Shown: positions 1 through 64,000 of the stretch, in pieces
How the letters are laid out: each line of letters opens with the position of its first letter
Position numbering within the stretch: position 1 is the stretch's first letter
Assembly: GCF_041361465.1 (NCBI RefSeq)
Contig: NZ_JBGKAC010000001.1
Location: forward strand, 496,001 to 560,000
Reading direction: 5' to 3'
DNA length: 64,000 nt
Origin: Halobaculum sp. MBLA0143
GTDB taxonomy: Archaea > Halobacteriota > Halobacteria > Halobacteriales > Haloferacaceae
Translations under genes and position numbers: made by a program
The notes under the pieces: generated by a model
What the model was told of the DNA's origin: nothing
The model's input: only the letters and a program-made list of their open reading frames with translations
Database searches by the model: none

Positions 1-2
1 CC

Positions 3-158
3 GAGCGCCGGTGTGTCTCCTGTGGCGTCAACGTCGCGAGCCTGTCGGCCGCGTCGTTCGACTGCCCGGAGTGTGGCACCGGCATCCACCGCTGTGGCAC
101 CTGTCGAAAACAGAGCAAGCTGTACGAGTGTCCGGACTGCGGATTCAGGGGGCCGTAA
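3..158 (+). CDS. Small zinc-ribbon protein, HVO_2753-like (5' end cut off)
   Basis: The last 51 codons of a gene that begins before the window. The peptide carries four CxxC knuckles (CVSC, CPEC, CGTC, CPDC) in about 50 residues, enough to bind two zinc ions, and ends in GFRGP. This pattern is that of the tiny haloarchaeal zinc-finger proteins of the HVO_2753 type, about 60 residues long. The stop codon lies 2 nt before the elongation factor 1-beta start, so the two are co-transcribed. A nucleic-acid-binding or translation-linked role is inferred only from the fold and this neighbour. Confidence 0.8.
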
Positions 159-160
159 CG

Positions 161-427
161 ATGGGGAAGGTCGCCGCACAGCTGAAAGTGATGCCGGAGA
201 GCCCCGAGATCGACCTCGACGGACTCCAGGAGACGCTGGAGGAGGCGCTGCCGGAGGGCGCCGAGATCAGCGGCATCGAACGTGACGACGTCGCGTTCGG
301 GTTGGTCGCGCTGCTCCCGACCGTCATCGTTGCCGACGACGAGGGCGGGACGGAGGCCGTCGAGAAGGCGTTCGCGGAGCTGGACGACGTGGAGTCCGTC
401 TCCGTGGAGTCCGTCGGCCGGCTGTAA
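161..427 (+). CDS. ef1b: Translation elongation factor 1-beta (aEF-1B)
   Basis: An 88-residue protein, the usual length for the archaeal nucleotide-exchange factor of EF-1A. It restores GTP-bound EF-1A during elongation in the cytoplasm. The opening [15 protein letters not shown], the central [18 protein letters not shown] and the terminal acidic [12 protein letters not shown] fit the family's ferredoxin-like fold. The ATG lies 2 nt after the zinc-ribbon stop, so the two genes form one operon. A longer frame reading into the upstream gene exists and was not used because the family starts at MGKV. Confidence 0.95.
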
Positions 428-460
428 GCGACGACGCCGGACCACCCTCTCAGTGTTCCC

Positions 461-853
461 GTGACCACTGTCGACCAGCGACTGAGCCGCGTGGCCGTCT
501 CCGTCGTCGCCGGAGCGCTGGGGTTCTACGCGCTGTCGGAGCCGTTCTTACGGGCCAGCGGCGTCACCGGTCGCCGGGCTGTCCCGGTGTTAGTCGGCTG
601 TGCCGTCGGTCCGGCGTTGGTCGCCCGGGTACTGTACCCGGGCGTGCGTTCGAGACTGTCGGGACCGGCCCGGGTGACACTCGCCCGGGCGTTCTACTTC
701 GCGTCGTCGTTCGCGGTGTTCTTCGGCGTCGGCGCGAGCGTGGCGTACGTCGCCGGGACACAGTTCCTCCCTGGGGTGGGGCTGTCGACGCTCACGGCGG
801 TCTGTGGAACGCTCTCGGGTGTCGGGCTCTCCGTGGTGTTCTGGCGGGACTGA
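461..853 (+). CDS. Hypothetical four-helix membrane protein
   Basis: 130 residues from a GTG start. Hydrophobic stretches near residues 10-28, 40-58, 75-95 and 104-128 predict about four membrane helices with short loops and no recognisable catalytic motif. It follows ef1b in the same direction after 33 nt and converges on hisF with only 5 nt between stop codons. Residue composition is normal for this genome. I do not recognise the family and assign no function. Confidence 0.7.
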   Translation: MTTVDQRLSRVAVSVVAGALGFYALSEPFLRASGVTGRRAVPVLVGCAVGPALVARVLYPGVRSRLSGPARVTLARAFYFASSFAVFFGVGASVAYVAGTQFLPGVGLSTLTAVCGTLSGVGLSVVFWRD

Positions 854-858
854 CGCCG

Positions 859-1674
859 TTACAGCCGCACCGGAACGCCACGCTCGTCGAGGTACTGCTT
901 CACCTCGTCGATGCCGAACTCGTCGAAGTGGAAGATCGACGCCGCCAGCCCGGCGTCCGCGTCGGCCTCGGTGAACACCTCGTGCATGTCTTCGGGGCCG
1001 CCACAGCCGGAGGAGGCGATGACGGGCGTGGAGACGGTGTCACACACCGCCCGGGTGAGCGGGATGTCGTAGCCGTCCTTGGTGCCGTCGGCGTCGATGG
1101 AGTTGACGAACAGCTCGCCGGCGCCCCGGTCTTCCGCCTCGGCGACCCACTCGATCACGTCCACGTCCGTCCCCTCGCGGCCGCCCTTCACGGTACACTC
1201 GAACCAACAGGACTCGCCGTCGACCTCGGCGTAGTGTTCTCCCTGTTCGTCGAACCGACGGCGGGCGTCGACACTGACGACGATACACTGGCTGCCGAAG
1301 GCGGCGGCACCCTCCTCGATCAGCGCCGGACGAGCGATGGCGCCGGAGTTGATCGACACCTTGTCCGCGCCCGCCCGGAGCGTCTCCCGCACGTCGTCTC
1401 TGGTACGGATGCCGCCGCCGACGGTCAACGGGATGAACACCTCGTCTGCGACCCGTTCGACGGTGTCCAGCATCGTCTCGCGCCCCTCGGCGCTGGCGGT
1501 GATGTCGAGGAAGACGAACTCGTCTGCGCCGGCAGCGTCGTACTTCCGGGCCATCTCCACCGGGTCCCCGGTGAACTCCAGGCTCTCGAAGTTCACGCCG
1601 GTGTAGACGGCCGCGTTCCCGTCGTCGTCCAAGTCCACGTCGATACACGGGATGATCCGTTTCGTGAGTGTCAC
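859..1674 (-). CDS. hisF: Imidazole glycerol phosphate synthase, cyclase subunit HisF
   Basis: 271-residue TIM barrel that uses ammonia from HisH to convert PRFAR into imidazole glycerol phosphate and AICAR in histidine synthesis. It begins LTKRIIPCIDVDLDD, which includes the first catalytic Asp, and keeps VGGGIRTRDDV, the second catalytic Asp in VSVDARRRF, and the phosphate loops ASSGCGG and ASIFHFDEF. The GTG at 1674 is chosen because the family begins a few residues before KRIIPCIDVD; an upstream in-frame ATG would add 21 unrelated residues. Divergent from gcvT. Confidence 0.95.
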   Translation of the reverse strand: MTLTKRIIPCIDVDLDDDGNAAVYTGVNFESLEFTGDPVEMARKYDAAGADEFVFLDITASAEGRETMLDTVERVADEVFIPLTVGGGIRTRDDVRETLRAGADKVSINSGAIARPALIEEGAAAFGSQCIVVSVDARRRFDEQGEHYAEVDGESCWFECTVKGGREGTDVDVIEWVAEAEDRGAGELFVNSIDADGTKDGYDIPLTRAVCDTVSTPVIASSGCGGPEDMHEVFTEADADAGLAASIFHFDEFGIDEVKQYLDERGVPVRL

Positions 1675-1733
1675 TGTCGGGGGATTCGCCGGACGCCCGC
1701 TTGTCGGTTTCGGCTCCCCGGTCGCTTCGCAAG

Positions 1734-1743
1734 GCATTACTCG
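1734..1743 (+). promoter_or_regulatory. TATA-like box of gcvT
   Basis: The sequence GCATTACTCG is centred about 27 nt upstream of the GTG at 1765. This is the spacing of a haloarchaeal TATA element for a leaderless transcript and supports that start. Confidence 0.5.
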
Positions 1744-1764
1744 ATTCCCTCCGACCGCGGAAAC

Positions 1765-2880
1765 GTGACACTACGAAAGCCCCCGCTGCGAGACCACCAC
1801 GCCGACCGAACGGGAAAGTTCACCGAGTTCGGCGGCTGGGACATGCCGGTGGAGTTCGACTCCATCACGACGGAACACCGGGCAGTCCGGCAGTCGGCCG
1901 GGATCTTCGACGTCTCGCACATGGGCGAGATCGAGGTGGCCGGCCCGGACGCGACCACCCTGATGCAACGGCTCACCACCAACGACGTGACGACGATCCA
2001 GCCGGGAGAGGCGCAGTACACCGGAATCGTCGACGAGGACGGGCTCCTGATCGACGACACGGTCGTCTACCGACTCCCGGACGAGCGCGTCCCGGAGATC
2101 GCCGACGGGGACACGACCGAGGGAGCGGCGTTCCTGTTCGTCCCCAACGCCGGCAACGACGAGGACGCTCACGACCGCTGGCTCGACTTCCGCGACGAGG
2201 CCGACCTGACGGCGACCGTCCGGAACGCGACGGAAGACTGGGCGATGTTCGCGGTCCAGGGCCCGGAGGCGCCGGAGCTGGTCGACGCGACGACGGAGAC
2301 GGATCTGACGGCGCTGGGGCGGTTCGACGCGACGTTCGCGGCCGTCGCGGGCGCGGAGTGTCTCGTCGCCCGGACGGGCTACACCGGCGAGGACGGGTTC
2401 GAGGTGTTGTGCCCCTGGGAGGCAGCCGCAGACGTGTGGTCCGCCTTCGACGCTCAGCCGTGTGGCCTCGGTGCCCGCGACACGCTCCGCATCGAACAGG
2501 GGTTCCTCCTGTCGGGCCAGGACTTCCACCCGGACGACGACCCCCGCACCCCGTACGAGGCCGGGATCGGCTTCGCCGTCGACACGGACACGGAGTTCGT
2601 CGGCCGTGACGCGCTCGCGGACGTCGCCTCCCCGGACGAGCAGTTCGTCGGGTTGGAGCTGCTGGACCGCGGGGTGGCCCGCCACGGCTACGACGTCGTC
2701 GACGAGGACGGCCACGTCGTCGGCGTCGTCACCAGCGGGACGAAGGTGCCGACCCTGGAGCGTGCGGTCGCGCTGGGCTACCTGCCGACGGAACACACGG
2801 ACCCCGGGACCCGTGTCGGCGTGGTCGTCCGTGGCCAGGAGAAACGCGCCCAGGTGGTAGAGCCGCCGTTCGAGAGCTAA
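1765..2880 (+). CDS. gcvT: Glycine cleavage system T protein (aminomethyltransferase)
   Basis: 371 residues. Transfers the methylene group from aminomethyl-lipoyl-GcvH to tetrahydrofolate and releases ammonia. Family hallmarks are [10 protein letters not shown] near the N-terminus, [15 protein letters not shown], the folate-binding [13 protein letters not shown], and the C-terminal [21 protein letters not shown]. The GTG at 1765 is favoured because a TATA-like box sits 27 nt before it and because the region upstream in the same frame is antisense to hisF. gcvH follows 43 nt later; the P-protein genes are not in the window. Confidence 0.95.
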
Positions 2881-2889
2881 CGGAACCGA

Positions 2890-2898
2890 CAGTTACAC
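2890..2898 (+). promoter_or_regulatory. TATA-like box of gcvH
   Basis: AGTTACAC is centred about 29 nt before the gcvH GTG. It suggests that gcvH has its own leaderless transcript besides read-through from gcvT. Confidence 0.4.
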
Positions 2899-2923
2899 GG
2901 CGGCGACACCCGAGGGTCCGCAC

Positions 2924-3298
2924 GTGAGCTTCGACGTACCTGCCGACCGCCGTTACTTGGAGTCCCACGAGTACCTCACAGACGACGAACCCCACCGCGT
3001 GGGGATCACCGACTTCGCACAGGACGAACTCGGCGACGTGGTGTTCGTCGAACTGCCGGACGAGGGCGAGGAGATCGACGCCGGCGAGGAGTTCGGCGTC
3101 GTGGAGTCGATCAAGGCCGTCTCGGACCTGTACATCCCCGTCACGGCCGAGGTGACGGCCGTCAACGAGGACCTGTTCGACCGCCCGGAACTCGTCAACG
3201 AAGACCCGTACGGCGACGGCTGGATGCTGGAGGTGGAGCCGACCGGCGACGACGACGACCTGTTGACCGCAGACGAGTACGACGACCAGATTCAGTAG
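2924..3298 (+). CDS. gcvH: Glycine cleavage system H protein (lipoyl carrier)
   Basis: 124-residue shuttle protein that carries the aminomethyl group on lipoate between the P, T and L proteins. The lipoylation site is Lys64 in [12 protein letters not shown], on the expected beta-hairpin, and the C-terminal [15 protein letters not shown] is typical. It starts at GTG and is very acidic, as expected for a halophile. It lies directly downstream of gcvT. Its last 7 bases overlap the open frame of the convergent BofA-like gene, which is one hint that that frame runs too far. Confidence 0.95.
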
Positions 3299-3681
3299 CC
3301 TCGCAGTTCGATTCTGCCGCGAGTCTCCCGCGCCACCCTCCGTCCTCGACACTCCCGAGCCCCGCGAGCACCACTCACACGAGCGGGACGGCGGCGACGA
3401 CGAACGCAACGTCCAACAGTGCCAACGATCACCAGAGTCGCGCCGGAGACGCCCGCGAGCCCACAGACGACGACGGCAGCCAGCGACAGTTCGACACCCG
3501 CCCCGAGGCGGTTGGCGACGACAGAGACGACCCCGAGGGTCGCGTTCACCGCGAGCGCCCTCGCCGCCTTCGGCAGGCGGTAGCCGACGACGCACCCGAC
3601 CAGCGCGACCGCGACGACCCCGAGTATCCAACGGTGTGACCGTGCCTCGACGTGGGCCGGGGAGATGGCTCTCGTGGACAC
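3292..3681 (-). CDS. BofA-like small membrane protein, apparent frameshift
   Basis: The open frame gives 129 residues. Residues 17-88 hold two or three hydrophobic segments, and [24 protein letters not shown] followed by [13 protein letters not shown] resembles the pro-sigma-K processing inhibitor BofA family found in many haloarchaea (about 90-100 residues). After that the frame turns into an Arg-rich tail. Shifting frame by one base near 3422-3428 restores [16 protein letters not shown] and a stop at 3375-3377, giving about 102 residues. Either the gene is broken or a base is wrong. It follows nuoI. Function in archaea is unknown; the frame used starts at GTG. Confidence 0.55.
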
Positions 3682-3723
3682 GTCACCCGCGAGAAGGCGG
3701 CCGTAGACGACGCTCTCGCGTCG

Positions 3724-4185
3724 CTACTGGTAGTCCACTTCGCCGTCGCCCTCGCCGATCCAGGCGCCACGGTCCGGCTCCCGGGACTCCAACGGGTCGA
3801 TCCCCTTGTACCACGGGACGTTCTTCAGCTGTTCTTTGTTGTAGACGAACTCGTCTTTGGTGTCGGCGGTGAACTCGAAGTTCTGCGTCAGCAGGATCGC
3901 GTCCACCGGACACACCTCCTCGCACAGCCGGCAGTAGATACACTGCCCGATGTGGAGGTTGTACTGTTCGCCGTTGCGCATGTCGTCTTGCACGATCTGG
4001 ATCGTGTCGTTCGGACAGACGTTCTCACACTGGCGACACCAGATGCACCGCTCCTGTGAGAACTTGTGAACGCCACGGAACCGGGGGCTGACCTCCGGTG
4101 CCGTCTCCGGGTACTGCACCGTGAACGTCTCTCCGCTCAGTGCGTGCTTCATCGTCGTGGCCATCGACTTGAGAACTCCGATCAT
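3724..4185 (-). CDS. nuoI: Complex I-type subunit NuoI (two 4Fe-4S clusters)
   Basis: 153-residue ferredoxin-like subunit of the membrane quinone oxidoreductase. Two CxxCxxCxxxCP motifs, CIWCRQCENVCP and CIYCRLCEEVCP, bind clusters N6a and N6b that pass electrons toward NuoB. The C-terminal ESREPDRGAWIGEGDGEVDYQ is acidic. It starts 1 nt after the nuoH stop and is surely co-transcribed with it. Haloarchaeal complexes lack the NADH-input module NuoEFG, so the donor is probably not NADH; none of those genes is present here either. Confidence 0.95.
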   Translation of the reverse strand: MIGVLKSMATTMKHALSGETFTVQYPETAPEVSPRFRGVHKFSQERCIWCRQCENVCPNDTIQIVQDDMRNGEQYNLHIGQCIYCRLCEEVCPVDAILLTQNFEFTADTKDEFVYNKEQLKNVPWYKGIDPLESREPDRGAWIGEGDGEVDYQ

Positions 4186-4186
4186 G

Positions 4187-5251
4187 TTACACGAGCACCC
4201 CCACGATCACGGCCGTGAGGACGAGGTTTGTGAACGACAGGATCAGCATCCCCTTCCAGCCCACGTTCATGAACTGGTCCGGTCGGAGACGCGGCACTGC
4301 CGAGCGAGCCCACTGCGTGAACAGGTAGAAGGCCCACATCTTGACTGTGAACCACACGAACTCGGGGATGAACGAAAGCGCCGAGATGGGCGCGGAGCCA
4401 CCGCCGAGGAACAACACCGCCGCCAGCGCGCCACCCAGGAAGATGTGGATGAACTCCCCCAGGTAGATCAACACGAAGTACACCGAGGAGTACTCCGTCT
4501 GGTAGCCGGCGACGATCTCCGTCGGCGCCTCCGGAATGTCGAACGGGTTCCGTCCGACCTCCGCGAGGTTCGCCAACAGGAACAACGCGAACGCGAACGG
4601 GTTGACGAACGCGAACCACTGCGGGATCGACACGCCAGCGAACGCGATCAGCGAGTTGTTCGCCTGCTGGGCGACGATCTCACTCATCTGGAGCGTCCCG
4701 GTGAACAGGACGACGGACGCGGCCGTGACGACGAGCGGGATCTCGTAGGCGATGTTGGACGCGACGGCCCGCAGCCCACCCAGCAGGGAGTACTTGTTGT
4801 TCGACGCGTACCCCATCATCAGGAGTCCCAGCGACGCGATGGAGGAGGCGGCGAACGCGAACACGAGCCCAGTCTCCGGATCTGCCAGCTGGACGCCGTT
4901 GCCCATCGGGATCACGGCGAAACCCAGCAGCGCAGAGAAGGGGATCAGCAACGGCGCGAGGTCCCACGCGGGACGGTCGACCCCCTCCGGGACGATCAGC
5001 TCCTTCGACAACAGCCGGAGCGCGTCTGCGACGATAATGAACAACCCGAACGGCCCGATCCGGTTGACCGCGATCCGGTCCGTGAACGCGGCCGTGATCT
5101 TCCGTTTCGCCCACGGACCTGCGACGGCCGTGTTGACGAGCAGGAAGTTGGCGATCAGGAACGCCCCGATCAGGGCACTCAGGATCTCACCGGCCAGTCC
5201 ACCGACGGGGAGGTACCCGCCGATGACGTCGGAGAGCTGTAACGGTGTCAT
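4187..5251 (-). CDS. nuoH: Complex I-type membrane subunit NuoH
   Basis: 354-residue integral membrane subunit that forms the quinone chamber with NuoB and NuoD and links redox chemistry to ion transfer. About eight helices are visible. Conserved stretches include RIGPFGLFIIVADALRLL, NPFDIPEAPTEIVAGYQTEYS and the C-terminal WARSAVPRLRPDQFMNVGWK. The ATG is preceded by a 29-codon leader ORF that overlaps it as ATGA, and by its own promoter-like region, so this half of the cluster may be expressed apart from nuoA-B-CD. Confidence 0.95.
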   Translation of the reverse strand: MTPLQLSDVIGGYLPVGGLAGEILSALIGAFLIANFLLVNTAVAGPWAKRKITAAFTDRIAVNRIGPFGLFIIVADALRLLSKELIVPEGVDRPAWDLAPLLIPFSALLGFAVIPMGNGVQLADPETGLVFAFAASSIASLGLLMMGYASNNKYSLLGGLRAVASNIAYEIPLVVTAASVVLFTGTLQMSEIVAQQANNSLIAFAGVSIPQWFAFVNPFAFALFLLANLAEVGRNPFDIPEAPTEIVAGYQTEYSSVYFVLIYLGEFIHIFLGGALAAVLFLGGGSAPISALSFIPEFVWFTVKMWAFYLFTQWARSAVPRLRPDQFMNVGWKGMLILSFTNLVLTAVIVGVLV

Positions 5252-5337
5252 GCTCTCCCGTCGGCGACCGGCCGTCCGGTCGGTGCGGTTCGGCCCGCCG
5301 CGGCGGCGAGCGACGCGCGCGCTACAGTGAGGTCCAT
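5248..5337 (-). CDS. Predicted 29-aa leader ORF overlapping nuoH
   Basis: An ATG-initiated 29-codon frame (peptide begins MDLTVARASLAAAAG) whose TGA overlaps the nuoH ATG as ATGA, the layout of translationally coupled genes. A TATA-like CTTATG is centred about 28 nt upstream, so the transcript would begin at this ATG without a leader. The peptide is Ala-rich with no family. It may set nuoH translation rather than make a working product. Support is positional only. Confidence 0.35.
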   Translation of the reverse strand: MDLTVARASLAAAAGRTAPTGRPVADGRA

Positions 5338-5363
5338 CTACCCGACACTACGTGAGCCACCAC

Positions 5364-5418
5364 ATAAGACTTCTCAATCGCCACACTCCGGCGCTTATTC
5401 GGTTTTGAGAGGTCTTAT
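5364..5418 (-). promoter_or_regulatory. Inverted repeat over the nuoH-side promoter
   Basis: The arms ATAAGACTTCTCAA (5364-5377) and TTGAGAGGTCTTAT (5405-5418) are complementary at 13 of 14 positions, separated by 27 nt. The proximal arm contains the TATA-like box read on the minus strand. A protein bound to the arms would block the promoter, or the RNA could form a hairpin if transcription begins further upstream. Confidence 0.5.
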
Positions 5419-5860
5419 CGGGTGATCTGTCGTTGGGTGGCGGATCCAGATTCGGTTGTGGGGTGTCTCTCCGGCGGGCGTGGATCTGTGAGCGGCTCGG
5501 AGGGCGCCCTACGAGTTGTTCACCGCCACGAGCGCGGAACGACGAACGACCCGAAATCCCCACCCGTATCGGTCCCACCCGAGACCGCAACCACACCCTC
5601 CCCGCCGACTGTGCTCCTCGGTCGCTCACTCCGTTCGCTCCCTCCGGTGCCCGTCTTAGGTCGGAGCGAGCCCCGACGAGGTCTCGCTCGCTTCGCTCCC
5701 AACGACCGTGGTAACCGTTCGCGGGGCTCCTACCCCGTTCGGACACACGAGAAAGTCGGAGGAGCGAACGAATCGCGGGGGTTCCACCGGACGAGGACAC
5801 ACCAGAGAAGAACGGCGAACCGAACGAGAGAACCGGGAGAAGAGACGGACCGAAACGGAT
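5419..5860 (-). other. Non-coding spacer between nuoCD and nuoH
   Basis: About 440 nt without a convincing gene. The open frames here are low-complexity, Arg/Ser-rich and lack start signals. The spacer contains CGCTCACTCCGTTCGCTCC (5623-5641), which also occurs in the tRNA-Val repeat region at 38127-38145, and GC-rich self-complementary GAGCG/CGCTC stretches near 5660-5700 that could form hairpins. Such a long gap is unusual inside a nuo cluster. Confidence 0.55.
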
Positions 5861-7528
5861 CTACCGGTCCACTTCGCCCATGATCGTGTCGAGGCTACCG
5901 AGCGACGCGATCAGGTCCGGAATCTGGCCGCCCTCGGCCATCACCGGCAGGGCCTGGAGGTTCGAGAACGACGGTCCGCGGATCTTGAACCGACCCGGCG
6001 TGTTCGTCCCGTCCGCGCGGATGTAGATCCCGAGTTCACCCTTCGCGGCCTCTACTGCGCTGTAGATCTCCTCGTCACTCTCCGGCTTGAGCGTCCGTGG
6101 AACGTTCGACTGGACGGTCCGGTCGTCCTCCGGCCAGTCTTCCAAGAGGTCGACACACTGCTCGATGATCTTCCCGGACTCCTCCACCTCGCGGAGGCGA
6201 ACGAGCAGTCGACTGAAGTTGTCACAGCCGTCCTCGACGGCGACGTCCCAGTCGAGGTTGTCGTAGTAGCCGTACGGGTCGTCCCGACGGATGTCGTAGT
6301 CGACACCCGACCCGCGGACGACCGGCCCGGTGCAGCCGTACGACTTCGCCTCCTCCGGCGGGAGCACCCCGGTGTCCATCGCGCGCACCTGGATGATCTC
6401 GTTGGAGGTCAGCAGGTCGTGGTACTCCTGGAGCCGCTGGGGGAGCTCGCTGAGGAACGACCGCACCTTGTCGAAGAACTCCCGACGTGGCTCCGGCAGG
6501 TCCCACGCGACACCACCCAGCCGGAAGTAGTTGAACATCAGCCGTTGGCCCGTCAGGTCCTCCAGGATGTTCTGAACCACCTCGCGGTCCCGAATGGCGT
6601 ACATGAACGTCGCCGTGAAGTCGCCGACGATGTCCAGCGCGTACGCCCCGGTCGCCAACAGGTGCGAGAGGATGCGGCTCAGCTCGGCCGCCATCGTCCG
6701 GATCACCTGTGCGTACTCCGGCACCTCGATGTCGTTCAGCCGCTCTGCGGCGCGTGCGTACGCCCACTCGCTCGTGAGCCCCGCCCCGCCCCAGTCCCAC
6801 CGATCCGGGTACGGCATGATCTGGTGGCGGTAGGTGCCCCGCTCGCACATCTGTTCTTCACACCGGTGGATGTAACCGATGTCCGGCTCCACGTCGGCGA
6901 CCTGCTCCCCGTCCAACGTCGCCTTGACGTGGAGCACGCCGTGCGTCGCCGGGTGGTGCGGGCCGATGTTGAGGAACATCGTGTCCCCGTCGCCCTCGTG
7001 GTCCTGCTCCAACGGGTTCGCGTGCTCCCGCAGCGGGACGATCTGGGGACGATCCTGGTCGTAGTCGTTCGACAACGGGTGCCCCTGCCACGTCTCCGGC
7101 AGCAGGATACGCCGCATGTCCGGGTGGTCGTCGTACTCGATGCCGAGGAGATCGTACGCCTCCCGTTCGTGCCAGTCGGCCGTGCGGAACTGCGGGGAGC
7201 CGGACTCGCTGACGGGGTCGTAGCTGTCCGTCGGGACGACGACGCTCACCTCCTGTGTGGGGTCGTCGTACTTCTTCAGGTGGTAGATCGTCTCGTACCG
7301 GTCCTCGTACTGCTGGGCGGTGACGCACGAACAGTGGTCGTAGCCCGCCTGCGTGCGCAGCCGCTCCAGCGTCTCCTGGACCGTGTCCGGCCGGACGACG
7401 AACCCTGGCGCGTTGAGGTGGTCGTCGCGGCCGATCACGAGATCCCCCAGCAGCGTCTCCAGCTCCGCGTCGGACCGCTGCACCGTCGTGGCGTCCGTCT
7501 CCGGATCGCGTGGATCTTCGAGACTCAT
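5861..7528 (-). CDS. nuoCD: Fused complex I-type subunits NuoC and NuoD
   Basis: 555 residues. Residues 1 to about 165 are NuoC-like (PGFVVRPDTVQETLERL, DWHEREAYDLLGIEYDDHPDMRRILLPE); the rest is NuoD-like, beginning FLNIGPHHPATHGVLHV and containing YIHRCEEQMCERGTYR, which helps shape the quinone site. The fusion is normal in haloarchaea. It follows nuoB by 7 nt in the minus-strand operon and ends before the long spacer. The protein is peripheral on the cytoplasmic face. Confidence 0.95.
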   Translation of the reverse strand: MSLEDPRDPETDATTVQRSDAELETLLGDLVIGRDDHLNAPGFVVRPDTVQETLERLRTQAGYDHCSCVTAQQYEDRYETIYHLKKYDDPTQEVSVVVPTDSYDPVSESGSPQFRTADWHEREAYDLLGIEYDDHPDMRRILLPETWQGHPLSNDYDQDRPQIVPLREHANPLEQDHEGDGDTMFLNIGPHHPATHGVLHVKATLDGEQVADVEPDIGYIHRCEEQMCERGTYRHQIMPYPDRWDWGGAGLTSEWAYARAAERLNDIEVPEYAQVIRTMAAELSRILSHLLATGAYALDIVGDFTATFMYAIRDREVVQNILEDLTGQRLMFNYFRLGGVAWDLPEPRREFFDKVRSFLSELPQRLQEYHDLLTSNEIIQVRAMDTGVLPPEEAKSYGCTGPVVRGSGVDYDIRRDDPYGYYDNLDWDVAVEDGCDNFSRLLVRLREVEESGKIIEQCVDLLEDWPEDDRTVQSNVPRTLKPESDEEIYSAVEAAKGELGIYIRADGTNTPGRFKIRGPSFSNLQALPVMAEGGQIPDLIASLGSLDTIMGEVDR

Positions 7529-7535
7529 CTGTCGA

Positions 7536-8243
7536 TCACGGGCTGTCTGCCCAGTTGTACCGCATGACGAGATCCTCCTCGTCGATCTGGTCCGCGAGCT
7601 TGTCCACGATCTCGTCGCGGGTCAGATCGCCGAACTTCTCTAGCTCGTACGGCTTCACCGTCACCGGCGAGGACTCGCCGTTGGCGACGCGCTCTTGGAG
7701 CTTGGCGACGCCGTAGACGAGCGCCTCCGGCCGCGGCGGGCACCCGGGGACGTGGATGTCGACCGGAATGACCTCCTCTGCGCCCTTGATGACGTTGTAC
7801 CCTTCCTGGAACGGGCCGCCGGAGATCGTACACGACCCCATGCCGACGACGAACTTCGGCTCCGGCATCTGGTCGTACACGCGCTTCATCCGCGGGGCGA
7901 ACTTCGACACGATCGTCCCCGGGACGATGATCACGTCCGCCTGACGGGGCGACGCCCGGGGGACACCGGAACCGAACCGGTCTAGGTCGTGTTTCGTCCC
8001 GTAGGTGTGCATCATCTCGATGCTACAGCAGGCGATCCCGAACTGTAGCATGAACATCGACGACCCCCGCACCCAGTTCATGAACTTGTCGAACTTGGTG
8101 AGGATGAACGGCGAGGAGCCGAACGCCTCCCGCAGCTTCGAGTTGAAACGGTTGTCCTCGCCGGAGCCCGTCATCCGGGCGTCGCGCGTGTCGGTCAGTA
8201 CCTCCGAGTCGTCCGTGACGAACGGCTGATTTTCGCTGCTCAT
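7536..8243 (-). CDS. nuoB: Complex I-type subunit NuoB (cluster N2)
   Basis: 235 residues. Holds the terminal 4Fe-4S cluster N2 that reduces quinone. The four ligands are visible in GIACCSIEMMHTYG, VGMGSCTISGGPF and VDIHVPGCPPRPEAL. An acidic N-terminal extension of about 45 residues precedes the conserved core, common in haloarchaea. It overlaps nuoA by 4 nt and is followed closely by nuoCD. Confidence 0.95.
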   Translation of the reverse strand: MSSENQPFVTDDSEVLTDTRDARMTGSGEDNRFNSKLREAFGSSPFILTKFDKFMNWVRGSSMFMLQFGIACCSIEMMHTYGTKHDLDRFGSGVPRASPRQADVIIVPGTIVSKFAPRMKRVYDQMPEPKFVVGMGSCTISGGPFQEGYNVIKGAEEVIPVDIHVPGCPPRPEALVYGVAKLQERVANGESSPVTVKPYELEKFGDLTRDEIVDKLADQIDEEDLVMRYNWADSP

Positions 8244-8656
8244 GAGTTACGTTCGATCCGGTTCCGCGTGGCGCGTGGACTGGACGCCCAGTCGACCGCG
8301 CCCTGTCGCCACGCCCAGACGAGTCCGATCACCAGCGTCCCGATGAAGACGAGCATCGGTAGCAGGATTCGGGCCAATCCGACCCCGGCCTCCAGGGCGG
8401 ACCCGTAGATCACCGTCCACGGGAACACGAGGACGGTCTCGATGTCGAAGACGACGAACAACAACGCCACCATGTAGTACTGGACGTTGAACTGGATGCC
8501 CGTCGCCTCGCCGGTCGGTATCTCCCCGGACTCGTACGTGGTTCGTTTCCCCTGTTCCGGCACGCTCGGGCGCAGTACCCACGACGCAGCCATCATCCCG
8601 ACCGGGATGCCTACGCCGACGAGCGCCAACGCGCCGATTGCTATCCATGGACTCAT
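8240..8656 (-). CDS. nuoA: Complex I-type membrane subunit NuoA
   Basis: 138 residues with three membrane helices; family signatures are GKRTTYESGEIPTGEA and FNVQYYMVALLFVVFDIETVLVFPW. The ATG at 8656 is chosen over an upstream in-frame start at 8743 because the extra 29 residues are charged and non-homologous, and because a TATA-like box lies about 42 nt before the ATG. First gene of the minus-strand cluster, overlapping nuoB by 4 nt. Confidence 0.93.
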   Translation of the reverse strand: MSPWIAIGALALVGVGIPVGMMAASWVLRPSVPEQGKRTTYESGEIPTGEATGIQFNVQYYMVALLFVVFDIETVLVFPWTVIYGSALEAGVGLARILLPMLVFIGTLVIGLVWAWRQGAVDWASSPRATRNRIERNS

Positions 8657-8694
8657 ACCGGGTGCTCCGTGTGAGCGGGGCTTGGTGAGGCGAC

Positions 8695-8702
8695 TACATA
8701 AG
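8695..8702 (-). promoter_or_regulatory. TATA-like box of the nuo cluster
   Basis: CTTATGTA on the minus strand, about 42 nt before the nuoA ATG, predicts a short leader of roughly 15 nt. It is back-to-back with the promoter of the plus-strand island. Confidence 0.45.
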
Positions 8703-8760
8703 CGCTTCACCTCGGGGGTTGGGATGGACAGGCGACGAGACATTGAATATGAAGTCGTTT

Positions 8761-8780
8761 GTTTCGAAACTCAATTATAG
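8761..8780 (+). promoter_or_regulatory. Palindrome plus TATA box of the membrane-protein gene
   Basis: The perfect palindrome GTTTCGAAAC (8761-8770) lies directly before a strong TATA-like AATTATAG (8773-8780), centred about 26 nt upstream of the GTG at 8803. This spacing predicts a leaderless transcript. The palindrome is placed where a repressor or the BRE-binding factor TFB would act. Confidence 0.55.
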
Positions 8781-8802
8781 GGTCTGTTTCTGATTCGGAG
8801 GC

Positions 8803-9939
8803 GTGCAACGACGAACGCTCGGGATGCTCTCGTCGTACGATGTCGTCTCGAAGTCGATTCCCGGGGTTGTGATCAGTGCTGTTGCCGTCTCCCTGTACCC
8901 GAACAGCACCGACGTGCTCTCGATACCTATCGGAAACAACCTTGCAGACTACGCGCTGATCCTGTTTGCCTCTCTGTTGTTGGCGTTGTTCATCGGGGAA
9001 GGGGTCCACATCGCAGGCATATTCCTTGAGAAGACGCTGCTATTTCTCGGGCGGTCAGTTCGTAGTATCGGGGTTCGTCTCATGCATCTGTACCGGTGGG
9101 TTAAAAAGTGGTTCCGGACTCTGAGCATCAGTCCGATCGGATTCCTGCTCGGACTGTTGGCTGGGCTCCTTTCCCGTATACGCGATTGGGTCCCACTTGC
9201 TGGTCTTCCTGATTCTCTCAAGGGTCCTGTTAGCTCAGTCAGCACCAAACTTGAGCAGGCCTGGGACTGGGCACGCAAACGTCCTGGGGAGGTCCATCAG
9301 ACAGCTGTCGACTGGCTTGACCGGCGGTACTGGGGACTCCACGACACGTTCAAAGCGCATAGACTACTCTTTGCAGACTCGTTAATGTGGAACTTCGCAA
9401 AGGGTGAAGGACTCAAGAAGACTATTGGGGACCGGTGGAACAAGGGGGAGAAGGACCTCCCCTACGATCGGTTTAATAGGGTACTGACAGAAGGCTTTGA
9501 CAAAGACATTCAAAAACTCGATGTCGATGACCTCCAGTTTGAGAACGAACTCCAGAACCTGTACACGATGGTTCGGGCCGAGATCGGCGCTGCCAACACT
9601 GGACAGTCGGCTCGATACCAGGCAGTCTACGCCTTCTGTCGCAGTATGTACTTAGTGTGTCTGCTGACGGCGTTCACGTATGCCGTTGTCCTTGGGTTTC
9701 GGCCAACGGTGGCACCTCCTTTTTTCGTTCACACACAAAAAATATACAAAACAAAATTGATCGCGTCTCTCCCCCCTGGTTCACACGAGTTTATCCCAGT
9801 AGCCTCTTTTGGACTGGCAATTGTGTTTATGATTGGTGCTGGTCGGTACAAGCGACACTTCGTCGACTACACCATTGCAGAGTTCTCTACTGCGGTGGGT
9901 CAGCAGTACGACACAGTAGGCACGACTGATGAGGACTGA
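8803..9939 (+). CDS. Multi-pass membrane protein, putative effector of a Panacea-linked cassette
   Basis: 378 residues of unknown family. Hydrophobic segments near residues 18-33, 48-75, 110-125, 272-291 and 330-346 suggest four or five membrane helices around a hydrophilic middle (about 130-265) rich in Trp and charge, such as RRYWGLHDTFKAHRLLFAD. The GTG start is supported by a TATA box 26 nt upstream; an ATG at 8824 is the alternative. Base use is far more AT-rich than the neighbours, with an A-rich run near 9735-9760, which indicates transfer. It precedes a DUF4065-like gene by about 150 nt. A membrane toxin is my inference. Confidence 0.7.
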   Translation: MQRRTLGMLSSYDVVSKSIPGVVISAVAVSLYPNSTDVLSIPIGNNLADYALILFASLLLALFIGEGVHIAGIFLEKTLLFLGRSVRSIGVRLMHLYRWVKKWFRTLSISPIGFLLGLLAGLLSRIRDWVPLAGLPDSLKGPVSSVSTKLEQAWDWARKRPGEVHQTAVDWLDRRYWGLHDTFKAHRLLFADSLMWNFAKGEGLKKTIGDRWNKGEKDLPYDRFNRVLTEGFDKDIQKLDVDDLQFENELQNLYTMVRAEIGAANTGQSARYQAVYAFCRSMYLVCLLTAFTYAVVLGFRPTVAPPFFVHTQKIYKTKLIASLPPGSHEFIPVASFGLAIVFMIGAGRYKRHFVDYTIAEFSTAVGQQYDTVGTTDED

Positions 9940-10049
9940 TCAGATCTGTACCCTTCTGATGTCTTCACGGCCAAAAGCTAAATACTACGCCGCACAAGAT
10001 GCGGGGTGTGTCGACATCAGTCATCCAACTCGGCGCGGCCGCTCAGATG

Positions 10050-10068
10050 GTTTCGAATAGTACTTACG
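10050..10068 (+). promoter_or_regulatory. GTTTCGAA box and TATA-like element of the Panacea-like gene
   Basis: GTTTCGAA (10050-10057) repeats the core of the palindrome in front of the previous gene. A TATA-like GTACTTACG is centred about 28 nt before the ATG at 10091. A weak stem (CCGCA / TGCGG, 9990-10004) lies further upstream. Confidence 0.4.
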
Positions 10069-10090
10069 GCAGAAAATCTGAGTGGCTCTA

Positions 10091-10744
10091 ATGGCACAGA
10101 GCGATGACGGTGGGGCCACTGGTCTCCCATCTAGAGCGTGTGATCTAAGCGATATCATCAGGGAGGTGCTGAGCTACAACGGCGGTCGATTCTCTGTCGA
10201 AGTCCAGAAACTGTGCTTCTTCAGTGATCTGTACGCCGTTGAGCGGTACGGACGACGACTGACCAATGTGAGATACGGCGCGTATATGTACGGGCCGTAC
10301 TCCGACGAGATCGCCGACGAGTTGGGGAACGCTGAGTCATCTAACTGGATGGAGATGACCCCGGCAATGCGCGACGGCCACTCGGACACTAGGTACAACG
10401 CGAGCGACGGAGCGGACCTCACAAAAGGCTGTGAACACGTGATCCGAGCGGCTGTCGACAAACTTGAATCCCTGTCGCACGACGAGCTCACGATCAAGAG
10501 CCGTGAGTCTCTCCCATACAAACGAACACCTGGTGGCGAGCCAATCGACTTCGTAGATCACTACGAACGGGGTGACCTGAGTTTCGCAGAGGAGCGAAGT
10601 CCGGTCGCACGACAGCTAAATGAACTGGACCGACTCAACGAGAGCGGTCGGATCCTACGTGCGGCGGCTGAGGCCAAACAGCTTACACCGCGCGACCAGC
10701 AAGAGTTCGAACTAATCACTACGCTCCGACCACTTCGGGACTGA
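10091..10744 (+). CDS. Panacea/SocA-like (DUF4065) protein, putative antitoxin
   Basis: 217 residues. Residues 26-80 fit the DUF4065 core: GGRFSVEVQKLCFFSDLYAV, then GRRLTNVRYGAYMYGPYSDEI, matching the family's pattern of an LQKLlYf helix followed by a YGPvs turn. These domains form the antitoxin half of many toxin-antitoxin pairs. The C-terminal half is charged and helical without a known domain. The ATG at 10091 is preferred over the GTG at 10082 because of TATA spacing. The gene shares AT-richer base use with the upstream membrane protein and ends 5 nt before convergent purE. Family call from memory of motifs, not a search. Confidence 0.7.
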   Translation: MAQSDDGGATGLPSRACDLSDIIREVLSYNGGRFSVEVQKLCFFSDLYAVERYGRRLTNVRYGAYMYGPYSDEIADELGNAESSNWMEMTPAMRDGHSDTRYNASDGADLTKGCEHVIRAAVDKLESLSHDELTIKSRESLPYKRTPGGEPIDFVDHYERGDLSFAEERSPVARQLNELDRLNESGRILRAAAEAKQLTPRDQQEFELITTLRPLRD

Positions 10745-10749
10745 GACTG

Positions 10750-11382
10750 TCACTTCTCTGCGTCCCGAAACGACGTGACGCCCTCGTCGTGGAGCCGCCC
10801 GGACACCTCGACCACCTCGCCCTGCAGCTCCTCGTGGTACGCCACCAACCGCTCCCGCAGTTCCTCGTGCTCTCGCGCGAGCACCTGGACCGCCGACAGC
10901 GCCGCGTTGAACGACTTTCCGGCGTCGACGGCGACCAACGGCGCTCCGGTCGGCATCCCGAGCACGGAGTCGACGGACTTCTCCTGGACCGGGACGCCGA
11001 TCACGGGGACGGGGTAGGCGAACGACGCCGTCACGTTCGGCAGGTCCGCGGCCTTCCCGCCGGCGCCGGCGATCACCACGTCCAGCCCGCGGTCGCCCGC
11101 CGTCCGGCCGTAGGTTCGCATCAGCTCCGGCGTCCGGTGGGCGGAGACGACGTACGTCTCGTAGGTGAACCGGGTCTCGGGCGGGTCGTCGAAGGCGGTC
11201 TGCTCGGCGAAGCCGAGTCGGTCGAAGGCGTCGAATGCCCCCTGCATCGTCTCCAGGTCGGAGTCCGACCCCATGACGACGCCGACGTCGGGCGTCGTCG
11301 CCGGGTCGGCCTCGGCGTCGGCCTCCCGTTCGAGTCTGTCACACAGTTCCGCTACCGTCGTGGGTGTGTCGTCTGTCGTCAT
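10750..11382 (-). CDS. purE: N5-carboxyaminoimidazole ribonucleotide mutase PurE
   Basis: 210 residues. Converts N5-CAIR to CAIR in purine synthesis, working after PurK. Class I motifs are present: GVVMGSDSDLETM, the catalytic His in VVSAHRTPE, and AGAGGKAADLPN. About 30 acidic residues precede the core and about 30 charged residues follow it. It overlaps purK by 4 nt (ATGA), as is usual for the pair. Confidence 0.95.
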   Translation of the reverse strand: MTTDDTPTTVAELCDRLEREADAEADPATTPDVGVVMGSDSDLETMQGAFDAFDRLGFAEQTAFDDPPETRFTYETYVVSAHRTPELMRTYGRTAGDRGLDVVIAGAGGKAADLPNVTASFAYPVPVIGVPVQEKSVDSVLGMPTGAPLVAVDAGKSFNAALSAVQVLAREHEELRERLVAYHEELQGEVVEVSGRLHDEGVTSFRDAEK

Positions 11383-12698
11383 CGTCGTGTGGCCTCGCTG
11401 AATTCGAGCTCACTCGCGTGCGCACGGGCGCCGTCCAACACCGCCTCCGGGTCGTCGTCCCGGCTGACGGTGACGTGACCGGTCTTCCGCAGAGGGTACA
11501 CCTCGCGTTTTCCGTACCAGTGGAGAGCGGCGTCGCCGGCCGCGAGCACCTCGTCGACGCCCGTCAACACGACGCCGTCTGCGTCGTCCGTCGTGTCTGT
11601 CTCCTCGCCTGCGTCGTCCGTCGTGTCTGTCTCCGCGCCTGCGTCGTCCGTCGTGTCTGTCCTTTCGTCCGCGTCACCACCCCGAACGTCGCCGGCGGCG
11701 CCGGTTTCGAAGCCGACGACCGGACGGCGGCCCTCCAGCGACTCGCCCCCGAGGAGGTTCGCGGTCGCCGACGGACTCCGGGTCGTCGTGTCGCCCAGCG
11801 GGAGCCCCAACACCGCGCGGACGTGTTGCTCGAACTGCGAGGTGGCGGCCCCCTCGATGGTCCAGTGGCCGGAGTTGTGTGGCCGCGGCGCGACCTCGTT
11901 GAGCAACACCTCGCCGTCGGTTGTCTCGAACAGTTCGATCCCGTAGACGCCTCTTCCCTCCAGCGCCGCGAGCACGTCCTGGGCGACCTCGCGGGCGCGC
12001 TCGGCGACCGCGTCGGTCGTCCGCGCGGGCACGAGCGTCTCCCGGAGGATCTCGTCTTCGTGGATCGTCTCCGTCGGCGCGTACGCCCGGGTCTCCCCGT
12101 CGCCGACGACACCGATCACGGACAGCTCTCGCCGGAAGTCGACGAACCGCTCGGCGACGGCGCCGCGGTTGCCGTCGGCGCCCACGGTCGCCAGCGCCGC
12201 CGCGGGGTCGTCGCCGGCGGTCACCGGCGTGTTGCCGCGGCCGTCGTACCCGCCGGTCCGCGCCTTGCACATCACGCCGTCGAACGCCTCGACGGCCGCC
12301 GCCAACTCTGCCGGCGTGTCGACGCCGCGGTACGCCGGCAGCGGCACGCCGGCGTCGTCGAACGCTCGGGTCTGGACGAGCTTGTCCCGGATCGTCCGGA
12401 GCGTCTCCGGGTCCGGGTGGACCGGGGTGTCGTGGGCCGCGCTCGCGGCCGCCAGCGCCTCCGGGTCCGCGAGTTCGATCTCTACGGTGACGGCGTCGGC
12501 CCGCGCCGCCAACTCCCGGATCGCCGCCTCGTCGTCGAACGACCCCTCGATCTGGTCGGCGACTCGCGACGCCGGACAGCCCGGCGTCGGATCGACGACC
12601 ACCACGTCGACGCCCAGCGGGGACGCCGCCTCCGCGAGCATCCGCCCCAACTGCCCCCCGCCGACGACGCCAAGCGTGTGTGCGGAACTCGGCTTCAC
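11379..12698 (-). CDS. purK: N5-carboxyaminoimidazole ribonucleotide synthase PurK
   Basis: About 439 residues, ATP-grasp. Uses ATP and bicarbonate to make N5-CAIR from AIR. The N-terminal TLGVVGGGQLGRMLAEAASPLG and the later KARTGGYDGRGN, LNEVAPRPHNSGHWTIE are hallmarks. GTG at 12698 is chosen because a TATA-like box (CGCTTATGCA) lies 27 nt upstream; an ATG at 12725 falls inside that box. Near the C-terminus a 30-nt unit is repeated three times and inserts an Asp/Thr-rich linker (TDTTDDAG). Followed by purE. Confidence 0.93.
   Translation of the reverse strand: MKPSSAHTLGVVGGGQLGRMLAEAASPLGVDVVVVDPTPGCPASRVADQIEGSFDDEAAIRELAARADAVTVEIELADPEALAAASAAHDTPVHPDPETLRTIRDKLVQTRAFDDAGVPLPAYRGVDTPAELAAAVEAFDGVMCKARTGGYDGRGNTPVTAGDDPAAALATVGADGNRGAVAERFVDFRRELSVIGVVGDGETRAYAPTETIHEDEILRETLVPARTTDAVAERAREVAQDVLAALEGRGVYGIELFETTDGEVLLNEVAPRPHNSGHWTIEGAATSQFEQHVRAVLGLPLGDTTTRSPSATANLLGGESLEGRRPVVGFETGAAGDVRGGDADERTDTTDDAGAETDTTDDAGEETDTTDDADGVVLTGVDEVLAAGDAALHWYGKREVYPLRKTGHVTVSRDDDPEAVLDGARAHASELEFSEATRR
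11581..11670 (-). repeat. 30-bp tandem repeat (3 copies) inside purK
   Basis: Units at 11581-11610, 11611-11640 and 11641-11670; the first two are nearly identical and the third diverges in its last 10 bases. Each encodes a TDTTDDAG(A/E)E-like decapeptide in frame, so copy number can change without breaking purK. Confidence 0.85.
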
Positions 12699-12720
12699 GG
12701 CTCCACCTGGGGCGGAGTCG

Positions 12721-12730
12721 TGCATAAGCG
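12721..12730 (-). promoter_or_regulatory. TATA-like box of purK
   Basis: CGCTTATGCA on the minus strand, centred about 27 nt before the GTG at 12698. It decides the start codon. Confidence 0.5.
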
Positions 12731-13042
12731 TTGCCGAACGAGGCCGCCGACTGGGCACGTTCGTGGACAGACGTTCGACGACCCCGGTGGCGACGCCGAC
12801 GCTCCTCGTCTCGATTACTAATCGAAGTAGTCTGCTGCATCTCGTCGAACAACACAGTACGGATACGGACCGTGACCGGCGAGAGAACAGTGACACGGAT
12901 TTGAGCAACGAGAGTGGAACTCGGGAGAAAAGCGAGAGTGACTGAGGCGTGACGATGTCGAACGGTGCGACTCGTGGTCCAGTCGAGACGCTGTGCGCCG
13001 TTGTCCGTCGTCACCGCGACGAGTGACGAGACGGCCCGGCAG
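12731..13042 (-). other. Intergenic region between Agl23-like gene and purK
   Basis: About 310 nt with no gene I can support. It contains a near-perfect palindrome, TCGATTA-C-TAATCGA (12811-12825), in otherwise GC-rich sequence. A 23-codon frame at 12955 lacks promoter or SD support. Confidence 0.5.
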
Positions 13043-14941
13043 CTACGACTCGACTCTCGCCTCCACAGACGCCGCCGCTTGCGCCTCCTCGAGCACCGAC
13101 GACTCCACGTACACGACGACCTCCTCGCCCCAGAGCTTGAAGTCGTGGCGGTGGGCCTCGTAGCCAGCCGGGAGCCGCGTGGAGACGTTCTCGTGGTCCC
13201 AGGCGTACGCGATCACGACCGGCGGCGGGTCCGCCGGCAAGCCGTCGTACCGCGCGGACGCCGGGGTGCTCGTCACGTTGGCGTCGACCCGTTCCGTGTA
13301 CCACGGCAACGGGAGCCTGGAGTGCCAGTTCCCGGCCGGCGGCGCCCGGTCCAACGCGGACTCGTTGCCGACGTAGAACAGCTCGTTGCCGTTTCGCTGT
13401 GTCGTGCCGACGTACAACACGTCCGTCCCGTCGTTGTGGCGGGCGACCGTCTGCACGTCGGCGAGCGTGTCGCCGAGGTCGTTGCTCGGCTGTGCCCACT
13501 GGATCAGCGCCTGGTCCTCGGAGGCCGTGGTGTTCCAGTAGTCGACCGTCGGCACGACGAGCCCGCCGGCGGCGGCCACGAGCACGAACGCCGCGAGCCC
13601 GACCCGGACGCCGTCGTCGGCCGAGAGCCCCGACTCCAGCCGGTCGACGACCGCGACGAGCCCGACCGCGCCCGGCACACACAACGGCAAGACGACGTGG
13701 ACGGCGATCCAGGGCGCCTGGATGTCCGTCCCGACTGGGTAGCCGAGGAGCGACACCGCGGCCCAGTAGACACAGAAGGCGACGAGCCGACGGTTGCGAC
13801 CGCCGTAGCCGTCCGCGAGGAAGCCGACGGCCGCGAGTGAGACGACGACCGTCGAGCCGTAACCCACCGTCTTCGACAGGTCCCACAGGAACGCGAGGTA
13901 GGGGTTCCCCTCGCCGGCAGACACCCAGCTGTCGACGAACCGCTCGCCGGCGCCGAACGTCGCTGTCTCCAGAACGGGCCCGAGCGGTTGTTCCCCGGCG
14001 AGGGCCTGCCACAGCTCCGGCCGGGGGGCGTAGAAGGCGACGACGGCAGTCAGGAACGCGCCGGCGGCGACGACGGCGACGACCGGCAGCCAGACGGCGA
14101 CGTGGACGGCGACGGCGGTCGTGTCGCGGTCGACGCGTCGTCGGACCGCCCCGCGGAGGCGTTTGCCAGCGGTCCAGTCGTCGACCGTCCGGAGCCCGGC
14201 GACGGCAGTGTCGACGACGGCGTCCAACAACGACCCCGTCCGTGTAGCCACGGCGACGAGCCGGTGGTCGAGCATCAGCGCCGCCGCCCCGCCCAGGCAC
14301 AACACGTACACGAGCGCGTTCTCCTTGGCGGTGAACGCCAGCCCGATGGCGGCCGCCGCGGGGATCACGTACAGCCCGTTCCGGCGGTCGATCGCCGCTA
14401 CACAGAGGACGAACGCCGTGAACGCGAACGTCGCGACGACGACGTCCGACCGCATGAACCGGCTGTAGTACAGCAACAACGGGTCGACGGCGAGCAACAC
14501 GGCCAGCGCGACGGTCTCGCGGTCGGAGAGGCGGCCGCGTAGTGCCAGCGCCGACAACGGCAACAGCCCCCCCAACAACGCGACCGGGAGTCTGGCGACG
14601 GTCGGCGACGCGGAAAACAGGTCGAACAACGATCGGTTGACGACCGGGAGGAACGGCCCGTGAATGATCGGGCGGTAGAAGAACTCGCCCGTCTCTTGGA
14701 ACCGGAGCGTCCAGTAGCCGACCCGACCCTCGTCCCAGTGGAGCACCCGGCCGCCGAGGTCGACCACCCGCAACAACAGCCCGACGACGGCGACTGCGGC
14801 GACGACGAGCCGGACACGACCCGCGAGCCCACGGTCGGCGGCGGCGACCGGATCCGGTGGCGTCTCGTCGCCGTCTGGCGGGGCCTCCGCCCCGGCCGGG
14901 GAGGCCGTCGGGTCGTCCGTCTCCGCGCCGTCGTCGCTCAT
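13043..14941 (-). CDS. Agl23-like membrane protein (TIGR03663 family)
   Basis: 632 residues, multi-pass. A 48-residue acidic N-terminus leads into RVLHWDEGRVGYWTLRF and FFYRPIIHGPFLPVVNRSLF, the first-loop pattern with an acidic residue seen in GT-C type glycosyltransferases, then LLLYYSRFMRSDVVVATFAF and FTAKENALVYV. This matches the haloarchaeal 'flippase activity-associated protein Agl23' group tied to lipid-linked N-glycan handling. The ATG at 14941 starts the protein; a longer frame upstream is antisense to the next gene. No other glycosylation genes lie nearby, so the specific role is inferred. Confidence 0.8.
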   Translation of the reverse strand: MSDDGAETDDPTASPAGAEAPPDGDETPPDPVAAADRGLAGRVRLVVAAVAVVGLLLRVVDLGGRVLHWDEGRVGYWTLRFQETGEFFYRPIIHGPFLPVVNRSLFDLFSASPTVARLPVALLGGLLPLSALALRGRLSDRETVALAVLLAVDPLLLYYSRFMRSDVVVATFAFTAFVLCVAAIDRRNGLYVIPAAAAIGLAFTAKENALVYVLCLGGAAALMLDHRLVAVATRTGSLLDAVVDTAVAGLRTVDDWTAGKRLRGAVRRRVDRDTTAVAVHVAVWLPVVAVVAAGAFLTAVVAFYAPRPELWQALAGEQPLGPVLETATFGAGERFVDSWVSAGEGNPYLAFLWDLSKTVGYGSTVVVSLAAVGFLADGYGGRNRRLVAFCVYWAAVSLLGYPVGTDIQAPWIAVHVVLPLCVPGAVGLVAVVDRLESGLSADDGVRVGLAAFVLVAAAGGLVVPTVDYWNTTASEDQALIQWAQPSNDLGDTLADVQTVARHNDGTDVLYVGTTQRNGNELFYVGNESALDRAPPAGNWHSRLPLPWYTERVDANVTSTPASARYDGLPADPPPVVIAYAWDHENVSTRLPAGYEAHRHDFKLWGEEVVVYVESSVLEEAQAAASVEARVES

Positions 14942-15017
14942 CGCCAGCCCCTCACACGGCCCGGGATACAACTCTTGTGATACCGACGACTGTCCGCGGC
15001 TGCCGAGACACCGACTG

Positions 15018-15027
15018 GATTTATGTT
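15018..15027 (+). promoter_or_regulatory. TATA box of the SHOCT-protein gene
   Basis: GATTTATGTT is centred 28 nt before the ATG at 15050, predicting a leaderless transcript and ruling out the longer frame that begins at 15023 inside this box. Confidence 0.55.
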
Positions 15028-15049
15028 CTCGTTTTACGTCGACCGAGGC

Positions 15050-15490
15050 ATGAGCAGTGCCTCTCCGGTCGCGCGCGCCAGAGAGAATCTCGTCGGCATC
15101 GTCTCGCTCGTCGTCACCGGCGTCTGGATGCTCGGACTGTTCACCGGCCAGGAGTGGTGGCTGCCGGTGCTGATCGTCGGCTACGCCTTCGTGCTCCCGG
15201 TCGTCGCCATCCTGTTCGGCGACGAGGAGGACGTCGAGGAGTACTGGGACGGCGACGCGACGGTCTCGACGACGGAGTCGTCCGACCGGACGGACGAGGA
15301 ACAGTCGACGGCCGACGCCCTCGACACGCTCCGAGACCGGTACGCCCGCGGCGAACTCACCGAAGAACAGTTCGAACGGAAACTCGACCGACTGCTGGAG
15401 ACAGAGACGGTGGAAGACGCGTCGGAGCACCGTCGGCGAGCCGAACGGGAGCGGGAGCGAGAGCGCGAACCCGAACGCGAACGCGAGTGA
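15050..15490 (+). CDS. Membrane protein with C-terminal SHOCT domain
   Basis: 146 residues. Two helices (about 15-33 and 37-56) are followed by an acidic linker and then ALDTLRDRYARGELTEEQFERKLDRLLE, the SHOCT short helical hairpin often found at the ends of membrane proteins and thought to mediate oligomerisation. The tail (REREREREPERERE) is a low-complexity charged helix. The ATG is fixed by a TATA box 28 nt upstream. The specific role is unknown. Confidence 0.8.
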   Translation: MSSASPVARARENLVGIVSLVVTGVWMLGLFTGQEWWLPVLIVGYAFVLPVVAILFGDEEDVEEYWDGDATVSTTESSDRTDEEQSTADALDTLRDRYARGELTEEQFERKLDRLLETETVEDASEHRRRAEREREREREPERERE

Positions 15491-15518
15491 CCCTGGCAGA
15501 CAGCGCGGCGAGCGGTAC

Positions 15519-15527
15519 GTCTATCAC
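15519..15527 (+). promoter_or_regulatory. TATA-like box of ribH
   Basis: GTCTATCAC centred about 27 nt before the ribH GTG at 15550. Confidence 0.4.
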
Positions 15528-15549
15528 CACGGGGAGCCGACTGGGAGAC

Positions 15550-15966
15550 GTGACCGACATCGCACTCGGTCTGGTGGTGGCGCAGTACAACGCGTCCGTC
15601 ACCGACCGTATGGAGGAGGCCGCGCTGGGGGCCGCCGAGGAGCGCGGCGTCGCGGTGGTCGAGACCGTCGAGGCACCAGGGGTGTACGACACGCCGTTGG
15701 TCGCCGACCGGCTCGCCCGTCGTGGCGACGTAGACGCCGTCGCCGTCGTCGGCGCGGTCGTCACCGGCGACACCGCCCACGACGAGGTGATCGCCGACGC
15801 GGCCGCCGAGAAGCTCTCGCAGGTGAGCCTCGACCGAGACGTACCGGTGACGTTCGGTGTCGCCGGGCCGGGGATGAGCGGCGCAGAGGCGCGCGAACGG
15901 GTGGAGAAGGGGGCCGAGGCGGTCGACGCCGCGGTCGACACACTGGAGGCACTCGCCGATGTCTGA
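15550..15966 (+). CDS. ribH: 6,7-dimethyl-8-ribityllumazine synthase RibH
   Basis: 138 residues. Condenses 5-amino-6-ribitylaminouracil with 3,4-dihydroxy-2-butanone 4-phosphate, the penultimate riboflavin step. Motifs: LVVAQYNASVTDRM at the N-terminus, VEAPGVYDTPL, and GDTAHDEVI with the catalytic His77. It starts at GTG and overlaps the following aminotransferase by 8 nt. Confidence 0.93.
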   Translation: MTDIALGLVVAQYNASVTDRMEEAALGAAEERGVAVVETVEAPGVYDTPLVADRLARRGDVDAVAVVGAVVTGDTAHDEVIADAAAEKLSQVSLDRDVPVTFGVAGPGMSGAEARERVEKGAEAVDAAVDTLEALADV

Positions 15967-17119
15967 CTCGGAGTTCGCGTTCCCGACGAGCGAACGCGTC
16001 GACCGGGTGGAGCCGTCGGCGACGCTCGCCATCGGCAACGCCGCGGCCGCGCTGGAGGCCGACGGGGTCGACGTGGTCGACCTCTCCGTCGGCGAACCGG
16101 ACTTCCCGACGCCGGACAACGTCGTCGAGGCCGGGAAGGCGGCCCTCGACGCGGGCCACACGGGCTACACCTCCTCGAACGGGATTCCGGAGCTGAAGGA
16201 GGCGACCGCAGAGAAGCTGCGGGCCGACGGGATCGACGCCGACCCCGGTGAGGTGATCGTCACGCCCGGCGCGAAGCAGGCGCTGTACGAGACGGTCCAG
16301 ACGCTCGTCGGCTCCGGCGACGAGGTCGTCCTCTTGGATCCGGCGTGGGTGTCGTACGAGGCGATGGTGAAGCTGGCCGGCGGCGACATCACTCGCGTCG
16401 ACACGGCGCCGTCGTTCCAGCTGGAGCCGGCTCTGGACGACCTCGCGGCCGCGGTGACGGACGACACGGACGTGCTCGTCGTCAACACGCCGTCGAACCC
16501 CACGGGCGCGGTGTACACGGACGCCGCGATCGAGGGAGTGCGGGATCTCGCCGTCGACCACGACCTGACGGTGATCGCCGACGAGATTTACGGCGAGATC
16601 ACCTACGGCGTCGAGCAGACCAGCCTGGCGAGTCTCGACGGGCTGGCCGAGCGGACGGTGACGATCAACGGCTTCTCGAAGGCGTACTCGATGACGGGCT
16701 GGCGGCTGGGCTACCTCCACGCGGACGAGGCGTTCGTCGGCGCCGCCGGCAAACTCCACTCACACTCCGTCTCCTGTGCGACGAACTTCGTCCAACGGGC
16801 CGGAATCGAGGCGCTGCGCAACACGGACGACGCCGTCGCCGAGATGGTCGACGCCTTCGAGTCCCGCCGCGACCTCGTCGTCGACACGCTCGCGGACGCC
16901 GGCGTCGACGTGTCCGTTCCAGACGGTGCCTTCTACGCCATGCTCCCGGTGGACGACGACGACCAGACGTGGTCGGAGCGAGCGATCGAGGAGGCACACG
17001 TCGCAACCGTCCCTGGCAACGCCTTCGGCGCTCCCGGCTACGCTCGCATCTCTTATGCCGCGAGCGAGGAACGACTCCGCGAGGCGTTCGACCGGTTGTT
17101 CGCCCACGACCTGTTGTAG
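15959..17119 (+). CDS. PLP-dependent aminotransferase, class I/II (aspartate-type)
   Basis: 386 residues. Shows DLSVGEPDFPTPDNV, GYTSSNGIPELKEA, the Asn of VVNTPSNPTGAVY, DEIYGEITYG and the PLP-binding Lys241 in NGFSKAYSMTGWRLGY. This is the fold-type I aspartate/aromatic aminotransferase pattern; the amino donor cannot be fixed by sequence alone. Its ATG overlaps the end of ribH, so both are on one transcript. Confidence 0.92.
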   Translation: MSDSEFAFPTSERVDRVEPSATLAIGNAAAALEADGVDVVDLSVGEPDFPTPDNVVEAGKAALDAGHTGYTSSNGIPELKEATAEKLRADGIDADPGEVIVTPGAKQALYETVQTLVGSGDEVVLLDPAWVSYEAMVKLAGGDITRVDTAPSFQLEPALDDLAAAVTDDTDVLVVNTPSNPTGAVYTDAAIEGVRDLAVDHDLTVIADEIYGEITYGVEQTSLASLDGLAERTVTINGFSKAYSMTGWRLGYLHADEAFVGAAGKLHSHSVSCATNFVQRAGIEALRNTDDAVAEMVDAFESRRDLVVDTLADAGVDVSVPDGAFYAMLPVDDDDQTWSERAIEEAHVATVPGNAFGAPGYARISYAASEERLREAFDRLFAHDLL

Positions 17120-17138
17120 TCGCCGCCCGGCGGCACAC

Positions 17139-17146
17139 GTATTTGT
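17139..17146 (+). promoter_or_regulatory. TATA-like box of the 68-aa membrane-protein gene
   Basis: GTATTTGT, about 28 nt before the ATG at 17171. Confidence 0.45.
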
Positions 17147-17170
17147 GTCTGCGACCCGACGGCCCGGACG

Positions 17171-17377
17171 ATGGTCGGGGCGCTCCGCTTCGTCTCGCTG
17201 CTCGTCGGCGCGCTGTCGGCGCTGACGCTCGTCTTACTCGTCGCCGCCGGCGTCGCCGCGCTCGTCGGCAACCTCGGGGTCGGCCGACAGCTGTTCGGCT
17301 CCGTCGTCGGCCTGTGGCTGGCGCTCGTCACCGCCGGCGCCTTCCTGTTGCTCCTCGACCGTCTCGTCACCGACTGA
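17171..17377 (+). CDS. Small two-helix membrane protein
   Basis: 68 residues with two hydrophobic segments (about 5-32 and 40-62) separated by GNLGVGRQLF. A TATA-like box 28 nt upstream supports the ATG and independent leaderless transcription. It converges on the peptide transporter operon. No family recognised. Confidence 0.6.
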   Translation: MVGALRFVSLLVGALSALTLVLLVAAGVAALVGNLGVGRQLFGSVVGLWLALVTAGAFLLLLDRLVTD

Positions 17378-17397
17378 GAAAAACCGCGTGACGCCGG

Positions 17398-18717
17398 CTA
17401 CTCCGCCTCGGCGGGCTCTTGTGCCCAGTCGGCCGTCGACTCCGAGGGGTCGGTGTCGTGCTTCAGACACGCGGCCGCGTGGCCGGCCGGCGTCGGCCGG
17501 GGTGACGGGTTGGTCTCCTCGCACGGCGACTCGAACTCCGCGGCCAGCCGCTCGGCCGCGTCGGACACCTCCTCGCGGACGATCTGGTCCAACGCCTCTT
17601 CGACGGCGGCTTCGGCGTCGCGGTCACCGATCCGCTCGGGAATGTCGTGTTCCCGGCGGAGTTCCGCTCGCATCTTCCGGGCGTCCTCGTCGGTGGCGGA
17701 CTCACCGTCGTCGAGGCCGACGAACTCGCGGAGTCCCTCCAGCTCGATCCCCTGACGCTCGATCGACACCCGGAGGTCCATCACGCCGCGGTAGGCGGCC
17801 TGGTCGATCTCCAGCCCGTCGGGCTGGATCACCTCCGGACACCGGGTGTAGAAGTTACAACCCGACGGCGGGTTCGACGGCTCCGGCACCTCGCCGGTGA
17901 GCCCGGAGTCGATTCCGCGGCTCGTCGGGTCCAGCGTCGGGATCGCCGACAGCAACGCCTTCGTGTACGGGTGTTGTGGGTCGTTGAAGATCGTCTCCGT
18001 GTCGGCCAACTCGACGATCTCACCGAGGTACATCACGGCCACCCGGTCACACACCTCGCGGACGACGGACATGTCGTGGCTGATGAACAGGATCGAGAGG
18101 TTGAACTCCTCCTGAATGTCCTTCAGCAGCGAGATCACGTCCGCTTGGACGGAGACGTCCAGCGCCGACACCGGCTCGTCGGCGACGATCATCCGAGGGT
18201 TGACGACCAACGCCCGCGCGAGCGCGACACGTTGCTTCTGACCGCCCGACATCTCGTGTGGGTAGCGATCGGCGTCGTCCGCGTTGAGCCCGACACGCTC
18301 CAACAGGTCTCGAGAGATCTCCTCGCGGCGCTCCCGGGGGCCGACGCCGTGGATCGACAACGGCTCCGCGATCGACTCCCCGACGGTCATTCGAGGGTCG
18401 AAGCTGGAGTCCGGGTTCTGGAAGATCATCTGTGCCTCCCGGCGGAACCGCTTGAGCTCCGTGTCGTCGTACTTCGTGATGTCCTGCCCGTCGAAGATCA
18501 CGGAGCCGTCCGTCGGGTCCTCGAGTCTGAGGATCGACTCTGCGGCCGTCGACTTCCCACAGCCGGACTCCCCGACGAGCCCGACCGTCTCCCCGCGGTC
18601 GACGGAGAAGGAGATTCCGTCGACGGCGCGTACGCGGCCGACCTCGCGGTTGAGCAGTCCCTTCGTGATCGGGAAGTGTTTCTTCAGGTTGCGAACCTCC
18701 ATCAGCGTCTCGCTCAC
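17398..18717 (-). CDS. Oligopeptide/dipeptide ABC transporter ATPase (OppF/DppF-like)
   Basis: 439 residues. Walker A GESGCGKST (50-58), signature SGGQKQR near 158, Walker B MIVADE and switch His214 are intact. The oligopeptide/dipeptide C-terminal cysteine motif starts at C287 and C293 (SGCNFYTRCPEV) but the remaining cysteines are at C399 and C417: a charged insertion of about 105 residues splits it. The family is usually 320-350 residues. Last gene of the operon, overlapping the upstream ATPase by 4 nt. Confidence 0.93.
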   Translation of the reverse strand: MSETLMEVRNLKKHFPITKGLLNREVGRVRAVDGISFSVDRGETVGLVGESGCGKSTAAESILRLEDPTDGSVIFDGQDITKYDDTELKRFRREAQMIFQNPDSSFDPRMTVGESIAEPLSIHGVGPRERREEISRDLLERVGLNADDADRYPHEMSGGQKQRVALARALVVNPRMIVADEPVSALDVSVQADVISLLKDIQEEFNLSILFISHDMSVVREVCDRVAVMYLGEIVELADTETIFNDPQHPYTKALLSAIPTLDPTSRGIDSGLTGEVPEPSNPPSGCNFYTRCPEVIQPDGLEIDQAAYRGVMDLRVSIERQGIELEGLREFVGLDDGESATDEDARKMRAELRREHDIPERIGDRDAEAAVEEALDQIVREEVSDAAERLAAEFESPCEETNPSPRPTPAGHAAACLKHDTDPSESTADWAQEPAEAE

Positions 18718-19775
18718 TGTCGCTCACCTCCGTCTGCGCGGGTCTCCCCGACACCGCCACTACTGGGCCCGAGTCCCTCGGCTTCCGCCACGTCGTGAGC
18801 CGGGCCGTAGTAGACACAGGATGCCGTGTGGTCCTCGCTGCCGTCGACGGGGTACATCGGCGGCTGGTCGCCGGCCGAACAGCCCTCCGTCGCGTACTCA
18901 CACCGGGGGTTGAACCGACACCCCTCCGGCGGATCCGTCGGGTCTGGCAACGACCCGTCGATCCGACGCATCGAACTCCCACGGCCGGGGAGACACTCGA
19001 TCAGCGCCTTCGTGTACGGGTGCGAGGGGTTCTCGAACACCGACTCCACGTCGCCACGCTCCATCACCTTCCCGGCGTACATCACGACGACACGGTCCGC
19101 GATCTCCGACACTACGCCCAGGTCGTGGGTGACGAAGATGACGCTCATGCCGAACTCCTCTTGGAGGTCCTCCAACAGGGTGAGGATCTGCGCTTGGATC
19201 GTCACGTCCAGCGCGGTCGTCGGCTCGTCTGCGATCAGCAGGTCCGGGTCCTGCGCCAACGCCATGGCGATCAACACGCGTTGCTTCATGCCGCCGGAGA
19301 ACTCGTGGGGGTAGTCGTCGATCCGCGCGCTGGCCTCCGGAATGCCGGTCCGGTCCAGCAGGTCGACGACCTTCCGGCGTACCTCCGACTTCGACATGTC
19401 GTCGCGGTGGATCCGGAACACCTCGCCGATCTGGCGGCCCACCTTGTAGACGGGGTTGAGCCCGTTCTGTGGGTTCTGGAAGATGTGGCTGATCCGGTCA
19501 CCCCGGATCTCCTGGAGTTCCTCGTGTGACATCGAAGTGAGGTCGATCCCGTCGAACGTGACGGATCCCTCGACGATCTCGCCGGGCGGCATGTCGAGAA
19601 TCTTCGTCACCGACTCGCTGGTGACGGTCTTCCCGGAGCCGGACTCCCCGACGATGGCGACCGTCTCGCCGCGACGAACGTCGAAGTCGACGCCGTCGAC
19701 GGCACGGACGGTCCCCTCCTCGGTGTGGAAGTGGGTCTTGAGTCCCTCGACCGCGAGCAACGGGTCGCCGTTCAT
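18714..19775 (-). CDS. Oligopeptide/dipeptide ABC transporter ATPase (OppD/DppD-like)
   Basis: 353 residues with Walker A GESGSGKT (43-50), ABC signature FSGGMKQR, Walker B DLLIADEP and the uninterrupted C-terminal cysteine motif ([14 protein letters not shown]...SCVYY). It pairs with the second ATPase to drive the importer. It overlaps its neighbours by 4 nt on both sides. Confidence 0.94.
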
Positions 19776-20923
19776 AGCCCACCACCCTGCTCGATCTGCT
19801 GGCGCGGGTCCATCGCGTCACGCAGCGCCTCGCCGACGTAGTAGAACGACAGCACCGTCAGGAACAGGAAGATCCCGGGCAGCGTGGTGATCCACCACGC
19901 GCTGGCCAAGTTCGACTGGCCGTTCGAGATCGTCCGTCCCCACGAGTACACCGTCGGGTCGCTGAACCCGAGGAACGCCAGCGCGGCCTCGCCCAGGATG
20001 AACCCCGGAACGAGGATGGTCGCCGAGATTATGACACTGTTCGCCGAGTTGGGGATGAGGTGTCGCCGGACGACGTACATCATGTCGGCGCCCGACGCGA
20101 GCGCCGCCGTGATGTACGCCTCCGAGGACCGTTGGAGCGCCTCGCCCCGCACGGTCCGTGCGACCCCCTCCCACGAGAGGAACGAGTACACCATGATGAT
20201 GAGCCAGAGCTTCGCACCGAACAGGTACACGAGCAACAACAGCAGCAGGAAGCTGGGGAACACGGACTGGACGTCGACGTACCGCATCAGCACCTCGTCG
20301 AGCCAGCCGATGTCCATCGCGGTCGCCAGCGCCGCGACGGCGCCGACGACGGAGCCGATGACGACGGTGAACACGGTCGAGATCAGCCCGACCTGCATAC
20401 TGACACGCATTCCGTAGACGATCAGCTTCAGGATGGACTGCCCCTTCCCGGTCGTCCCGAGCGGGAACTTCCAGGTCCCGGTCTTCGCAACGCCGCCGAT
20501 GGTCGCGGTGATCCCGACGGGCGGACGGATCCGGTTGGTGAACCGTACCTCCGGCGGCTCGAGGACGAGCGGCCCGATCAACCCCGTGAAGAACACGAGC
20601 ACGAGGAAGCCGGCGGCGAACACCGCCACGCGATTCTGTTTGAACCGCTTCCAGTAGAACCCCCGCATTCGTGGGTTCTGGTACAACGGGAGGACCCCGT
20701 GGAAGAACATCGCCACGATCGTGCCGGCGAACAGCCACTCCACGCTCAACACGTCCCAGCTGCCGATCAACGGCCCCTCGTTCTGGAGCACGTAGTGGTC
20801 GTACAGGAACGTCACGACGATCGCGCCGTACACCAGCAGCTCCGCGACGGTCTCACGCGACAGACTGAACGACGAGACGTCCTGATCGTCCCAGTCGATG
20901 TTGTCGAAGGTGTCCGTCGCCAT
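19772..20923 (-). CDS. Oligopeptide/dipeptide ABC transporter permease (OppC/DppC-like)
   Basis: 383 residues. About 110 residues precede the conserved core, including two extra hydrophobic segments; then follow PLGTTGKGQSILKLIVYGMR and the EAA loop SGADMMYVVRRHLIPNSANSV that contacts the ATPases. Six to eight helices. The ATG overlaps the upstream permease stop by one base. Confidence 0.93.
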   Translation of the reverse strand: MATDTFDNIDWDDQDVSSFSLSRETVAELLVYGAIVVTFLYDHYVLQNEGPLIGSWDVLSVEWLFAGTIVAMFFHGVLPLYQNPRMRGFYWKRFKQNRVAVFAAGFLVLVFFTGLIGPLVLEPPEVRFTNRIRPPVGITATIGGVAKTGTWKFPLGTTGKGQSILKLIVYGMRVSMQVGLISTVFTVVIGSVVGAVAALATAMDIGWLDEVLMRYVDVQSVFPSFLLLLLLVYLFGAKLWLIIMVYSFLSWEGVARTVRGEALQRSSEAYITAALASGADMMYVVRRHLIPNSANSVIISATILVPGFILGEAALAFLGFSDPTVYSWGRTISNGQSNLASAWWITTLPGIFLFLTVLSFYYVGEALRDAMDPRQQIEQGGGL

Positions 20924-21903
20924 CAGCGATCACCGTAGTCGATGCGTGGGTCGAGCACCACGTAGGCGATGTCCTCGAGCAGGTTCCCCACGATGGCGAG
21001 CAGCACGCCGATCAGGCTCGTTCCCAGGATCAACGGAGTGTCCTGTTCGACCAGCGCGGTGAACGACATCAGTCCGAGCCCGGGAATGGCGAAGATCTGC
21101 TCGATGATCACCGATCCACTCCAGAAGATGGCCAGCAGTTGGCCGACGAAGCTCGTCGACAACGGCACTGCTGCCATCCGGAGGACGTGCCAGATCATCA
21201 GCCGGTAGTCGTCGGCCCCCTTGGCCTTGGCGACCTTCACGAACTCCTGGTTCATCTGCTCGATGGCCTGCGCCCGGCAGTACCGCATCTGGAACGCCAG
21301 CGACGCCGTCAACAGGACGAACATCGGGATGATCAGCTGTTTCAGGTTGGCTATCGAGAACCACCCCTGTTGGGCTGGTACGCCGCTGTTGTAGAACGTC
21401 GGTATGAAGTCTAACGGCACTCCTAACAGGATGATCAACAACAGCGCGAACCAGAAGTTCGGAATGCTGATCCCGAAGAACCCGACGAACGACGCGAGGT
21501 AGTCCGTCTTCGTGTACGGCTTGTACGCCGAGTACAACCCGAGGCCGTAGCCGACGACGGTCGATATCAGCAACACGGGAATGGCGTACTGGGCGGTGTA
21601 CGGCCACGCCGACAGGATCGCCGGGATCACGTACTGTGATCTGGAGTCGGCCCACCCCCAGTTGAGCGTCACCATGTTGACCATGTAGTTCATGTAGCGT
21701 TCCGTCACCGGTTGGTCGAGGTTGTTCCGTTCGCGGAAGTCCTCTCGACACTCCTCTGGGTTCTCACCGACGGCGGCACAGCTCATCGTGGCCCGCATCT
21801 GGCCTTGGTTGGGGGAGGCCGCGAGCAGACCGAACGTGAGCGACAGCGCGATCCACGCCACCACGAACGTCCACAGGAGTCGTTTGGCGATGTACCACTT
21901 CAT
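20923..21903 (-). CDS. Oligopeptide/dipeptide ABC transporter permease (OppB/DppB-like)
   Basis: 326 residues with six helices: an N-terminal anchor (LLWTFVVAWIALSLTFGL), a periplasm-side loop of about 80 residues, and the EAA loop KAKGADDYRLMIWHVLRMAAV. It starts 36 nt after the binding-protein stop and heads the translationally coupled block of four transport genes. Confidence 0.93.
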   Translation of the reverse strand: MKWYIAKRLLWTFVVAWIALSLTFGLLAASPNQGQMRATMSCAAVGENPEECREDFRERNNLDQPVTERYMNYMVNMVTLNWGWADSRSQYVIPAILSAWPYTAQYAIPVLLISTVVGYGLGLYSAYKPYTKTDYLASFVGFFGISIPNFWFALLLIILLGVPLDFIPTFYNSGVPAQQGWFSIANLKQLIIPMFVLLTASLAFQMRYCRAQAIEQMNQEFVKVAKAKGADDYRLMIWHVLRMAAVPLSTSFVGQLLAIFWSGSVIIEQIFAIPGLGLMSFTALVEQDTPLILGTSLIGVLLAIVGNLLEDIAYVVLDPRIDYGDR

Positions 21904-21939
21904 AGATACTGTGTGGGAGGGGAGGTCGGTTAGCGTACT

Positions 21940-23901
21940 CTACCGGCCGGGGTTACCGTCGGAGAAGTACATCCTGTCCTTCTCTTGGTCGACGTAGTAG
22001 CTGGCTGCCGGGTTGTCCGGCTTGCCCAGCACCTCCGAGCGGTAGGCAGTGTAGTTGATCGGGTTGTACTCGAAGACAACCGGCCGTTCCTCCGAGAGGT
22101 ACTGGAGCATCTCCGTGATCGTGCTCTGTGCGGCCTCGCGGCTGTCGGCGGTTCTCGCCTGCTCGCGGAGCCCGACGAGGTCACGATCCGGCGCGTACCC
22201 GTAGGCGTTGAAGTTCTCCTTCTCGCCGAACAACGCCGTGATCGTCCCCGCGGGAGTGAGCGGCCCGTAGCTGAACCCGAGCGTGAGCATCAGGTCCCAG
22301 GACTTCGAGGAGACCGCCTCGTCGTACGGACCGAAGTTGTACGTCGACGGGCGAGCGTTGTCGTCGCCGTAGCCGATTTCCTCCTGAGTGACGCCCTCGG
22401 CCGGATTGTTCGTCCGGAAGTAGTTCGACAGGAGGCTCGTCCAGGAGGTCGTGTTGATGTTCAGCTTGATGCCGACCTTGCTCAGCCGTTCCTTGAGGTA
22501 CGACGCGCGGAGGTCGTCCGTCTCGTCGGAGACGTACGCCAGATCCAGTTCCAACTGGTTGCCGTCCGGCCCGACGAACGTGTCACCGGAGTAGCCGTAG
22601 TCACTGGAGGTGCCCTCCTTCAGCAGCTGACGTGCCTTGTCCAGCGAGCCCTCGAACGAGACGACGTCGTCCGGGTAGTACGGCCCCCACTTCGGGTACA
22701 GGGTGTCCTGAACCCCAGCGCGACCCTTGGCGATGTTCTCTGCGACGAACTCGTTGTGGTAGATGTGCGAGAGGGCCTGACGAACCTTCTTGTTCCGGAG
22801 TTCGCTCCAGCCGTTGACACGCTGGTTGATCCCGAGGTAGCCGGAGTAGGAGATGAACGGGTTCTCGTACAGGTCGACCCCCTCACGGTTCTGCCAGTTG
22901 CCCACCTTCGTGGACGGAATTCCGACACGGTCGATCCCGTCGGCCTTGACCGCCTGGCGGGCGGTCGAGGACTTGTCGAAGTACTGCACGTGGTACTCGT
23001 CGAAGAACGGTGCCTCGGTGAACACGTTCGGCACGGCGTCGTCCTCTTCGGCGACCTCACGCAGGTAGTAGTCCTCCGCGCGCTCGAACTCGTAGACAGA
23101 CTGCTGTTCCCACCGCTTGAGGTCCCACGCACCGAGGTTCCCGTTGAACGTCGCCCGCAGGACTTCGTCGTCTTTCGACAACCCGTCGGCGTCCTGATCT
23201 TCGACGTACGGCTGTGCGACCTCCTTCGGGATCGGGATGATCCCGCCGAGCGGCTCGTTGTACGGGAAGAACGGCCGTGAATCCGGAATCGACGCCTCGA
23301 GCGTCAGCTTGTCCACCTTGTTGATCTCGATCGGGTCGTTGTTCTTCCCGATGGTGAACAGGTACGAGTAGGTGTAGCTCGCCCAGTCGGCCGTGAAGAT
23401 GTTCTCGATGCTGTACACCCAGTCTTCGGCCGTGAACTGGCCGTACCCGTTACCCCACTCCAGGTTGTCACGGAGCTTGTACGTGATCGTCGTCAGGTCG
23501 TCGCTAACGTCGAAGCTCTCGAACCACAGCGGGAAGACGTCCTCGTACTCCGGGCTGTTGCGCTCGAAGCCGAAGTCCATCACCTGACTGACACGGTCAC
23601 TCGTGTTCCCGTCACCGATTCGGAAGACGTTGAGCCCGTTGGCCGTCGACGTGCTGGAGACCTTGAACGTCCCACCCTTCGGAATCTGGTCGGCTCCCTC
23701 CTCCGTCTCGGCCGGGGTGTCGGTCCCCTTGACCGGCTCCGGCGTCGGGGTGTTCGCTTCCGTCGCGGTCTCCGTCGACCCGCCAGAACTACTGCTACAG
23801 CCTGCCAGCCCGACTGCGGCACTGGTGGCGCTGAGGTACTTCAGGAAACGCCGTCGGTCGTCCGACGTTTCGCTGCCGTTCTCGGAGTTGTCGTACGGCA
23901 T
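21940..23901 (-). CDS. Peptide-type ABC transporter substrate-binding lipoprotein
   Basis: 653 residues, SBP family 5. The N-terminus has the twin-arginine motif DRRRFLKYL and a lipobox LAGC with the lipidated Cys35, followed by a Ser/Thr/Glu-rich tether. Family features: WGNGYGQFTAEDWVYSIENI, a YLGINQRVNG segment and KARQLLKEGTSSDYGY. It captures peptides or similar solutes outside the cell. A clear TATA box precedes it. First gene of the operon. Confidence 0.94.
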   Translation of the reverse strand: MPYDNSENGSETSDDRRRFLKYLSATSAAVGLAGCSSSSGGSTETATEANTPTPEPVKGTDTPAETEEGADQIPKGGTFKVSSTSTANGLNVFRIGDGNTSDRVSQVMDFGFERNSPEYEDVFPLWFESFDVSDDLTTITYKLRDNLEWGNGYGQFTAEDWVYSIENIFTADWASYTYSYLFTIGKNNDPIEINKVDKLTLEASIPDSRPFFPYNEPLGGIIPIPKEVAQPYVEDQDADGLSKDDEVLRATFNGNLGAWDLKRWEQQSVYEFERAEDYYLREVAEEDDAVPNVFTEAPFFDEYHVQYFDKSSTARQAVKADGIDRVGIPSTKVGNWQNREGVDLYENPFISYSGYLGINQRVNGWSELRNKKVRQALSHIYHNEFVAENIAKGRAGVQDTLYPKWGPYYPDDVVSFEGSLDKARQLLKEGTSSDYGYSGDTFVGPDGNQLELDLAYVSDETDDLRASYLKERLSKVGIKLNINTTSWTSLLSNYFRTNNPAEGVTQEEIGYGDDNARPSTYNFGPYDEAVSSKSWDLMLTLGFSYGPLTPAGTITALFGEKENFNAYGYAPDRDLVGLREQARTADSREAAQSTITEMLQYLSEERPVVFEYNPINYTAYRSEVLGKPDNPAASYYVDQEKDRMYFSDGNPGR

Positions 23902-23924
23902 GTTAGACGGTGTCAGTTCTCACG

Positions 23925-23934
23925 TACATATACC
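23925..23934 (-). promoter_or_regulatory. TATA box of the peptide transporter operon
   Basis: GGTATATGTA on the minus strand, centred about 29 nt before the binding-protein ATG; one of the best TATA matches in the window. Leaderless or nearly so. Confidence 0.6.
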
Positions 23935-24219
23935 CTGTGGAATTCTCCCACGACACAAGGTGTGTGTTCACTCGAGAGCCGGCAATGTCTTCAAGAACCA
24001 GATATTGTTGCCGGATCAGCCGTGTGGTCGCCGTTCACTCCGGGGGGGTGTGACACACGACTGACACCGGATCGACGGTCGTCGTGTCGCGCGCGCCAGA
24101 CGACGCCAGGTACCGACAGGACTGTCCACCGGTGTATCTCTCTGGACACTAGCGACACGACGGGTCGGCGTCGGGCCCCAGGTGAAGCGCTCTTGTGGTG
24201 CCCGCCCGTACACCGTCGT
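23935..24219 (+). other. Divergent intergenic region
   Basis: About 285 nt between two divergent genes. No gene or RNA is visible. It holds a short palindrome GTGTG-A-CACAC (24048-24058) and a weak TATA-like CTCTTGTG about 27 nt before the plus-strand ATG at 24220. Confidence 0.5.
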
Positions 24220-25257
24220 ATGACACGAGTCGGCGTAATCGGCGCGGGTGCGGCGGCGGCGGCGGCAGTCTTCGAGCTGTCTGGCGCCGACGCGACGGCG
24301 GACGTGACGGTGTTGGAGAAGTCCGGTGGGCTGTGTGGTCGAGCGGCAACCCGTCGTCAGGGGCCGCTGACGTACGACTACGGCGCCAACTACGTCAAGT
24401 CGGACGACGACCGAGTGACGCGACTACTCACCGAACGGCTGGACGACGACGGACTCGCCGACGTGACGGAGCCGGTGTACACGTTCGGCGCCGACGGCGA
24501 GGTCTCTCCCGGCCGCGAGCCGGACGGGCACAAGTGGTCGTACGAGGCCGGACTCACCCAGATCGCAAAGCGGTTGTTCGCCCGGACGGACGCGACCGTC
24601 AACCGCCGGACCCGGGTCGAGACGATCCACCGCAACGACGACACCTGGCGACTGACCGACACGGACGGCGAGACCTGGGGGCCGTTCGACATCCTGCTGG
24701 TCAACCCGCCGGCGCCACAGACGGCGGCGCTGTGGGAGGCTGCCGACTGGGACCACCCTCTCCGTGCCCGGCTCGCCGACACGGTCTCGGCCGTCGACTA
24801 CCGCTCTATCTGGACGGCGGTGTTACACTACGAGTTCCCGTTGGACGTACCCTACTACGCACTCGTCGACACGGAGAAGCAACACCCCGTCGGTTGGATC
24901 TCCCGCGAGGAGTGCAAGCGCGGCCACGTCCCCGACGGGGAGACGTTGTTGATCGTCCAGGCCGGCGCCGACTGGTCCCGCGAGCGGTACGACCACGACC
25001 CCGAGCAGAACGTCGCCGACCTCGCGGCCCACGCGGCCGATCTCGTCGGCGACGACAGGCTCACCGACCCTGCCTGGACCGACCACCAGGGTTGGCGGTA
25101 CGCCCTCCCGGAGGAAGCCGTCGACCCGGCGCCGTTCGCCGACGCCGAAGCCCACGGTCTCTTCCACCTCGGCGATTGGGTGCCCGGCGAGGCCAGACTC
25201 CACGCCGCCCTCCGCGACGGACTGGAGACGGGCGAACGGCTGGCCGAGACGGTCTAG
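24220..25257 (+). CDS. FAD-dependent NAD(P)-binding oxidoreductase, renalase-like
   Basis: 345 residues. It begins TRVGVIGAGAAAAAAVFEL, the Rossmann GxGxxx motif, then VLEKSGGLCGRAATRR, the FAD-contacting acidic residue and RAA(T)R stretch of renalase-type amine oxidoreductases, and ends HLGDWVPGEARLHAALRDGLETG, the usual FAD-closing motif. The substrate is unknown. The ATG at 24220 is used because 86 upstream in-frame codons are unlike the family. The end overlaps the convergent DUF4097 gene by 4 nt. Confidence 0.85.
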   Translation: MTRVGVIGAGAAAAAAVFELSGADATADVTVLEKSGGLCGRAATRRQGPLTYDYGANYVKSDDDRVTRLLTERLDDDGLADVTEPVYTFGADGEVSPGREPDGHKWSYEAGLTQIAKRLFARTDATVNRRTRVETIHRNDDTWRLTDTDGETWGPFDILLVNPPAPQTAALWEAADWDHPLRARLADTVSAVDYRSIWTAVLHYEFPLDVPYYALVDTEKQHPVGWISREECKRGHVPDGETLLIVQAGADWSRERYDHDPEQNVADLAAHAADLVGDDRLTDPAWTDHQGWRYALPEEAVDPAPFADAEAHGLFHLGDWVPGEARLHAALRDGLETGERLAETV

Positions 25258-26072
25258 AGCCGCGACAACGAGATCTCGCCGGCACCTGCCTCCACCGTCA
25301 GCCGGTGGGTGCCGTCGCCCAACTGTCCGCTCACCCCCTCGTCGTCGTCCGTCAACGGGAGTCCGTCGACGTTCACCGACCCGAGCGCCGCCTCGGCGCT
25401 CACCGTCGCGTCCAGGTCGGGCGCCAGCGCGGCCGACAGCCTGCCGGTCGCCGTCGACAGCGTCGTGTCGCCTCTGATCGCCGACACGTTGGCGTCCACG
25501 TCGCCCGCGGCCGTCGTGATGCCGTCGACGCCCCCGACGTCACGGACGGTCACCTCGCCGGCGGCCGCCTCGGCGGTGACGAACCCGGGGACGCCGGTCA
25601 CGGTCACCTCGCCGGCGGCGCTCTCGACCCGGGGGTCGCCGGCGACTCCCGTTACCCGGAGCGGGCCGGCGGCCGTCTCGGCGCGCTCTAACGGGAGTGA
25701 CTGCGGCACCCGGAGGTCCACGTCGATCCGGCCCCGGGGCACGTCCGGCCGCCGACCACGGACACGGATTCGGTCGCCGTCACGCGTGACGGCGACGGAG
25801 AAGTCGTCGAGCCGGTCGCCGGGTGCCCGTTTCGTCGCCCGGACGGCCAGCGTCTCGCGGTCCTCGGCGACGACGGTCGTCTCGCCGGCCGCGACGGAGA
25901 CGGTGAGCCCCGTCGCTCCGTCGACCCCGAGCGTCTCTTCGGTCTGTTCCGTCTGTAGCCCACCGCCACCCAGTCGGCCCCGACCGGCACAGCCAGCAGA
26001 GCCGACGGCGGCTGCCAGGGCGCCACAGACGCGGCGTCGTGTCGGTGTCACGTCGACAGTTCGACTCGACAC
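25254..26072 (-). CDS. DUF4097-type beta-helix lipoprotein
   Basis: 272 residues. Tat-like TRRRVCGALAAAVGSAGC with lipobox Cys28, then repeated short beta units (GPLRVTGVAGD, AAGEVTVTGVPG, AAGEVTVRDVGG, TAAGDVDANVSA) typical of the DUF4097/DUF4098 parallel beta-helix fold. It should be anchored on the outer face of the membrane. Role unknown; related proteins are proposed adhesin-like or envelope-stress proteins. Confidence 0.85.
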   Translation of the reverse strand: MSSRTVDVTPTRRRVCGALAAAVGSAGCAGRGRLGGGGLQTEQTEETLGVDGATGLTVSVAAGETTVVAEDRETLAVRATKRAPGDRLDDFSVAVTRDGDRIRVRGRRPDVPRGRIDVDLRVPQSLPLERAETAAGPLRVTGVAGDPRVESAAGEVTVTGVPGFVTAEAAAGEVTVRDVGGVDGITTAAGDVDANVSAIRGDTTLSTATGRLSAALAPDLDATVSAEAALGSVNVDGLPLTDDDEGVSGQLGDGTHRLTVEAGAGEISLSRL

Positions 26073-26148
26073 CGACGTGAAACACGGCCGACTGTGTCCG
26101 TACGCGAAACACGGTTACGGCGTCGGAGAGCGCGCCGCCCGCACCCGG

Positions 26149-26358
26149 TCACTCCTCGGTCGTGTCGACGCCCAAGAGCGCGTTCAAGCCGCAGAACTGC
26201 GTCGTGACGTTGAACCCCGCGCCGAGCGCCGCCAGCCCGGCGACGAGTCCGGTCTTCCGTCGTCCCGACGCGAGCGCCCGGACGGCGACGACCGTCCCCA
26301 CGACCGCGACCACGGCGCGCACCAGTCTGTCCGTTCCGCCGACGTTGTCTTCCGGCAT
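26149..26358 (-). CDS. DUF2892 small membrane protein
   Basis: 69 residues. Residues 10-27 (LVRAVVAVVGTVVAVRAL) and 35-55 form two helices with the N-terminal NVGGTDRLVRA and C-terminal FCGLNALLGVDT pattern of the DUF2892 (YgaP-type membrane domain) family. No rhodanese domain is attached. It lies 26 nt after the thioesterase gene and is probably co-transcribed. Confidence 0.85.
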   Translation of the reverse strand: MPEDNVGGTDRLVRAVVAVVGTVVAVRALASGRRKTGLVAGLAALGAGFNVTTQFCGLNALLGVDTTEE

Positions 26359-26384
26359 ACTCGTGTCTACGGCGGCCTCCGTAT

Positions 26385-26828
26385 TCAGTCCTGCCGTTCC
26401 CCCGCGAGTGCAGCCTCCTGTAGCTCTCGACAGCGCTCCCCCTCGACGGTGAGCTCCGGCACCGTCGTCGGGTTCATCTCGTCGTCGACGGCGACGAACA
26501 CGAAGTACGAGTCCGTCGTCTGCTCACGCTCTCCCGTCCGGGGCGACTCCCGGTAGGCGCGCAGCCGCACTCGGACGCTCGTCTCTCCGGTCGCGTAGGC
26601 GTACGACTCCACGACACAGATGTCCCCTCGTGGAATCGGCCGTTCGAAGTTCAGGCTGTTGATCCGTGCGGTGACGCAGGTATCGCCGGCGAGCCGCATC
26701 GCCGACATCGCTCCCACCTCGTCCATCCACTTGACGACATTCCCCCCGTGTGCGGAGCCGTAGTTGTTGACGTCGTCCGGCTGGACCCGTTCGCGGTTCT
26801 CGATGTACGTCTCGCTGACTGACGGCAC
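26385..26828 (-). CDS. Acyl-CoA thioesterase (hotdog fold)
   Basis: 147 residues. NNYGSAHGGNVVKWMDEVGAM carries the hotdog helix of the YciA/BFIT-type acyl-CoA thioesterases, followed by SLNFERPIPRGDICVVESYAYATGETSV. It hydrolyses acyl-CoA esters in the cytoplasm; chain-length preference cannot be read from the sequence. It sits 40 nt downstream of the histidine kinase stop. Confidence 0.9.
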   Translation of the reverse strand: MPSVSETYIENRERVQPDDVNNYGSAHGGNVVKWMDEVGAMSAMRLAGDTCVTARINSLNFERPIPRGDICVVESYAYATGETSVRVRLRAYRESPRTGEREQTTDSYFVFVAVDDEMNPTTVPELTVEGERCRELQEAALAGERQD

Positions 26829-26868
26829 GGAGAGAGACAGGCGCTCTACGGCCTTGAGTCTGGCCGGG

Positions 26869-29316
26869 TTACAGGACGATCCGCACGGTCGTGCCCTCGC
26901 CGGTCGTGTCGAACGCGACGGTCCCCCCGGAGTACCGGATCACCCGGTCGACGATCCACAGGCCAGCGCCGCTGCCGTGGACGAGTCGGGTCTCCTCGCC
27001 GGCCCGCAGTGGCTCCACCTCCGCCTCCGGGATCCCCGGGCCGTCGTCGCTGATCTCGATCACGGTCCGGTCGTCGTCCGTCTGCGCCGTCACCTCCACC
27101 CGGGGCGTCTCGGTGTCCGTGTGTTCGATCCCGTTCTCGACGGCGTGACGCACGGCGGCGTCGAAGTGCGGGTGGACGGAGACGGTCGCCGCCGGGAGTT
27201 CGCCGACGTGAACCTCCCCGTCCGGGGCGTCCACGGCCGTCGTCGCCGCGTCGACGATCTCCCGGAGACTCGCCTGTGCGCGCTCGTCGCGTCGGTTCAC
27301 CACCTCGCGGATCTCCTTGGCGTGTTCCGCCGTCGACAACACCTGCTGTGCGGTGTCGACGATCCGTTCTGCGTGCTGGGCACACTCCGCCGGTCCGCGC
27401 TCGACGATCATCTCCGCGCGTCCTCGGACGACGTTGAGGTCGTTGCGAATGTTGTGCCGGAGAATGCGCGCCAGAACCCCGTCTAACACGTCTAACTCTC
27501 GTTGCTTGCGGACGATCTGGAGCGCCGACTCCGCGCTGGCCGCCAGCGTCTGGAGGATCTCGAACTCCTCGTTGGAGAAGTCACCGGGGAGTCGAGAGCC
27601 GCTGGCGAGTACGCCGTACTCCCCCAACGGCACGATCACCTCCGACTGCATCACGCTGCCGGGGTCGTACGCCGCCTCGTTCCCCGAGACGCTGTCGACA
27701 CGTCTGGCTTCGCCCGACTCGAACACCTCCCAGGCGATGCTGTCGCCCGCCTCGAACGTCGGCACCTCCCCGTCGCCGAGCACCGCCTCCGTCGCGTCCG
27801 TCCAGGCGACCGGGGTGAGCTGACTCTCGGTGGGGTCGTGGCGCCAGACCGTGGTGTACGGCCCACTCGTCGTCTCTGCCACCCGCCCCACGAGCCGCTC
27901 GGCGACCGCAGCCGCCGACTCGGCGGTGACGAGCGACCGGGTGGCCGCCTGGACCTCCCGCAGCGACTGTTCGCGTGTCGTCCGGTCCAGGGCGGTCTGG
28001 AGCGTCCGCGCCAACAGCTTCCCGAAGTACTGGTCGGCCTCGTCGAAGGCGCCGCGCACCGTTGCCGACGCGATGAACACGCCGTGGCGCCCCAACGGCA
28101 GGATGAGCCCACTCCGGGCGGTCGTCGTGTCCGGCAGCCGGCCGTCGAACGTCGCCGTGTCGGAGACGACCACCGGCTCCCTCTCCCGGTAGACCTGCCA
28201 GACGACGGTCTCGTGGTCCGTGTACGTCGGTGGCCCGTCGTCTAGCGCCTCCGACGTGCCGACGGACGCCATCGGAACGAGCCCCTCGGTCCCGCGGTCG
28301 TACAGGTGGACGCCACACGTCGAGAAGTCGAGCACGTCCGCGGCCGCCTGCACGGCTCGACGACACACCGCCTCGCGGCTCTCGGCGTCGAAGAACGACC
28401 GGACGGCCCGGTAGAGCCGTTCCAGCGTCCGCTGTCGCTCGCGTTGTTCCGTGATGTCGACGTACAGCCCGAACTGCTCGTGGTCGGCCTCCGTCGCCGG
28501 CACCGGCACCGTCCGGAGCCGGAACACACGCTGCCCGTCCGGCGTCGGCCGCACCACCTCGCGTTTCACGGGCGTCTCGCTGTTCACCCAGGCGGTGTCC
28601 ACGCCGTCCGGTCCGAGGGTCGGCCTGTCGGCGGCCAGCTCCGTCGCCGGCCCCCCGTCCAACACGCTCGTCTCGGCGCTGTGCCGGTCGTCGGTCGGGG
28701 CGTCGAACAACGCCGCGAGCGACTCTCCGACCGCCTCCTCGCGGTCACAGCCGAACGTCGCCTCGAACGCGGAGTTCACGTCCCGGACGACGGACTCCCC
28801 GTCGTGGGTCACCACGTTCACCATCGGCTCCGGCACCGTCTCCACGACCGCCTCGAACCGGTCGCGTTGGCCGCGGAGCTCACGCTCCACCTGTTCGGCC
28901 CGACAGGCGTCCGCCAGCTTCCGGTTGAGCGCACCCAGGGCGCCGACGGTGTTCTCGCCGATCCGGTTGCCGCGCTTCACCAGTACGAGCACGCCGAACC
29001 CCGGCAGCTCCAGGAGGTACACACGCGTCGACTCGCCGACGGACAGCATCTCCGGCAACGGGGGTGTCTCGTCGTGCTCTCGGAGCCAGTCGACGGCCGC
29101 CCGGTACCCCTCGTTGAGGGTCGGCCGCGCCGGGACGGACGCGACCGGCTCGTGCTCGCCGGCGTCGTCGTCGGCCAACACCGCCCCGGCCGCACAGTTC
29201 AGCTTCCGGAGGTACGCCGACAGTCCTTCGCGGGCCGTCTCCTCGAGGCCGTCCCCCCGGCCGACGGCCAACGAGATCTCGTACAGCACCTGCACCCGTT
29301 CCTGACGGGAGTTCAT
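26869..29316 (-). CDS. Soluble PAS/GAF sensor histidine kinase
   Basis: 815 residues and no membrane helix. Order: a GAF-like region (about 10-140), PAS (about 150-290), two GAF domains (about 300-445 and 455-600), a phosphoacceptor helix with His621 in ILRHNIRNDLNVV, and an HATPase with N box HAVENGIEH, G1 SDDGPGIP and G2 GSGAGLWIVD. HNIRNDL is typical of haloarchaeal kinases. No response regulator is adjacent. Its ATG overlaps the FIST gene stop (ATGA), so the two proteins are made together and probably form one sensory unit. A longer upstream frame is a shadow of the FIST gene. Confidence 0.93.
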   Translation of the reverse strand: MNSRQERVQVLYEISLAVGRGDGLEETAREGLSAYLRKLNCAAGAVLADDDAGEHEPVASVPARPTLNEGYRAAVDWLREHDETPPLPEMLSVGESTRVYLLELPGFGVLVLVKRGNRIGENTVGALGALNRKLADACRAEQVERELRGQRDRFEAVVETVPEPMVNVVTHDGESVVRDVNSAFEATFGCDREEAVGESLAALFDAPTDDRHSAETSVLDGGPATELAADRPTLGPDGVDTAWVNSETPVKREVVRPTPDGQRVFRLRTVPVPATEADHEQFGLYVDITEQRERQRTLERLYRAVRSFFDAESREAVCRRAVQAAADVLDFSTCGVHLYDRGTEGLVPMASVGTSEALDDGPPTYTDHETVVWQVYREREPVVVSDTATFDGRLPDTTTARSGLILPLGRHGVFIASATVRGAFDEADQYFGKLLARTLQTALDRTTREQSLREVQAATRSLVTAESAAAVAERLVGRVAETTSGPYTTVWRHDPTESQLTPVAWTDATEAVLGDGEVPTFEAGDSIAWEVFESGEARRVDSVSGNEAAYDPGSVMQSEVIVPLGEYGVLASGSRLPGDFSNEEFEILQTLAASAESALQIVRKQRELDVLDGVLARILRHNIRNDLNVVRGRAEMIVERGPAECAQHAERIVDTAQQVLSTAEHAKEIREVVNRRDERAQASLREIVDAATTAVDAPDGEVHVGELPAATVSVHPHFDAAVRHAVENGIEHTDTETPRVEVTAQTDDDRTVIEISDDGPGIPEAEVEPLRAGEETRLVHGSGAGLWIVDRVIRYSGGTVAFDTTGEGTTVRIVL

Positions 29317-30422
29317 GACTCGTCCACGCTGGCGACGACAGCCGTCTTGTTGTAGTACTCCAGGTGGCCGTGGCCGTCGTTGGCGATCTCGCCGACCGTG
29401 AGCGCCCCCACCGGCGGCTCGCCGTCGTCGCCGATGGCCGCGAGCTCCCGCGAGAAGTCGTCTTCCAGGAACAACACCCGGGAGATACAGTCGAAGAACC
29501 ACAGCGTGTCGTCGTCGCCCGCGCCGTCACTCGCGTCGTCGCGCGCCTGGCGAGCGGCCGCGACGAGCCGGTCGGGTTCCCCGTGGAGGACGTGGACGAA
29601 CTCACCCTCCGGCACCGAGCCGAAGCAGTCGACGCTGCCGTCGTCGCCGACGGCGTACGGGTCTCGGACGACCGTCTCCGCGCCCACACGAGAGATACCG
29701 AACGGGTACGCCTTCGCCGTCTCGAAGAACTCCTCCCGGGTCGGCGTCTGCCCGGCGTCGTCGGCGACCACCTCGCAGTAGCGCTCGAACGCCGGCTCAC
29801 TGTCCAGGGTCCGGACGGTCCGGCCGTCGGACTCCGTGACGCGGAACGGGCCGGCGATCTCCTGCCAGCCGTGGTGGACGCCGACGGAGCTCGACAACGG
29901 CGTCGCCGCCACGACGGCGCCGTCCGTCACCGGCCCGGCGCCCGTGAACAGACTCGGGCCGTCCGGCTCCGACAGCGGGCCGGCGCCGCCGCCGACGAAC
30001 GTCACCTCGACGCCGTACGTGTCGAACAACCGGTCGACGAACGCGCCGACCCGGTCGGCGTGTGAGTCCACCAGGACGAACGCCGTCTCGTGGCCCCGTT
30101 CGGGCACAGTCGGGTCCAACTGGCTACGAATCTCGGCCGTCTCGTCGCTCAGCCCGGTCACCGTCTGGATCTCCGGCGCGACCGGGAGCCCGACGACGAC
30201 CGTCGCCGTGTCCGTCCGTTCGCCGGCGCGGATCACCTCCGGAAACACGCCGCCGACGACCGGTACGTCGACGCTCCACTGGTCTGGCGCGAGCGCCTCC
30301 ACTCCGGCCGGTGCCGCCGCGCCGACCAGTACGAACAGTCCCCGAACGCCCTCCTCGGCGGCGACCCGCTCTGCGACTGCTCGGACTACTGTCTCGTCTC
30401 CTGTGGTGTGCTCCTGGCGCAT
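29313..30422 (-). CDS. FIST-domain sensor protein
   Basis: 369 residues. The N-terminal half (GVRGLFVLVGAAAPAGVEAL, VDVPVVGGVFPEV, VTFVGGGAGP) and the C-terminal half (SRVLFLEDDFSRELAAIG, PPVGALTVGEIANDGHGHLEYYNKTAVVA) match the FIST_N and FIST_C domains, which are predicted to bind small ligands, possibly amino acids. It is soluble and translationally coupled to the histidine kinase downstream, so it probably supplies ligand input to that kinase. A TATA-like GGTTAACAC lies about 34 nt before the ATG. Confidence 0.88.
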   Translation of the reverse strand: MRQEHTTGDETVVRAVAERVAAEEGVRGLFVLVGAAAPAGVEALAPDQWSVDVPVVGGVFPEVIRAGERTDTATVVVGLPVAPEIQTVTGLSDETAEIRSQLDPTVPERGHETAFVLVDSHADRVGAFVDRLFDTYGVEVTFVGGGAGPLSEPDGPSLFTGAGPVTDGAVVAATPLSSSVGVHHGWQEIAGPFRVTESDGRTVRTLDSEPAFERYCEVVADDAGQTPTREEFFETAKAYPFGISRVGAETVVRDPYAVGDDGSVDCFGSVPEGEFVHVLHGEPDRLVAAARQARDDASDGAGDDDTLWFFDCISRVLFLEDDFSRELAAIGDDGEPPVGALTVGEIANDGHGHLEYYNKTAVVASVDES

Positions 30423-30604
30423 CCTCGTCCCATCGGTAACAGTCCCCGAACCGTGTTAACCGCTCCGACCAGAAATATCATTTAGCTGACTATTGGAGGC
30501 CCGTTGCCGCGGTCTGCCCGCAGCCCGACGGGGGTCTCAGCCCGGCCGTAGCTCCACGGCAGACAGACCGAACACGCGCCCCGGTCTAACGGACGAGAAG
30601 AGGG

Positions 30605-31462
30605 CTACTCGTACTCGTAGAACCCCTCACCGGTCTTCTTCCCGAGCTTCCCGGCGTCCACCTTCCGCTTCAACAGGTAAGCGGGCTTGTACCGGTCGCC
30701 CAGTTCCTCGTGGAGCGTCTGGCTGGCGTCGAGACAGATGTCGAGCCCGATGTGGTCGGCCAGCTCCAGCGGTCCCATCGGGACGTTCGTACCGAGCTTC
30801 ATCCCGCGGTCCAGGTCGTCTCTCGTCGCCACACCCTCGTCGAACGCGCGGATCCCCTCGTTGATCCAGGGCATGAGGACCCGGTTGGTGACGAAGCCGG
30901 GCTTGTCGTCGGACTCCCAGGTCTCCTTGTCGAGGTCGGCCGCGAACTCGTGAGCGAGCGCGGTCACCTCGTCGGCGGTGTGTTCGCCGACGACCACCTC
31001 GACGCCGTCCATGATCGGGACGGGGTTCATGAAGTGGACGCCGACGACGAGTTCGGGGCGCTCCGTCGCGGCGGCGATGGTCGTGATCGACAGCGTGGAG
31101 GTGTTCGTCGCCAGCACGACGTCGTCGTCGGTGATCTCGTCGAGGTCCGCGAAGATCTCCCGTTTCACGTCGACATCTTCGACGGCGGCCTCGACGACGA
31201 GGTCGGCGTCGGCCAGGTCGCCGAGGTCGGTCGTGCCGGTGAGCCTCCCGCGGATCGTCTCGGGCGACTCGGAGAGCGCGTCCTCGTCGGCGAGTCGGGA
31301 CAGTGAGTCGTCGATGCTGTCGAGCCCGTCGTCGACGAACGACCGTTCGATGTCGCGCATCACCACGTCGTAGCCGGCGGCCGCGGCGACCTGCGCGATG
31401 CCGTTACCCATCGTGCCGGCGCCGACGACGCCGACCGTCTCAACGTCGGAGAGTGAACGCAT
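30605..31462 (-). CDS. 3-hydroxyacyl-CoA dehydrogenase
   Basis: 285 residues. NAD-binding TVGVVGAGTMGNGIAQVAA, then LATNTSTLSIT, the catalytic His143 in VGVHFMNPVP, and the C-terminal domain GFVTNRVLMPWINEGIR and GMKLGTNVPMGPLELADHIGLD. It oxidises 3-hydroxyacyl-CoA, as in fatty-acid beta-oxidation or 3-hydroxybutyryl-CoA metabolism. The ATG at 31462 is supported by a TATA-like box 27 nt upstream. No enoyl-CoA hydratase is attached. Confidence 0.93.
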   Translation of the reverse strand: MRSLSDVETVGVVGAGTMGNGIAQVAAAAGYDVVMRDIERSFVDDGLDSIDDSLSRLADEDALSESPETIRGRLTGTTDLGDLADADLVVEAAVEDVDVKREIFADLDEITDDDVVLATNTSTLSITTIAAATERPELVVGVHFMNPVPIMDGVEVVVGEHTADEVTALAHEFAADLDKETWESDDKPGFVTNRVLMPWINEGIRAFDEGVATRDDLDRGMKLGTNVPMGPLELADHIGLDICLDASQTLHEELGDRYKPAYLLKRKVDAGKLGKKTGEGFYEYE

Positions 31463-31483
31463 ACGAGAGGGTGACACCGGCAG

Positions 31484-31493
31484 GGTCGTAAGC
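31484..31493 (-). promoter_or_regulatory. TATA-like box of the 3-hydroxyacyl-CoA dehydrogenase gene
   Basis: CGCTTACGAC on the minus strand, about 27 nt before the ATG at 31462. Confidence 0.45.
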
Positions 31494-31605
31494 GTAGCGA
31501 CAGCGAGCGACCGCGGTCGGTCCCCCCGTCGCCCGGGCGAACGTGGGGGTCGGCCACAGAAACGTTCAAGACGGGTCGTGGACAAGGGCCGACCAGTGAC
31601 GCTCC

Positions 31606-32502
31606 GTGCCACACGACGCCGAGACTGACGACCTGGACCCGACGGAGCTGAAGTTCGTCGGGCCGGCGACGGCCGAGGTGATCGAGGCGGCGTCCTTCGG
31701 ACCCGAGGCAGTCGCACGCAAGGAGGCTTCCTTCGGGATGTTGTTGGACGCCGGCGTCAACCACGGCGTGGCCGCTCGCATCAGACGAGAGCACTCGTTG
31801 CCGTGGTCGTTCGACACGGAGGCGGACCGCGAGGACCTGGACCGTCGCTCCGACCAAATCCGCGGGCTCGGTGACGGGGAGCGGGCCTGGGTGTCGGCCT
31901 CGACGGGTGACTGGGCGGACGCCGACGCCGACGCCCCGCCGACGAGCGAGGGCGCACGGCGCGACGACGGACCGGCACCCCGGGGCGAGTGGCCGGAGAC
32001 GGCGCGCCCAGACGAAGGGACGGACGAGCCAGACAGTACCGGTGAGTGGCCGGAGACGGCGCGTCCGGACGAGGAGACGGACGAGCCAGACAGTACCGGT
32101 GAGTGGCCGGAGACGGCGCGCCCGGACGAGGAGACGGGCGAGCCAGACAGTACCGGTGAGTGGCCGGAGACGGCGCGCCCGGACGGGGTGGTACCGGACG
32201 ACGAGGCGCCGAGCAGTGGCGGCCCCACGGACACGGACGACCGGACGCCGGCGACCGCGGACGGCTCCGGCGATCCGGTCCAGGCGGAGACGGCCTGGCG
32301 GGAGCGGTCGGCCCCGGTGCCGGTGTCGGAGCTGGACGGCGTCGACGAGACGGTCCGAGACAGACTCGCGGCCGCGGGGATCACGTCCGTCCGGTCGCTG
32401 GCGACGGCCGACTCGGCGGCGGTCGCGGCGGCGCTGGACCTCTCCGAGGAGACGGTCGCACAGCTCCGTGCCACCGCCCGGTCGTTCGCCGGCAGCCCCT
32501 GA
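31606..32502 (+). CDS. DUF7409-like protein with HhH ends and 19-aa repeats
   Basis: 298 residues from GTG. The N-terminal 75 residues (LKFVGPATAEVIEAASFGPEAVARK) look like a helix-hairpin-helix module and the C-terminal 60 (VSELDGVDETVRDRLAAAGITSVRSLATADS) is a clear second HhH module. Between them lies a disordered acidic linker with repeats of GEWPETARPDEETDEPDST. This two-ended layout is that of the haloarchaeal DUF7409 group. It lies just upstream of fba. HhH modules suggest nucleic-acid contact; function unknown. Confidence 0.75.
   Translation: MPHDAETDDLDPTELKFVGPATAEVIEAASFGPEAVARKEASFGMLLDAGVNHGVAARIRREHSLPWSFDTEADREDLDRRSDQIRGLGDGERAWVSASTGDWADADADAPPTSEGARRDDGPAPRGEWPETARPDEGTDEPDSTGEWPETARPDEETDEPDSTGEWPETARPDEETGEPDSTGEWPETARPDGVVPDDEAPSSGGPTDTDDRTPATADGSGDPVQAETAWRERSAPVPVSELDGVDETVRDRLAAAGITSVRSLATADSAAVAAALDLSEETVAQLRATARSFAGSP
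31984..32184 (+). repeat. 57-bp in-frame tandem repeat (3.5 copies)
   Basis: Units begin at 31984, 32041, 32098 and 32155 (the last only 30 nt). Each full unit encodes 19 residues starting GEWPETARPDE. The units are nearly identical in DNA, which points to recent expansion. Confidence 0.9.
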
Positions 32503-32556
32503 CGAAACGAGTTGTCACTCGCCTCCGAGTTACAGTTTTCTGGCCGACCACCGGGC

Positions 32557-32566
32557 GATTTATGAT
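32557..32566 (+). promoter_or_regulatory. TATA box of fba-fbp
   Basis: GATTTATGAT is centred about 31 nt before the fba ATG, giving a leader of 0-4 nt. Confidence 0.55.
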
Positions 32567-32592
32567 CCGCCGCGCCGCGACACACGAACGAG

Positions 32593-33411
32593 ATGTTACC
32601 CGACGCCGACGACGCGATCACGCGGGACGGGAAGGCGCTAATCCTGGCGTACGACCACGGGCTAGAGCACGGACCGGTGGACTTCGAGCCGAACCCGGAG
32701 ACGGCCGACCCGACGGAGGTGTTCGACCTGGCGACACACGACGCCGTGACGGCCGTCGCCGTCCAGAAGGGGATCGCGGAGGCGTACTACCCGGAGTACG
32801 CCGACGAGGTGAACCTCCTGACGAAGCTCAACGGCACCTCCAACCTCTGGATGGGGGAGCCGGACTCGGCGCTCAACTGCACGGTCGAGTACGCGGCCGA
32901 GGAGTTGGACACCGACGCCGTCGGGTTCACGCTGTACGCGGGCGCCAACGGCGAGGTAGAGATGGCAGAGGAGTTCCGCCGCGTCCAGGAGGCGGCCCGC
33001 GAGCACGACCTGGGCGTCGTGATGTGGGCGTACCCCCGCGGCCAAGGGCTGAAGAACGACACCAAGCCGGGCGTCATCAGCTACGCCACTCGGATGGGGC
33101 TGGAGCTGGGGGCCGACATTGCCAAGGTGAAGTACCCCGGCGACAGTGACGCGATGGCACACGCCTGTGACGTGTCCGGCCGGACGAAGGTGGTGATGTC
33201 CGGCGGGTCGAAGACGGACGACCGGGCGTTCCTGGAGACCGTCTCCGAGGCGGTCGAGGCGGGCGCAGACGGACTCGCCGTCGGGCGGAACGTGTTCCAA
33301 CGCGACAACCCCGCGGAGATCTTGGACGCCCTGGAGGCGGTGATCTTCGAGGACGCCACCGTCACGGAGGCGTTGGAGTACACCGGGGAGACGGCCGTCG
33401 CCGGCGACTGA
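32593..33411 (+). CDS. fba: Class I fructose-1,6-bisphosphate aldolase (archaeal type)
   Basis: 272 residues of the DhnA/FbaB-type class I aldolase. It begins KALILAYDHGLEHGPVDF, has the probable Schiff-base lysine at about 178 in GADIAKVKYPGD, and the phosphate-binding VMSGGSKTDD and DGLAVGRNVFQRDNP. It cleaves or forms fructose 1,6-bisphosphate. In haloarchaea this enzyme is associated with gluconeogenesis, and its one-base overlap with fbp supports that direction here. Confidence 0.94.
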   Translation: MLPDADDAITRDGKALILAYDHGLEHGPVDFEPNPETADPTEVFDLATHDAVTAVAVQKGIAEAYYPEYADEVNLLTKLNGTSNLWMGEPDSALNCTVEYAAEELDTDAVGFTLYAGANGEVEMAEEFRRVQEAAREHDLGVVMWAYPRGQGLKNDTKPGVISYATRMGLELGADIAKVKYPGDSDAMAHACDVSGRTKVVMSGGSKTDDRAFLETVSEAVEAGADGLAVGRNVFQRDNPAEILDALEAVIFEDATVTEALEYTGETAVAGD

Positions 33412-34253
33412 TGACGGACGGAGTCGAGGCGGTGTTCGACGCGGTCGCCGCCGCCGCGGCGGAGGTACGCGCCGGGCTGCCGGAGCGACGCGGGTACACG
33501 GACGAGACGAACCCCTCCGGCGAGACGGTGTTGGCGGCCGACGTCTACGCGGACGACCGTCTGGAAGACCGGCTGACGGCGTTGGACGCCGTCGGCGCGT
33601 ACGCCAGCGAGGAACGCGACGGGGTCGTCGACGCCGGCACGGGGCTGTCCGTGACGTGTGACCCGCTCGACGGCTCCTCGAACCTCCCGACCGGCAACGT
33701 CGTCGGCACGGTGGTCGGCGTGTACGACGACGACCTCCCGGCACGCGGTCGGGCGTTGGTCGCGGCGGGCTACGTCCTCTACGGCCCGGTGACGACGATG
33801 GTCGTCGCCCGCGACGATGTCACGGAGTACCTCGTCGAAGACGGCGCCCGCGAACCGGTCGGCGACGTCCAGGTTCCGGCGGAGCCGTCGGTGTACGGTT
33901 TCGGCGGCCGGGTGTCCGACTGGACGCCCGCCTTCCGGGAGTTCGTCCGCTCGATCGAGTCCGCGGGGGAACTGAAGCTGCGGTACGGCGGCGCGATGGT
34001 CGGCGACGTGAACCAGGTGTTGACCCGTGGGGGCGTGTTCGGCTACCCCGCCGTCGACGGCTCCCCGGACGGGAAGCTCCGGCTCCAGTTCGAGGGGAAC
34101 CCGGTCGCGTACGTGGTCGAGACCGCCGGCGGCGCCTCCTCCGACGGCGACGGCTCGATCCTCGACCGGCCGGCCGACCGGCTCCACGGCCGGACCCCCG
34201 TGTTCGTCGGTAACGAGACGACGATCGACCGCCTGGAGTCGGCAGTAGAGTAG
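33411..34253 (+). CDS. fbp: Fructose-1,6-bisphosphatase (class I type)
   Basis: 280 residues. Metal-binding EE at 67-68 and DPLDGSSN (84-91) are the core of the FBPase/inositol phosphatase superfamily; YGGAMVGDVNQVLTRGGVFGYP follows. It irreversibly dephosphorylates fructose 1,6-bisphosphate. Its ATG shares one base with the fba TGA (TGATG), so the two gluconeogenic enzymes are translated as a unit. Confidence 0.94.
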   Translation: MTDGVEAVFDAVAAAAAEVRAGLPERRGYTDETNPSGETVLAADVYADDRLEDRLTALDAVGAYASEERDGVVDAGTGLSVTCDPLDGSSNLPTGNVVGTVVGVYDDDLPARGRALVAAGYVLYGPVTTMVVARDDVTEYLVEDGAREPVGDVQVPAEPSVYGFGGRVSDWTPAFREFVRSIESAGELKLRYGGAMVGDVNQVLTRGGVFGYPAVDGSPDGKLRLQFEGNPVAYVVETAGGASSDGDGSILDRPADRLHGRTPVFVGNETTIDRLESAVE

Positions 34254-34363
34254 TCCCGCCACGCGACCAGGGTGGCCGCGTAGTCGTCCGGTCGAGCGAC
34301 TGGAGTCCACAGCGGCGTCGCCCCGTCGGGCGACTGAAGTGGCCGGGTCGCGGAGACGCGGCC

Positions 34364-35230
34364 GTGACAGACACCGATCCGGGCCACCCGTTCGACCGAC
34401 TCACCCCGGCGCCGTCGCCCTCGGAGTCGTTCCTCGCGGACGGTCACGTCTGGCGTTTCGAGCACCCGCCGGGGACCCCGGTTCGCGCCCGCCTCCGCCC
34501 GGACGGCCGGCTGGAGCTCGGGGTGCCGGCGGACCCGGGCTGGCCGGCACTCGCCCGCGGCGTCGACCGGTGGCGTCGCCTCGCTGTCGACGACGCCCCG
34601 CCGACGCTGGGGTTCGTCGCCCGAGCGCTCCGCCGTGGGTTCGACCGCGACACGCTACGAGCGGCGACGGACGACGCCTCGCAGGTCGCGTTCGAGTGTG
34701 TCGCCGTCCACCGCCGGCGGGAGGACGTCGACCCCGACGGAGCGCCGGCGGTCGTCGCCGTCGACGCCGCCGCTCCCGGCACCGACTGGTTGCCTCACGA
34801 GCTCCGCCGGCTGTTCGAGGCCGTCGGGCTCCCGGCGGCGCCGACGCTGGAGTCGGAGACGCCCGTCGCTCGACTGGACCCGACGGCGACGCCCGACTCC
34901 AGGCTGTCGGACGCCCCGGCGTTCGGGGTGGGCTACCACAAGAAGCCGAGCGGCGCCGCCGTCCGTTCGTGCGGGCCGGCGACGCTGGACCGCCCGTCCA
35001 CGCCGCCGACGGACGCCGAGCGCGTCGCCGCCGACTGGGTGACCGACGACCGGCTGGACCGTCTGGTCGCGGTGACGGACGGGGACCCGACGGTCGACCG
35101 GCTCGGGACCGCGTCGTTCGACCGGCTCGTCCGGGCACAGTTCCCGACGGTCGTCGCGGCCGGGTTCGACGCCGAGACGCTCCGAGACGCCGTCGTCGCT
35201 CGGATCGCTCGACAGTGGGAGTCCGGCTGA
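34364..35230 (+). CDS. Hypothetical soluble protein after fbp
   Basis: 288 residues from GTG, 110 nt after fbp. It has no membrane segment or signal. Visible stretches are HVWRFEHPPGTPVRARLRPD, LGFVARALRRGFDRDTLRAA, FECVAVHRRREDVDPDG and GVGYHKKPSGAAVRSCGP. The first parts could form a beta-rich domain, but I recognise no family. Base use is typical of the genome, so it is probably a conserved haloarchaeal gene rather than an import. Confidence 0.7.
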   Translation: MTDTDPGHPFDRLTPAPSPSESFLADGHVWRFEHPPGTPVRARLRPDGRLELGVPADPGWPALARGVDRWRRLAVDDAPPTLGFVARALRRGFDRDTLRAATDDASQVAFECVAVHRRREDVDPDGAPAVVAVDAAAPGTDWLPHELRRLFEAVGLPAAPTLESETPVARLDPTATPDSRLSDAPAFGVGYHKKPSGAAVRSCGPATLDRPSTPPTDAERVAADWVTDDRLDRLVAVTDGDPTVDRLGTASFDRLVRAQFPTVVAAGFDAETLRDAVVARIARQWESG

Positions 35231-35280
35231 GCGTTCGCCGTCACCCGACTCTCGGGGTCCGAGTGCACCCCGCCTCGCCG

Positions 35281-36126
35281 TCACCCCGGGAGCGCGTCAC
35301 GCAGCCGACTGCCGACGGCGAGACGGGCCGTCCGGAGCAGCGACGGTCGGGTGATCCGGTCGTGGTCGCGCCGCGAGAGCGTGAACCCGAAGCTGTCGCG
35401 GTTCTCCGCCAGGTGGGCGCGGCTCGTCGACTTCGGAATCACGACCACGTTCTCGTGTTGTGTCGCCCACCGGAGCGCGACCTGTGCGGGCGTGGCGTCG
35501 TACGACCGTCCGACATCGGCGAGCACGTCGTCCGACAGCGCCGCCCCCTCCGCCAACGGGCTGTACGCCGTGAGGAGCACCCCTTCGCGCTGGCAGTAGT
35601 CGAGCAGTTCGTGCTGGGGGTGGAACGGGTGGAACAACACCTGGTTCGTCACGACCGGGACGGACGCGAGCCGCCGGGCGCGGTCGAGTCGATCGACGCC
35701 GAAGTTGCTCACCCCGACGTGACGCGTCTGGCCTCGCTCCTGGGCCGCCGAGAGGGCGTCCATCACCGTCTCCAGATCCGCGACCGGGTTCGGCCAGTGG
35801 ATCAGGAGGAGGTCGACGCTGTCGACGCCCAGCCGGTCCAACGAGCCGGCGACGGAGTCGGCGATAGCCTCGCGGGAGGTGTTCGTCGGGTCCACCTTGG
35901 TCGTGAGGAACACGTCCTCGCGGGCCACGTCGCTGTCGGCCAACGCCCGCCCGACCGCCCACTCGTTGTCGTACAACTGCGCCGTGTCGAGGTGTCGAAG
36001 CCCGACGGACAGCGCCGCCCGGACGGCGTCGTACGCCGTCTGGTCGGTGAGCTGCCAGGTGCCCAACCCCATCGCCGGCACCGCGGCGTCGTCGGTTTCG
36101 ACCGTCGGAATCGTCGTCTCGGTCAT
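35281..36126 (-). CDS. Aldo/keto reductase
   Basis: 281 residues, TIM barrel. The catalytic tetrad is complete: Asp47 and Tyr52 in HLDTAQLYDNE, Lys77 in LTTKVD, His110 in LLIHWPN. VIPKSTSRAHLAEN is the NADP(H) phosphate-binding segment. It reduces aldehydes, 2-keto acids or similar; substrate unknown. The ATG at 36126 is used because 52 upstream codons are unlike the family. Confidence 0.92.
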   Translation of the reverse strand: MTETTIPTVETDDAAVPAMGLGTWQLTDQTAYDAVRAALSVGLRHLDTAQLYDNEWAVGRALADSDVAREDVFLTTKVDPTNTSREAIADSVAGSLDRLGVDSVDLLLIHWPNPVADLETVMDALSAAQERGQTRHVGVSNFGVDRLDRARRLASVPVVTNQVLFHPFHPQHELLDYCQREGVLLTAYSPLAEGAALSDDVLADVGRSYDATPAQVALRWATQHENVVVIPKSTSRAHLAENRDSFGFTLSRRDHDRITRPSLLRTARLAVGSRLRDALPG

Positions 36127-36164
36127 CGCTCGGACGTAGACGGCCGTCCGTGAAGTCTCCCCGG

Positions 36165-37511
36165 TTAGCCGAGCACGATCGCCTCCGACAACAGGCCCGC
36201 CCGGAGTGCCAGACTCTGCAGCCCCAACACGAGCGTCAGCCCGATTCCGGCGGGAACGACCACCCGGACGAACCACAGCCACGCGGTAGCCACGGCGGCC
36301 GGCAGCCGCGTCCCGCGGCGAAGTTCGCGGGCGGCGCCGTCACCGAACACCCACCCGACGTAGACCACTAGGAGCAACACCGCGACCGGCAACAGGAGGT
36401 TGTACGCGACCGCGTTGAACCACCCCAAGTAACCGAAGGCACTCGGGACGCCCAGGATCGCGCAGCCGGCGCCGACCGCTACCGCCACCGTCGGACGGTC
36501 CGCCGTCGTGTTCTCGACACCGACGCTCACTACTACTTCCAGGAGGCTGATCGCCGACGACACCGCCGCCAGCAACAGGACGAAGAAGAAGACGGTGCCG
36601 AGCAGCCGCCCGGCCGGCAGCCGGGCGAACGCGCCGCCGAGGGTGACGAACGCCGTGCCGGCGCCGCCCCCGCCCGGCTCGATCCCCAGCGAGAACAACA
36701 CCGGGAAGATGACGAGTCCGGCCAACAGTCCGACGAGCGTGTTCAGGACGACGATCACACCACCGTCGACGGGGAGGCTGTCGTCGTCACCGAGGTACGA
36801 GGCGTAGGTCAACATCGCTCCCATCCCGAGCGAGAGGGTGAAGAACGCCTGGCCGACCGCACTCGGCAGGATCGTCGCCAGGTTCGTACGGACGGTCGTG
36901 AGGTCCGGCGAGAGGTAGTAGCTGTACGCCGCCGTGACGCCGTCGAGCGTCGTCGCCCACGCCGCCAGCCCGCCCAACAGGAGGACGATCGTCGGCACCA
37001 TCACCTTCGTCGACCGCTCGATCCCCCCTTCCACGCCGGCCGCGACGACCACGACCACGATCGCCATGAACAGGACGTGGAACGCAACCGCGTCCGGCCC
37101 CGTCGAGACGACATCGGCGAAGAACGACGCGGGCGCGTCGAAGTACACGCCGCGGAGACTCCCGACGGTGTACCGGATCACCCAACCGCCGACGACGCTG
37201 TAGAAAGAGAGGATCCAGAACGCCCCCACTGCCGCGACGGCACCCGCGATCCGCCACCGGCCGCCGCCGGCGACCCGCTCGAAGGCGTCCACCGAGTTCG
37301 CCTGGCCCGCCCGTCCGAGGACGAACTCCGCCAGCATCGCCGGGAAGCCGATGCCGACGACGACCGCGAGGTAGACGACGATGAACGCCGCTCCGCCGTT
37401 CTGGCCCGTCTGGAACGGAAACTGCCAGATGTTTCCCAGTCCGACTGCGCTCCCGACCGCCGCGAACACGAACCCGAGCCTGGAGGCCCAACTGGCTCTG
37501 TCGCTGCTCAC
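36165..37511 (-). CDS. Sodium-dependent symporter, NSS/SNF family
   Basis: 448 residues with about eleven to twelve helices. The sodium and substrate motif GFVFAAVGSAVGLGNIWQFPF in helix 1 and the broken helix 6 region (FFTLSLGMGAMLTYASYL) define the neurotransmitter:sodium symporter family; prokaryotic members carry amino acids. GTG at 37511 is used because the family starts a few residues before the first helix and the 79 upstream in-frame codons are low-complexity. Confidence 0.93.
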   Translation of the reverse strand: MSSDRASWASRLGFVFAAVGSAVGLGNIWQFPFQTGQNGGAAFIVVYLAVVVGIGFPAMLAEFVLGRAGQANSVDAFERVAGGGRWRIAGAVAAVGAFWILSFYSVVGGWVIRYTVGSLRGVYFDAPASFFADVVSTGPDAVAFHVLFMAIVVVVVAAGVEGGIERSTKVMVPTIVLLLGGLAAWATTLDGVTAAYSYYLSPDLTTVRTNLATILPSAVGQAFFTLSLGMGAMLTYASYLGDDDSLPVDGGVIVVLNTLVGLLAGLVIFPVLFSLGIEPGGGGAGTAFVTLGGAFARLPAGRLLGTVFFFVLLLAAVSSAISLLEVVVSVGVENTTADRPTVAVAVGAGCAILGVPSAFGYLGWFNAVAYNLLLPVAVLLLVVYVGWVFGDGAARELRRGTRLPAAVATAWLWFVRVVVPAGIGLTLVLGLQSLALRAGLLSEAIVLG

Positions 37512-37977
37512 GTCCCTCCGGCCCAGGGTGAGGCTGAAGTGCGTTGTGAAACGATCCGACGGGAGCGGGGCCGAGTCGCCGTATCTCACACGATCGATCC
37601 AGATAGTCTCGGCGACTCGGGGCTCTTCGCCCGCGTGGGCAACTGCCGACGACGCACTCGGATGACCCGGTAGTGACAGCTGGAACGCCCCGTGGACGAC
37701 GGCGGCGACTGTCGGCTCTGACCCTTGACTGTCTGTTCTGTCGCTCACCCCGACCGTTGGTGCTAGAAGGAGACAGTCGGAAAACGCATCTGTCGCCCGT
37801 GGCGCACGCGGTGTCGGCTATGGGGAGTCACGGTCGGGGCACGCCCGAGCACGAGCGGCCGCGCTCGGAGTCGACCCCGGTCACGCCGCGTCGAGGAGCC
37901 GAGTCGAGAGGAGATCCGAACACCGTCGGCCTCTACGGTCGTTCCCTGTTCGGATTCGCCAGACGACAGTCACGGCT
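37512..37977 (-). other. Non-coding region upstream of the symporter gene
   Basis: About 465 nt with no gene supported. The open frames are Arg/Ser-rich and lack start signals. The sequence grades into the tRNA-related repeats on its right side. Confidence 0.5.
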
Positions 37978-38413
37978 GCGCGGTTCCTCGCAGTGCTTCC
38001 TCCGGTCGCACTGCTCGTCACGTTGTGTCGGGAAAGTGGGTTGGGGCGGATTCGAACTGGGTCACTCCCTACGGTCGCTCCCCGCTCGAAGCTCGCTGCC
38101 AGGCGAGATTCGAACGACGGTCGTTCCGCTCACTCCGTTCGCTCCACTCCCTCGTTCGAATCCTTCAGCAACAACCCCTGCGGCGCGGTTCCTCACAGTG
38201 CTCCCTCCGGTCGCACTGCTCGTCACGTTGTGTCGGGAAAGTGGGTTGGGGCGGATTCGAACCGCAATCGCTCGTTCCCTCCGGTCACGTCGCTCTCTGG
38301 TTCGAATCCTTCGGCAACAACTCCTGCGGCACGGCTCCTCACAGCACTCCCTGGCGGTCGTGCTGTTCGTCGCAGTGTGCCGCAGGAGTGGGTTGGGGCG
38401 GATTCGAACCGCC
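37978..38413. repeat. Tandem repeats containing the tRNA-Val 3' end
   Basis: Three related units start near 37978, 38184 and 38329. Units 1 and 2 agree at 78 of 80 positions. Each ends in TGGGTTGGGGCGGATTCGAA, the acceptor and T-arm of the tRNA-Val gene read on the plus strand; the third copy is the tRNA gene itself. The spacers after units 1 and 2 end in GTTCGAATCC, forming inverted repeats with the T-arm copies. The pattern resembles stacked attachment-site remnants, but no integrase gene is present. Confidence 0.8.
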
Positions 38414-38463
38414 GGCCTGCTCCGTGTGAAGGAGCCGTCATAACCGGACTAGACCACCAACCC
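38389..38463 (-). tRNA. tRNA-Val (anticodon CAC)
   Basis: 75 nt. The acceptor GGGTTGG pairs with CCAACCC, the anticodon stem GCTCC/GGAGC closes loop TTCACAC (anticodon CAC, reading GUG), and T-stem GGCGG/CCGCC closes TTCGAAT; the D-loop has the GG pair. The discriminator is A and CCA is not encoded. A TATA-like element lies about 29 nt upstream. Confidence 0.95.
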
Positions 38464-38486
38464 TCACCTCGTCGTACCGCAGTCCC

Positions 38487-38497
38487 GAACTTAACCC
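38487..38497 (-). promoter_or_regulatory. TATA-like box of the tRNA-Val gene
   Basis: GGGTTAAGTTC on the minus strand, centred about 29 nt before the mature 5' end. Confidence 0.5.
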
Positions 38498-38559
38498 TTG
38501 TTTTTCGCTCACGCCAACACGCCCACAGATACTTGTCACCGCCAGCCACCACACTCTCT

Positions 38560-39129
38560 GTGTTCTCTCTCCCCGACCGTCTCCGCCCGTGGCACGGTGT
38601 GCTAGTCACCGTCTTCTGTCTCGTCACCGGCGCTGCCGTCCGCGACATCGACACGACTGCGGGCCTCGGCCCCGAGGCGATCTACGTCCCGGTGATGCAG
38701 GGACTCCTCGCGGCCGTCGTCTTCCAGTTCACCGTCGGCAGCGTCTGGGGCTACGTCGTCGAGTACCGCGAGCACGGCGGCGGCTGGACGGACAACACGC
38801 TCCTGGCGCCGTTCGCCCTCGCAGTCCTCTCCGGCCTCGCCGGCACCGCCGTCTGGCTCACCTACGGGATGCCCGTCGCGGGCGACCTCCAAGCCCTCGC
38901 CGTCGCCGCGCTCGGCTCGTTCCTCTGGGCGGCGTTCTGGGGGTTCGTCCTCTCGGTGGTCGTGGTCAATCTGGCCGCACAGCTCCTGAAGGGGTACTCC
39001 GACGCGACCGACGGAAGAGACGGTGTGACCGACGACGACGAGGCTGTCGACACGACCGACGGTGACACGCACTCCAGAGAACGGGACGGTGGCCGCGCGT
39101 CGGAACGCGACCCCGAGCGGGCTCAGTAG
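38560..39129 (+). CDS. Hypothetical four-helix membrane protein with acidic tail
   Basis: 189 residues from GTG. Hydrophobic segments near residues 12-28, 43-66, 80-101 and 110-140 suggest four helices; the last 45 residues are acidic and disordered. The GTG is supported by a TATA-like AGATACTTGT about 28 nt upstream (38527-38536). A longer frame starting at 37993 runs through the tRNA gene and repeats and is rejected. The last 7 bases overlap the convergent adenosyltransferase gene. Family unknown. Confidence 0.7.
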   Translation: MFSLPDRLRPWHGVLVTVFCLVTGAAVRDIDTTAGLGPEAIYVPVMQGLLAAVVFQFTVGSVWGYVVEYREHGGGWTDNTLLAPFALAVLSGLAGTAVWLTYGMPVAGDLQALAVAALGSFLWAAFWGFVLSVVVVNLAAQLLKGYSDATDGRDGVTDDDEAVDTTDGDTHSRERDGGRASERDPERAQ

Positions 39130-39656
39130 TCGGGGTTCTCCTCGGGCTCGCCGTCGCGGGCGTTGACGAGTCGTGCGAAGGTGAACAACGCGTCCGACAG
39201 CCGGTTGAGGTAGCTGACGACCGTCTCGTCGATCTCCTCCTCGCGGGCGAGCGCCACCGTCCGGCGCTCGGCCCGCCGGACGACCGCCCGGGCGTGGTGG
39301 AGTCCGGCGCCGGCGTCGGAGCCGGTCGGGAGCACGAAGTCCGTCAGCGGCTCCAGCTCGTCGTCCGCCTCGTCGATCCACGACTCCAGCCGCTCGACCC
39401 GTTCGCTCGTCATCCGAGGGTCGTCCTCCTCCGGGTCGGGGTTGGCCAACTCCGCCTGGACGACGTGGAGGTGGTTCTGGATCCGGCGGAGGTAGTCGTC
39501 GACGTCGTCGTAGCCGGTCGCTCGGATCGTCCCGAGGAGCGCGTTCGCCTCGTCGACGGTGCCGTACGCCTCGATCCGGGCGTCCGTCTTCGACACCCGG
39601 GACATGTCCCGGAGGTCCGTCTCGCCGTCGTCGCCGCGTCCCGTGTAGATGCTCAT
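39123..39656 (-). CDS. Cob(I)yrinic acid a,c-diamide adenosyltransferase, PduO type
   Basis: 177 residues, four-helix PduO-type fold. Transfers adenosyl from ATP to cob(I)alamin or precursors. Motifs: YTGRGDDGETDL at the ATP site, EAYGTVDEANALLG, HHARAVVRRAERRTVAL and YLNRLSDALFTFARL. The start is the ATG overlapping the glutaredoxin stop (ATGA). Its pairing with glutaredoxin suggests, but does not show, redox support for cobalt reduction. Confidence 0.93.
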   Translation of the reverse strand: MSIYTGRGDDGETDLRDMSRVSKTDARIEAYGTVDEANALLGTIRATGYDDVDDYLRRIQNHLHVVQAELANPDPEEDDPRMTSERVERLESWIDEADDELEPLTDFVLPTGSDAGAGLHHARAVVRRAERRTVALAREEEIDETVVSYLNRLSDALFTFARLVNARDGEPEENPDY

Positions 39657-39904
39657 GCTGTCTGGCCCGCCAGCGTCCGCTCGACGTACTCTAAGACGTT
39701 GTCCGACTCGTTCATCGTGACGCCGCGCTCGTCGTCCACGAGCACCGGTACGGCACGCTGGCCGCTGACTCGCTTCACCTCGTCGCGCTCGGAGTGGAGC
39801 GCGCCGACCCACTCCGTCTCGTAGTCGATCCCGTGGTCGTCCAGTGCGTCGCTGACCTTCTCGCAGAACGGACAGCCGTCAAGCGCGTACAGTGTGATCG
39901 CCAT
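39653..39904 (-). CDS. Glutaredoxin-like protein
   Basis: 83 residues, thioredoxin fold. Active-site CPFC at 11-14 (ALDGCPFCEKVSDAL), the cis-Pro in RAVPVLVDDERG and ESDNVLEYVE match glutaredoxins. It probably reduces disulfides with a small thiol; haloarchaea use gamma-glutamylcysteine rather than glutathione. Coupled to the adenosyltransferase downstream. Confidence 0.9.
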   Translation of the reverse strand: MAITLYALDGCPFCEKVSDALDDHGIDYETEWVGALHSERDEVKRVSGQRAVPVLVDDERGVTMNESDNVLEYVERTLAGQTA

Positions 39905-39942
39905 ACGTTCGCTTCGGTCGGACTCCGGAAGTGTCTTTCCCG

Positions 39943-40815
39943 CTACTCCTCGGTGAGGTCCGCGGTCGGCTCCGGCTCCGGCTCCGTGACGAACCGCCGC
40001 AGCGACGTGGTGTCCGTCTCGACCCCCTGCCGGGAGAAGAAGGCGGCGACGTTCCGACAGTCACGCTCCAAGAACTCCCCGGCGTTCGGGTGGTGGACGG
40101 TGACGGCCTGCCCGAGGTCGATCACGAACAACTCCCCCTCGTAGACGATCAGGTTGTACTCCGACAGGTCACCGTGGACCAGTCCGGCGGCGTACAGCCG
40201 GCGCATGTACTCCCGGACGACCTCGAAGGCGGTCTGTGGGTTCTCGACGGTCACCTCGGCGAGCCGGCGAGCGCGGTCTTCGGCGTGGCCGACGAGGTCC
40301 ATCACCAGGACGTTCCGCTCGACGGCGATCGGTTCGGGCACCCGGACGCCCGCCCGCATCGCCCGCCGGAGGTTGGCGAACTCCTTGCGCACCCACGCCA
40401 GGACAACCTTCTTCTTGTCCGAGCCGATTCCCTCGAACCGTGGGTCGCCGGTGAGGTACTCCCGCATCTGTTGGAAGTCGGAGGCGTTGATCCGGTACAC
40501 CTTGATCGCCACCTCCGTGTCGTCGGGCCCCAGCGCCTCGTACACGTTCGCCTCCTTCCCCGTCGACACCGGGCCGCCGAAGGCGGCGACGTGGCCGTCC
40601 TGGACGAGCTTGTAGACGGCCGCGAGTGTGGCGTCGTCGAAGACGGACGCCTCCACCTTCAGCGACTCGACGTTCTTGATGCGCTTGCGGAACTCGTCGA
40701 ACGCCTCGTCCTGGCGTCTGGCGATCTGGTCGGCGTCGGAGTCCTCGACCTCGATCTCCTCGAACTCGTCGCCAGGGCTGTCGGCGGCCTCTGGGGCCAC
40801 GAACCCTCCTGTCAT
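39943..40815 (-). CDS. rio1: RIO1-family serine/threonine protein kinase
   Basis: 290 residues. The RIO-specific nucleotide loop GGPVSTGKEANVYEAL, Lys105 in VAIKVYRI, catalytic Asp216 and Asn221 in HGDLSEYNLIV, and metal-binding Asp233 in FVIDLGQAV identify RIO1. It acts in late small-subunit ribosome maturation. The acidic first 50 residues and the tail are variable extensions. ATG at 40815; upstream is the TbsP-like gene stop, 52 nt away. Confidence 0.94.
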   Translation of the reverse strand: MTGGFVAPEAADSPGDEFEEIEVEDSDADQIARRQDEAFDEFRKRIKNVESLKVEASVFDDATLAAVYKLVQDGHVAAFGGPVSTGKEANVYEALGPDDTEVAIKVYRINASDFQQMREYLTGDPRFEGIGSDKKKVVLAWVRKEFANLRRAMRAGVRVPEPIAVERNVLVMDLVGHAEDRARRLAEVTVENPQTAFEVVREYMRRLYAAGLVHGDLSEYNLIVYEGELFVIDLGQAVTVHHPNAGEFLERDCRNVAAFFSRQGVETDTTSLRRFVTEPEPEPTADLTEE

Positions 40816-40866
40816 GTCGTTCGCCTCTGGATTCGTGTGCCACCGGGAAAACGTACGGGGTCGGTC

Positions 40867-41637
40867 CTACAGCCGGTCGATCACTCGGACGAACTCCCGG
40901 GCGTCACTGTCGGCGTACGCCCCCGTCAGGTGGAGTTCGTGTGTCCGAGCGCCACCGACGGGAGCGGTCCGCACCACCTCGTGTGCCTCCAGGCGACGCT
41001 TCCGCGCGGAGACGGTGCTCTCGGCGGCCAGCCCGGCCTCCGTCAGCCAGTCGCTCACGCGGTCGTTGCGACAGCCGGCCCGAGCGGCCGCGAGCAACAC
41101 CGCCGCGACGGCGTCGAAGCCCGCGTCCCCCCGTTCGCCCGCGGCGGCCGCCACCTCGCCGAACGTCGCCGGCACGGTCGGCGGGAACCGCTCGGCGAGC
41201 CCGGCCGTGAGTCGCCGTCTGGCAGGCGTCTGGAGCCCGACCCGTGGCGCCGTCGCCCACAACTGCCGACACCGAGCGAACTCGAGGGTCCCCCGGACCG
41301 TCTCCACTTCGTCGCCACGGTCGGCGAACCGCACGGTCGTCGCCGGCGCCACGAGCGTCGGGAGCCGGTCGGGACCGTCGTACCGAGCGAGCGTGACCGT
41401 CCCACGCTCCGTGAGGTTCGCGGCCGCACTCGCCGGCAGGAACCGGTCGCGCAGCGCCGCCAGCGCCGACGGCGCGGTCAGGAGCCCGAGCCGTGGCGCC
41501 GTCTGGACTCCGTTGTACACCGCAACCGTCGCGCGCAACACACGCGGCGTCGGGTCGACGAGGTACGCCGCGGCCGCCCCCGAGAGCGACTCGACGACCG
41601 ACGCGACCGCCGACTCGTGTGGTGAGTGCTCTGACAC
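40867..41637 (-). CDS. TbsP-like transcriptional regulator (DUF5821)
   Basis: 256 residues. The N-terminal two thirds (SGAAAAYLVDPTPRVLRATVAVY, TLVAPATTVRFADRGDEVETV) look like a ligand-sensing domain, and the C-terminal third (AGCRNDRVSDWLTEAGLAAESTVSARKRRLEAHEVVRT) is a winged-helix segment. This layout fits the haloarchaeal TbsP family that regulates sugar-metabolism genes. It is divergent from a sugar-type ABC operon, the likely target. A TATA-like box 27 nt upstream indicates a leaderless mRNA. The family call is from memory of motifs. Confidence 0.65.
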   Translation of the reverse strand: MSEHSPHESAVASVVESLSGAAAAYLVDPTPRVLRATVAVYNGVQTAPRLGLLTAPSALAALRDRFLPASAAANLTERGTVTLARYDGPDRLPTLVAPATTVRFADRGDEVETVRGTLEFARCRQLWATAPRVGLQTPARRRLTAGLAERFPPTVPATFGEVAAAAGERGDAGFDAVAAVLLAAARAGCRNDRVSDWLTEAGLAAESTVSARKRRLEAHEVVRTAPVGGARTHELHLTGAYADSDAREFVRVIDRL

Positions 41638-41659
41638 GCCCGGCCGGTGTGTACGCCGA

Positions 41660-41684
41660 GTTGATAAGTAATACTAGGAATTAC
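41660..41684 (-). promoter_or_regulatory. TbsP-like gene promoter with inverted repeat
   Basis: A TATA-like ACTTATCA (minus strand, 41660-41667) sits 27 nt before the ATG. Directly upstream is the inverted repeat GTAAT-N7-ATTAC (41668-41684), in the position of an operator, possibly for autoregulation. Confidence 0.5.
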
Positions 41685-41818
41685 AACTTTCCCGTCCGAA
41701 ACTGTACCGCAGCTCCCCGCCCATCACGACGGTCGTGTCCGCTCACCACAGTACCGTCGGGAGTCTCTACGGCCCTAGACGACCGAGAATCGTCGGTTCG
41801 TAATCTCACACTCATAAA

Positions 41819-41905
41819 TTGTGTTTCTGACACAACACTCGCCAACGACCGATACGGCCGCTCTCCCCCGAGTAATCGCGTTTACAACAGCGGTTGTGAA
41901 AACCG
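41819..41905 (+). promoter_or_regulatory. Candidate control region of the sugar-type operon
   Basis: Two inverted repeats, TTGTGT-N5-ACACAA (41819-41835) and CGGTT-N5-AACCG (41891-41905), flank a TATA-like TTTACA at 41881. A start near 41908 would leave a leader of about 35 nt before the ATG at 41943. The second repeat overlaps the region just before the start site, as a repressor site would. Confidence 0.45.
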
Positions 41906-41942
41906 TGGGGTTGAAGAAGGGTGTGAATAAACGGACACGTGG

Positions 41943-43463
41943 ATGTCTGACAACAGTTCACAGGGAAGCGGCGTCTCGCGGCGTCGTTTCGTCAAGGCTG
42001 CCGGTGCATCGGGGGCGGTGTACGGACTCGCTGGCTGTGCCGGCGGCGGTGGCGGCAGCGACGGCGGCGAGACGGAACAGGTCGACACGGAGCCGCCTTC
42101 AGAGAAGGTGACCGTCGAACTGGCGACGGACTCGAACTTCAAGAGCGCCGGCGATCAGATCGTCCAGTCGATGCGCGACCACGGCGGACTGCCGGACACG
42201 GTCGACATCGAGTGGACGGCCGGCTCCTTCGAGTCGGGTGACCGCCAGGCGAAGTACCAACAGCTCCTGAACGCGGGCAACGCCTCGCCGGCGATCATGA
42301 TGATGGACAACGGGTGGACGATCCCGTTCATCGCCCGCGACCAGCTCACGAACCTCTCGCAGGCGCTGCCCGACGAGATCACCTCGACGGTGAAAGACGA
42401 CTACGTCCAGACGATGGTCGGCACCGCGATGAACCAGGACGGCGACCTGTTCGGCGTCCCCCTGTTCGCGGACTTCCCGACGATCCAGTACCGGAAGGAC
42501 GTGCTCCGGGAGGCGGGCTACTCCGACGCCGACTTCGACCAGTGGTCGACGGAGCCGATGACGTGGTCGGAGTTCTCGTCGGTGGTCGCCGAGGGCCGCG
42601 AGGCGCTGGACGGGATGCTAGACGCCGGCACCACCGCACAAGGGTTCAACTGGCAGGGGAAGGCCTACGTCGGGCTCGCCTGCTGTGACATGGTGGAGTT
42701 CATGGGGTCGTGGGGCGGCTCCTACTTCGGCGAGTTCGGGAACCTGTTCGGCCCGGTCGGCGACCGCCCGGTCACCGTCGACGACGAACAGGTGGTCGAC
42801 GCGATCCGGATGATGCGGACGTTCATCTACGGCTCCGACGATCCGGTGGCGCTGGACGGCTACGAACAGATCTCGCCGAAGAACGTCGTCAGCTACACCG
42901 AAGAGCCCTCTCGGACCCCGTTCACCAAGGGCCGTGCGGTCGCACTCCGCAACTGGCCGTACTCCATCAACATCAACGGCACCGAGGAGAACTTCGGCGA
43001 GGACCTGGGCGTCATGCCGATGCCGTACGCGGTCGGCGCCGACGAGTCGCAGTACGGCCCGGAGATCGGCGGCTCCACGTCCGCGCTGGGCGGTTGGCAC
43101 CTCGCGCTCAACCCCAACGCGCCCGCCGAGAAGAAGAACGCCGCCTACCACGTGTTCAAGGCGCTCCAGACGGACCAGGTCCGGCTGGACCTGTTCGAGA
43201 TCGGCGGCTGGATCCCGCCGATCCCGGACCTCATCGACACGGAGCAGACTCGTCAGCTCGACCTGATCGGCCGCTACGTCGACTCGCTGGCGGTCGCCAG
43301 CGAGAACGCCGTCCCACGTCCGGTGACGGCCGTCTGGCCCCAGCAGTCCAGCAAGGTCAGCCAGGAGGTGAACGCGTCGCTGCGTCAACAGAAGACCCCC
43401 GCAGACGCGATGTCCTCGCTGAAGGAGACGATCCAAGCCATCGAGGAACAGGGGTCGAGCTGA
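41943..43463 (+). CDS. Sugar-type ABC transporter substrate-binding lipoprotein
   Basis: 506 residues, SBP family 1. Twin-arginine SRRRFVKAAGASGAVYGLAGC with lipidated Cys32, then a Gly/Asp tether. The core contains YQQLLNAGNASPAIMMMDNGW, PLFADFPTIQYRKDVL and TKGRAVALRNWPYS, typical of extracellular binding proteins for sugars or oligosaccharides. The C-terminal pattern suits partnership with the two MalF/MalG-like permeases downstream. The ligand is unknown. Confidence 0.93.
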   Translation: MSDNSSQGSGVSRRRFVKAAGASGAVYGLAGCAGGGGGSDGGETEQVDTEPPSEKVTVELATDSNFKSAGDQIVQSMRDHGGLPDTVDIEWTAGSFESGDRQAKYQQLLNAGNASPAIMMMDNGWTIPFIARDQLTNLSQALPDEITSTVKDDYVQTMVGTAMNQDGDLFGVPLFADFPTIQYRKDVLREAGYSDADFDQWSTEPMTWSEFSSVVAEGREALDGMLDAGTTAQGFNWQGKAYVGLACCDMVEFMGSWGGSYFGEFGNLFGPVGDRPVTVDDEQVVDAIRMMRTFIYGSDDPVALDGYEQISPKNVVSYTEEPSRTPFTKGRAVALRNWPYSININGTEENFGEDLGVMPMPYAVGADESQYGPEIGGSTSALGGWHLALNPNAPAEKKNAAYHVFKALQTDQVRLDLFEIGGWIPPIPDLIDTEQTRQLDLIGRYVDSLAVASENAVPRPVTAVWPQQSSKVSQEVNASLRQQKTPADAMSSLKETIQAIEEQGSS

Positions 43464-43482
43464 AGCCGCAACGCCGGTCGCG

Positions 43483-43508
43483 CCGGAGACGGTCTCTCCC
43501 GTCTCCGG
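43483..43508 (+). terminator. Intercistronic stem-loop after the binding-protein gene
   Basis: A perfect 10-bp stem, CCGGAGACGG with CCGTCTCCGG, and a 6-nt loop TCTCTC, 20 nt after the stop codon. There is no T-tract, so it more likely protects the 3' end of the binding-protein mRNA or attenuates than fully terminates. Confidence 0.55.
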
Positions 43509-43520
43509 AGGCGTCGCAGG

Positions 43521-43533
43521 CAGAACTATAATC
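43521..43533 (+). promoter_or_regulatory. Internal promoter before the permease genes
   Basis: A strong TATA-like AACTATAATC is centred 27 nt before an ATG at 43556. It should start a second transcript that carries the permease and ATPase genes. Confidence 0.5.
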
Positions 43534-43555
43534 GTGGGCCTTGACACCACACAAC

Positions 43556-43591
43556 ATGGAAACACAACGGGCGGAGGAACTTCGACCGTGA
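43556..43591 (+). CDS. Micro-ORF 1 of the permease leader (11 aa)
   Basis: Encodes METQRAEELRP. It starts at the predicted transcription start, so it would be translated leaderless. Its TGA overlaps the next GTG. No product function is proposed; it may deliver ribosomes downstream. Confidence 0.35.
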   Translation: METQRAEELRP

Positions 43592-43623
43592 CAGACGATC
43601 CGGAGGTGACCGACAGTGACTGA
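43588..43623 (+). CDS. Micro-ORF 2 of the permease leader (11 aa)
   Basis: Encodes MTDDPEVTDSD from GTG, with GGAGG 10 nt upstream inside micro-ORF 1. It carries the GGAGGTGA that serves micro-ORF 3. Confidence 0.35.
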   Translation: MTDDPEVTDSD

Positions 43624-43693
43624 CAGACGACGACGGACGAGACGGGCGGCCGACGAGCCACTGGTCCGTCGGGAGGTGGGTCGTGGCGACTGA
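43616..43693 (+). CDS. Micro-ORF 3 of the permease leader (25 aa)
   Basis: A GTG-started, Arg-rich 25-codon frame (MTDRRRRTRRAADEP at the N-terminus). A full GGAGGTGA ends 6 nt before it (43602-43609). Its stop lies 11 nt inside the permease gene, whose own SD (GGAGGTG, 43672-43678) is within this ORF. Confidence 0.35.
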   Translation: MTDRRRRTRRAADEPLVRREVGRGD

Positions 43694-44693
43694 ACGACCC
43701 GACGCGGCGCCCGGTCGGAAGTCGGGAGTGTACGCGGGGTTCGTCCGGTGGATGGAGAACCTCACCGAGACCCAGTTCGCCTACTTCCTGTTGACGCCGG
43801 CGTTGTTGTTGTTGGGCGTCGTCGCCTTCTGGCCGTTGCTCTCGACGTTCCGGCTGTCGTTGTTCGCCGACAACATCACCGGCGCCGCCACCGTCGGCGA
43901 CTTCGTGTTGTTGGACAACTACGTGGCGATCCTGACGGGCGAACGGAACGCGCTGATGCCGGCGCCGTTCCTCCCGGAGACGCTGACAGTCGGGGCGTTC
44001 TTCGAGAGCGCGCTGACGGTGACGTTGATCTTCACCGTCGTCAGCGTCCTGTTCGAGACGCTGATCGGCTTCGGCCAGGCGCTCGTGTTGAACCAGGACT
44101 TCAAGGGCCGGAGGTGGGTGCGCGTCGCCATCATCATCCCGTGGGCGATCCCGATCGTCGTCCAGGGGATGATCTTCTACCTGTTCTTCGCCCCCGACGT
44201 CGGGATCTTCATCGGCGACGGAGCGTTGTCGCTCCAGGGGCTGGGGCTCCTCTCGGACTCCCCGCTCCAGACGGCACAGGACTCGACGCTGATCGTGATC
44301 GTCGCGGACATCTGGAAGACGACCGCGTTCATGGCGTTGTTGATTCTCGCGGGGCTCCAGAGCGTCAACCGCGACCTGTACGACGTGGCGAAGGTCGCGG
44401 GCGCGTCGCCGTGGCAGCGGTTCAAGATGATCACCCTGCCGATCGTGTTCCCGACGGTGTTGGTGGCGATGCTGTTCCGGACGATCCAGGCGATGCGCGT
44501 GTACGGAGTGATCGAGGCGACGAACGTCGGCTGCAACACGCTGCCGTCGCTGTCGTGTCTCGTCGTCTCCTCGTTCTTCGGCGGGACGCGGCTCGTCGGC
44601 ACCGCAGCGACCGTCGCGTTCCTGACGGCCGCGATCATCGGGGTCGTCGTGTCGGTGTACATCGTGTTCTACGCACGGGAGGACGTGGAATGA
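43683..44693 (+). CDS. Sugar-type ABC transporter permease (MalF-like)
   Basis: 336 residues with six to seven helices. The first helix is FAYFLLTPALLLLGVVAFWPLL, and the EAA loop is YDVAKVAGASPWQRFKMITLPIV, which docks on the ATPase. An extracytoplasmic loop of about 65 residues follows helix 1. It starts at GTG behind a GGAGGTG site and overlaps micro-ORF 3. It ends ATGA-coupled to the second permease. Confidence 0.93.
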   Translation: MATERPDAAPGRKSGVYAGFVRWMENLTETQFAYFLLTPALLLLGVVAFWPLLSTFRLSLFADNITGAATVGDFVLLDNYVAILTGERNALMPAPFLPETLTVGAFFESALTVTLIFTVVSVLFETLIGFGQALVLNQDFKGRRWVRVAIIIPWAIPIVVQGMIFYLFFAPDVGIFIGDGALSLQGLGLLSDSPLQTAQDSTLIVIVADIWKTTAFMALLILAGLQSVNRDLYDVAKVAGASPWQRFKMITLPIVFPTVLVAMLFRTIQAMRVYGVIEATNVGCNTLPSLSCLVVSSFFGGTRLVGTAATVAFLTAAIIGVVVSVYIVFYAREDVE

Positions 44694-45841
44694 GTCGAGA
44701 CGACCCAGACACCACGACGGACACAGACGTGGAGACACACGACGACGCGCCGGGGTACGACGCTGCCCGGTCCGAGGACTCGGGCGGCAGCGCAGGTGCC
44801 GGCGGCACGGACGCCGACGGGGATCCCAGTGGAACGGACGCCGACGGCACGGACGCCAGCGGCACGGACGCCGCCGACGGTACTCCCACCACCCCGGGAA
44901 CGACGGCTCCCCCGCTCCGCACCGACGGGATGGGGACGGAGCCGGAGCCCAACAGGGGGATCCTGCAGAAGTGGGTCGACAGCACGATCTCCGACCCGGA
45001 GAAGGCGTACCGCGCGATGTTCTACGTCGCCACGATCTTCTTCGTCGTGACGACGCTGTTCCCGTTCTACTGGATGCTCGTCGTCGCCGTGACGCCTGGC
45101 AGCTCCTACGCGCTGATCCCGCCGACGCTCGGCGCCGGGTCGTTCGACTCGTTCGTCGACGTGTTCGAGCGGATCGCGTTCGCCCGTTACATGTTCAACA
45201 GTCTGTTCCTCGCCACAGTGACGACTGCGTTGGTCCTCCTGCTGGCGAGTCTGGCGGGCTACGTGTTCGGCCGGCTGGAGTTCCCCGGCCGGCGGCCGCT
45301 GATGCTGCTCATCCTGGCGATCAGCTACTTCCCCCCGGCGGCGTTCTTCCTCCCGTTGTTCCAGCTGTTCACCGGGAACGTGTTCCCGTGGGTGGAGCTG
45401 TACAACACGCCAGGGGCGCTGATCCTCCCCTTCTCGTCGTTGTTCATGCCCCTGTCGATCTTCATCCTCACGACGTTCTACGGGCAGATCCCCGACGGGC
45501 TGGAGGACGCCGCCCGCGTCGAGGGGACGACACGGCTGGGGGCGTTGTTCCGCGTGATCGTCCCGCTGTCGGCGCCCGGCGTCGCCACCGCGGGCGTCCT
45601 CACGTTCATCGCCGTCTACAACGAGTTCTTCTTCTCGTTCCTGATGACCGACGGCGGGGCACAGGACTGGGCGCCGGTCGTCGGCGGCCTGATCCAGCTC
45701 CAACGGGCGGGACAGTTCGAGATCACCTACAGCGTGATGGCCGCCGGCAGCATCATCGCGGTGTTGCCGGTGACGCTTCTGGTCGTGGTCGCACAGGAGA
45801 AGATCGTCAGCGGCCTCACCTCGGGGGCGCTCAAGGAGTAA
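44690..45841 (+). CDS. Sugar-type ABC transporter permease (MalG-like) with acidic N-terminal extension
   Basis: 383 residues. The first about 100 are hydrophilic; residues 35-70 repeat Thr-Asp-Ala-Asp/Ser-Gly units (GTDADGTDASGTDAADGT). The core then has six helices with AMFYVATIFFVVTTLFPFYW and the EAA loop EDAARVEGTTRLGALFRVIVPL. Family members are usually about 280 residues, so the extension is extra and cytoplasmic. ATGA overlap with the upstream permease. Confidence 0.92.
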   Translation: MSRDDPDTTTDTDVETHDDAPGYDAARSEDSGGSAGAGGTDADGDPSGTDADGTDASGTDAADGTPTTPGTTAPPLRTDGMGTEPEPNRGILQKWVDSTISDPEKAYRAMFYVATIFFVVTTLFPFYWMLVVAVTPGSSYALIPPTLGAGSFDSFVDVFERIAFARYMFNSLFLATVTTALVLLLASLAGYVFGRLEFPGRRPLMLLILAISYFPPAAFFLPLFQLFTGNVFPWVELYNTPGALILPFSSLFMPLSIFILTTFYGQIPDGLEDAARVEGTTRLGALFRVIVPLSAPGVATAGVLTFIAVYNEFFFSFLMTDGGAQDWAPVVGGLIQLQRAGQFEITYSVMAAGSIIAVLPVTLLVVVAQEKIVSGLTSGALKE

Positions 45842-45847
45842 CAGAAC

Positions 45848-47035
45848 ATGGCACGAGTCAAACTCGACGGCGTCACCAAGCGCTACGACGACGTAACGGC
45901 GGTCGAAGACATGAACCTGGACATTCGAGACGGGGAGTTCGTCTGTCTCGTCGGTCCCTCCGGCTGTGGGAAGTCGACGACGATGGAGACCATCGCCGGG
46001 CTGACCAAGCCCACGTCGGGGAGCGTCAACATCGGGGACCGCGACGTGACGCGGCTCCCGCCGAAGGATCGCGGGATCTCGATGGTGTTCCAGAACATCG
46101 CCCTGTTCCCGCACATGGACGTGTACGACAACATCTCCTTCGGCCTCCGCCTGCGCGACTACGACGGCGAGGAGATCGACCGTCGCGTAGAGGAGGCCGC
46201 GGAGATCGTCCAGATGAGCGGGATGCTCGACCGGATGCCCGACGAGATGTCCGGCGGGCAGCGCCAGCGCGTCGCCATCGCCCGCGCCATCGTCCGCCAG
46301 CCGGAGGTGTTCCTGATGGACGAGCCGTTGGCGAACCTAGACGCCAAGCTCCGGGTGTCGATGCGGACGGAGCTCCAACGACTCCACAAGGAACTGGACA
46401 CGACGATCATCTACGTCACCCACAACCAGGCGGAGGCGATGACGATGTCCGACCGGATCGCCGTCCTCAATCAGGGTGAGCTCCAGCAACACGACCCGCC
46501 GTTGGTGTGTTACAACGAGCCGACGAACAAGTTCGTCGCCGGCTTCATCGGCTCCCCGTCGATGAACTTCACTGCGGGTGAACTCACCGCGACCGGGTTC
46601 TCCTCGGAGTACTTCGACGTGGAGTTCGACACGGGCGACTTCGAGCGACACGTCGGCGACTCGGTCGACCTCGGTATCCGGCCGGAGGACGTCTCCCCGG
46701 TCGAGGCCACCGGCGAGGCCCGCGACCCCACCCACCCGGTCGACGCCACGGTGGACGTGATGGAGCCGATGGGCGACGAGATCTTCGTCTACCTCGTCCT
46801 GTCGGACGACGTGGGCGTCGGGATGGGGCGTGGTGCCAGCGGTGCCGACCGTCTGCTGATGTCCGTCTCGCCCGACAGCACCATCGAGGAGGGCGACGAC
46901 ATCAGCGTCCGGCTCGACCGCGCGAAGTTCCACCTGTTCGACGGACGCGGGGAGGCGATCACCCACAGCGTCGCCTCGCCGGCGAACTCGACGGCCGACG
47001 CCGGGGCCGGAACCGGCACGGAGGAGGCGGAGTAG
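45848..47035 (+). CDS. Sugar-type ABC transporter ATPase (MalK/UgpC-like)
   Basis: 395 residues. Walker A GPSGCGKST (36-44), ABC signature MSGGQRQRVAIARAI, Walker B VFLMDEPLANLDAKL and switch His in IYVTHNQAEAMTMSDR; the C-terminal 150 residues form the TOBE-type regulatory domain (LGIRPEDVSPVEA) of the MalK subfamily. Energises import by the two permeases. It starts 6 nt after the second permease stop. Confidence 0.94.
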   Translation: MARVKLDGVTKRYDDVTAVEDMNLDIRDGEFVCLVGPSGCGKSTTMETIAGLTKPTSGSVNIGDRDVTRLPPKDRGISMVFQNIALFPHMDVYDNISFGLRLRDYDGEEIDRRVEEAAEIVQMSGMLDRMPDEMSGGQRQRVAIARAIVRQPEVFLMDEPLANLDAKLRVSMRTELQRLHKELDTTIIYVTHNQAEAMTMSDRIAVLNQGELQQHDPPLVCYNEPTNKFVAGFIGSPSMNFTAGELTATGFSSEYFDVEFDTGDFERHVGDSVDLGIRPEDVSPVEATGEARDPTHPVDATVDVMEPMGDEIFVYLVLSDDVGVGMGRGASGADRLLMSVSPDSTIEEGDDISVRLDRAKFHLFDGRGEAITHSVASPANSTADAGAGTGTEEAE

Positions 47036-47036
47036 C

Positions 47037-47231
47037 GTGGCCTCCGTGTTGTACCTCGTCGCCGTGTCCGCGTTGTTCGTCCCGTGGGTGTACGGGCTGT
47101 ACGCGCTCGGCCGCGACACGAAGAACCGCCTGCTCCCGGCCATCCGCCAGTACCGCCGCGGACGCCGCCGCCAGAAGGAGGAGGCGGAACGAGAGGAGGA
47201 ACGCGAGGAACGCCGGCGACAGCTCTACTGA
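47037..47231 (+). CDS. Small single-helix membrane protein in the sugar operon
   Basis: 64 residues from GTG, starting 1 nt after the ATPase stop. Residues 3-24 (SVLYLVAVSALFVPWVYGLYAL) form one helix; the rest is a charged helix (RRQKEEAEREEEREERRRQ) on the cytoplasmic side. The tight spacing argues for a role with the transporter. No family recognised. Confidence 0.65.
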   Translation: MASVLYLVAVSALFVPWVYGLYALGRDTKNRLLPAIRQYRRGRRRQKEEAEREEEREERRRQLY

Positions 47232-47267
47232 GCGCCGGCCGTCACCCCAGTTCGAACGGAACGTGAG

Positions 47268-47276
47268 TGTTAACAA
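47268..47276 (+). promoter_or_regulatory. TATA-like box of the Gfo/Idh/MocA gene
   Basis: TGTTAACAA, about 28 nt before the ATG at 47300; it rules out an earlier in-frame start at 47267, which would lie within the box. Confidence 0.5.
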
Positions 47277-47299
47277 CTGATGTACACAACTTCGACAAG

Positions 47300-48352
47300 A
47301 TGACAGAGACCCGGGTCGGTATCGTGGGCCTCGGAGGGATCGCACACCACCACGCGGAGCGACTCGTCGAGACGGACGCACGGCTGGTCGGCGGGATGGA
47401 CGTGGCCGAGTCGGCCCGCGAGCGGTTCGGCGACACCTTCGACGTCGTGACGTTCGCCGACGCCGCTCCCCTGTTCGAACAGATCGACGCCGTCGTCGTG
47501 ACGACGCCCAACCGCTTCCACGAGGAGTACGCCGTCGCGGCCTTGGAGGCCGGACTGGACGTGCTCATCGAGAAGCCGTTGGCCCACACCGTCGACAGCG
47601 CCGAACGCATCGCCGCCGCCGCCCGCGAGGCGCCCGGTTTCCTCGTGGTCGGGTTCAACAACCGCTTCGCTCCGCCGGTGGAGGTGTTACACGACCGCGT
47701 CGCCGCCGGCGAACTCGGCGAGATCACCCACGTCGAGGCCAACTACGTCCGCCGGCGGGGTGTCCCCGGCCGCGGGTCGTGGTTCACCGACGAGGCCGTC
47801 GCCGGCGGCGGCGCGCTCGTCGACCTCGGCGTCCACGCCGTCGACCTCGCCTTACACCTCGCCGGCTTCCCCGCCGTCCGCGAGGTGTCCGGAGTCACCC
47901 GTTCCGAGTTCGGCGGCGACGAGGAGTACGCCTACCTGGAGATGTGGGGCGACGACGACGGTCCCGAGGCGTTCGACGTCGAGGACTCCGCGTCCGCGTT
48001 CCTCCGCTTCGACGGCGGCACCACCGTCTCGCTGGAGGCTGCCTGGGCCGTCAACCGCCCGCCGACCCAGGAGTTCTTCGTCCGCGGCACCGACGGCGGC
48101 GCCCGCTTCGACCGCGCGACCGGCGAACTCACCCTGTTCGACGCCGGCACCGACGGCGGCCACCACCTCGCCGACACGGAGATCCGGACCCGCGACGGAG
48201 ACTCCCACCGCGCCGAACAACGCGCGTTCCTGGAGGCGGTTCGGGCGGGTGAAGCGCCCGAGCGGAACACCGTGGCGGAGGGGCTGGCCGTCCAACGGGT
48301 GTTGTCCGCGATCTACGAGTCCGACGAGTCCGGGTCGGCCGTGGAACTGTAG
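47300..48352 (+). CDS. Gfo/Idh/MocA-family oxidoreductase
   Basis: 350 residues. Rossmann GIVGLGGIAHHHAERL, the nicotinamide-side EKP motif (91-93) in DVLIEKPLAHTVD, and GGGALVDLGVHAVDLALHL carrying the family's Asp/His pair. Members oxidise sugars, inositols or their acids with NAD(P). It lies after a sugar-type importer and before an alcohol dehydrogenase, so a catabolic sugar or polyol dehydrogenase is likely. Start fixed by the TATA box. Confidence 0.92.
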   Translation: MTETRVGIVGLGGIAHHHAERLVETDARLVGGMDVAESARERFGDTFDVVTFADAAPLFEQIDAVVVTTPNRFHEEYAVAALEAGLDVLIEKPLAHTVDSAERIAAAAREAPGFLVVGFNNRFAPPVEVLHDRVAAGELGEITHVEANYVRRRGVPGRGSWFTDEAVAGGGALVDLGVHAVDLALHLAGFPAVREVSGVTRSEFGGDEEYAYLEMWGDDDGPEAFDVEDSASAFLRFDGGTTVSLEAAWAVNRPPTQEFFVRGTDGGARFDRATGELTLFDAGTDGGHHLADTEIRTRDGDSHRAEQRAFLEAVRAGEAPERNTVAEGLAVQRVLSAIYESDESGSAVEL

Positions 48353-48456
48353 TCGGGTCGATTCGTTCGGCTCTCTGGCCTCGTCGTGGGGCGAACGACG
48401 GTCGAGACCACCCGTCCCACCACCGAACAGACACGGAGACGACCGACCCACACACG

Positions 48457-48466
48457 GGTAGTTAAC
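48457..48466 (+). promoter_or_regulatory. TATA-like box of the alcohol dehydrogenase gene
   Basis: GGTAGTTAAC, about 28 nt before the GTG at 48491; supports that start over an upstream frame. Confidence 0.5.
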
Positions 48467-48490
48467 AGCCACCCCCACTCAACTGTTGCC

Positions 48491-49561
48491 GTGCGCGCAG
48501 CAGTGTTACGCGAGTACGGCGAGCCGCTCGAAGTAACCGAGATCTCGGCTCCGGAGCCGGACCCACACGGCACGGTCGTGGCGGTCGAGGCCTGCGGCGT
48601 CTGTCGGTCGGACTGGCACGCCTGGCAGGGCCACGGGGAGTGGGCGGACGACCAGGTCCCCCTGGACTTCGTCCTCGGCCACGAGCCCGCCGGCGAGGTC
48701 GTCGCCGTCGGCGACGACGTAGAGCGCGTCGAGGTCGGCGACAGGGTCGCAGTGCCGTTCGACCTGGGCTGTGGCGCGTGTCTGGAGTGTACGAACGGCC
48801 ACGGCAACACCTGTCTCGACGGGGCGGCGCTGGGGTTCGAACGCGCGGCGCCGGGGGCGTTCGCAGAACGAGTGCACGTCCCGAACGCCGACTACAACGC
48901 CCTGCCGCTGCCCGAGGGGGTCGCGGCCCGAGACGTGGCGGCGTTGGGCTGTCGGTTCACCACGGCGTACCACGCCCTGGCCCACCGCGCGGACGTGACG
49001 GCCGGCGACTGGGTGGCGGTCCACGGTGCAGGCGGCGTCGGCCTGTCGGCGATCCACGTCGCCGACGCCACCGGAGCACGCCCCGTCGCGGTGGACGTCG
49101 ACGACGCGGCACTCGAACGAGCAGAGACGGCAGGCGCGGCGGCGACCGTCGACGCGACGGAGACCGACCCGGTCGAAGCGATCCGAGCGCTGACGGCCGA
49201 CCGCGGCGGCGAGGGGGCCCACGTCTCCGTCGACGCGCTCGGGCGGGCAGAGACGTGTCGCAACTCCGTGGACTGTCTCCGGCAGCGAGGCACCCACGTC
49301 CAGGTGGGGCTGACGACGGACGCGGAGGCGGGCGAGGTGGCGTTGCCGATCGACGAGATCACGCGGTGGGAGATCGACGTGGTCGGGTCCCGTGGGATGC
49401 CGCCGACACACTACGACGAACTCCTGGGGCTGCTGGCGTCGGGCGCGGTCGACCCGAGCGTGTTGGTCGGCCGGGAGCTGTCGCTGTCGGAGGTGCCGGA
49501 TCGGCTGGCGGCGATGACGGACTACGAGACGGACGGCGTAGAGGTGTTGACCTTCGAGTGA
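48491..49561 (+). CDS. Zinc-dependent alcohol dehydrogenase (MDR family)
   Basis: 356 residues. Catalytic zinc ligands Cys38 and the GHE motif (63-65); structural zinc cysteines at 94, 97, 100 and 108; nucleotide-binding GAGGVGLSAIHVA. It oxidises an alcohol, polyol or hydroxyl of a sugar acid with NAD(P); substrate unknown. GTG at 48491 is supported by TATA spacing. Its stop overlaps the glycerate kinase start. Confidence 0.92.
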   Translation: MRAAVLREYGEPLEVTEISAPEPDPHGTVVAVEACGVCRSDWHAWQGHGEWADDQVPLDFVLGHEPAGEVVAVGDDVERVEVGDRVAVPFDLGCGACLECTNGHGNTCLDGAALGFERAAPGAFAERVHVPNADYNALPLPEGVAARDVAALGCRFTTAYHALAHRADVTAGDWVAVHGAGGVGLSAIHVADATGARPVAVDVDDAALERAETAGAAATVDATETDPVEAIRALTADRGGEGAHVSVDALGRAETCRNSVDCLRQRGTHVQVGLTTDAEAGEVALPIDEITRWEIDVVGSRGMPPTHYDELLGLLASGAVDPSVLVGRELSLSEVPDRLAAMTDYETDGVEVLTFE

Positions 49562-50976
49562 CTGACGACCGCAACGGGGTCGACGGGGACGACGACGTTC
49601 GGTTCGACACGGACGGCCCGTCCACGCCGGCCCGGGAGCTCGCCCGCGACTGTCTCGCGGCGGGCGTCCGAGCGGCGCGTCCGGCGGCAGCCGTCGCCGA
49701 CGGCGTCCACGTCACGGACGGCCAGCTCCGGGTCGCCGACACGCGGACGACGACGGAGACTGAGACTGAGACTGAGACAGAGACTGAGACGGTGACGGCA
49801 GATCTCGCGGCCGCAGACCGACTGGTGGTCGTCGGCGGCGGGAAGGCGGCGCCGGCGCTGACGCGGGCGCTCGTCGACCGACTCACGGCTGCGGGCCACC
49901 CCCCGGGCGACGGGGTCGTCCTCGTCCCCCCGACGGCGGCCGGCGAGGGGCCGGGACGGGTGCGGTTCGCGGCCGGCGGTCACCCGACACCCACGGCCGA
50001 GGGGGTAGCGGCGACCCGCGAGGCGCTGACGCTCCTCGACGACGCGGGCCGAGAGACGGTCGTGCTCGCACCGATCACGGGCGGCGGGAGCGCACTCCTC
50101 GCAGCTCCGGCTCCGGGCGTCGACCACGAGGCGGTCGCAGCCGTCACGACCGACCTGCTCGCGGCCGGCGCGACGATCCGGGAGACGAACGCCGTCCGGA
50201 CGGCGCTGTCGGCGGTGAAAGGCGGCCGGCTGGCCACACGCGCCGCCCCGGCGCGGGTGGTCGCCGTCGTCGTCAGCGACGTGGTCGGGGACGACCCGGC
50301 CGTCGTCGCCAGCGGCCCGACCGTCCCTCGACGCGACCGCCCGGATCCGCTCGCGGTGCTCGACGGCTACGACCTCGCGTCGCCCGCGGTCCGGCGGGTG
50401 ATCCGGAACGACGACACACCCCCGACGCCGGCGCCCGACGGCGAGACAGCGGCCCGAACGGACACGGCCGTCGTCGCGGGCGGCCGGCGGGCGGTCGACG
50501 CCGCCGTCGCCCGTGCCCGCGACCGCGGCGCCAGAGCCGTCTCGCTGGGTGAGACGACGGGCGAAGCACGACGCCGCGGTCGCCGTGCCGGCGGGCTCGC
50601 GGCCGCACTCGCACCGGGCGACCGTCCCGTGGTCGTCGTCACCGGCGGGGAGACGACTGTCACCGTCCGCGGCGACGGCGTCGGCGGGCCGAACTGCGAG
50701 TACGCGCTCGCGGCCGGGCTGACGCTCGCCGACGCGGACGCCGGTCGGGAGACGGTCGTCGCCGCCGTCGACACGGACGGCCACGACGGCTCGACTGCCG
50801 CCGCCGGCGGCGTCGTCGACGGCACGACCGTCACCGACCCGGCGAGCGCGCGGGCGGCACTCGCCGACAACGACAGCCTGTCGTGGCTCGCGGACGCCGA
50901 CGGCCGCCTCCGGTCCGGCCCGACCGGGACGAACGTGAACGACCTCCGCGTGACGGTCCGGCTGCCGGACGGGTAG
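49558..50976 (+). CDS. Glycerate 2-kinase, DUF4147/MOFRL family
   Basis: 472 residues. Phosphorylates D-glycerate at C2 using ATP, making 2-phosphoglycerate. Motifs: VVVGGGKAAPALTRAL, ITGGGSALLAAPA, ALSAVKGGRLA, VVSDVVGDDPAVVASGPT, and the MOFRL domain VVTGGETTVTV...VAAVDTDGHDGSTAAAGG. The GTG overlaps the dehydrogenase TGA. An inserted Glu-Thr tract comes from a six-base microsatellite. In archaea this enzyme closes non-phosphorylated or branched sugar-acid pathways. Confidence 0.93.
   Translation: MTDDRNGVDGDDDVRFDTDGPSTPARELARDCLAAGVRAARPAAAVADGVHVTDGQLRVADTRTTTETETETETETETVTADLAAADRLVVVGGGKAAPALTRALVDRLTAAGHPPGDGVVLVPPTAAGEGPGRVRFAAGGHPTPTAEGVAATREALTLLDDAGRETVVLAPITGGGSALLAAPAPGVDHEAVAAVTTDLLAAGATIRETNAVRTALSAVKGGRLATRAAPARVVAVVVSDVVGDDPAVVASGPTVPRRDRPDPLAVLDGYDLASPAVRRVIRNDDTPPTPAPDGETAARTDTAVVAGGRRAVDAAVARARDRGARAVSLGETTGEARRRGRRAGGLAAALAPGDRPVVVVTGGETTVTVRGDGVGGPNCEYALAAGLTLADADAGRETVVAAVDTDGHDGSTAAAGGVVDGTTVTDPASARAALADNDSLSWLADADGRLRSGPTGTNVNDLRVTVRLPDG
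49756..49791 (+). repeat. GAGACT hexanucleotide repeat in glycerate 2-kinase
   Basis: Six tandem units (GAGACT x3, GAGACA, GAGACT, GAGACG) encode an in-frame Glu-Thr run between residues 66 and 78. Slippage would change length but not frame. Confidence 0.85.
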
Positions 50977-51029
50977 TGGCGCCGCCGTGGGGTTCGACAC
51001 TCGAGAGAGAGTGAGACCGCGGGAGGCCG

Positions 51030-51524
51030 TCAGGCCTCGTCGTCTTCGCCGTCTTCGTCGTCCGCGTCGGCCTCTGCCTCCTCGGCGCGCTCCGTCAGCT
51101 CGACGGAGCCGCCGGCCTGTTCGATCTCCGCCCGCGCACCGGACGTGAACGCGTCGGCGGTGACGTGGAGTTCCTGCCGGGCCTCACCGTTGCCCAGCAC
51201 CTTCACCACGTCCACCTCGTGGCCGTCCTCGGCCACGTCGCGGGCGTCCAGGTGGTAGGCACCGTCCGCCTGCTCGGCGACCCCCTCGGCCGCCAGCAGC
51301 GCGGCGTCCTCGTCCAGTTCCTGGACGGACACCTCCGCGACCACGTCCTGGGCCTTCTCCGGCGGGGAGAACCCGTGTTTCCCCAGGGGCGGGTGGTTGT
51401 GGTACTCGTGTTTGTCGCGGCCGGCCGCACCGCGACCGCCTCTGTGGCCGGCGCCACGGTTGTGCTTGTGCGAGCCGCCGCCGTGCGTGCGCGTCCCACG
51501 CTGGCGCTTCTTCTTGCTCGTCAT
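51030..51524 (-). CDS. rpl15: Ribosomal protein uL15
   Basis: 164 residues. The basic N-terminus (SKKKRQRGTRTHGGGSHKHNRGAGHRG) inserts into 23S rRNA; the C-terminal half is the globular domain with a very acidic 20-residue tail. Last gene of the ribosomal cluster in this window, overlapping uL30 by 4 nt. secY, the usual next gene, is absent; the next gene is convergent. Confidence 0.95.
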   Translation of the reverse strand: MTSKKKRQRGTRTHGGGSHKHNRGAGHRGGRGAAGRDKHEYHNHPPLGKHGFSPPEKAQDVVAEVSVQELDEDAALLAAEGVAEQADGAYHLDARDVAEDGHEVDVVKVLGNGEARQELHVTADAFTSGARAEIEQAGGSVELTERAEEAEADADDEDGEDDEA

Positions 51525-51985
51525 CGCATGTCCTCCAGGAGTTCGTCGATCTCCTCGGTCGTGTGTCGACCCAACTGTCCGCCGTCGGTGACTGGCTGTT
51601 TGATCCCGTCGTGACCGCCACGCGGGGCGTGGAGCCGGAACACCGGCGCGAGGCCGGCCTCACGGAGCGTGGTCTCTTCGGCGACCAACGCCTCCGCCAG
51701 CGCGTCGGCGTCGTCGTACGCCGTCTCCGCCGCGATCCACTCGTCGTCGACGTCGGCGTCACCCTCGACGGGCTCGCCGCGGCGACGCAGCAACATCGCC
51801 ACCGTCTCGGCGGACGGCTCGCCGAAGGCGACGTAGTCGTTCACCTTCGCCACCATCCCGTCGTAGCTGTCCCGCTCGGGGACGAGCGTCGCGTGGTTGA
51901 CGGAGTGGAGGTTGAGCATGGCCAGGGTGTCGTGGATGTCGTCGGACATGTCGACCTCGCCGCGAAGCTGGACGATCGCCCGCAT
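51521..51985 (-). CDS. rpl30: Ribosomal protein uL30
   Basis: 154 residues of the archaeal/eukaryotic long form. [35 protein letters not shown] is the conserved start; GGHDGIKQPVTDGGQLG follows near the end. Its ATG shares one base with the uS5 stop; a longer upstream frame is a shadow of uS5. Confidence 0.95.
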   Translation of the reverse strand: MRAIVQLRGEVDMSDDIHDTLAMLNLHSVNHATLVPERDSYDGMVAKVNDYVAFGEPSAETVAMLLRRRGEPVEGDADVDDEWIAAETAYDDADALAEALVAEETTLREAGLAPVFRLHAPRGGHDGIKQPVTDGGQLGRHTTEEIDELLEDMR

Positions 51986-52641
51986 CACTCGCTCACCCCT
52001 TCGCGTGCCTCCCGTTGGACCCGGCGTGCGCGGTCCGGCGTCCGGGCCTGCGAGGCGCTCACCAGGGCGTTGAACGTGGCCTTCGCCAGGTTCACCGTCG
52101 TCCGGGTGTTGCCGTTCGAGGAGGTCCAGGCGTCTTCGACGCCCGCCAGATCGAGGATGTTGCGGACGGTCTCTGCGCCCGCAAGCCCGAGCCCCTGCGG
52201 GGCGGGCTTGATCTCCACCTCGACGGAGCCGGCCTTCCCCTCTGCCGTCCGGGTGAGGGAGTTGCGGCCGCCCGCGGAGTCTTCCCACGAGCCGGAGCCC
52301 CGGTCGACGCTGATGACCTGGAGCTTCGCCACGTCGATCGCCTTCTCGATGGCGCCGCCGACCTGGTCGTCCCGGGCCTCGGCGTAGCCGAGGTAGCCGT
52401 TGCGGTTGCCCACCGCGACGGCGACGCGGAACTTCACCCGCCGCCCGGAGTCGGTCATCCGCTGGACCATGTTGATGTCCAGCACCTCGTCGTCCATGTT
52501 CGGCAGCATCTGGTCGACGATCTCCGGCTCCTTCAGCGGGAGCCCCGTCGCCAGCGCCTCGTCCATCGAGGTCACGTCACCTGCCTGTACCTGTCGGCCG
52601 AGCCGCGTCTGCGGCGTCCAGCCGCTGTCGTTGGCGCTCAT
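51985..52641 (-). CDS. rps5: Ribosomal protein uS5
   Basis: 218 residues. Double-stranded RNA-binding-like N domain ([28 protein letters not shown]) and C domain ([28 protein letters not shown]). It shapes the decoding and mRNA-entry region of the small subunit. Starts 1 nt after uL18. Confidence 0.95.
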
Positions 52642-52642
52642 G

Positions 52643-53200
52643 TTACTCGAACTCCTCCGTCAGTGTTGCACGCACGTCGTCGAAGTGCTCGGGCAGGTCC
52701 GCCGCGTCGAACTCGCCGCTGTACAGCGGCTCGTCCAGCTGCTCGTCGTACTCGGCGATGTGCTCGCCACGGTTGCGTGGCCAGTCCGCCAGCACGTCCT
52801 CGTTGTGCGGGATCTGGAGTCCCGCGTCGATCGCGCCCTCCTGCACCGCGAACACCTTGTTGCCGGGCGTGGCCGTGTTGAGGCCGATGTCTAACACCGC
52901 CTCCTCCAGGCCAGCCGCGACGGCTCGCAGTCCCGCGAGGTACCCCGTCAGGTACGCGCTCGGCAGGTTCCCCGTTGGAGCCTCCCAGCCGTACTCCGAC
53001 AGGTCCTCGCTGGACGCGGCCGCGTGTGTCTCGTCGCCCTCCGGACCGGGACTGACCAGCTGCGCCCTGACGTGTCGGTTGGAAACCCGCGCAACGAGAC
53101 GCGGCTTCCCGGATTTCAACAGGCGCAACCTCTGGTGGTAGTCGGTCCGAACCTCGCGGCGACGCCGCATCGATACGTTGTATCGTGGTCCGGTTGCCAT
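52643..53200 (-). CDS. rpl18: Ribosomal protein uL18
   Basis: 185 residues, the 5S rRNA-binding protein. [40 protein letters not shown] and [25 protein letters not shown] are archaeal uL18 signatures. The start overlaps the end of eL19 by one base. Confidence 0.95.
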
Positions 53201-53661
53201 CAGTCGTCCTCCAGTGTTACGTCGTAGTTCTCCTCGACGTACGAATCGAGCCGGCGGACGTCTTCGAACTCGCCGCCGGACGCTTTGTCGTACAGTTCGC
53301 GGTACTGCGAGCTGTCGAGGGGGCCGTCGTCGCGCAGTTCACGCAGCCGTTCCCGCTGTGCCCGGATCCGTTGGATCCAGTCGTCGCGCTCGTCCTGGCG
53401 ACCGCCTGCCTGCCCCTTCCGGGTGCCGGCGCCGGTGCCGTGGCCGTACGAGCGGGTCTCGGCGCGTTCGCGGGCACGACCCTGGGAGTTGGACTCGGCG
53501 TCCTCCGCCTGGATCGTCCCCTGCTCGATCTGTTCGCGGATGTCCTCGCGTGTGATCGCGTCCGCGAGCTCCGACTGTGCCTCCGGGTCGAGCCAGACGC
53601 GGTCGACACCGACGTCGAGCTCGTCGGCCGCGAGTCGCTTCTGTGCGCTGAGGTCAGTCAT
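53200..53661 (-). CDS. rpl19e: Ribosomal protein eL19
   Basis: 153 residues, a long helical archaeal/eukaryotic large-subunit protein. [26 protein letters not shown] and [29 protein letters not shown] are diagnostic. It overlaps the 3' end of eL32 by 8 nt. Confidence 0.95.
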
Positions 53662-54373
53662 CGCCGTTCACCTCCACCTCGACGTACGTCGGGTTGAGCA
53701 CGCGGATCTCCCGTTGCTCACACTCGTCTTCGATCCGTTCACGCTTCCGTCCGCCCACCTTCGAGGCGATTCGGACGGCCTCCGTGTCCGGGTCGACGCC
53801 TTCGAGATCGTCCGTGTTGTGGACCCGCACCTCCTCGAAGCCGCTGGGGTGGAGATCGCGCGACGCCGTCGGCGACCGGAAGCCGGCCTGGACGGTGTCG
53901 CCTTTCCCCTTCATCCCGCGGCGTTGCTTCGAGAGCGTGCCGCGCGGTCGCCGCCACGAGGTGGACACGCGCTTCTTCTTGTGGTGGTCCTGACGGTTGA
54001 ACTTCGGCGTGTTCTCGCGGTGCTTCTGGGCGAGCGCACGCGCCGTCTCCGCGTCCAACTCCGGCGTCTTGTCCGCGTGACCCCGGGGACGCAGCTCCGT
54101 CTCGGCGTCCGTCTCCTCGTCGTCCGTCTCGACTTCCTCTTCGGTGTCGTCTTCGATCTCGGCTTCCGTCTCCTCGTCGACCTCGAGGCCGCCGACGTCC
54201 GCCTTGACCCGGGCCGCCAGCGCGTTGCCGACGCCGTCGACGTCCGCGAGCTCCGACTGGGCGGCCGCCTTCACGTCCTCGACGGACTCGTAGCCGGCCT
54301 CCCGCAGCGCCTCCGCCTTGGAGGCGCCGACACCGGAGATGTCTTCGAGGGCCTCGATCTCGTCGTCCGCCAT
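53654..54373 (-). CDS. rpl32e: Ribosomal protein eL32 with N-terminal HhH extension
   Basis: 239 residues. The C-terminal 110 ([40 protein letters not shown]) are eL32. The first about 60 ([31 protein letters not shown]) form a helix-hairpin-helix domain and an acidic linker follows; this extension is normal in haloarchaea. Confidence 0.95.
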
Positions 54374-54913
54374 CTAGGCACCTCCACGGGGCTTGTTCGT
54401 GATGTAGACCCCGTCCTGGAACACCCGTTCGTCCTTCTCCGTGACTCGGGTGAGCTGTTCGACGTTCGCTGCCGTCTGGCCGACATCCTCCTTCGAGGGG
54501 CCAGAGAGCGTGATCTCCTCGCCGTCGATCTCCACCTCGGTGTCGCCGAGCACGTCCGCCCGCCGCGGCGCGCGCTCGCCCAGGAAGTTCTCGATGACGA
54601 TCTCGCCGCTCTCTTCGGCCACGTCCATCGGGAAGTGCGCGTAGAACACCTCCATCTCGTAGGTCCACCCCTCGGTGACCCCGTGTACCATGTTGTGGAT
54701 GTGGCTCTCGAAGGTGCCGACCGTGGCCTCCGTCTGGCGGTCGGCGTCGTCCGGTCGCTCGATCGTGACGGTGTCCCCGTCTGCGAGGACGGTCACGTCC
54801 GGGTACCAGAGCTGCCGCGTGACGGAGCCTTCCGGCCCTTCCAGGGTCAGGTCGAGGTGGTCGACCTCGGCCGTCGCCTCGTCTGGGATCTGAATGGTTG
54901 TCTGTCGTGTCAT
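54374..54913 (-). CDS. rpl6: Ribosomal protein uL6
   Basis: 179 residues. Two-domain large-subunit protein near the factor-binding stalk: IPDEATAEVDHLDLTLEGPEGSVTR at the N-terminus and NKPRGGA at the end. The ATG at 54913 is chosen; 13 upstream codons in frame read into uS8. Confidence 0.95.
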   Translation of the reverse strand: MTRQTTIQIPDEATAEVDHLDLTLEGPEGSVTRQLWYPDVTVLADGDTVTIERPDDADRQTEATVGTFESHIHNMVHGVTEGWTYEMEVFYAHFPMDVAEESGEIVIENFLGERAPRRADVLGDTEVEIDGEEITLSGPSKEDVGQTAANVEQLTRVTEKDERVFQDGVYITNKPRGGA

Positions 54914-54923
54914 GTCTGTGTTG

Positions 54924-55316
54924 TCAGTAGACGTACGCGAGCAGTTGGCCACCGACGCCCGCCTCTCGGGCCTCGTAGTGGCTCATCACGCCGTGTGACG
55001 TGGTGACGATCAGTGCTCCGTAGTCGCGGGCGGGGAGGTAGCGCTTCTCCCACTTCTCGAACTCGTCTGCCCCCGCCGAGTAGCGGGGCTTGACGACGCC
55101 ACACTCGTTGATCGCGCCCTTCAGTTCGACCTCGAACTTGCCGGCCCTACCGTCTTCCACGTACTCGAAGCCGTCGACGTAGCCGCCGTCGTACAGCACC
55201 TCCAGTACGGAGCCGACCGTGTTCGAGGCGGGCTGGACCGTGTACGCCAGGTTGCCGACGTTCTCCGCGTTGTCGATTCCCGCGAGCGCGTCGGCGAGTG
55301 GATCATTGCCTGCCAT
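54924..55316 (-). CDS. rps8: Ribosomal protein uS8
   Basis: 130 residues. Primary 16S-binding protein; NDPLADALAGIDNAENVG and RDYGALIVTTSHGVMSHYEAREAGVGGQLLAYVY are conserved. ATG at 55316, 2 nt after uS14; the longer frame upstream is antisense or shadow sequence. Confidence 0.95.
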   Translation of the reverse strand: MAGNDPLADALAGIDNAENVGNLAYTVQPASNTVGSVLEVLYDGGYVDGFEYVEDGRAGKFEVELKGAINECGVVKPRYSAGADEFEKWEKRYLPARDYGALIVTTSHGVMSHYEAREAGVGGQLLAYVY

Positions 55317-55318
55317 CG

Positions 55319-55513
55319 TTATCGGTACTTCCGGAACCCCATCGATCGAGCGACCTCGCGGAAACACTGCCGGCAGAGGTTGATGTCGTACTTCCCGACC
55401 AGCCCCTGCTTGCGGTTACACCGCCGGCACGCGACGTTGTCGTCGGTGCGCTTCGAGGCCTGCTCGCCCGTTGGCGTCTCCTGTGTGTCTGTCTCCGTGT
55501 CTGTCTCGCTCAT
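55319..55513 (-). CDS. rps14: Ribosomal protein uS14 (zinc-binding form)
   Basis: 64 residues. [22 protein letters not shown] supplies the zinc site, followed by [14 protein letters not shown]. The first about 25 residues are an acidic Thr/Glu-rich extension; the core is the usual archaeal size. It overlaps uL5 by 4 nt. Confidence 0.95.
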
Positions 55514-56037
55514 CTGTCGACCTCCACGTCGAACTCGCGTTCGAGATACGCGACCGCGTCCTCGACGCTCATGCGGTGGTCGTTCGGGATCGAACGGGTG
55601 CGTGCGTCACGCTTGGCCACCCGGTAGCCCGGGCGCGTCAGCGTCACGGTCACGTCCAGCCCGTAGATCCCGACGTTCGGGTCGTACTCCTGGCTCGGGA
55701 ACTCCGTGTGTTCCTCGACGCCGAAGCTCACGTTGCCCACGTTGTCGAACTGCGAGATCGACAGGTCCGAGAGCGGGAGCGCCGTCCCGAGGAACGCCGT
55801 GGCGTCGTTGCCACGCAGCGTCACCTTCGCGCCGATCGGGTCGCCCGGCCGGATGTTGAACTCGCCGATGGCCTTCTCGGCCTGGGTCCGGACGGACTCC
55901 TGGCCCGTGATCTCCTCGAGGATGTCCTCGGCGTCCGCGAGCTCGCGGCCACCGCGGCCGACACCCATGTGGACGACGACCTTCTCGACGGTCGGCTTCC
56001 GCATCGGGTGGAACCCGGCGTCTTCACTCTCGGACAT
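55510..56037 (-). CDS. rpl5: Ribosomal protein uL5
   Basis: 175 residues, binds 5S rRNA and contacts the small subunit. [23 protein letters not shown] and [28 protein letters not shown] are signatures. ATG at 56037 is preferred over the GTG codon just before it because it overlaps the preceding 15-codon ORF as TGATG and sits 6 nt after a GGAGGTGA site. Confidence 0.95.
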
Positions 56038-56084
56038 CACTTCTCACCTCCTGAAGACTTCGTCTTCCGTGGATCGGAGTTCAT
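56037..56084 (-). CDS. 15-codon bridging ORF between eS4 and uL5
   Basis: Encodes [15 protein letters not shown]. Its ATG overlaps the eS4 stop and its TGA overlaps the uL5 ATG, both as TGATG. It is preceded by GGAGGTGA at 56091-56098 and contains the GGAGGTGA used by uL5. A homologous ORF lies between uS17 and uL14, at 81% DNA identity over 64 nt. Probably a translational relay; a stable peptide is unproven. Confidence 0.45.
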
Positions 56085-56782
56085 CACTCCTCACCTCCTT
56101 CGGTGAAGTTCTCGTCGATCACGACGACGTAGTCGGCGATCGTCTCGAAGCCACCGTCCGCCTGCGTGACAACGACCGCGTTGTCCCCGGAGCCCGGGGT
56201 GACGCGGATCTCCTCGATCTCGCCGATCTCGCCGGCGTGTCCGCCGTCGACGGCGGTCACGAGCGCCCCCTCCTCGTACGGGAAGTGGGCGACGATCTCC
56301 TTCGTCTCGTTGTCGACCACGAGCGAGTCCCCGCCGGCGTAGCTGTCGTCCGCCCGCAGCGTCGTGCCGTCGTGGAGCGTGTACTGGAACGCCCCGCCGG
56401 CCACCTGCTGCTTGCCGACGACCTTCCCCAGCCGGGAGGCCGCCGCGTCCTCGTCGATGGGGGTCAGCGACAGCCGACCGCCCTCCGACGGGAACACGCG
56501 GTAGTACTCGTCTCGCTCGGTGAACGCGAGGATGTCGAACATCCCCACCGGACGGTCCTCGGCGACGTTGCCGTCACCGTTGACCAACACGCTGCCGCCC
56601 TCTAGGGCGTAGCGTGCCTCCTTCCGGCTGTCGACGTACCCCAGCACGTCCCGCAGGACGATCAACAGGGGCACACCCGTCTCGCCGTGTGGACCGGCGT
56701 CCGCCTTCACCGTGAACGTCTCCTCCTTCCGTTCGACCGGCCACGAGTCCGGGGCCGAGAGTCGTTTCTGGTGGTTGCTCAT
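56084..56782 (-). CDS. rps4e: Ribosomal protein eS4
   Basis: 232 residues. [27 protein letters not shown] at the N-terminus, then the S4-type RNA-binding region ([21 protein letters not shown]) and a KOW-like C-terminal domain. Archaeal/eukaryotic small-subunit protein. Its stop is joined to the 15-codon ORF. Confidence 0.95.
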
Positions 56783-56783
56783 C

Positions 56784-57146
56784 TTACGCAGCCTCCTCGT
56801 CGGACTCCAGACGTGCCTCGCGGCGGTCGTCCTCTAAGTCGAGCTCCGTCACGCGGAGGTTCGAAGCGTCCAGCGGACGCGGCACCTCCTCGCCGTCTGC
56901 ACTCTCGACGGTGACGTCCTCGACGTGGACGACCGCTTCCCGCAGGTCCACGCGCACGACCTCTTCCTCCTCGCCGGCGTGGTCACCGCGCATCACTTCG
57001 ACGGTGTCGCCGACGTTGACGCGGACGTTCCGCTGGTCGTACTCCTCTCGGAGCTCCGCCGAGAGGGTCGCGCGAACCTGGGTCTGCCGCTCGTGGAGCG
57101 GCGCGTCCCGTGTCTGGGTCCGTTGCTTGTGTGGTTGCTCGGTCAT
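56784..57146 (-). CDS. rpl24: Ribosomal protein uL24
   Basis: 120 residues. [23 protein letters not shown], then the KOW motif [25 protein letters not shown]. Assembly initiator at the 5' end of 23S rRNA and near the exit tunnel. Overlaps uL14 by 4 nt. Confidence 0.95.
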
Positions 57147-57541
57147 ACGATCTGTGTCGCGGTGCTGGCGATGCTCCCGAAGCGCTCGGCGACCTCACGC
57201 GCGATGGGACCCTTGATCTCCGTCCCGCGCGGCTCCTCCGCGTCGTCGACGACGACTGCGGCGTTGTCCGCGAACTTCACGCGCGTGCCGCTGGGACGGC
57301 GGATCGGCTTCCGCTGCCGGACGACCACCGCCTCCAGCACCTGGCGGCGCATCTCCGGGGTCCCCTTGGTGACCGAGACGGTCACCTTGGCGCCGACGCC
57401 GGCCTTGGGGTGTCTGTTCTTCGTGCCGCCGTAGCCCGAGACGCTGATCACCTTCAGCTCGCGTGCGCCAGTGTTGTCGGCACACGTGATCAGCGATCCC
57501 TTCTCCAGACCCTGCGTCACGTCCGCCTTCAGGGCCTGCAT
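57143..57541 (-). CDS. rpl14: Ribosomal protein uL14
   Basis: 132 residues. [21 protein letters not shown] and [21 protein letters not shown] are conserved. Located at the subunit interface. Its ATG overlaps the second 15-codon ORF (TGATG) behind a GGAGGTGA site. Confidence 0.95.
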
Positions 57542-57588
57542 CAGTCGTCACCTCCTGAGGACACGGTCTCCTGTGGGTCGGAGCACAT
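57541..57588 (-). CDS. 15-codon bridging ORF between uS17 and uL14
   Basis: Encodes [15 protein letters not shown], homologous to the ORF between eS4 and uL5 ([15 protein letters not shown]). The ATG overlaps the uS17 stop and the TGA overlaps the uL14 start; GGAGGTGA sites stand before it (57595-57602) and inside its 3' end. Likely a duplicated coupling module. Confidence 0.45.
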
Positions 57589-57914
57589 CACTCCTCACCT
57601 CCGACCGTCTCGACGACGACGTGTGACTTCGTCTTCGAGAGGGGTCGTGTCTCGGCGATCCGCACCTCCTCGCCCTCCTCGACGTCGAGGCAGGGCGGGT
57701 GGTGTGCGGACACGCGGCTCCGTCGCTTCATGTAGCGGTCGTACTTCGGGACGTACACGTCGTACTCCCGTTCGACCACTACGGTCTTCGTCATATCTGT
57801 GGAGGCGACCTCCCCTTCGAGCGTCTGTCCGCGCACGCTGAGCGTGCCGTGGAACGGACAGTTCTCGTCGGAGCACGTCGTCTCCGGATCTGTTACGTTC
57901 AGTCCGATTGCCAT
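57588..57914 (-). CDS. rps17: Ribosomal protein uS17
   Basis: 108 residues. [33 protein letters not shown] and [21 protein letters not shown] are archaeal uS17 signatures. Primary 16S-binding protein. It overlaps the rnp1 frame by 16 nt. Confidence 0.95.
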
Positions 57915-58378
57915 GTCGAATCACCTGCACGTTCCGTGCGGAAGGCGGGTCGTGAGAGCAGTCGTCTCCCATCCACCGTAACGTAGACCACGTCCTCGCA
58001 GCCGCCAGACTTCTCGGCTGGCCGGGCCGACCCCGTGCCGAGAGTTTCCCACGGAAGTTCGAACGCGGACCCCGACCCCTTGCGGCGGTCGGCGGCTTCA
58101 TCTGTGAGACCGCTCGCCGGCGGAACTGTCGCCCCGCCGGCCGTCTCGTCTGCCACACTGGAACTGTCTGCCGGGAGCCCGAACAGGAACTGTGTGTCCC
58201 CCTTCGGCACCCGGCGGTCGCGGACACCCGAGGCTGTCGGCCCGCGGACCACGAGGGTCCGCTCCGTCTCGGCCGCGACACGGCCCTCGATCCCGACGAG
58301 GTCGGGGTTGGGGGCGTCGACCACCCGTACCGGGAGGCCGACGAGTTCGTGTCGTGTCAGTGTCTCGGGTGTCGGCAT
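57899..58378 (-). CDS. rnp1: RNase P protein component 1 (Rpp29/Pop4)
   Basis: 159 residues. The Sm-like fold core appears as [38 protein letters not shown] and [13 protein letters not shown] disordered insert of about 55 residues ([13 protein letters not shown] onward) separates this from the final strand [14 protein letters not shown]. It helps the RNase P RNA cut tRNA 5' leaders. Its place between uL29 and uS17 is conserved in archaea. Confidence 0.92.
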
Positions 58379-58382
58379 TGTG

Positions 58383-58589
58383 TTACTCTACGTCGCCTTC
58401 CTCGCGCTGGATCGTCTTGATCCGCGCGATCGTTCGCTTCAGCTCACCGTACCGACCGGGGTTCTCCGGCGCACCACCGGCCGCCTGAACCGCCTTCGCG
58501 TTGAGGAGCTCCGTCTCCAGATCCTCGAGCTCCTGCTGGCGTTCCGCCGCCGTCATGTCGCGGATCTCCTCGGTGTGGAGGATCGCCAT
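58383..58589 (-). CDS. rpl29: Ribosomal protein uL29
   Basis: 68 residues, two-helix hairpin near the exit tunnel. [31 protein letters not shown] and [15 protein letters not shown] are conserved. The ATG at 58589 is preferred over a GTG at 58595 since the family starts MAILH. Confidence 0.94.
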
Positions 58590-58591
58590 CG

Positions 58592-59515
58592 TCACTCACC
58601 CCCCTCGTCTTCGTCGCCTTCGGACGCCTCTTCCATCTCGCCGACGAGGTCGGCCGCCTCGCTCTCGACTTCCTCGTCGAGGTCGTCCAGTTCCTCGTCG
58701 ATCTCCTCTTCGTCGCCGCCGGGGACGTCGACGGCCTCCTCTTCGCCGGGGAGCTCCGTCTCCTCGACGACCTCCTCGACGACCTCCTCGGAGACGGCGT
58801 CGTCCGGCTCCTCGTCGGTGTCGACGTCCGCCGGTTCGGCCTCGGGCACCTCGTCGGGCTCCTCCAGGAGCGACTCGACGCCCTCGTCTTCGACCTGTTG
58901 TTCGACCTCGGGGGCCTCGGCGTCCTCGCTGACCTCGAAGTCGTCCGGCAGCTTCGCCTCCGGCGGGATGATCTTCACCGTCACGCCGATGGTGCCGAGC
59001 TGCATCACGGCGACGCCCTGGCCGTCGTCGACCACGTCGTTCGCCGGCTCGCCGTTGTGCTTGATGTAGCCGCGGTTGAACTTCTCGACGCGCGAACGAG
59101 CGCCCGTCACCTTCCCGGAGAGGACGATCTCGGCGCCCAGCGCGCCCGCGTCCATGATCCGGTCGATCGTCGTGTGGCCGGCCCGCCGGAAGTACCAGCC
59201 CCGTTCGAGGGCGTTGGCGAGCTTGTCGGCGACGACCCGGGCGTTGAGGTCCGGCTCGTCGACCTCCTGCACGTCGATCTGCGGATCGTCCATGTCGAAC
59301 CGATCTTCCAGCTCCGTGGTGATCTTCCGGATGTTCTTCCCACCCTTGCCGATCACCATCCCGGGCTTCTCCGCCTTCAGGACGATCTGTGTCCCCATCG
59401 GCGTCTTGGCGACGTCCATGCCGCCGTAGCCCGCTCGACCGAGCTCTTCTTCGAAGAACTCGTCGATCTGCGTGCGCTGGAGCCCGTCCTCGATGAACGC
59501 CTGTTCGTCCGCCAT
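58592..59515 (-). CDS. rps3: Ribosomal protein uS3 with long acidic tail
   Basis: 307 residues. KH domain [19 protein letters not shown] and C domain [32 protein letters not shown] occupy residues 1-205. The last about 95 residues are almost entirely Glu/Asp with few basic residues, longer than in most relatives. The start shares one base with the uL22 stop. Confidence 0.95.
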
Positions 59516-59976
59516 CAGTTCTCGACCTCCTCGATGATCATCTCTACGTCCACCTCGGGTGTGTTGTGCGGACTCGCCCGCCCCATCGCACGGGGCTGCT
59601 GGCTCGTCTGTTCACCCACCTTGTGGGGTGCGGTGTGTTTGATCTCCATCGCGTCGGCGTCGAACCCCTGACGGTCGGCGTTGTTGGAGACGTTCTCCAA
59701 CAGCTTCAGGAAGTCCTCGGCGGCCTTCTCCGGGTACCGACCCGCGTCCCAGCCGTCGATGTCCCCCCGGTGGCCGACACCGGAGTTGTGCTGCCGGAAC
59801 GGCACCGACTGTTCTTCCGCGATCACGGCCTCCAGGTACGCCTTCGCGTCGGCGACCGTCTCGCCGCGGAGCTCGCGGGCGATGGCCTTGCTGTGCTTCA
59901 GACTGATGTTGCGGTCTCGGAGCATCCCCTTCGCGGTGGTGTCCGGGTCCGCCTCGACGCTGTAGCTGATTCCCAT
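59515..59976 (-). CDS. rpl22: Ribosomal protein uL22
   Basis: 153 residues. Lines the exit tunnel. GISYSVEADPDTTAKGMLRDRNISLKHSKAIARELRG and KHTAPHKVGEQTSQQPRAMGRA are archaeal uL22 signatures. Starts 4 nt after uS19. Confidence 0.95.
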   Translation of the reverse strand: MGISYSVEADPDTTAKGMLRDRNISLKHSKAIARELRGETVADAKAYLEAVIAEEQSVPFRQHNSGVGHRGDIDGWDAGRYPEKAAEDFLKLLENVSNNADRQGFDADAMEIKHTAPHKVGEQTSQQPRAMGRASPHNTPEVDVEMIIEEVEN

Positions 59977-59980
59977 GGTG

Positions 59981-60403
59981 TCACTTCAGGGGCACGAACT
60001 TCGAGGACCGGGTCGCGCCGATGCCGGCCTGTCCGTGTTCGACGGACGTGCGGGTCAACTGGAACTCCCCGAGGTAGTGGCCGATCATCTCCGGCTCCAC
60101 CTCGACGCGCTCGAACGACTGACCGGTGTACACCGCGAACGTCAGTCCGACGAACTCCGGGACGATCGGCATGTCCCGGAGGTGCGTCCGGATCGGGTCG
60201 TTCGCGGTCTCCTCCTCGCCGGCCTCGCGGGCCTGTTCGAGCAGCTTCTGTTGTTCCGTGTCCAGCCCCCGCTGGATGCTTCGCCGCGCGCGTGCGGGCA
60301 GCAGTTCCGTCACCTCGTCGAGATCCATCTCGTCGAGCTCGTCGAGCGTGTGGCCGCGGTAGGTGAACTCACCCTCGCGGCCGGTTCTGTACTCTGTCGA
60401 CAT
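59981..60403 (-). CDS. rps19: Ribosomal protein uS19
   Basis: 140 residues. [31 protein letters not shown] is the archaeal N-terminal extension; the core [36 protein letters not shown] is conserved. Small-subunit head protein. Confidence 0.95.
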
Positions 60404-60406
60404 GTG

Positions 60407-61129
60407 TTACGAGTCCCTCCCGGTTCCGGTTCGTTTCGAGGCGATGTCGCCCACCTTCCGTCCCGGCGGAGCGTCCCGCGAGATGGACTTGGGCTTGCCG
60501 GGGTGCTGGCGCCCCCCGCCGCCGAACGGGTGGTCGATGGCGTTCATCGCCACGCCGCGGACACGCGGGTACTTCGTCCCACGTGCCTTCATCTTGTGGT
60601 GTTTGTTGCCGGCCTTCACGAACGGCTTCTCCGTCCGGCCGCCGGCGGCGACCACGCCGATCGTGGCCTGGCAGTCCGGGTTCAGCCGCTTGACCTCGTC
60701 GCTGGGCAGCTGGACGACCGTCACGTTGCGGTCGTGGGTCAGCAGTGTCGCCGACACGCCCGACGCACGGGCGAACTTCCCGCCGTCGCCCGGCTTCGAC
60801 TCCACGTTGCAGACGGGGACCCCCTCCGGGATCTCCGCCAACGGCAGCGTGTTGCCCGGCTCGATCTCCGCCGAGACGCCGATCTGGATCTCCTGGCCGG
60901 TCGTGATCCCCTCCGGGGCGAGCACGAGGCGGCGGTCGCCGTCCTCGAACTCCACGTCCGCCAGCGGTGCTGACCGCGCCGGGTCGTGTTCGATCCCGAC
61001 GACCTCACCGGTCACCGTGTCGTCGTCCTCGACGGTCTTGTGCTGTTTGTCCGACTTGTAGCGGTGCGACGGGGCTCGGAACGTCGAGCCGCCGCGACCA
61101 CGTCGTTGTCCTTGGATTCGTGCGCCCAT
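60407..61129 (-). CDS. rpl2: Ribosomal protein uL2
   Basis: 240 residues. GARIQGQRRGRGGSTFRAPSHRYK at the N-terminus and AMNAIDHPFGGGGRQHPGKPKS, with the conserved His near the peptidyl-transferase centre, at the C-terminus. It starts 1 nt after uL23. Confidence 0.95.
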   Translation of the reverse strand: MGARIQGQRRGRGGSTFRAPSHRYKSDKQHKTVEDDDTVTGEVVGIEHDPARSAPLADVEFEDGDRRLVLAPEGITTGQEIQIGVSAEIEPGNTLPLAEIPEGVPVCNVESKPGDGGKFARASGVSATLLTHDRNVTVVQLPSDEVKRLNPDCQATIGVVAAGGRTEKPFVKAGNKHHKMKARGTKYPRVRGVAMNAIDHPFGGGGRQHPGKPKSISRDAPPGRKVGDIASKRTGTGRDS

Positions 61130-61130
61130 G

Positions 61131-61382
61131 TCAGAACACCCCGATTCTGGAGGCGACGTCCTGTGCGTCGTCCTCCTCCGAGAGCCGCAGGGTCGCCTTC
61201 TTTCGACCCTGTGGCGTCACCTGCGTGTTTACGCTCGTCACCGCCACCTCGAACCGCGACTCCACTTCCTCGCGGATCTCCGGCTTCGTCGCGTCCGAGT
61301 CGACGACGAACTGGAGCTTGTTGGCGAAGTCCATCTCGTCCATCGCCTTCTCCGTCACGAGCGGGTGGTGAACGACACTCAT
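61131..61382 (-). CDS. rpl23: Ribosomal protein uL23
   Basis: 83 residues. HPLVTEKAMDEMDFANKLQFVVD and VTSVNTQVTPQGRKKATLRL are typical. It lies at the tunnel exit, where SRP docks. Overlaps uL4 by 4 nt. Confidence 0.95.
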   Translation of the reverse strand: MSVVHHPLVTEKAMDEMDFANKLQFVVDSDATKPEIREEVESRFEVAVTSVNTQVTPQGRKKATLRLSEEDDAQDVASRIGVF

Positions 61383-62125
61383 CGGTCACTCACCTCCGCC
61401 AGCGCGGACTCCGTGAACAACGTCAGCCGACCGGGGTGGGTGCCGGGAGCGAGATCCTCGGCGTTCACCTCGGCGGCGGTCGTCACGTCCACGCCCGCCA
61501 GGTTGCGAGCCGCACGCGACGGCTCCTCGCTCGTCACGAACAGGACCGAGACGGGTTCTCTGTACTTCCGGCCACGGGTCGACCCCTGACCGGCCTTGAT
61601 CTTGCGGCCGTCGTCGGCCCGCTCGACGTCCGCGTACACGCCGAGCGACTCCAGGAGGTCGGCGACCTCCCGGGTCTTGACGAGGTCCTCGAACTCGTCG
61701 GTGACGACGAGCGGAACCTCCAGGTCGTCGTCGAACTCGTGGCCGCGGTCGGCGACGAGTTCGGCGTCGGTCGTCGCCGCCAGCGCCGACCGAACTGCGA
61801 GCTTCCGTTCTTTGTCGTTGATCTGTTTGCCCTGGTCCTTGTCGGCCTTCGGCGGGTGGGCCTTCCGCCCGGAGACGGTCTGGGGCACGCGCCGCCCCTG
61901 CCCGTTCTCCCGGGGGACGTGGGCCATCCCGCGGCCCGAACCCTGGGACTCCGCCGGCGTCCGCATGCCGGCGAACTCGTCTACGCCGTAAGCCTGCTTC
62001 CGGTTCGCCTGCGCGGCGAGCACGGCCCGCCGGATCACGTCCGGGCGGAACGTCGTGTCGAACACGGCCGGGAGCTCCGTCTCCCCGCTCGCTTCGCCGT
62101 CCAGGTCGTACACTGTCGTCGTCAT
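61379..62125 (-). CDS. rpl4: Ribosomal protein uL4
   Basis: 248 residues, archaeal/eukaryotic uL4 form. The tunnel loop appears in AGMRTPAESQGSGRGMAHVPRENGQGRRVPQ; the C-terminal part holds VVTDEFEDLVKTREVADLLESLGVY. Overlaps uL3 by 4 nt. Confidence 0.95.
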   Translation of the reverse strand: MTTTVYDLDGEASGETELPAVFDTTFRPDVIRRAVLAAQANRKQAYGVDEFAGMRTPAESQGSGRGMAHVPRENGQGRRVPQTVSGRKAHPPKADKDQGKQINDKERKLAVRSALAATTDAELVADRGHEFDDDLEVPLVVTDEFEDLVKTREVADLLESLGVYADVERADDGRKIKAGQGSTRGRKYREPVSVLFVTSEEPSRAARNLAGVDVTTAAEVNAEDLAPGTHPGRLTLFTESALAEVSDR

Positions 62126-63138
62126 CCTTGGTTAGACTCCGTGGACACGTACCGCACCTCGGGGTCGAGACGCGGCTGGTCGTTCGGTCGGACCGCCGGA
62201 CGGAAGCGGAGGAGCCGCTTCTCCGGACCGGGCAGCGAACCCTTCACGAGGGCGTACCGCCCGTCGACCTCGCCGTAGTTGACGAAGCCGCCGTCGACGG
62301 AGGCGTCGTCCCCCTCGCCGAAGTCCAGCAGTCGCTTGTTCAGTTCCGTCCGCTGGTGGTAGCCGGTCTGCCCCTGCTGGGGCACCGTCGACCGGACCCG
62401 GGAGGGGTTCCACGGACCGAGGTTGCCGATCCGGCGCCGCCACCCCTGGCGGGCGTGCTTCCCCTTCCGCTTCTGGACGCCCCAACGCTTGACGGGGCCC
62501 TGAGTTCCCTTCCCCTTCGTGATCCCGGCGGTGTCGAGGTACTCCCCCGCCCGGAACACGTCACCGAAGGTGTGGCTGCCGCCACCCTCGACCAGGTCGA
62601 GGGCGTACTCCAGCCGATCCTCGATACTGCCGCCGCCGACGCGCGTCTCCATCACGTCCGGCTCCTTCTTCGGGACGTTCGACAGCGTCGCCGGCTGCGT
62701 GTGGGTGATGAACCGCAGGTCGTCGACCGTGCCGTCGTCGACGAGCTCCCGCAGCTCCGCGGCGTCCGGCTCGAAGGTGTCCTCGTTCGGGAGGTCGAGT
62801 GTGCGGTCCAGTTCGCTGTGGAACTCACTCGTCCACACCTCCGTCAGCGGTTTCTTTCCGTACGACGTTTCCTCGTAGGCTCTGACTGCGACCGCGCGCA
62901 TCTCCGGGACCTCCACGACGGTGACCGGTACGGACTCCTCCATCCCCTGTCGGGCGGAGTCGTCCTCGTCGTTCACCATCACGACGTGGGTCATCCCTGC
63001 CTTGTAGCCCGCGAAGCCCTGCACTCCGGCGGCCCCGTCGTCGTCGGGCCACGAGCGGAGGCGCGGGACTTCGCTGGCCGAGCGCGTGCGCGGGCCGAAG
63101 CCCGTCGAGCCCTTGCGTGGTCTGCTTGGTTGTGGCAT
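62122..63138 (-). CDS. rpl3: Ribosomal protein uL3
   Basis: 338 residues. PQPSRPRKGSTGFGPRTRS at the start, GFAGYKAGMTHVVMVND, and the long loop TAGITKGKGTQGPVKRWGVQKRKGKHARQGWRRRIGN that reaches the peptidyl-transferase centre. ATG at 63138; a longer upstream frame is a shadow of the methyltransferase gene. Confidence 0.95.
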   Translation of the reverse strand: MPQPSRPRKGSTGFGPRTRSASEVPRLRSWPDDDGAAGVQGFAGYKAGMTHVVMVNDEDDSARQGMEESVPVTVVEVPEMRAVAVRAYEETSYGKKPLTEVWTSEFHSELDRTLDLPNEDTFEPDAAELRELVDDGTVDDLRFITHTQPATLSNVPKKEPDVMETRVGGGSIEDRLEYALDLVEGGGSHTFGDVFRAGEYLDTAGITKGKGTQGPVKRWGVQKRKGKHARQGWRRRIGNLGPWNPSRVRSTVPQQGQTGYHQRTELNKRLLDFGEGDDASVDGGFVNYGEVDGRYALVKGSLPGPEKRLLRFRPAVRPNDQPRLDPEVRYVSTESNQG

Positions 63139-63161
63139 GTTGTTGTGTTCGCGGCGTTCGA

Positions 63162-63986
63162 TCACGGGGGCAGCGAGAGGGCGCTCAGCGAGGCGAACAT
63201 CGCCTCCTCCGTGCGCACCACCTCGCTGCCCTGGTTCGGAACCGTGTTCAGCCAGCGGTCGAACCGCGTGTCTGCGGGGTCGACCGCCGCGTCCTCGGGG
63301 TACCCGAGGATCGACGGCAGCCCCCTGGCCGGGGCGCCGAACGCGACGGCGACGCGGTCCGCGTCGCGCAGCCGGGCCGTGACCACCTCTAACTCCGTCA
63401 CGGAGAGGGTGTCCCCGTGACGGGAGGCGGCGACCGACACGTCGGCGTCGGCGAGGGCGTCCGCGAGGTCCGCACGCTCGACGGCCGGCGACGGTGTGTC
63501 GCCGTCCGCCAGCTTCGCGCGGACCGGCTCTCTCGAAGAGACCCTGACGGTGACGCGCTCTCCCTCCGAAGGCACCTCGTCTGGAGGCGCCCGCAGGGAG
63601 ATCGGGTGTTGCGTTCCGCAATTGACCCGGACGCGGCCTTCAGGTCCGACCTCGGTCACGATTCCGTCTCGTAGCTCCGACCCGTCCGGGCCGGAGGTGT
63701 CTGGCAGCAGGGGCGGGAGCACGCCGACGTGTTGGAGCTCCTCGCGGCGGTCCCACGCCTCGCGTCTGAGGTAGGGTGCGGTCGCCGCGTACGCCAACAC
63801 CGTGTAGACGAACTCCTCGCCCCTGTCTGTCTCGCCTTCCCCGTCGGGGAAGACGGCCAACCGGTCCGCCCGGAAGACCGTCGCCGCGCGGGCGACGTAG
63901 CCGAGCTTTCGCGTGGCCTCGCGGCCGTCCTCGGCCTCCCGGACGAGCGACGACGGCACGAGCACGTCGAGTCCCGTCCCGTTCAT
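63162..63986 (-). CDS. SPOUT-family RNA methyltransferase (DUF171-like)
   Basis: 274 residues. LDVLVPSSLVREAEDGREATRKLGYVARAATVFRADRL, YLRREAWDRREELQHVGVLPPLLPD with a central OB-like insert (GIVTEVGPEGRVRVNCGTQHP), and the C-terminal knot region VAFGAPARGLPSILGY...FDRWLNTVPNQGSEVVRTEEAMFASLSALS match the archaeal SPOUT methyltransferase family that precedes rpl3. It probably methylates rRNA. First gene of the cluster seen here; the promoter lies beyond the window. Confidence 0.9.
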   Translation of the reverse strand: MNGTGLDVLVPSSLVREAEDGREATRKLGYVARAATVFRADRLAVFPDGEGETDRGEEFVYTVLAYAATAPYLRREAWDRREELQHVGVLPPLLPDTSGPDGSELRDGIVTEVGPEGRVRVNCGTQHPISLRAPPDEVPSEGERVTVRVSSREPVRAKLADGDTPSPAVERADLADALADADVSVAASRHGDTLSVTELEVVTARLRDADRVAVAFGAPARGLPSILGYPEDAAVDPADTRFDRWLNTVPNQGSEVVRTEEAMFASLSALSLPP

Positions 63987-64000
63987 TGTCGCTTCACCGG

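Follow-up and report, generated by a model that had tools for sequence, protein, structure and literature searches.

The ABC sugar-transporter operon considered here lies in a 64,000-nt stretch of DNA (the window, meaning the whole of the stretch that was analysed) from a haloarchaeon with a genome of 3.58 Mb in two contigs. The operon runs from a gene for a sugar-binding protein (SBP), through a leader that contains a relay of three micro-ORFs, to a first permease gene that is followed by genes for a second permease and a MalK-type ATPase. A gene for a TbsP-like regulator is located upstream of the operon on the opposite strand. The SBP has orthologues that are 80–81% identical in two genomes of the same genus. 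The features of the SBP gene, the leader with its SD motifs, and the first permease gene are as follows.

41943–43463, plus strand: SBP gene (Pfam SBP_bac_8/SBP_bac_1)
43483–43508, plus strand: strong hairpin with a 10-bp stem just 3′ of the SBP stop, from folding
43527–43531, plus strand: TATA box TATAA, at −29 to −25 of ATG 43556
43556–43682, plus strand: 127-nt block (not a multiple of 3) that displaces the permease start, missing in 77 distinct orthologues
43556–43591, plus strand: micro-ORF 1 (ORF1), 11 codons, ATG start, METQRAEELRP and stop
43573–43577, plus strand: SD GGAGG (5 nt) before ORF2, 10-nt spacing, weak
43588–43623, plus strand: micro-ORF 2 (ORF2), 11 codons, GTG start, VTDDPEVTDSD and stop, overlapping ORF1 by 4 nt (GTGA)
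43602–43609, plus strand: SD GGAGGTGA (8 nt) before ORF3, 6-nt spacing
43616–43693, plus strand: micro-ORF 3 (ORF3), 25 codons, GTG start, VTDRRRRTRRAADEPLVRREVGRGD and stop, with overlaps of 8 nt (ORF2) and 11 nt (permease)
43672–43678, plus strand: SD GGAGGTG (7 nt) before the permease, 4-nt spacing
43683–44693, plus strand: first permease gene (Pfam BPD_transp_1), GTG start, VATERP...

The hairpin that follows the SBP stop has a counterpart of different sequence at the same position in the closest relative, L021 (3202–3293), with a z of −2.7 in each (L021, −2.65), and is perhaps an mRNA 3′-end or a stabilising element.

The TATA box, the ORFs of 11, 11 and 25 codons, their overlaps and the SD motifs had been described in an earlier reading of the DNA (the sequence-only reading), and every coordinate of that anatomy holds in the sequence and its translations. 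The spacing of the TATA box before ATG 43556 is the Haloferax volcanii consensus for transcripts that begin at the start codon (PMC3986360), and the base at −1 is a pyrimidine (C 43555), as is characteristic of haloarchaeal leaderless genes with a TATA box. The WW motif around −10 is missing, with ACAC at 43544–43547 in its place. Leaderless expression of the permease from its own GTG was ruled out by the absence of a TATA box near 43654, and a scan of the region for sigma-70 promoters and terminators is uninformative for archaea. Stops and starts overlap by 4, 8 and 11 nt along the chain, the type of overlap associated with termination-reinitiation coupling, and spacings of 4, 8 and > 8 nt are used in Haloferax operons (PMC3986360, Table 1). 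The SDs before ORF3 and the permease conform to the reinitiation type (6–8 nt long, 3–7 nt before the start), whereas that before ORF2 is 5 nt long and 10 nt away; an SD of this type is frequent in coupled pairs but is no requirement.

Comparison of 82 orthologous permease loci, 77 of them distinct, revealed that neither the relay nor the 127-nt block is present in any of the 77, and that the SBP-permease gap of 219 nt in the window compares with gaps of at most 132 nt in the orthologues. The permease begins with ATG in 77/77 distinct orthologues, mostly as MATE, MSTE or MATD, a count that is partly built in by an ATG/MATE-type filter that also placed the orthologue starts, but with which plain tblastn output agrees. 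The window alone has GTG (VATERP), at the position that corresponds by homology to the ATG of every orthologue. Two of the three other genomes of the genus carry the permease (89% and 87% identical), both without the block, and a close permease orthologue was not found in the third. The overlaps are thus not conserved in close relatives, and the relay was found in the source genome alone. The 11-nt overlap between ORF3 and the permease is a by-product of the permease's initial Thr-Glu/Asp codons, because these contain ACTGA; a TGA occurs at the same site in 26 of the 77 orthologues, and in 16 of the 77 it is the SBP stop that makes the same 11-nt overlap.

The ancestral position of the permease start is suggested by L021, whose permease is 89% identical. 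In this relative the permease ATG is found 92 nt after the SBP stop with TATATT at about −28, and in the window the distance from the SBP stop to the ATG of ORF1 is likewise 92 nt. The two regions, SBP stop to ORF1 and SBP stop to L021 permease, align end to end, with identity at 57/87 positions as far as the start codon. Alignment of −40 to +24 of ORF1 with the L021 permease start gave a score of 56, as compared with a maximum of 49 and a mean of 26.8 for 331 real gene starts; a second relative (L025) gave a weaker score of 43, which 5% of gene starts equal. The encoded peptides begin with METQRAE (ORF1) and MATERSE. Because the L021 ATG and TATA box stand exactly at the place of ORF1, micro-ORF 1 probably sits on the ancestral permease start, a start that was probably leaderless. 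The present permease start also resembles that of L021, with 19 of the first 24 nucleotides from GTG 43683 identical, or 17 of the 21 after the start codon.

As both ends of the block resemble the relative's single start, the simplest reading of these alignments is that the lineage of the window acquired the 127-nt block at the permease start, and that the old promoter and ATG stayed behind upstream of it. The block is a GAC-rich, low-complexity sequence, and DNA searches of its own genome and of 170 genomes of the family for a homologous leader returned only short GAC-rich matches. An origin of the block as a duplicated end of the permease or SBP gene was rejected, the self-similarity not being significant. 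The ORF2 and ORF3 junctions were also considered as copies of the permease junction, and their likeness to it was no greater than that of other SD-preceded gene starts (fractions 0.84 and 0.20).

How the permease is reached by ribosomes can be considered in light of work on Haloferax. In Haloferax, an SD in the 5′-UTR does not stimulate initiation, which is actually reduced when the SD is 8 nt long; downstream genes, by contrast, show a strong enrichment of 6–8-nt SDs at 3–7 nt before them, for which the authors invoke reinitiation (PMC3986360). Strict coupling was found for 9/9 gene pairs tested (PMC6728339), and coupling fades beyond 30–40 nt (PMC12548453). Since Haloferax SDs aid reinitiation at overlaps and not initiation in 5′-UTRs, ribosomes could plausibly reach the permease by way of the relay. 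On this route, the permease would formerly have been expressed from its own leaderless transcript, beginning at the ATG that is now at 43556, and the 127-nt block would have arrived out of frame between the old start and the permease. Because the block puts the permease out of frame, all that would now be read from the leaderless ATG is a remnant of 11 codons. Ribosomes initiating at ATG 43556 would reach the permease by termination-reinitiation through ORF2 and ORF3 rather than directly, with GGAGGTGA and GGAGGTG acting as putative pause and reinitiation signals. Should the transcript indeed begin at 43556, successive translation of ORF1, ORF2 and ORF3 would be the easiest path to GTG 43683 with its SD, and the permease would then depend on these ORFs. 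The peptides themselves are probably functionless.

A displaced leaderless start followed by serial reinitiation through the micro-ORFs is the best explanation of the leader, and we put its chance of being correct at about even. The distribution of SDs among the orthologues agrees with reinitiation, as an SD precedes the permease in 16/46 orthologues with at most 35 nt between SBP and permease, compared with 0/28 of those with a wider spacing. The occurrence of the relay in one genome only, the short SD of ORF2 with its 10-nt spacing, and the absent −10 WW motif argue against it. The stepwise passage from leaderless to SD-driven initiation proposed in the sequence-only reading fits the anatomy, the haloarchaeal literature (PMC3986360, PMC6728339) and the homology of the promoter and ATG with those of L021, and is weakened by the lack of conserved overlaps, which that reading had itself named as grounds for refutation. 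Translational coupling, in a variant particular to this lineage, is the most likely account of the arrangement. The fuller history, in which a leaderless gene severed by the block was kept expressed by a newly evolved micro-ORF relay and became dependent on reinitiation within the genus, is offered tentatively.

A different reading is that the block is an ordinary 5′-UTR with accidental micro-ORFs in a TGA- and GTG-rich sequence, and that the permease is started de novo at GTG 43683. In haloarchaea, AUG, GUG and UUG can all serve as starts behind 5′-UTRs that lack SDs (PMC3986360), and the block is GAC-rich and of low complexity. The frequency of such chains was examined in 485 gene upstream regions and compared with shuffled sequences; the regions came from 864 kb of the same genome, made up of the window and two stretches of 400 kb. 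Because background gene starts were predicted by a simple script and the case had been pre-selected as striking, the figures are approximate: chains of at least one micro-ORF numbered 32 against 30.7 expected, and chains of at least three numbered 1 (the permease leader itself) against 1.18 expected, but chains of at least two in which every step has an SD of 5 nt or more numbered 1 against 0.013 expected, and chains of at least three with SDs at each step occurred in 0 of 72,750 shuffles. In dinucleotide shuffles of the 127-nt block, chains of at least two ORFs reaching the permease were seen in 2–5%, and two GGAGGTG motifs in 0.08%. The chain of micro-ORFs by itself is therefore what chance would produce, and the chain together with its SDs is not. 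General use of micro-ORF relays was not found in the 864 kb, where chains are at chance level. The accidental reading also has to contend with the old leaderless ATG, which would meet ribosomes first, and with the failure of SDs at Haloferax 5′-UTRs to recruit ribosomes; it is a possible explanation, though we doubt it.

It is unlikely that the promoter at 43527 has decayed or become unimportant, such that the SBP transcript alone supports weak expression of the permease and the block is a tolerated insertion that lowers it. SBP and permease do belong to one operon and the intergenic hairpin would permit partial read-through, but the TATA box has the exact leaderless spacing and aligns with the promoter of the relative, and the 219-nt gap after the SBP stop exceeds the 30–40 nt reach of coupling (PMC12548453). 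Least probable, and very improbable in our estimation, is a regulatory uORF system that tunes permease output by attenuation or by the sensing of charged tRNAs: ORF3 does include an arginine-rich run and uORFs have been reported in long 5′-UTRs of Haloferax ABC transporter genes (PMC4983044), but the fold of the leader is not significant (z 0.16), the leader has no Rfam match and no conservation in relatives, and a codon run linked to the transporter substrate is absent. The leader therefore has neither the conserved peptide nor the structured, switchable fold of an attenuator, and the suggestions of tRNA sensing and of control over transporter stoichiometry in the sequence-only reading find no support, the 11-nt overlap being explained by the permease codons.

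If ribosomes traverse all three micro-ORFs, serial reinitiation through the leader would be direct evidence that a displaced haloarchaeal gene can be rescued in this manner. Such a rescue would be notable since haloarchaea do not start 5′-UTR translation by means of SD motifs, and it would show operon-type coupling arising from a leaderless gene. The coupled gene pairs of Haloferax volcanii (PMC6728339, PMC3986360) resemble the leader in their 4- and 8-nt overlaps, an SD inside the upstream ORF and a coupled downstream start, whereas the upstream ORFs of the permease leader are just 11–25 codons long, are arranged three in series and are lineage-specific, and their coupling is predicted from sequence. 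Haloferax volcanii 5′-UTR uORFs (PMC4983044, Table 2) are likewise small ORFs before normal genes, several of them before ABC transporters, but they have 15–31 codons and are reported as one per transcript in 5′-UTRs of 150–250 nt, whereas the three ORFs of the permease leader overlap and lead into the gene. A leaderless bicistronic design for Corynebacterium glutamicum (PMC10367133) shares the leaderless promoter, short fore-cistron, SD and coupled main gene; it is engineered, bacterial and has one fore-cistron, in contrast to a leader that is natural, archaeal and has three.

Among the simple bridges that join operon genes in this genome, strong SDs are missing except in the ribosomal operon on the minus strand of the window. 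Here the 64-nt junctions S4e-L5 (56035–56098) and S17-L14 (57539–57602), for which protein names were assigned from sequences and gene order, are 81% identical, and each contains a 15-codon ORF that is flanked by GGAGGTGA and joined to the next gene by TGATG. A copy of the L5 junction is also present in the same-genus genome G001 (91% identical), with the frame kept and codon changes that alter the peptide, and no copy of the L14 junction was found in the other genomes examined. The two junctions are possibly a small copied bridging cassette. In another member of the genus (L243, 1501–1548), a gene for a 436-aa protein is preceded by a tandem 20-nt SD-start repeat, which creates two ORFs of 7 codons each (VTDGGDS) with overlaps of the GTGA type. 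SD-bearing micro-ORF bridges thus appear, from these sequences, to have arisen more than once in the genus, which would make the permease relay more believable. Elsewhere in the window, partial direct repeats of 58–92 nt that are 81–97% alike occupy 37966–38412, adjoin tRNA-Val (38388–38463, minus strand), and contain a tRNA-like GGGGCGGATTCGAAC end.
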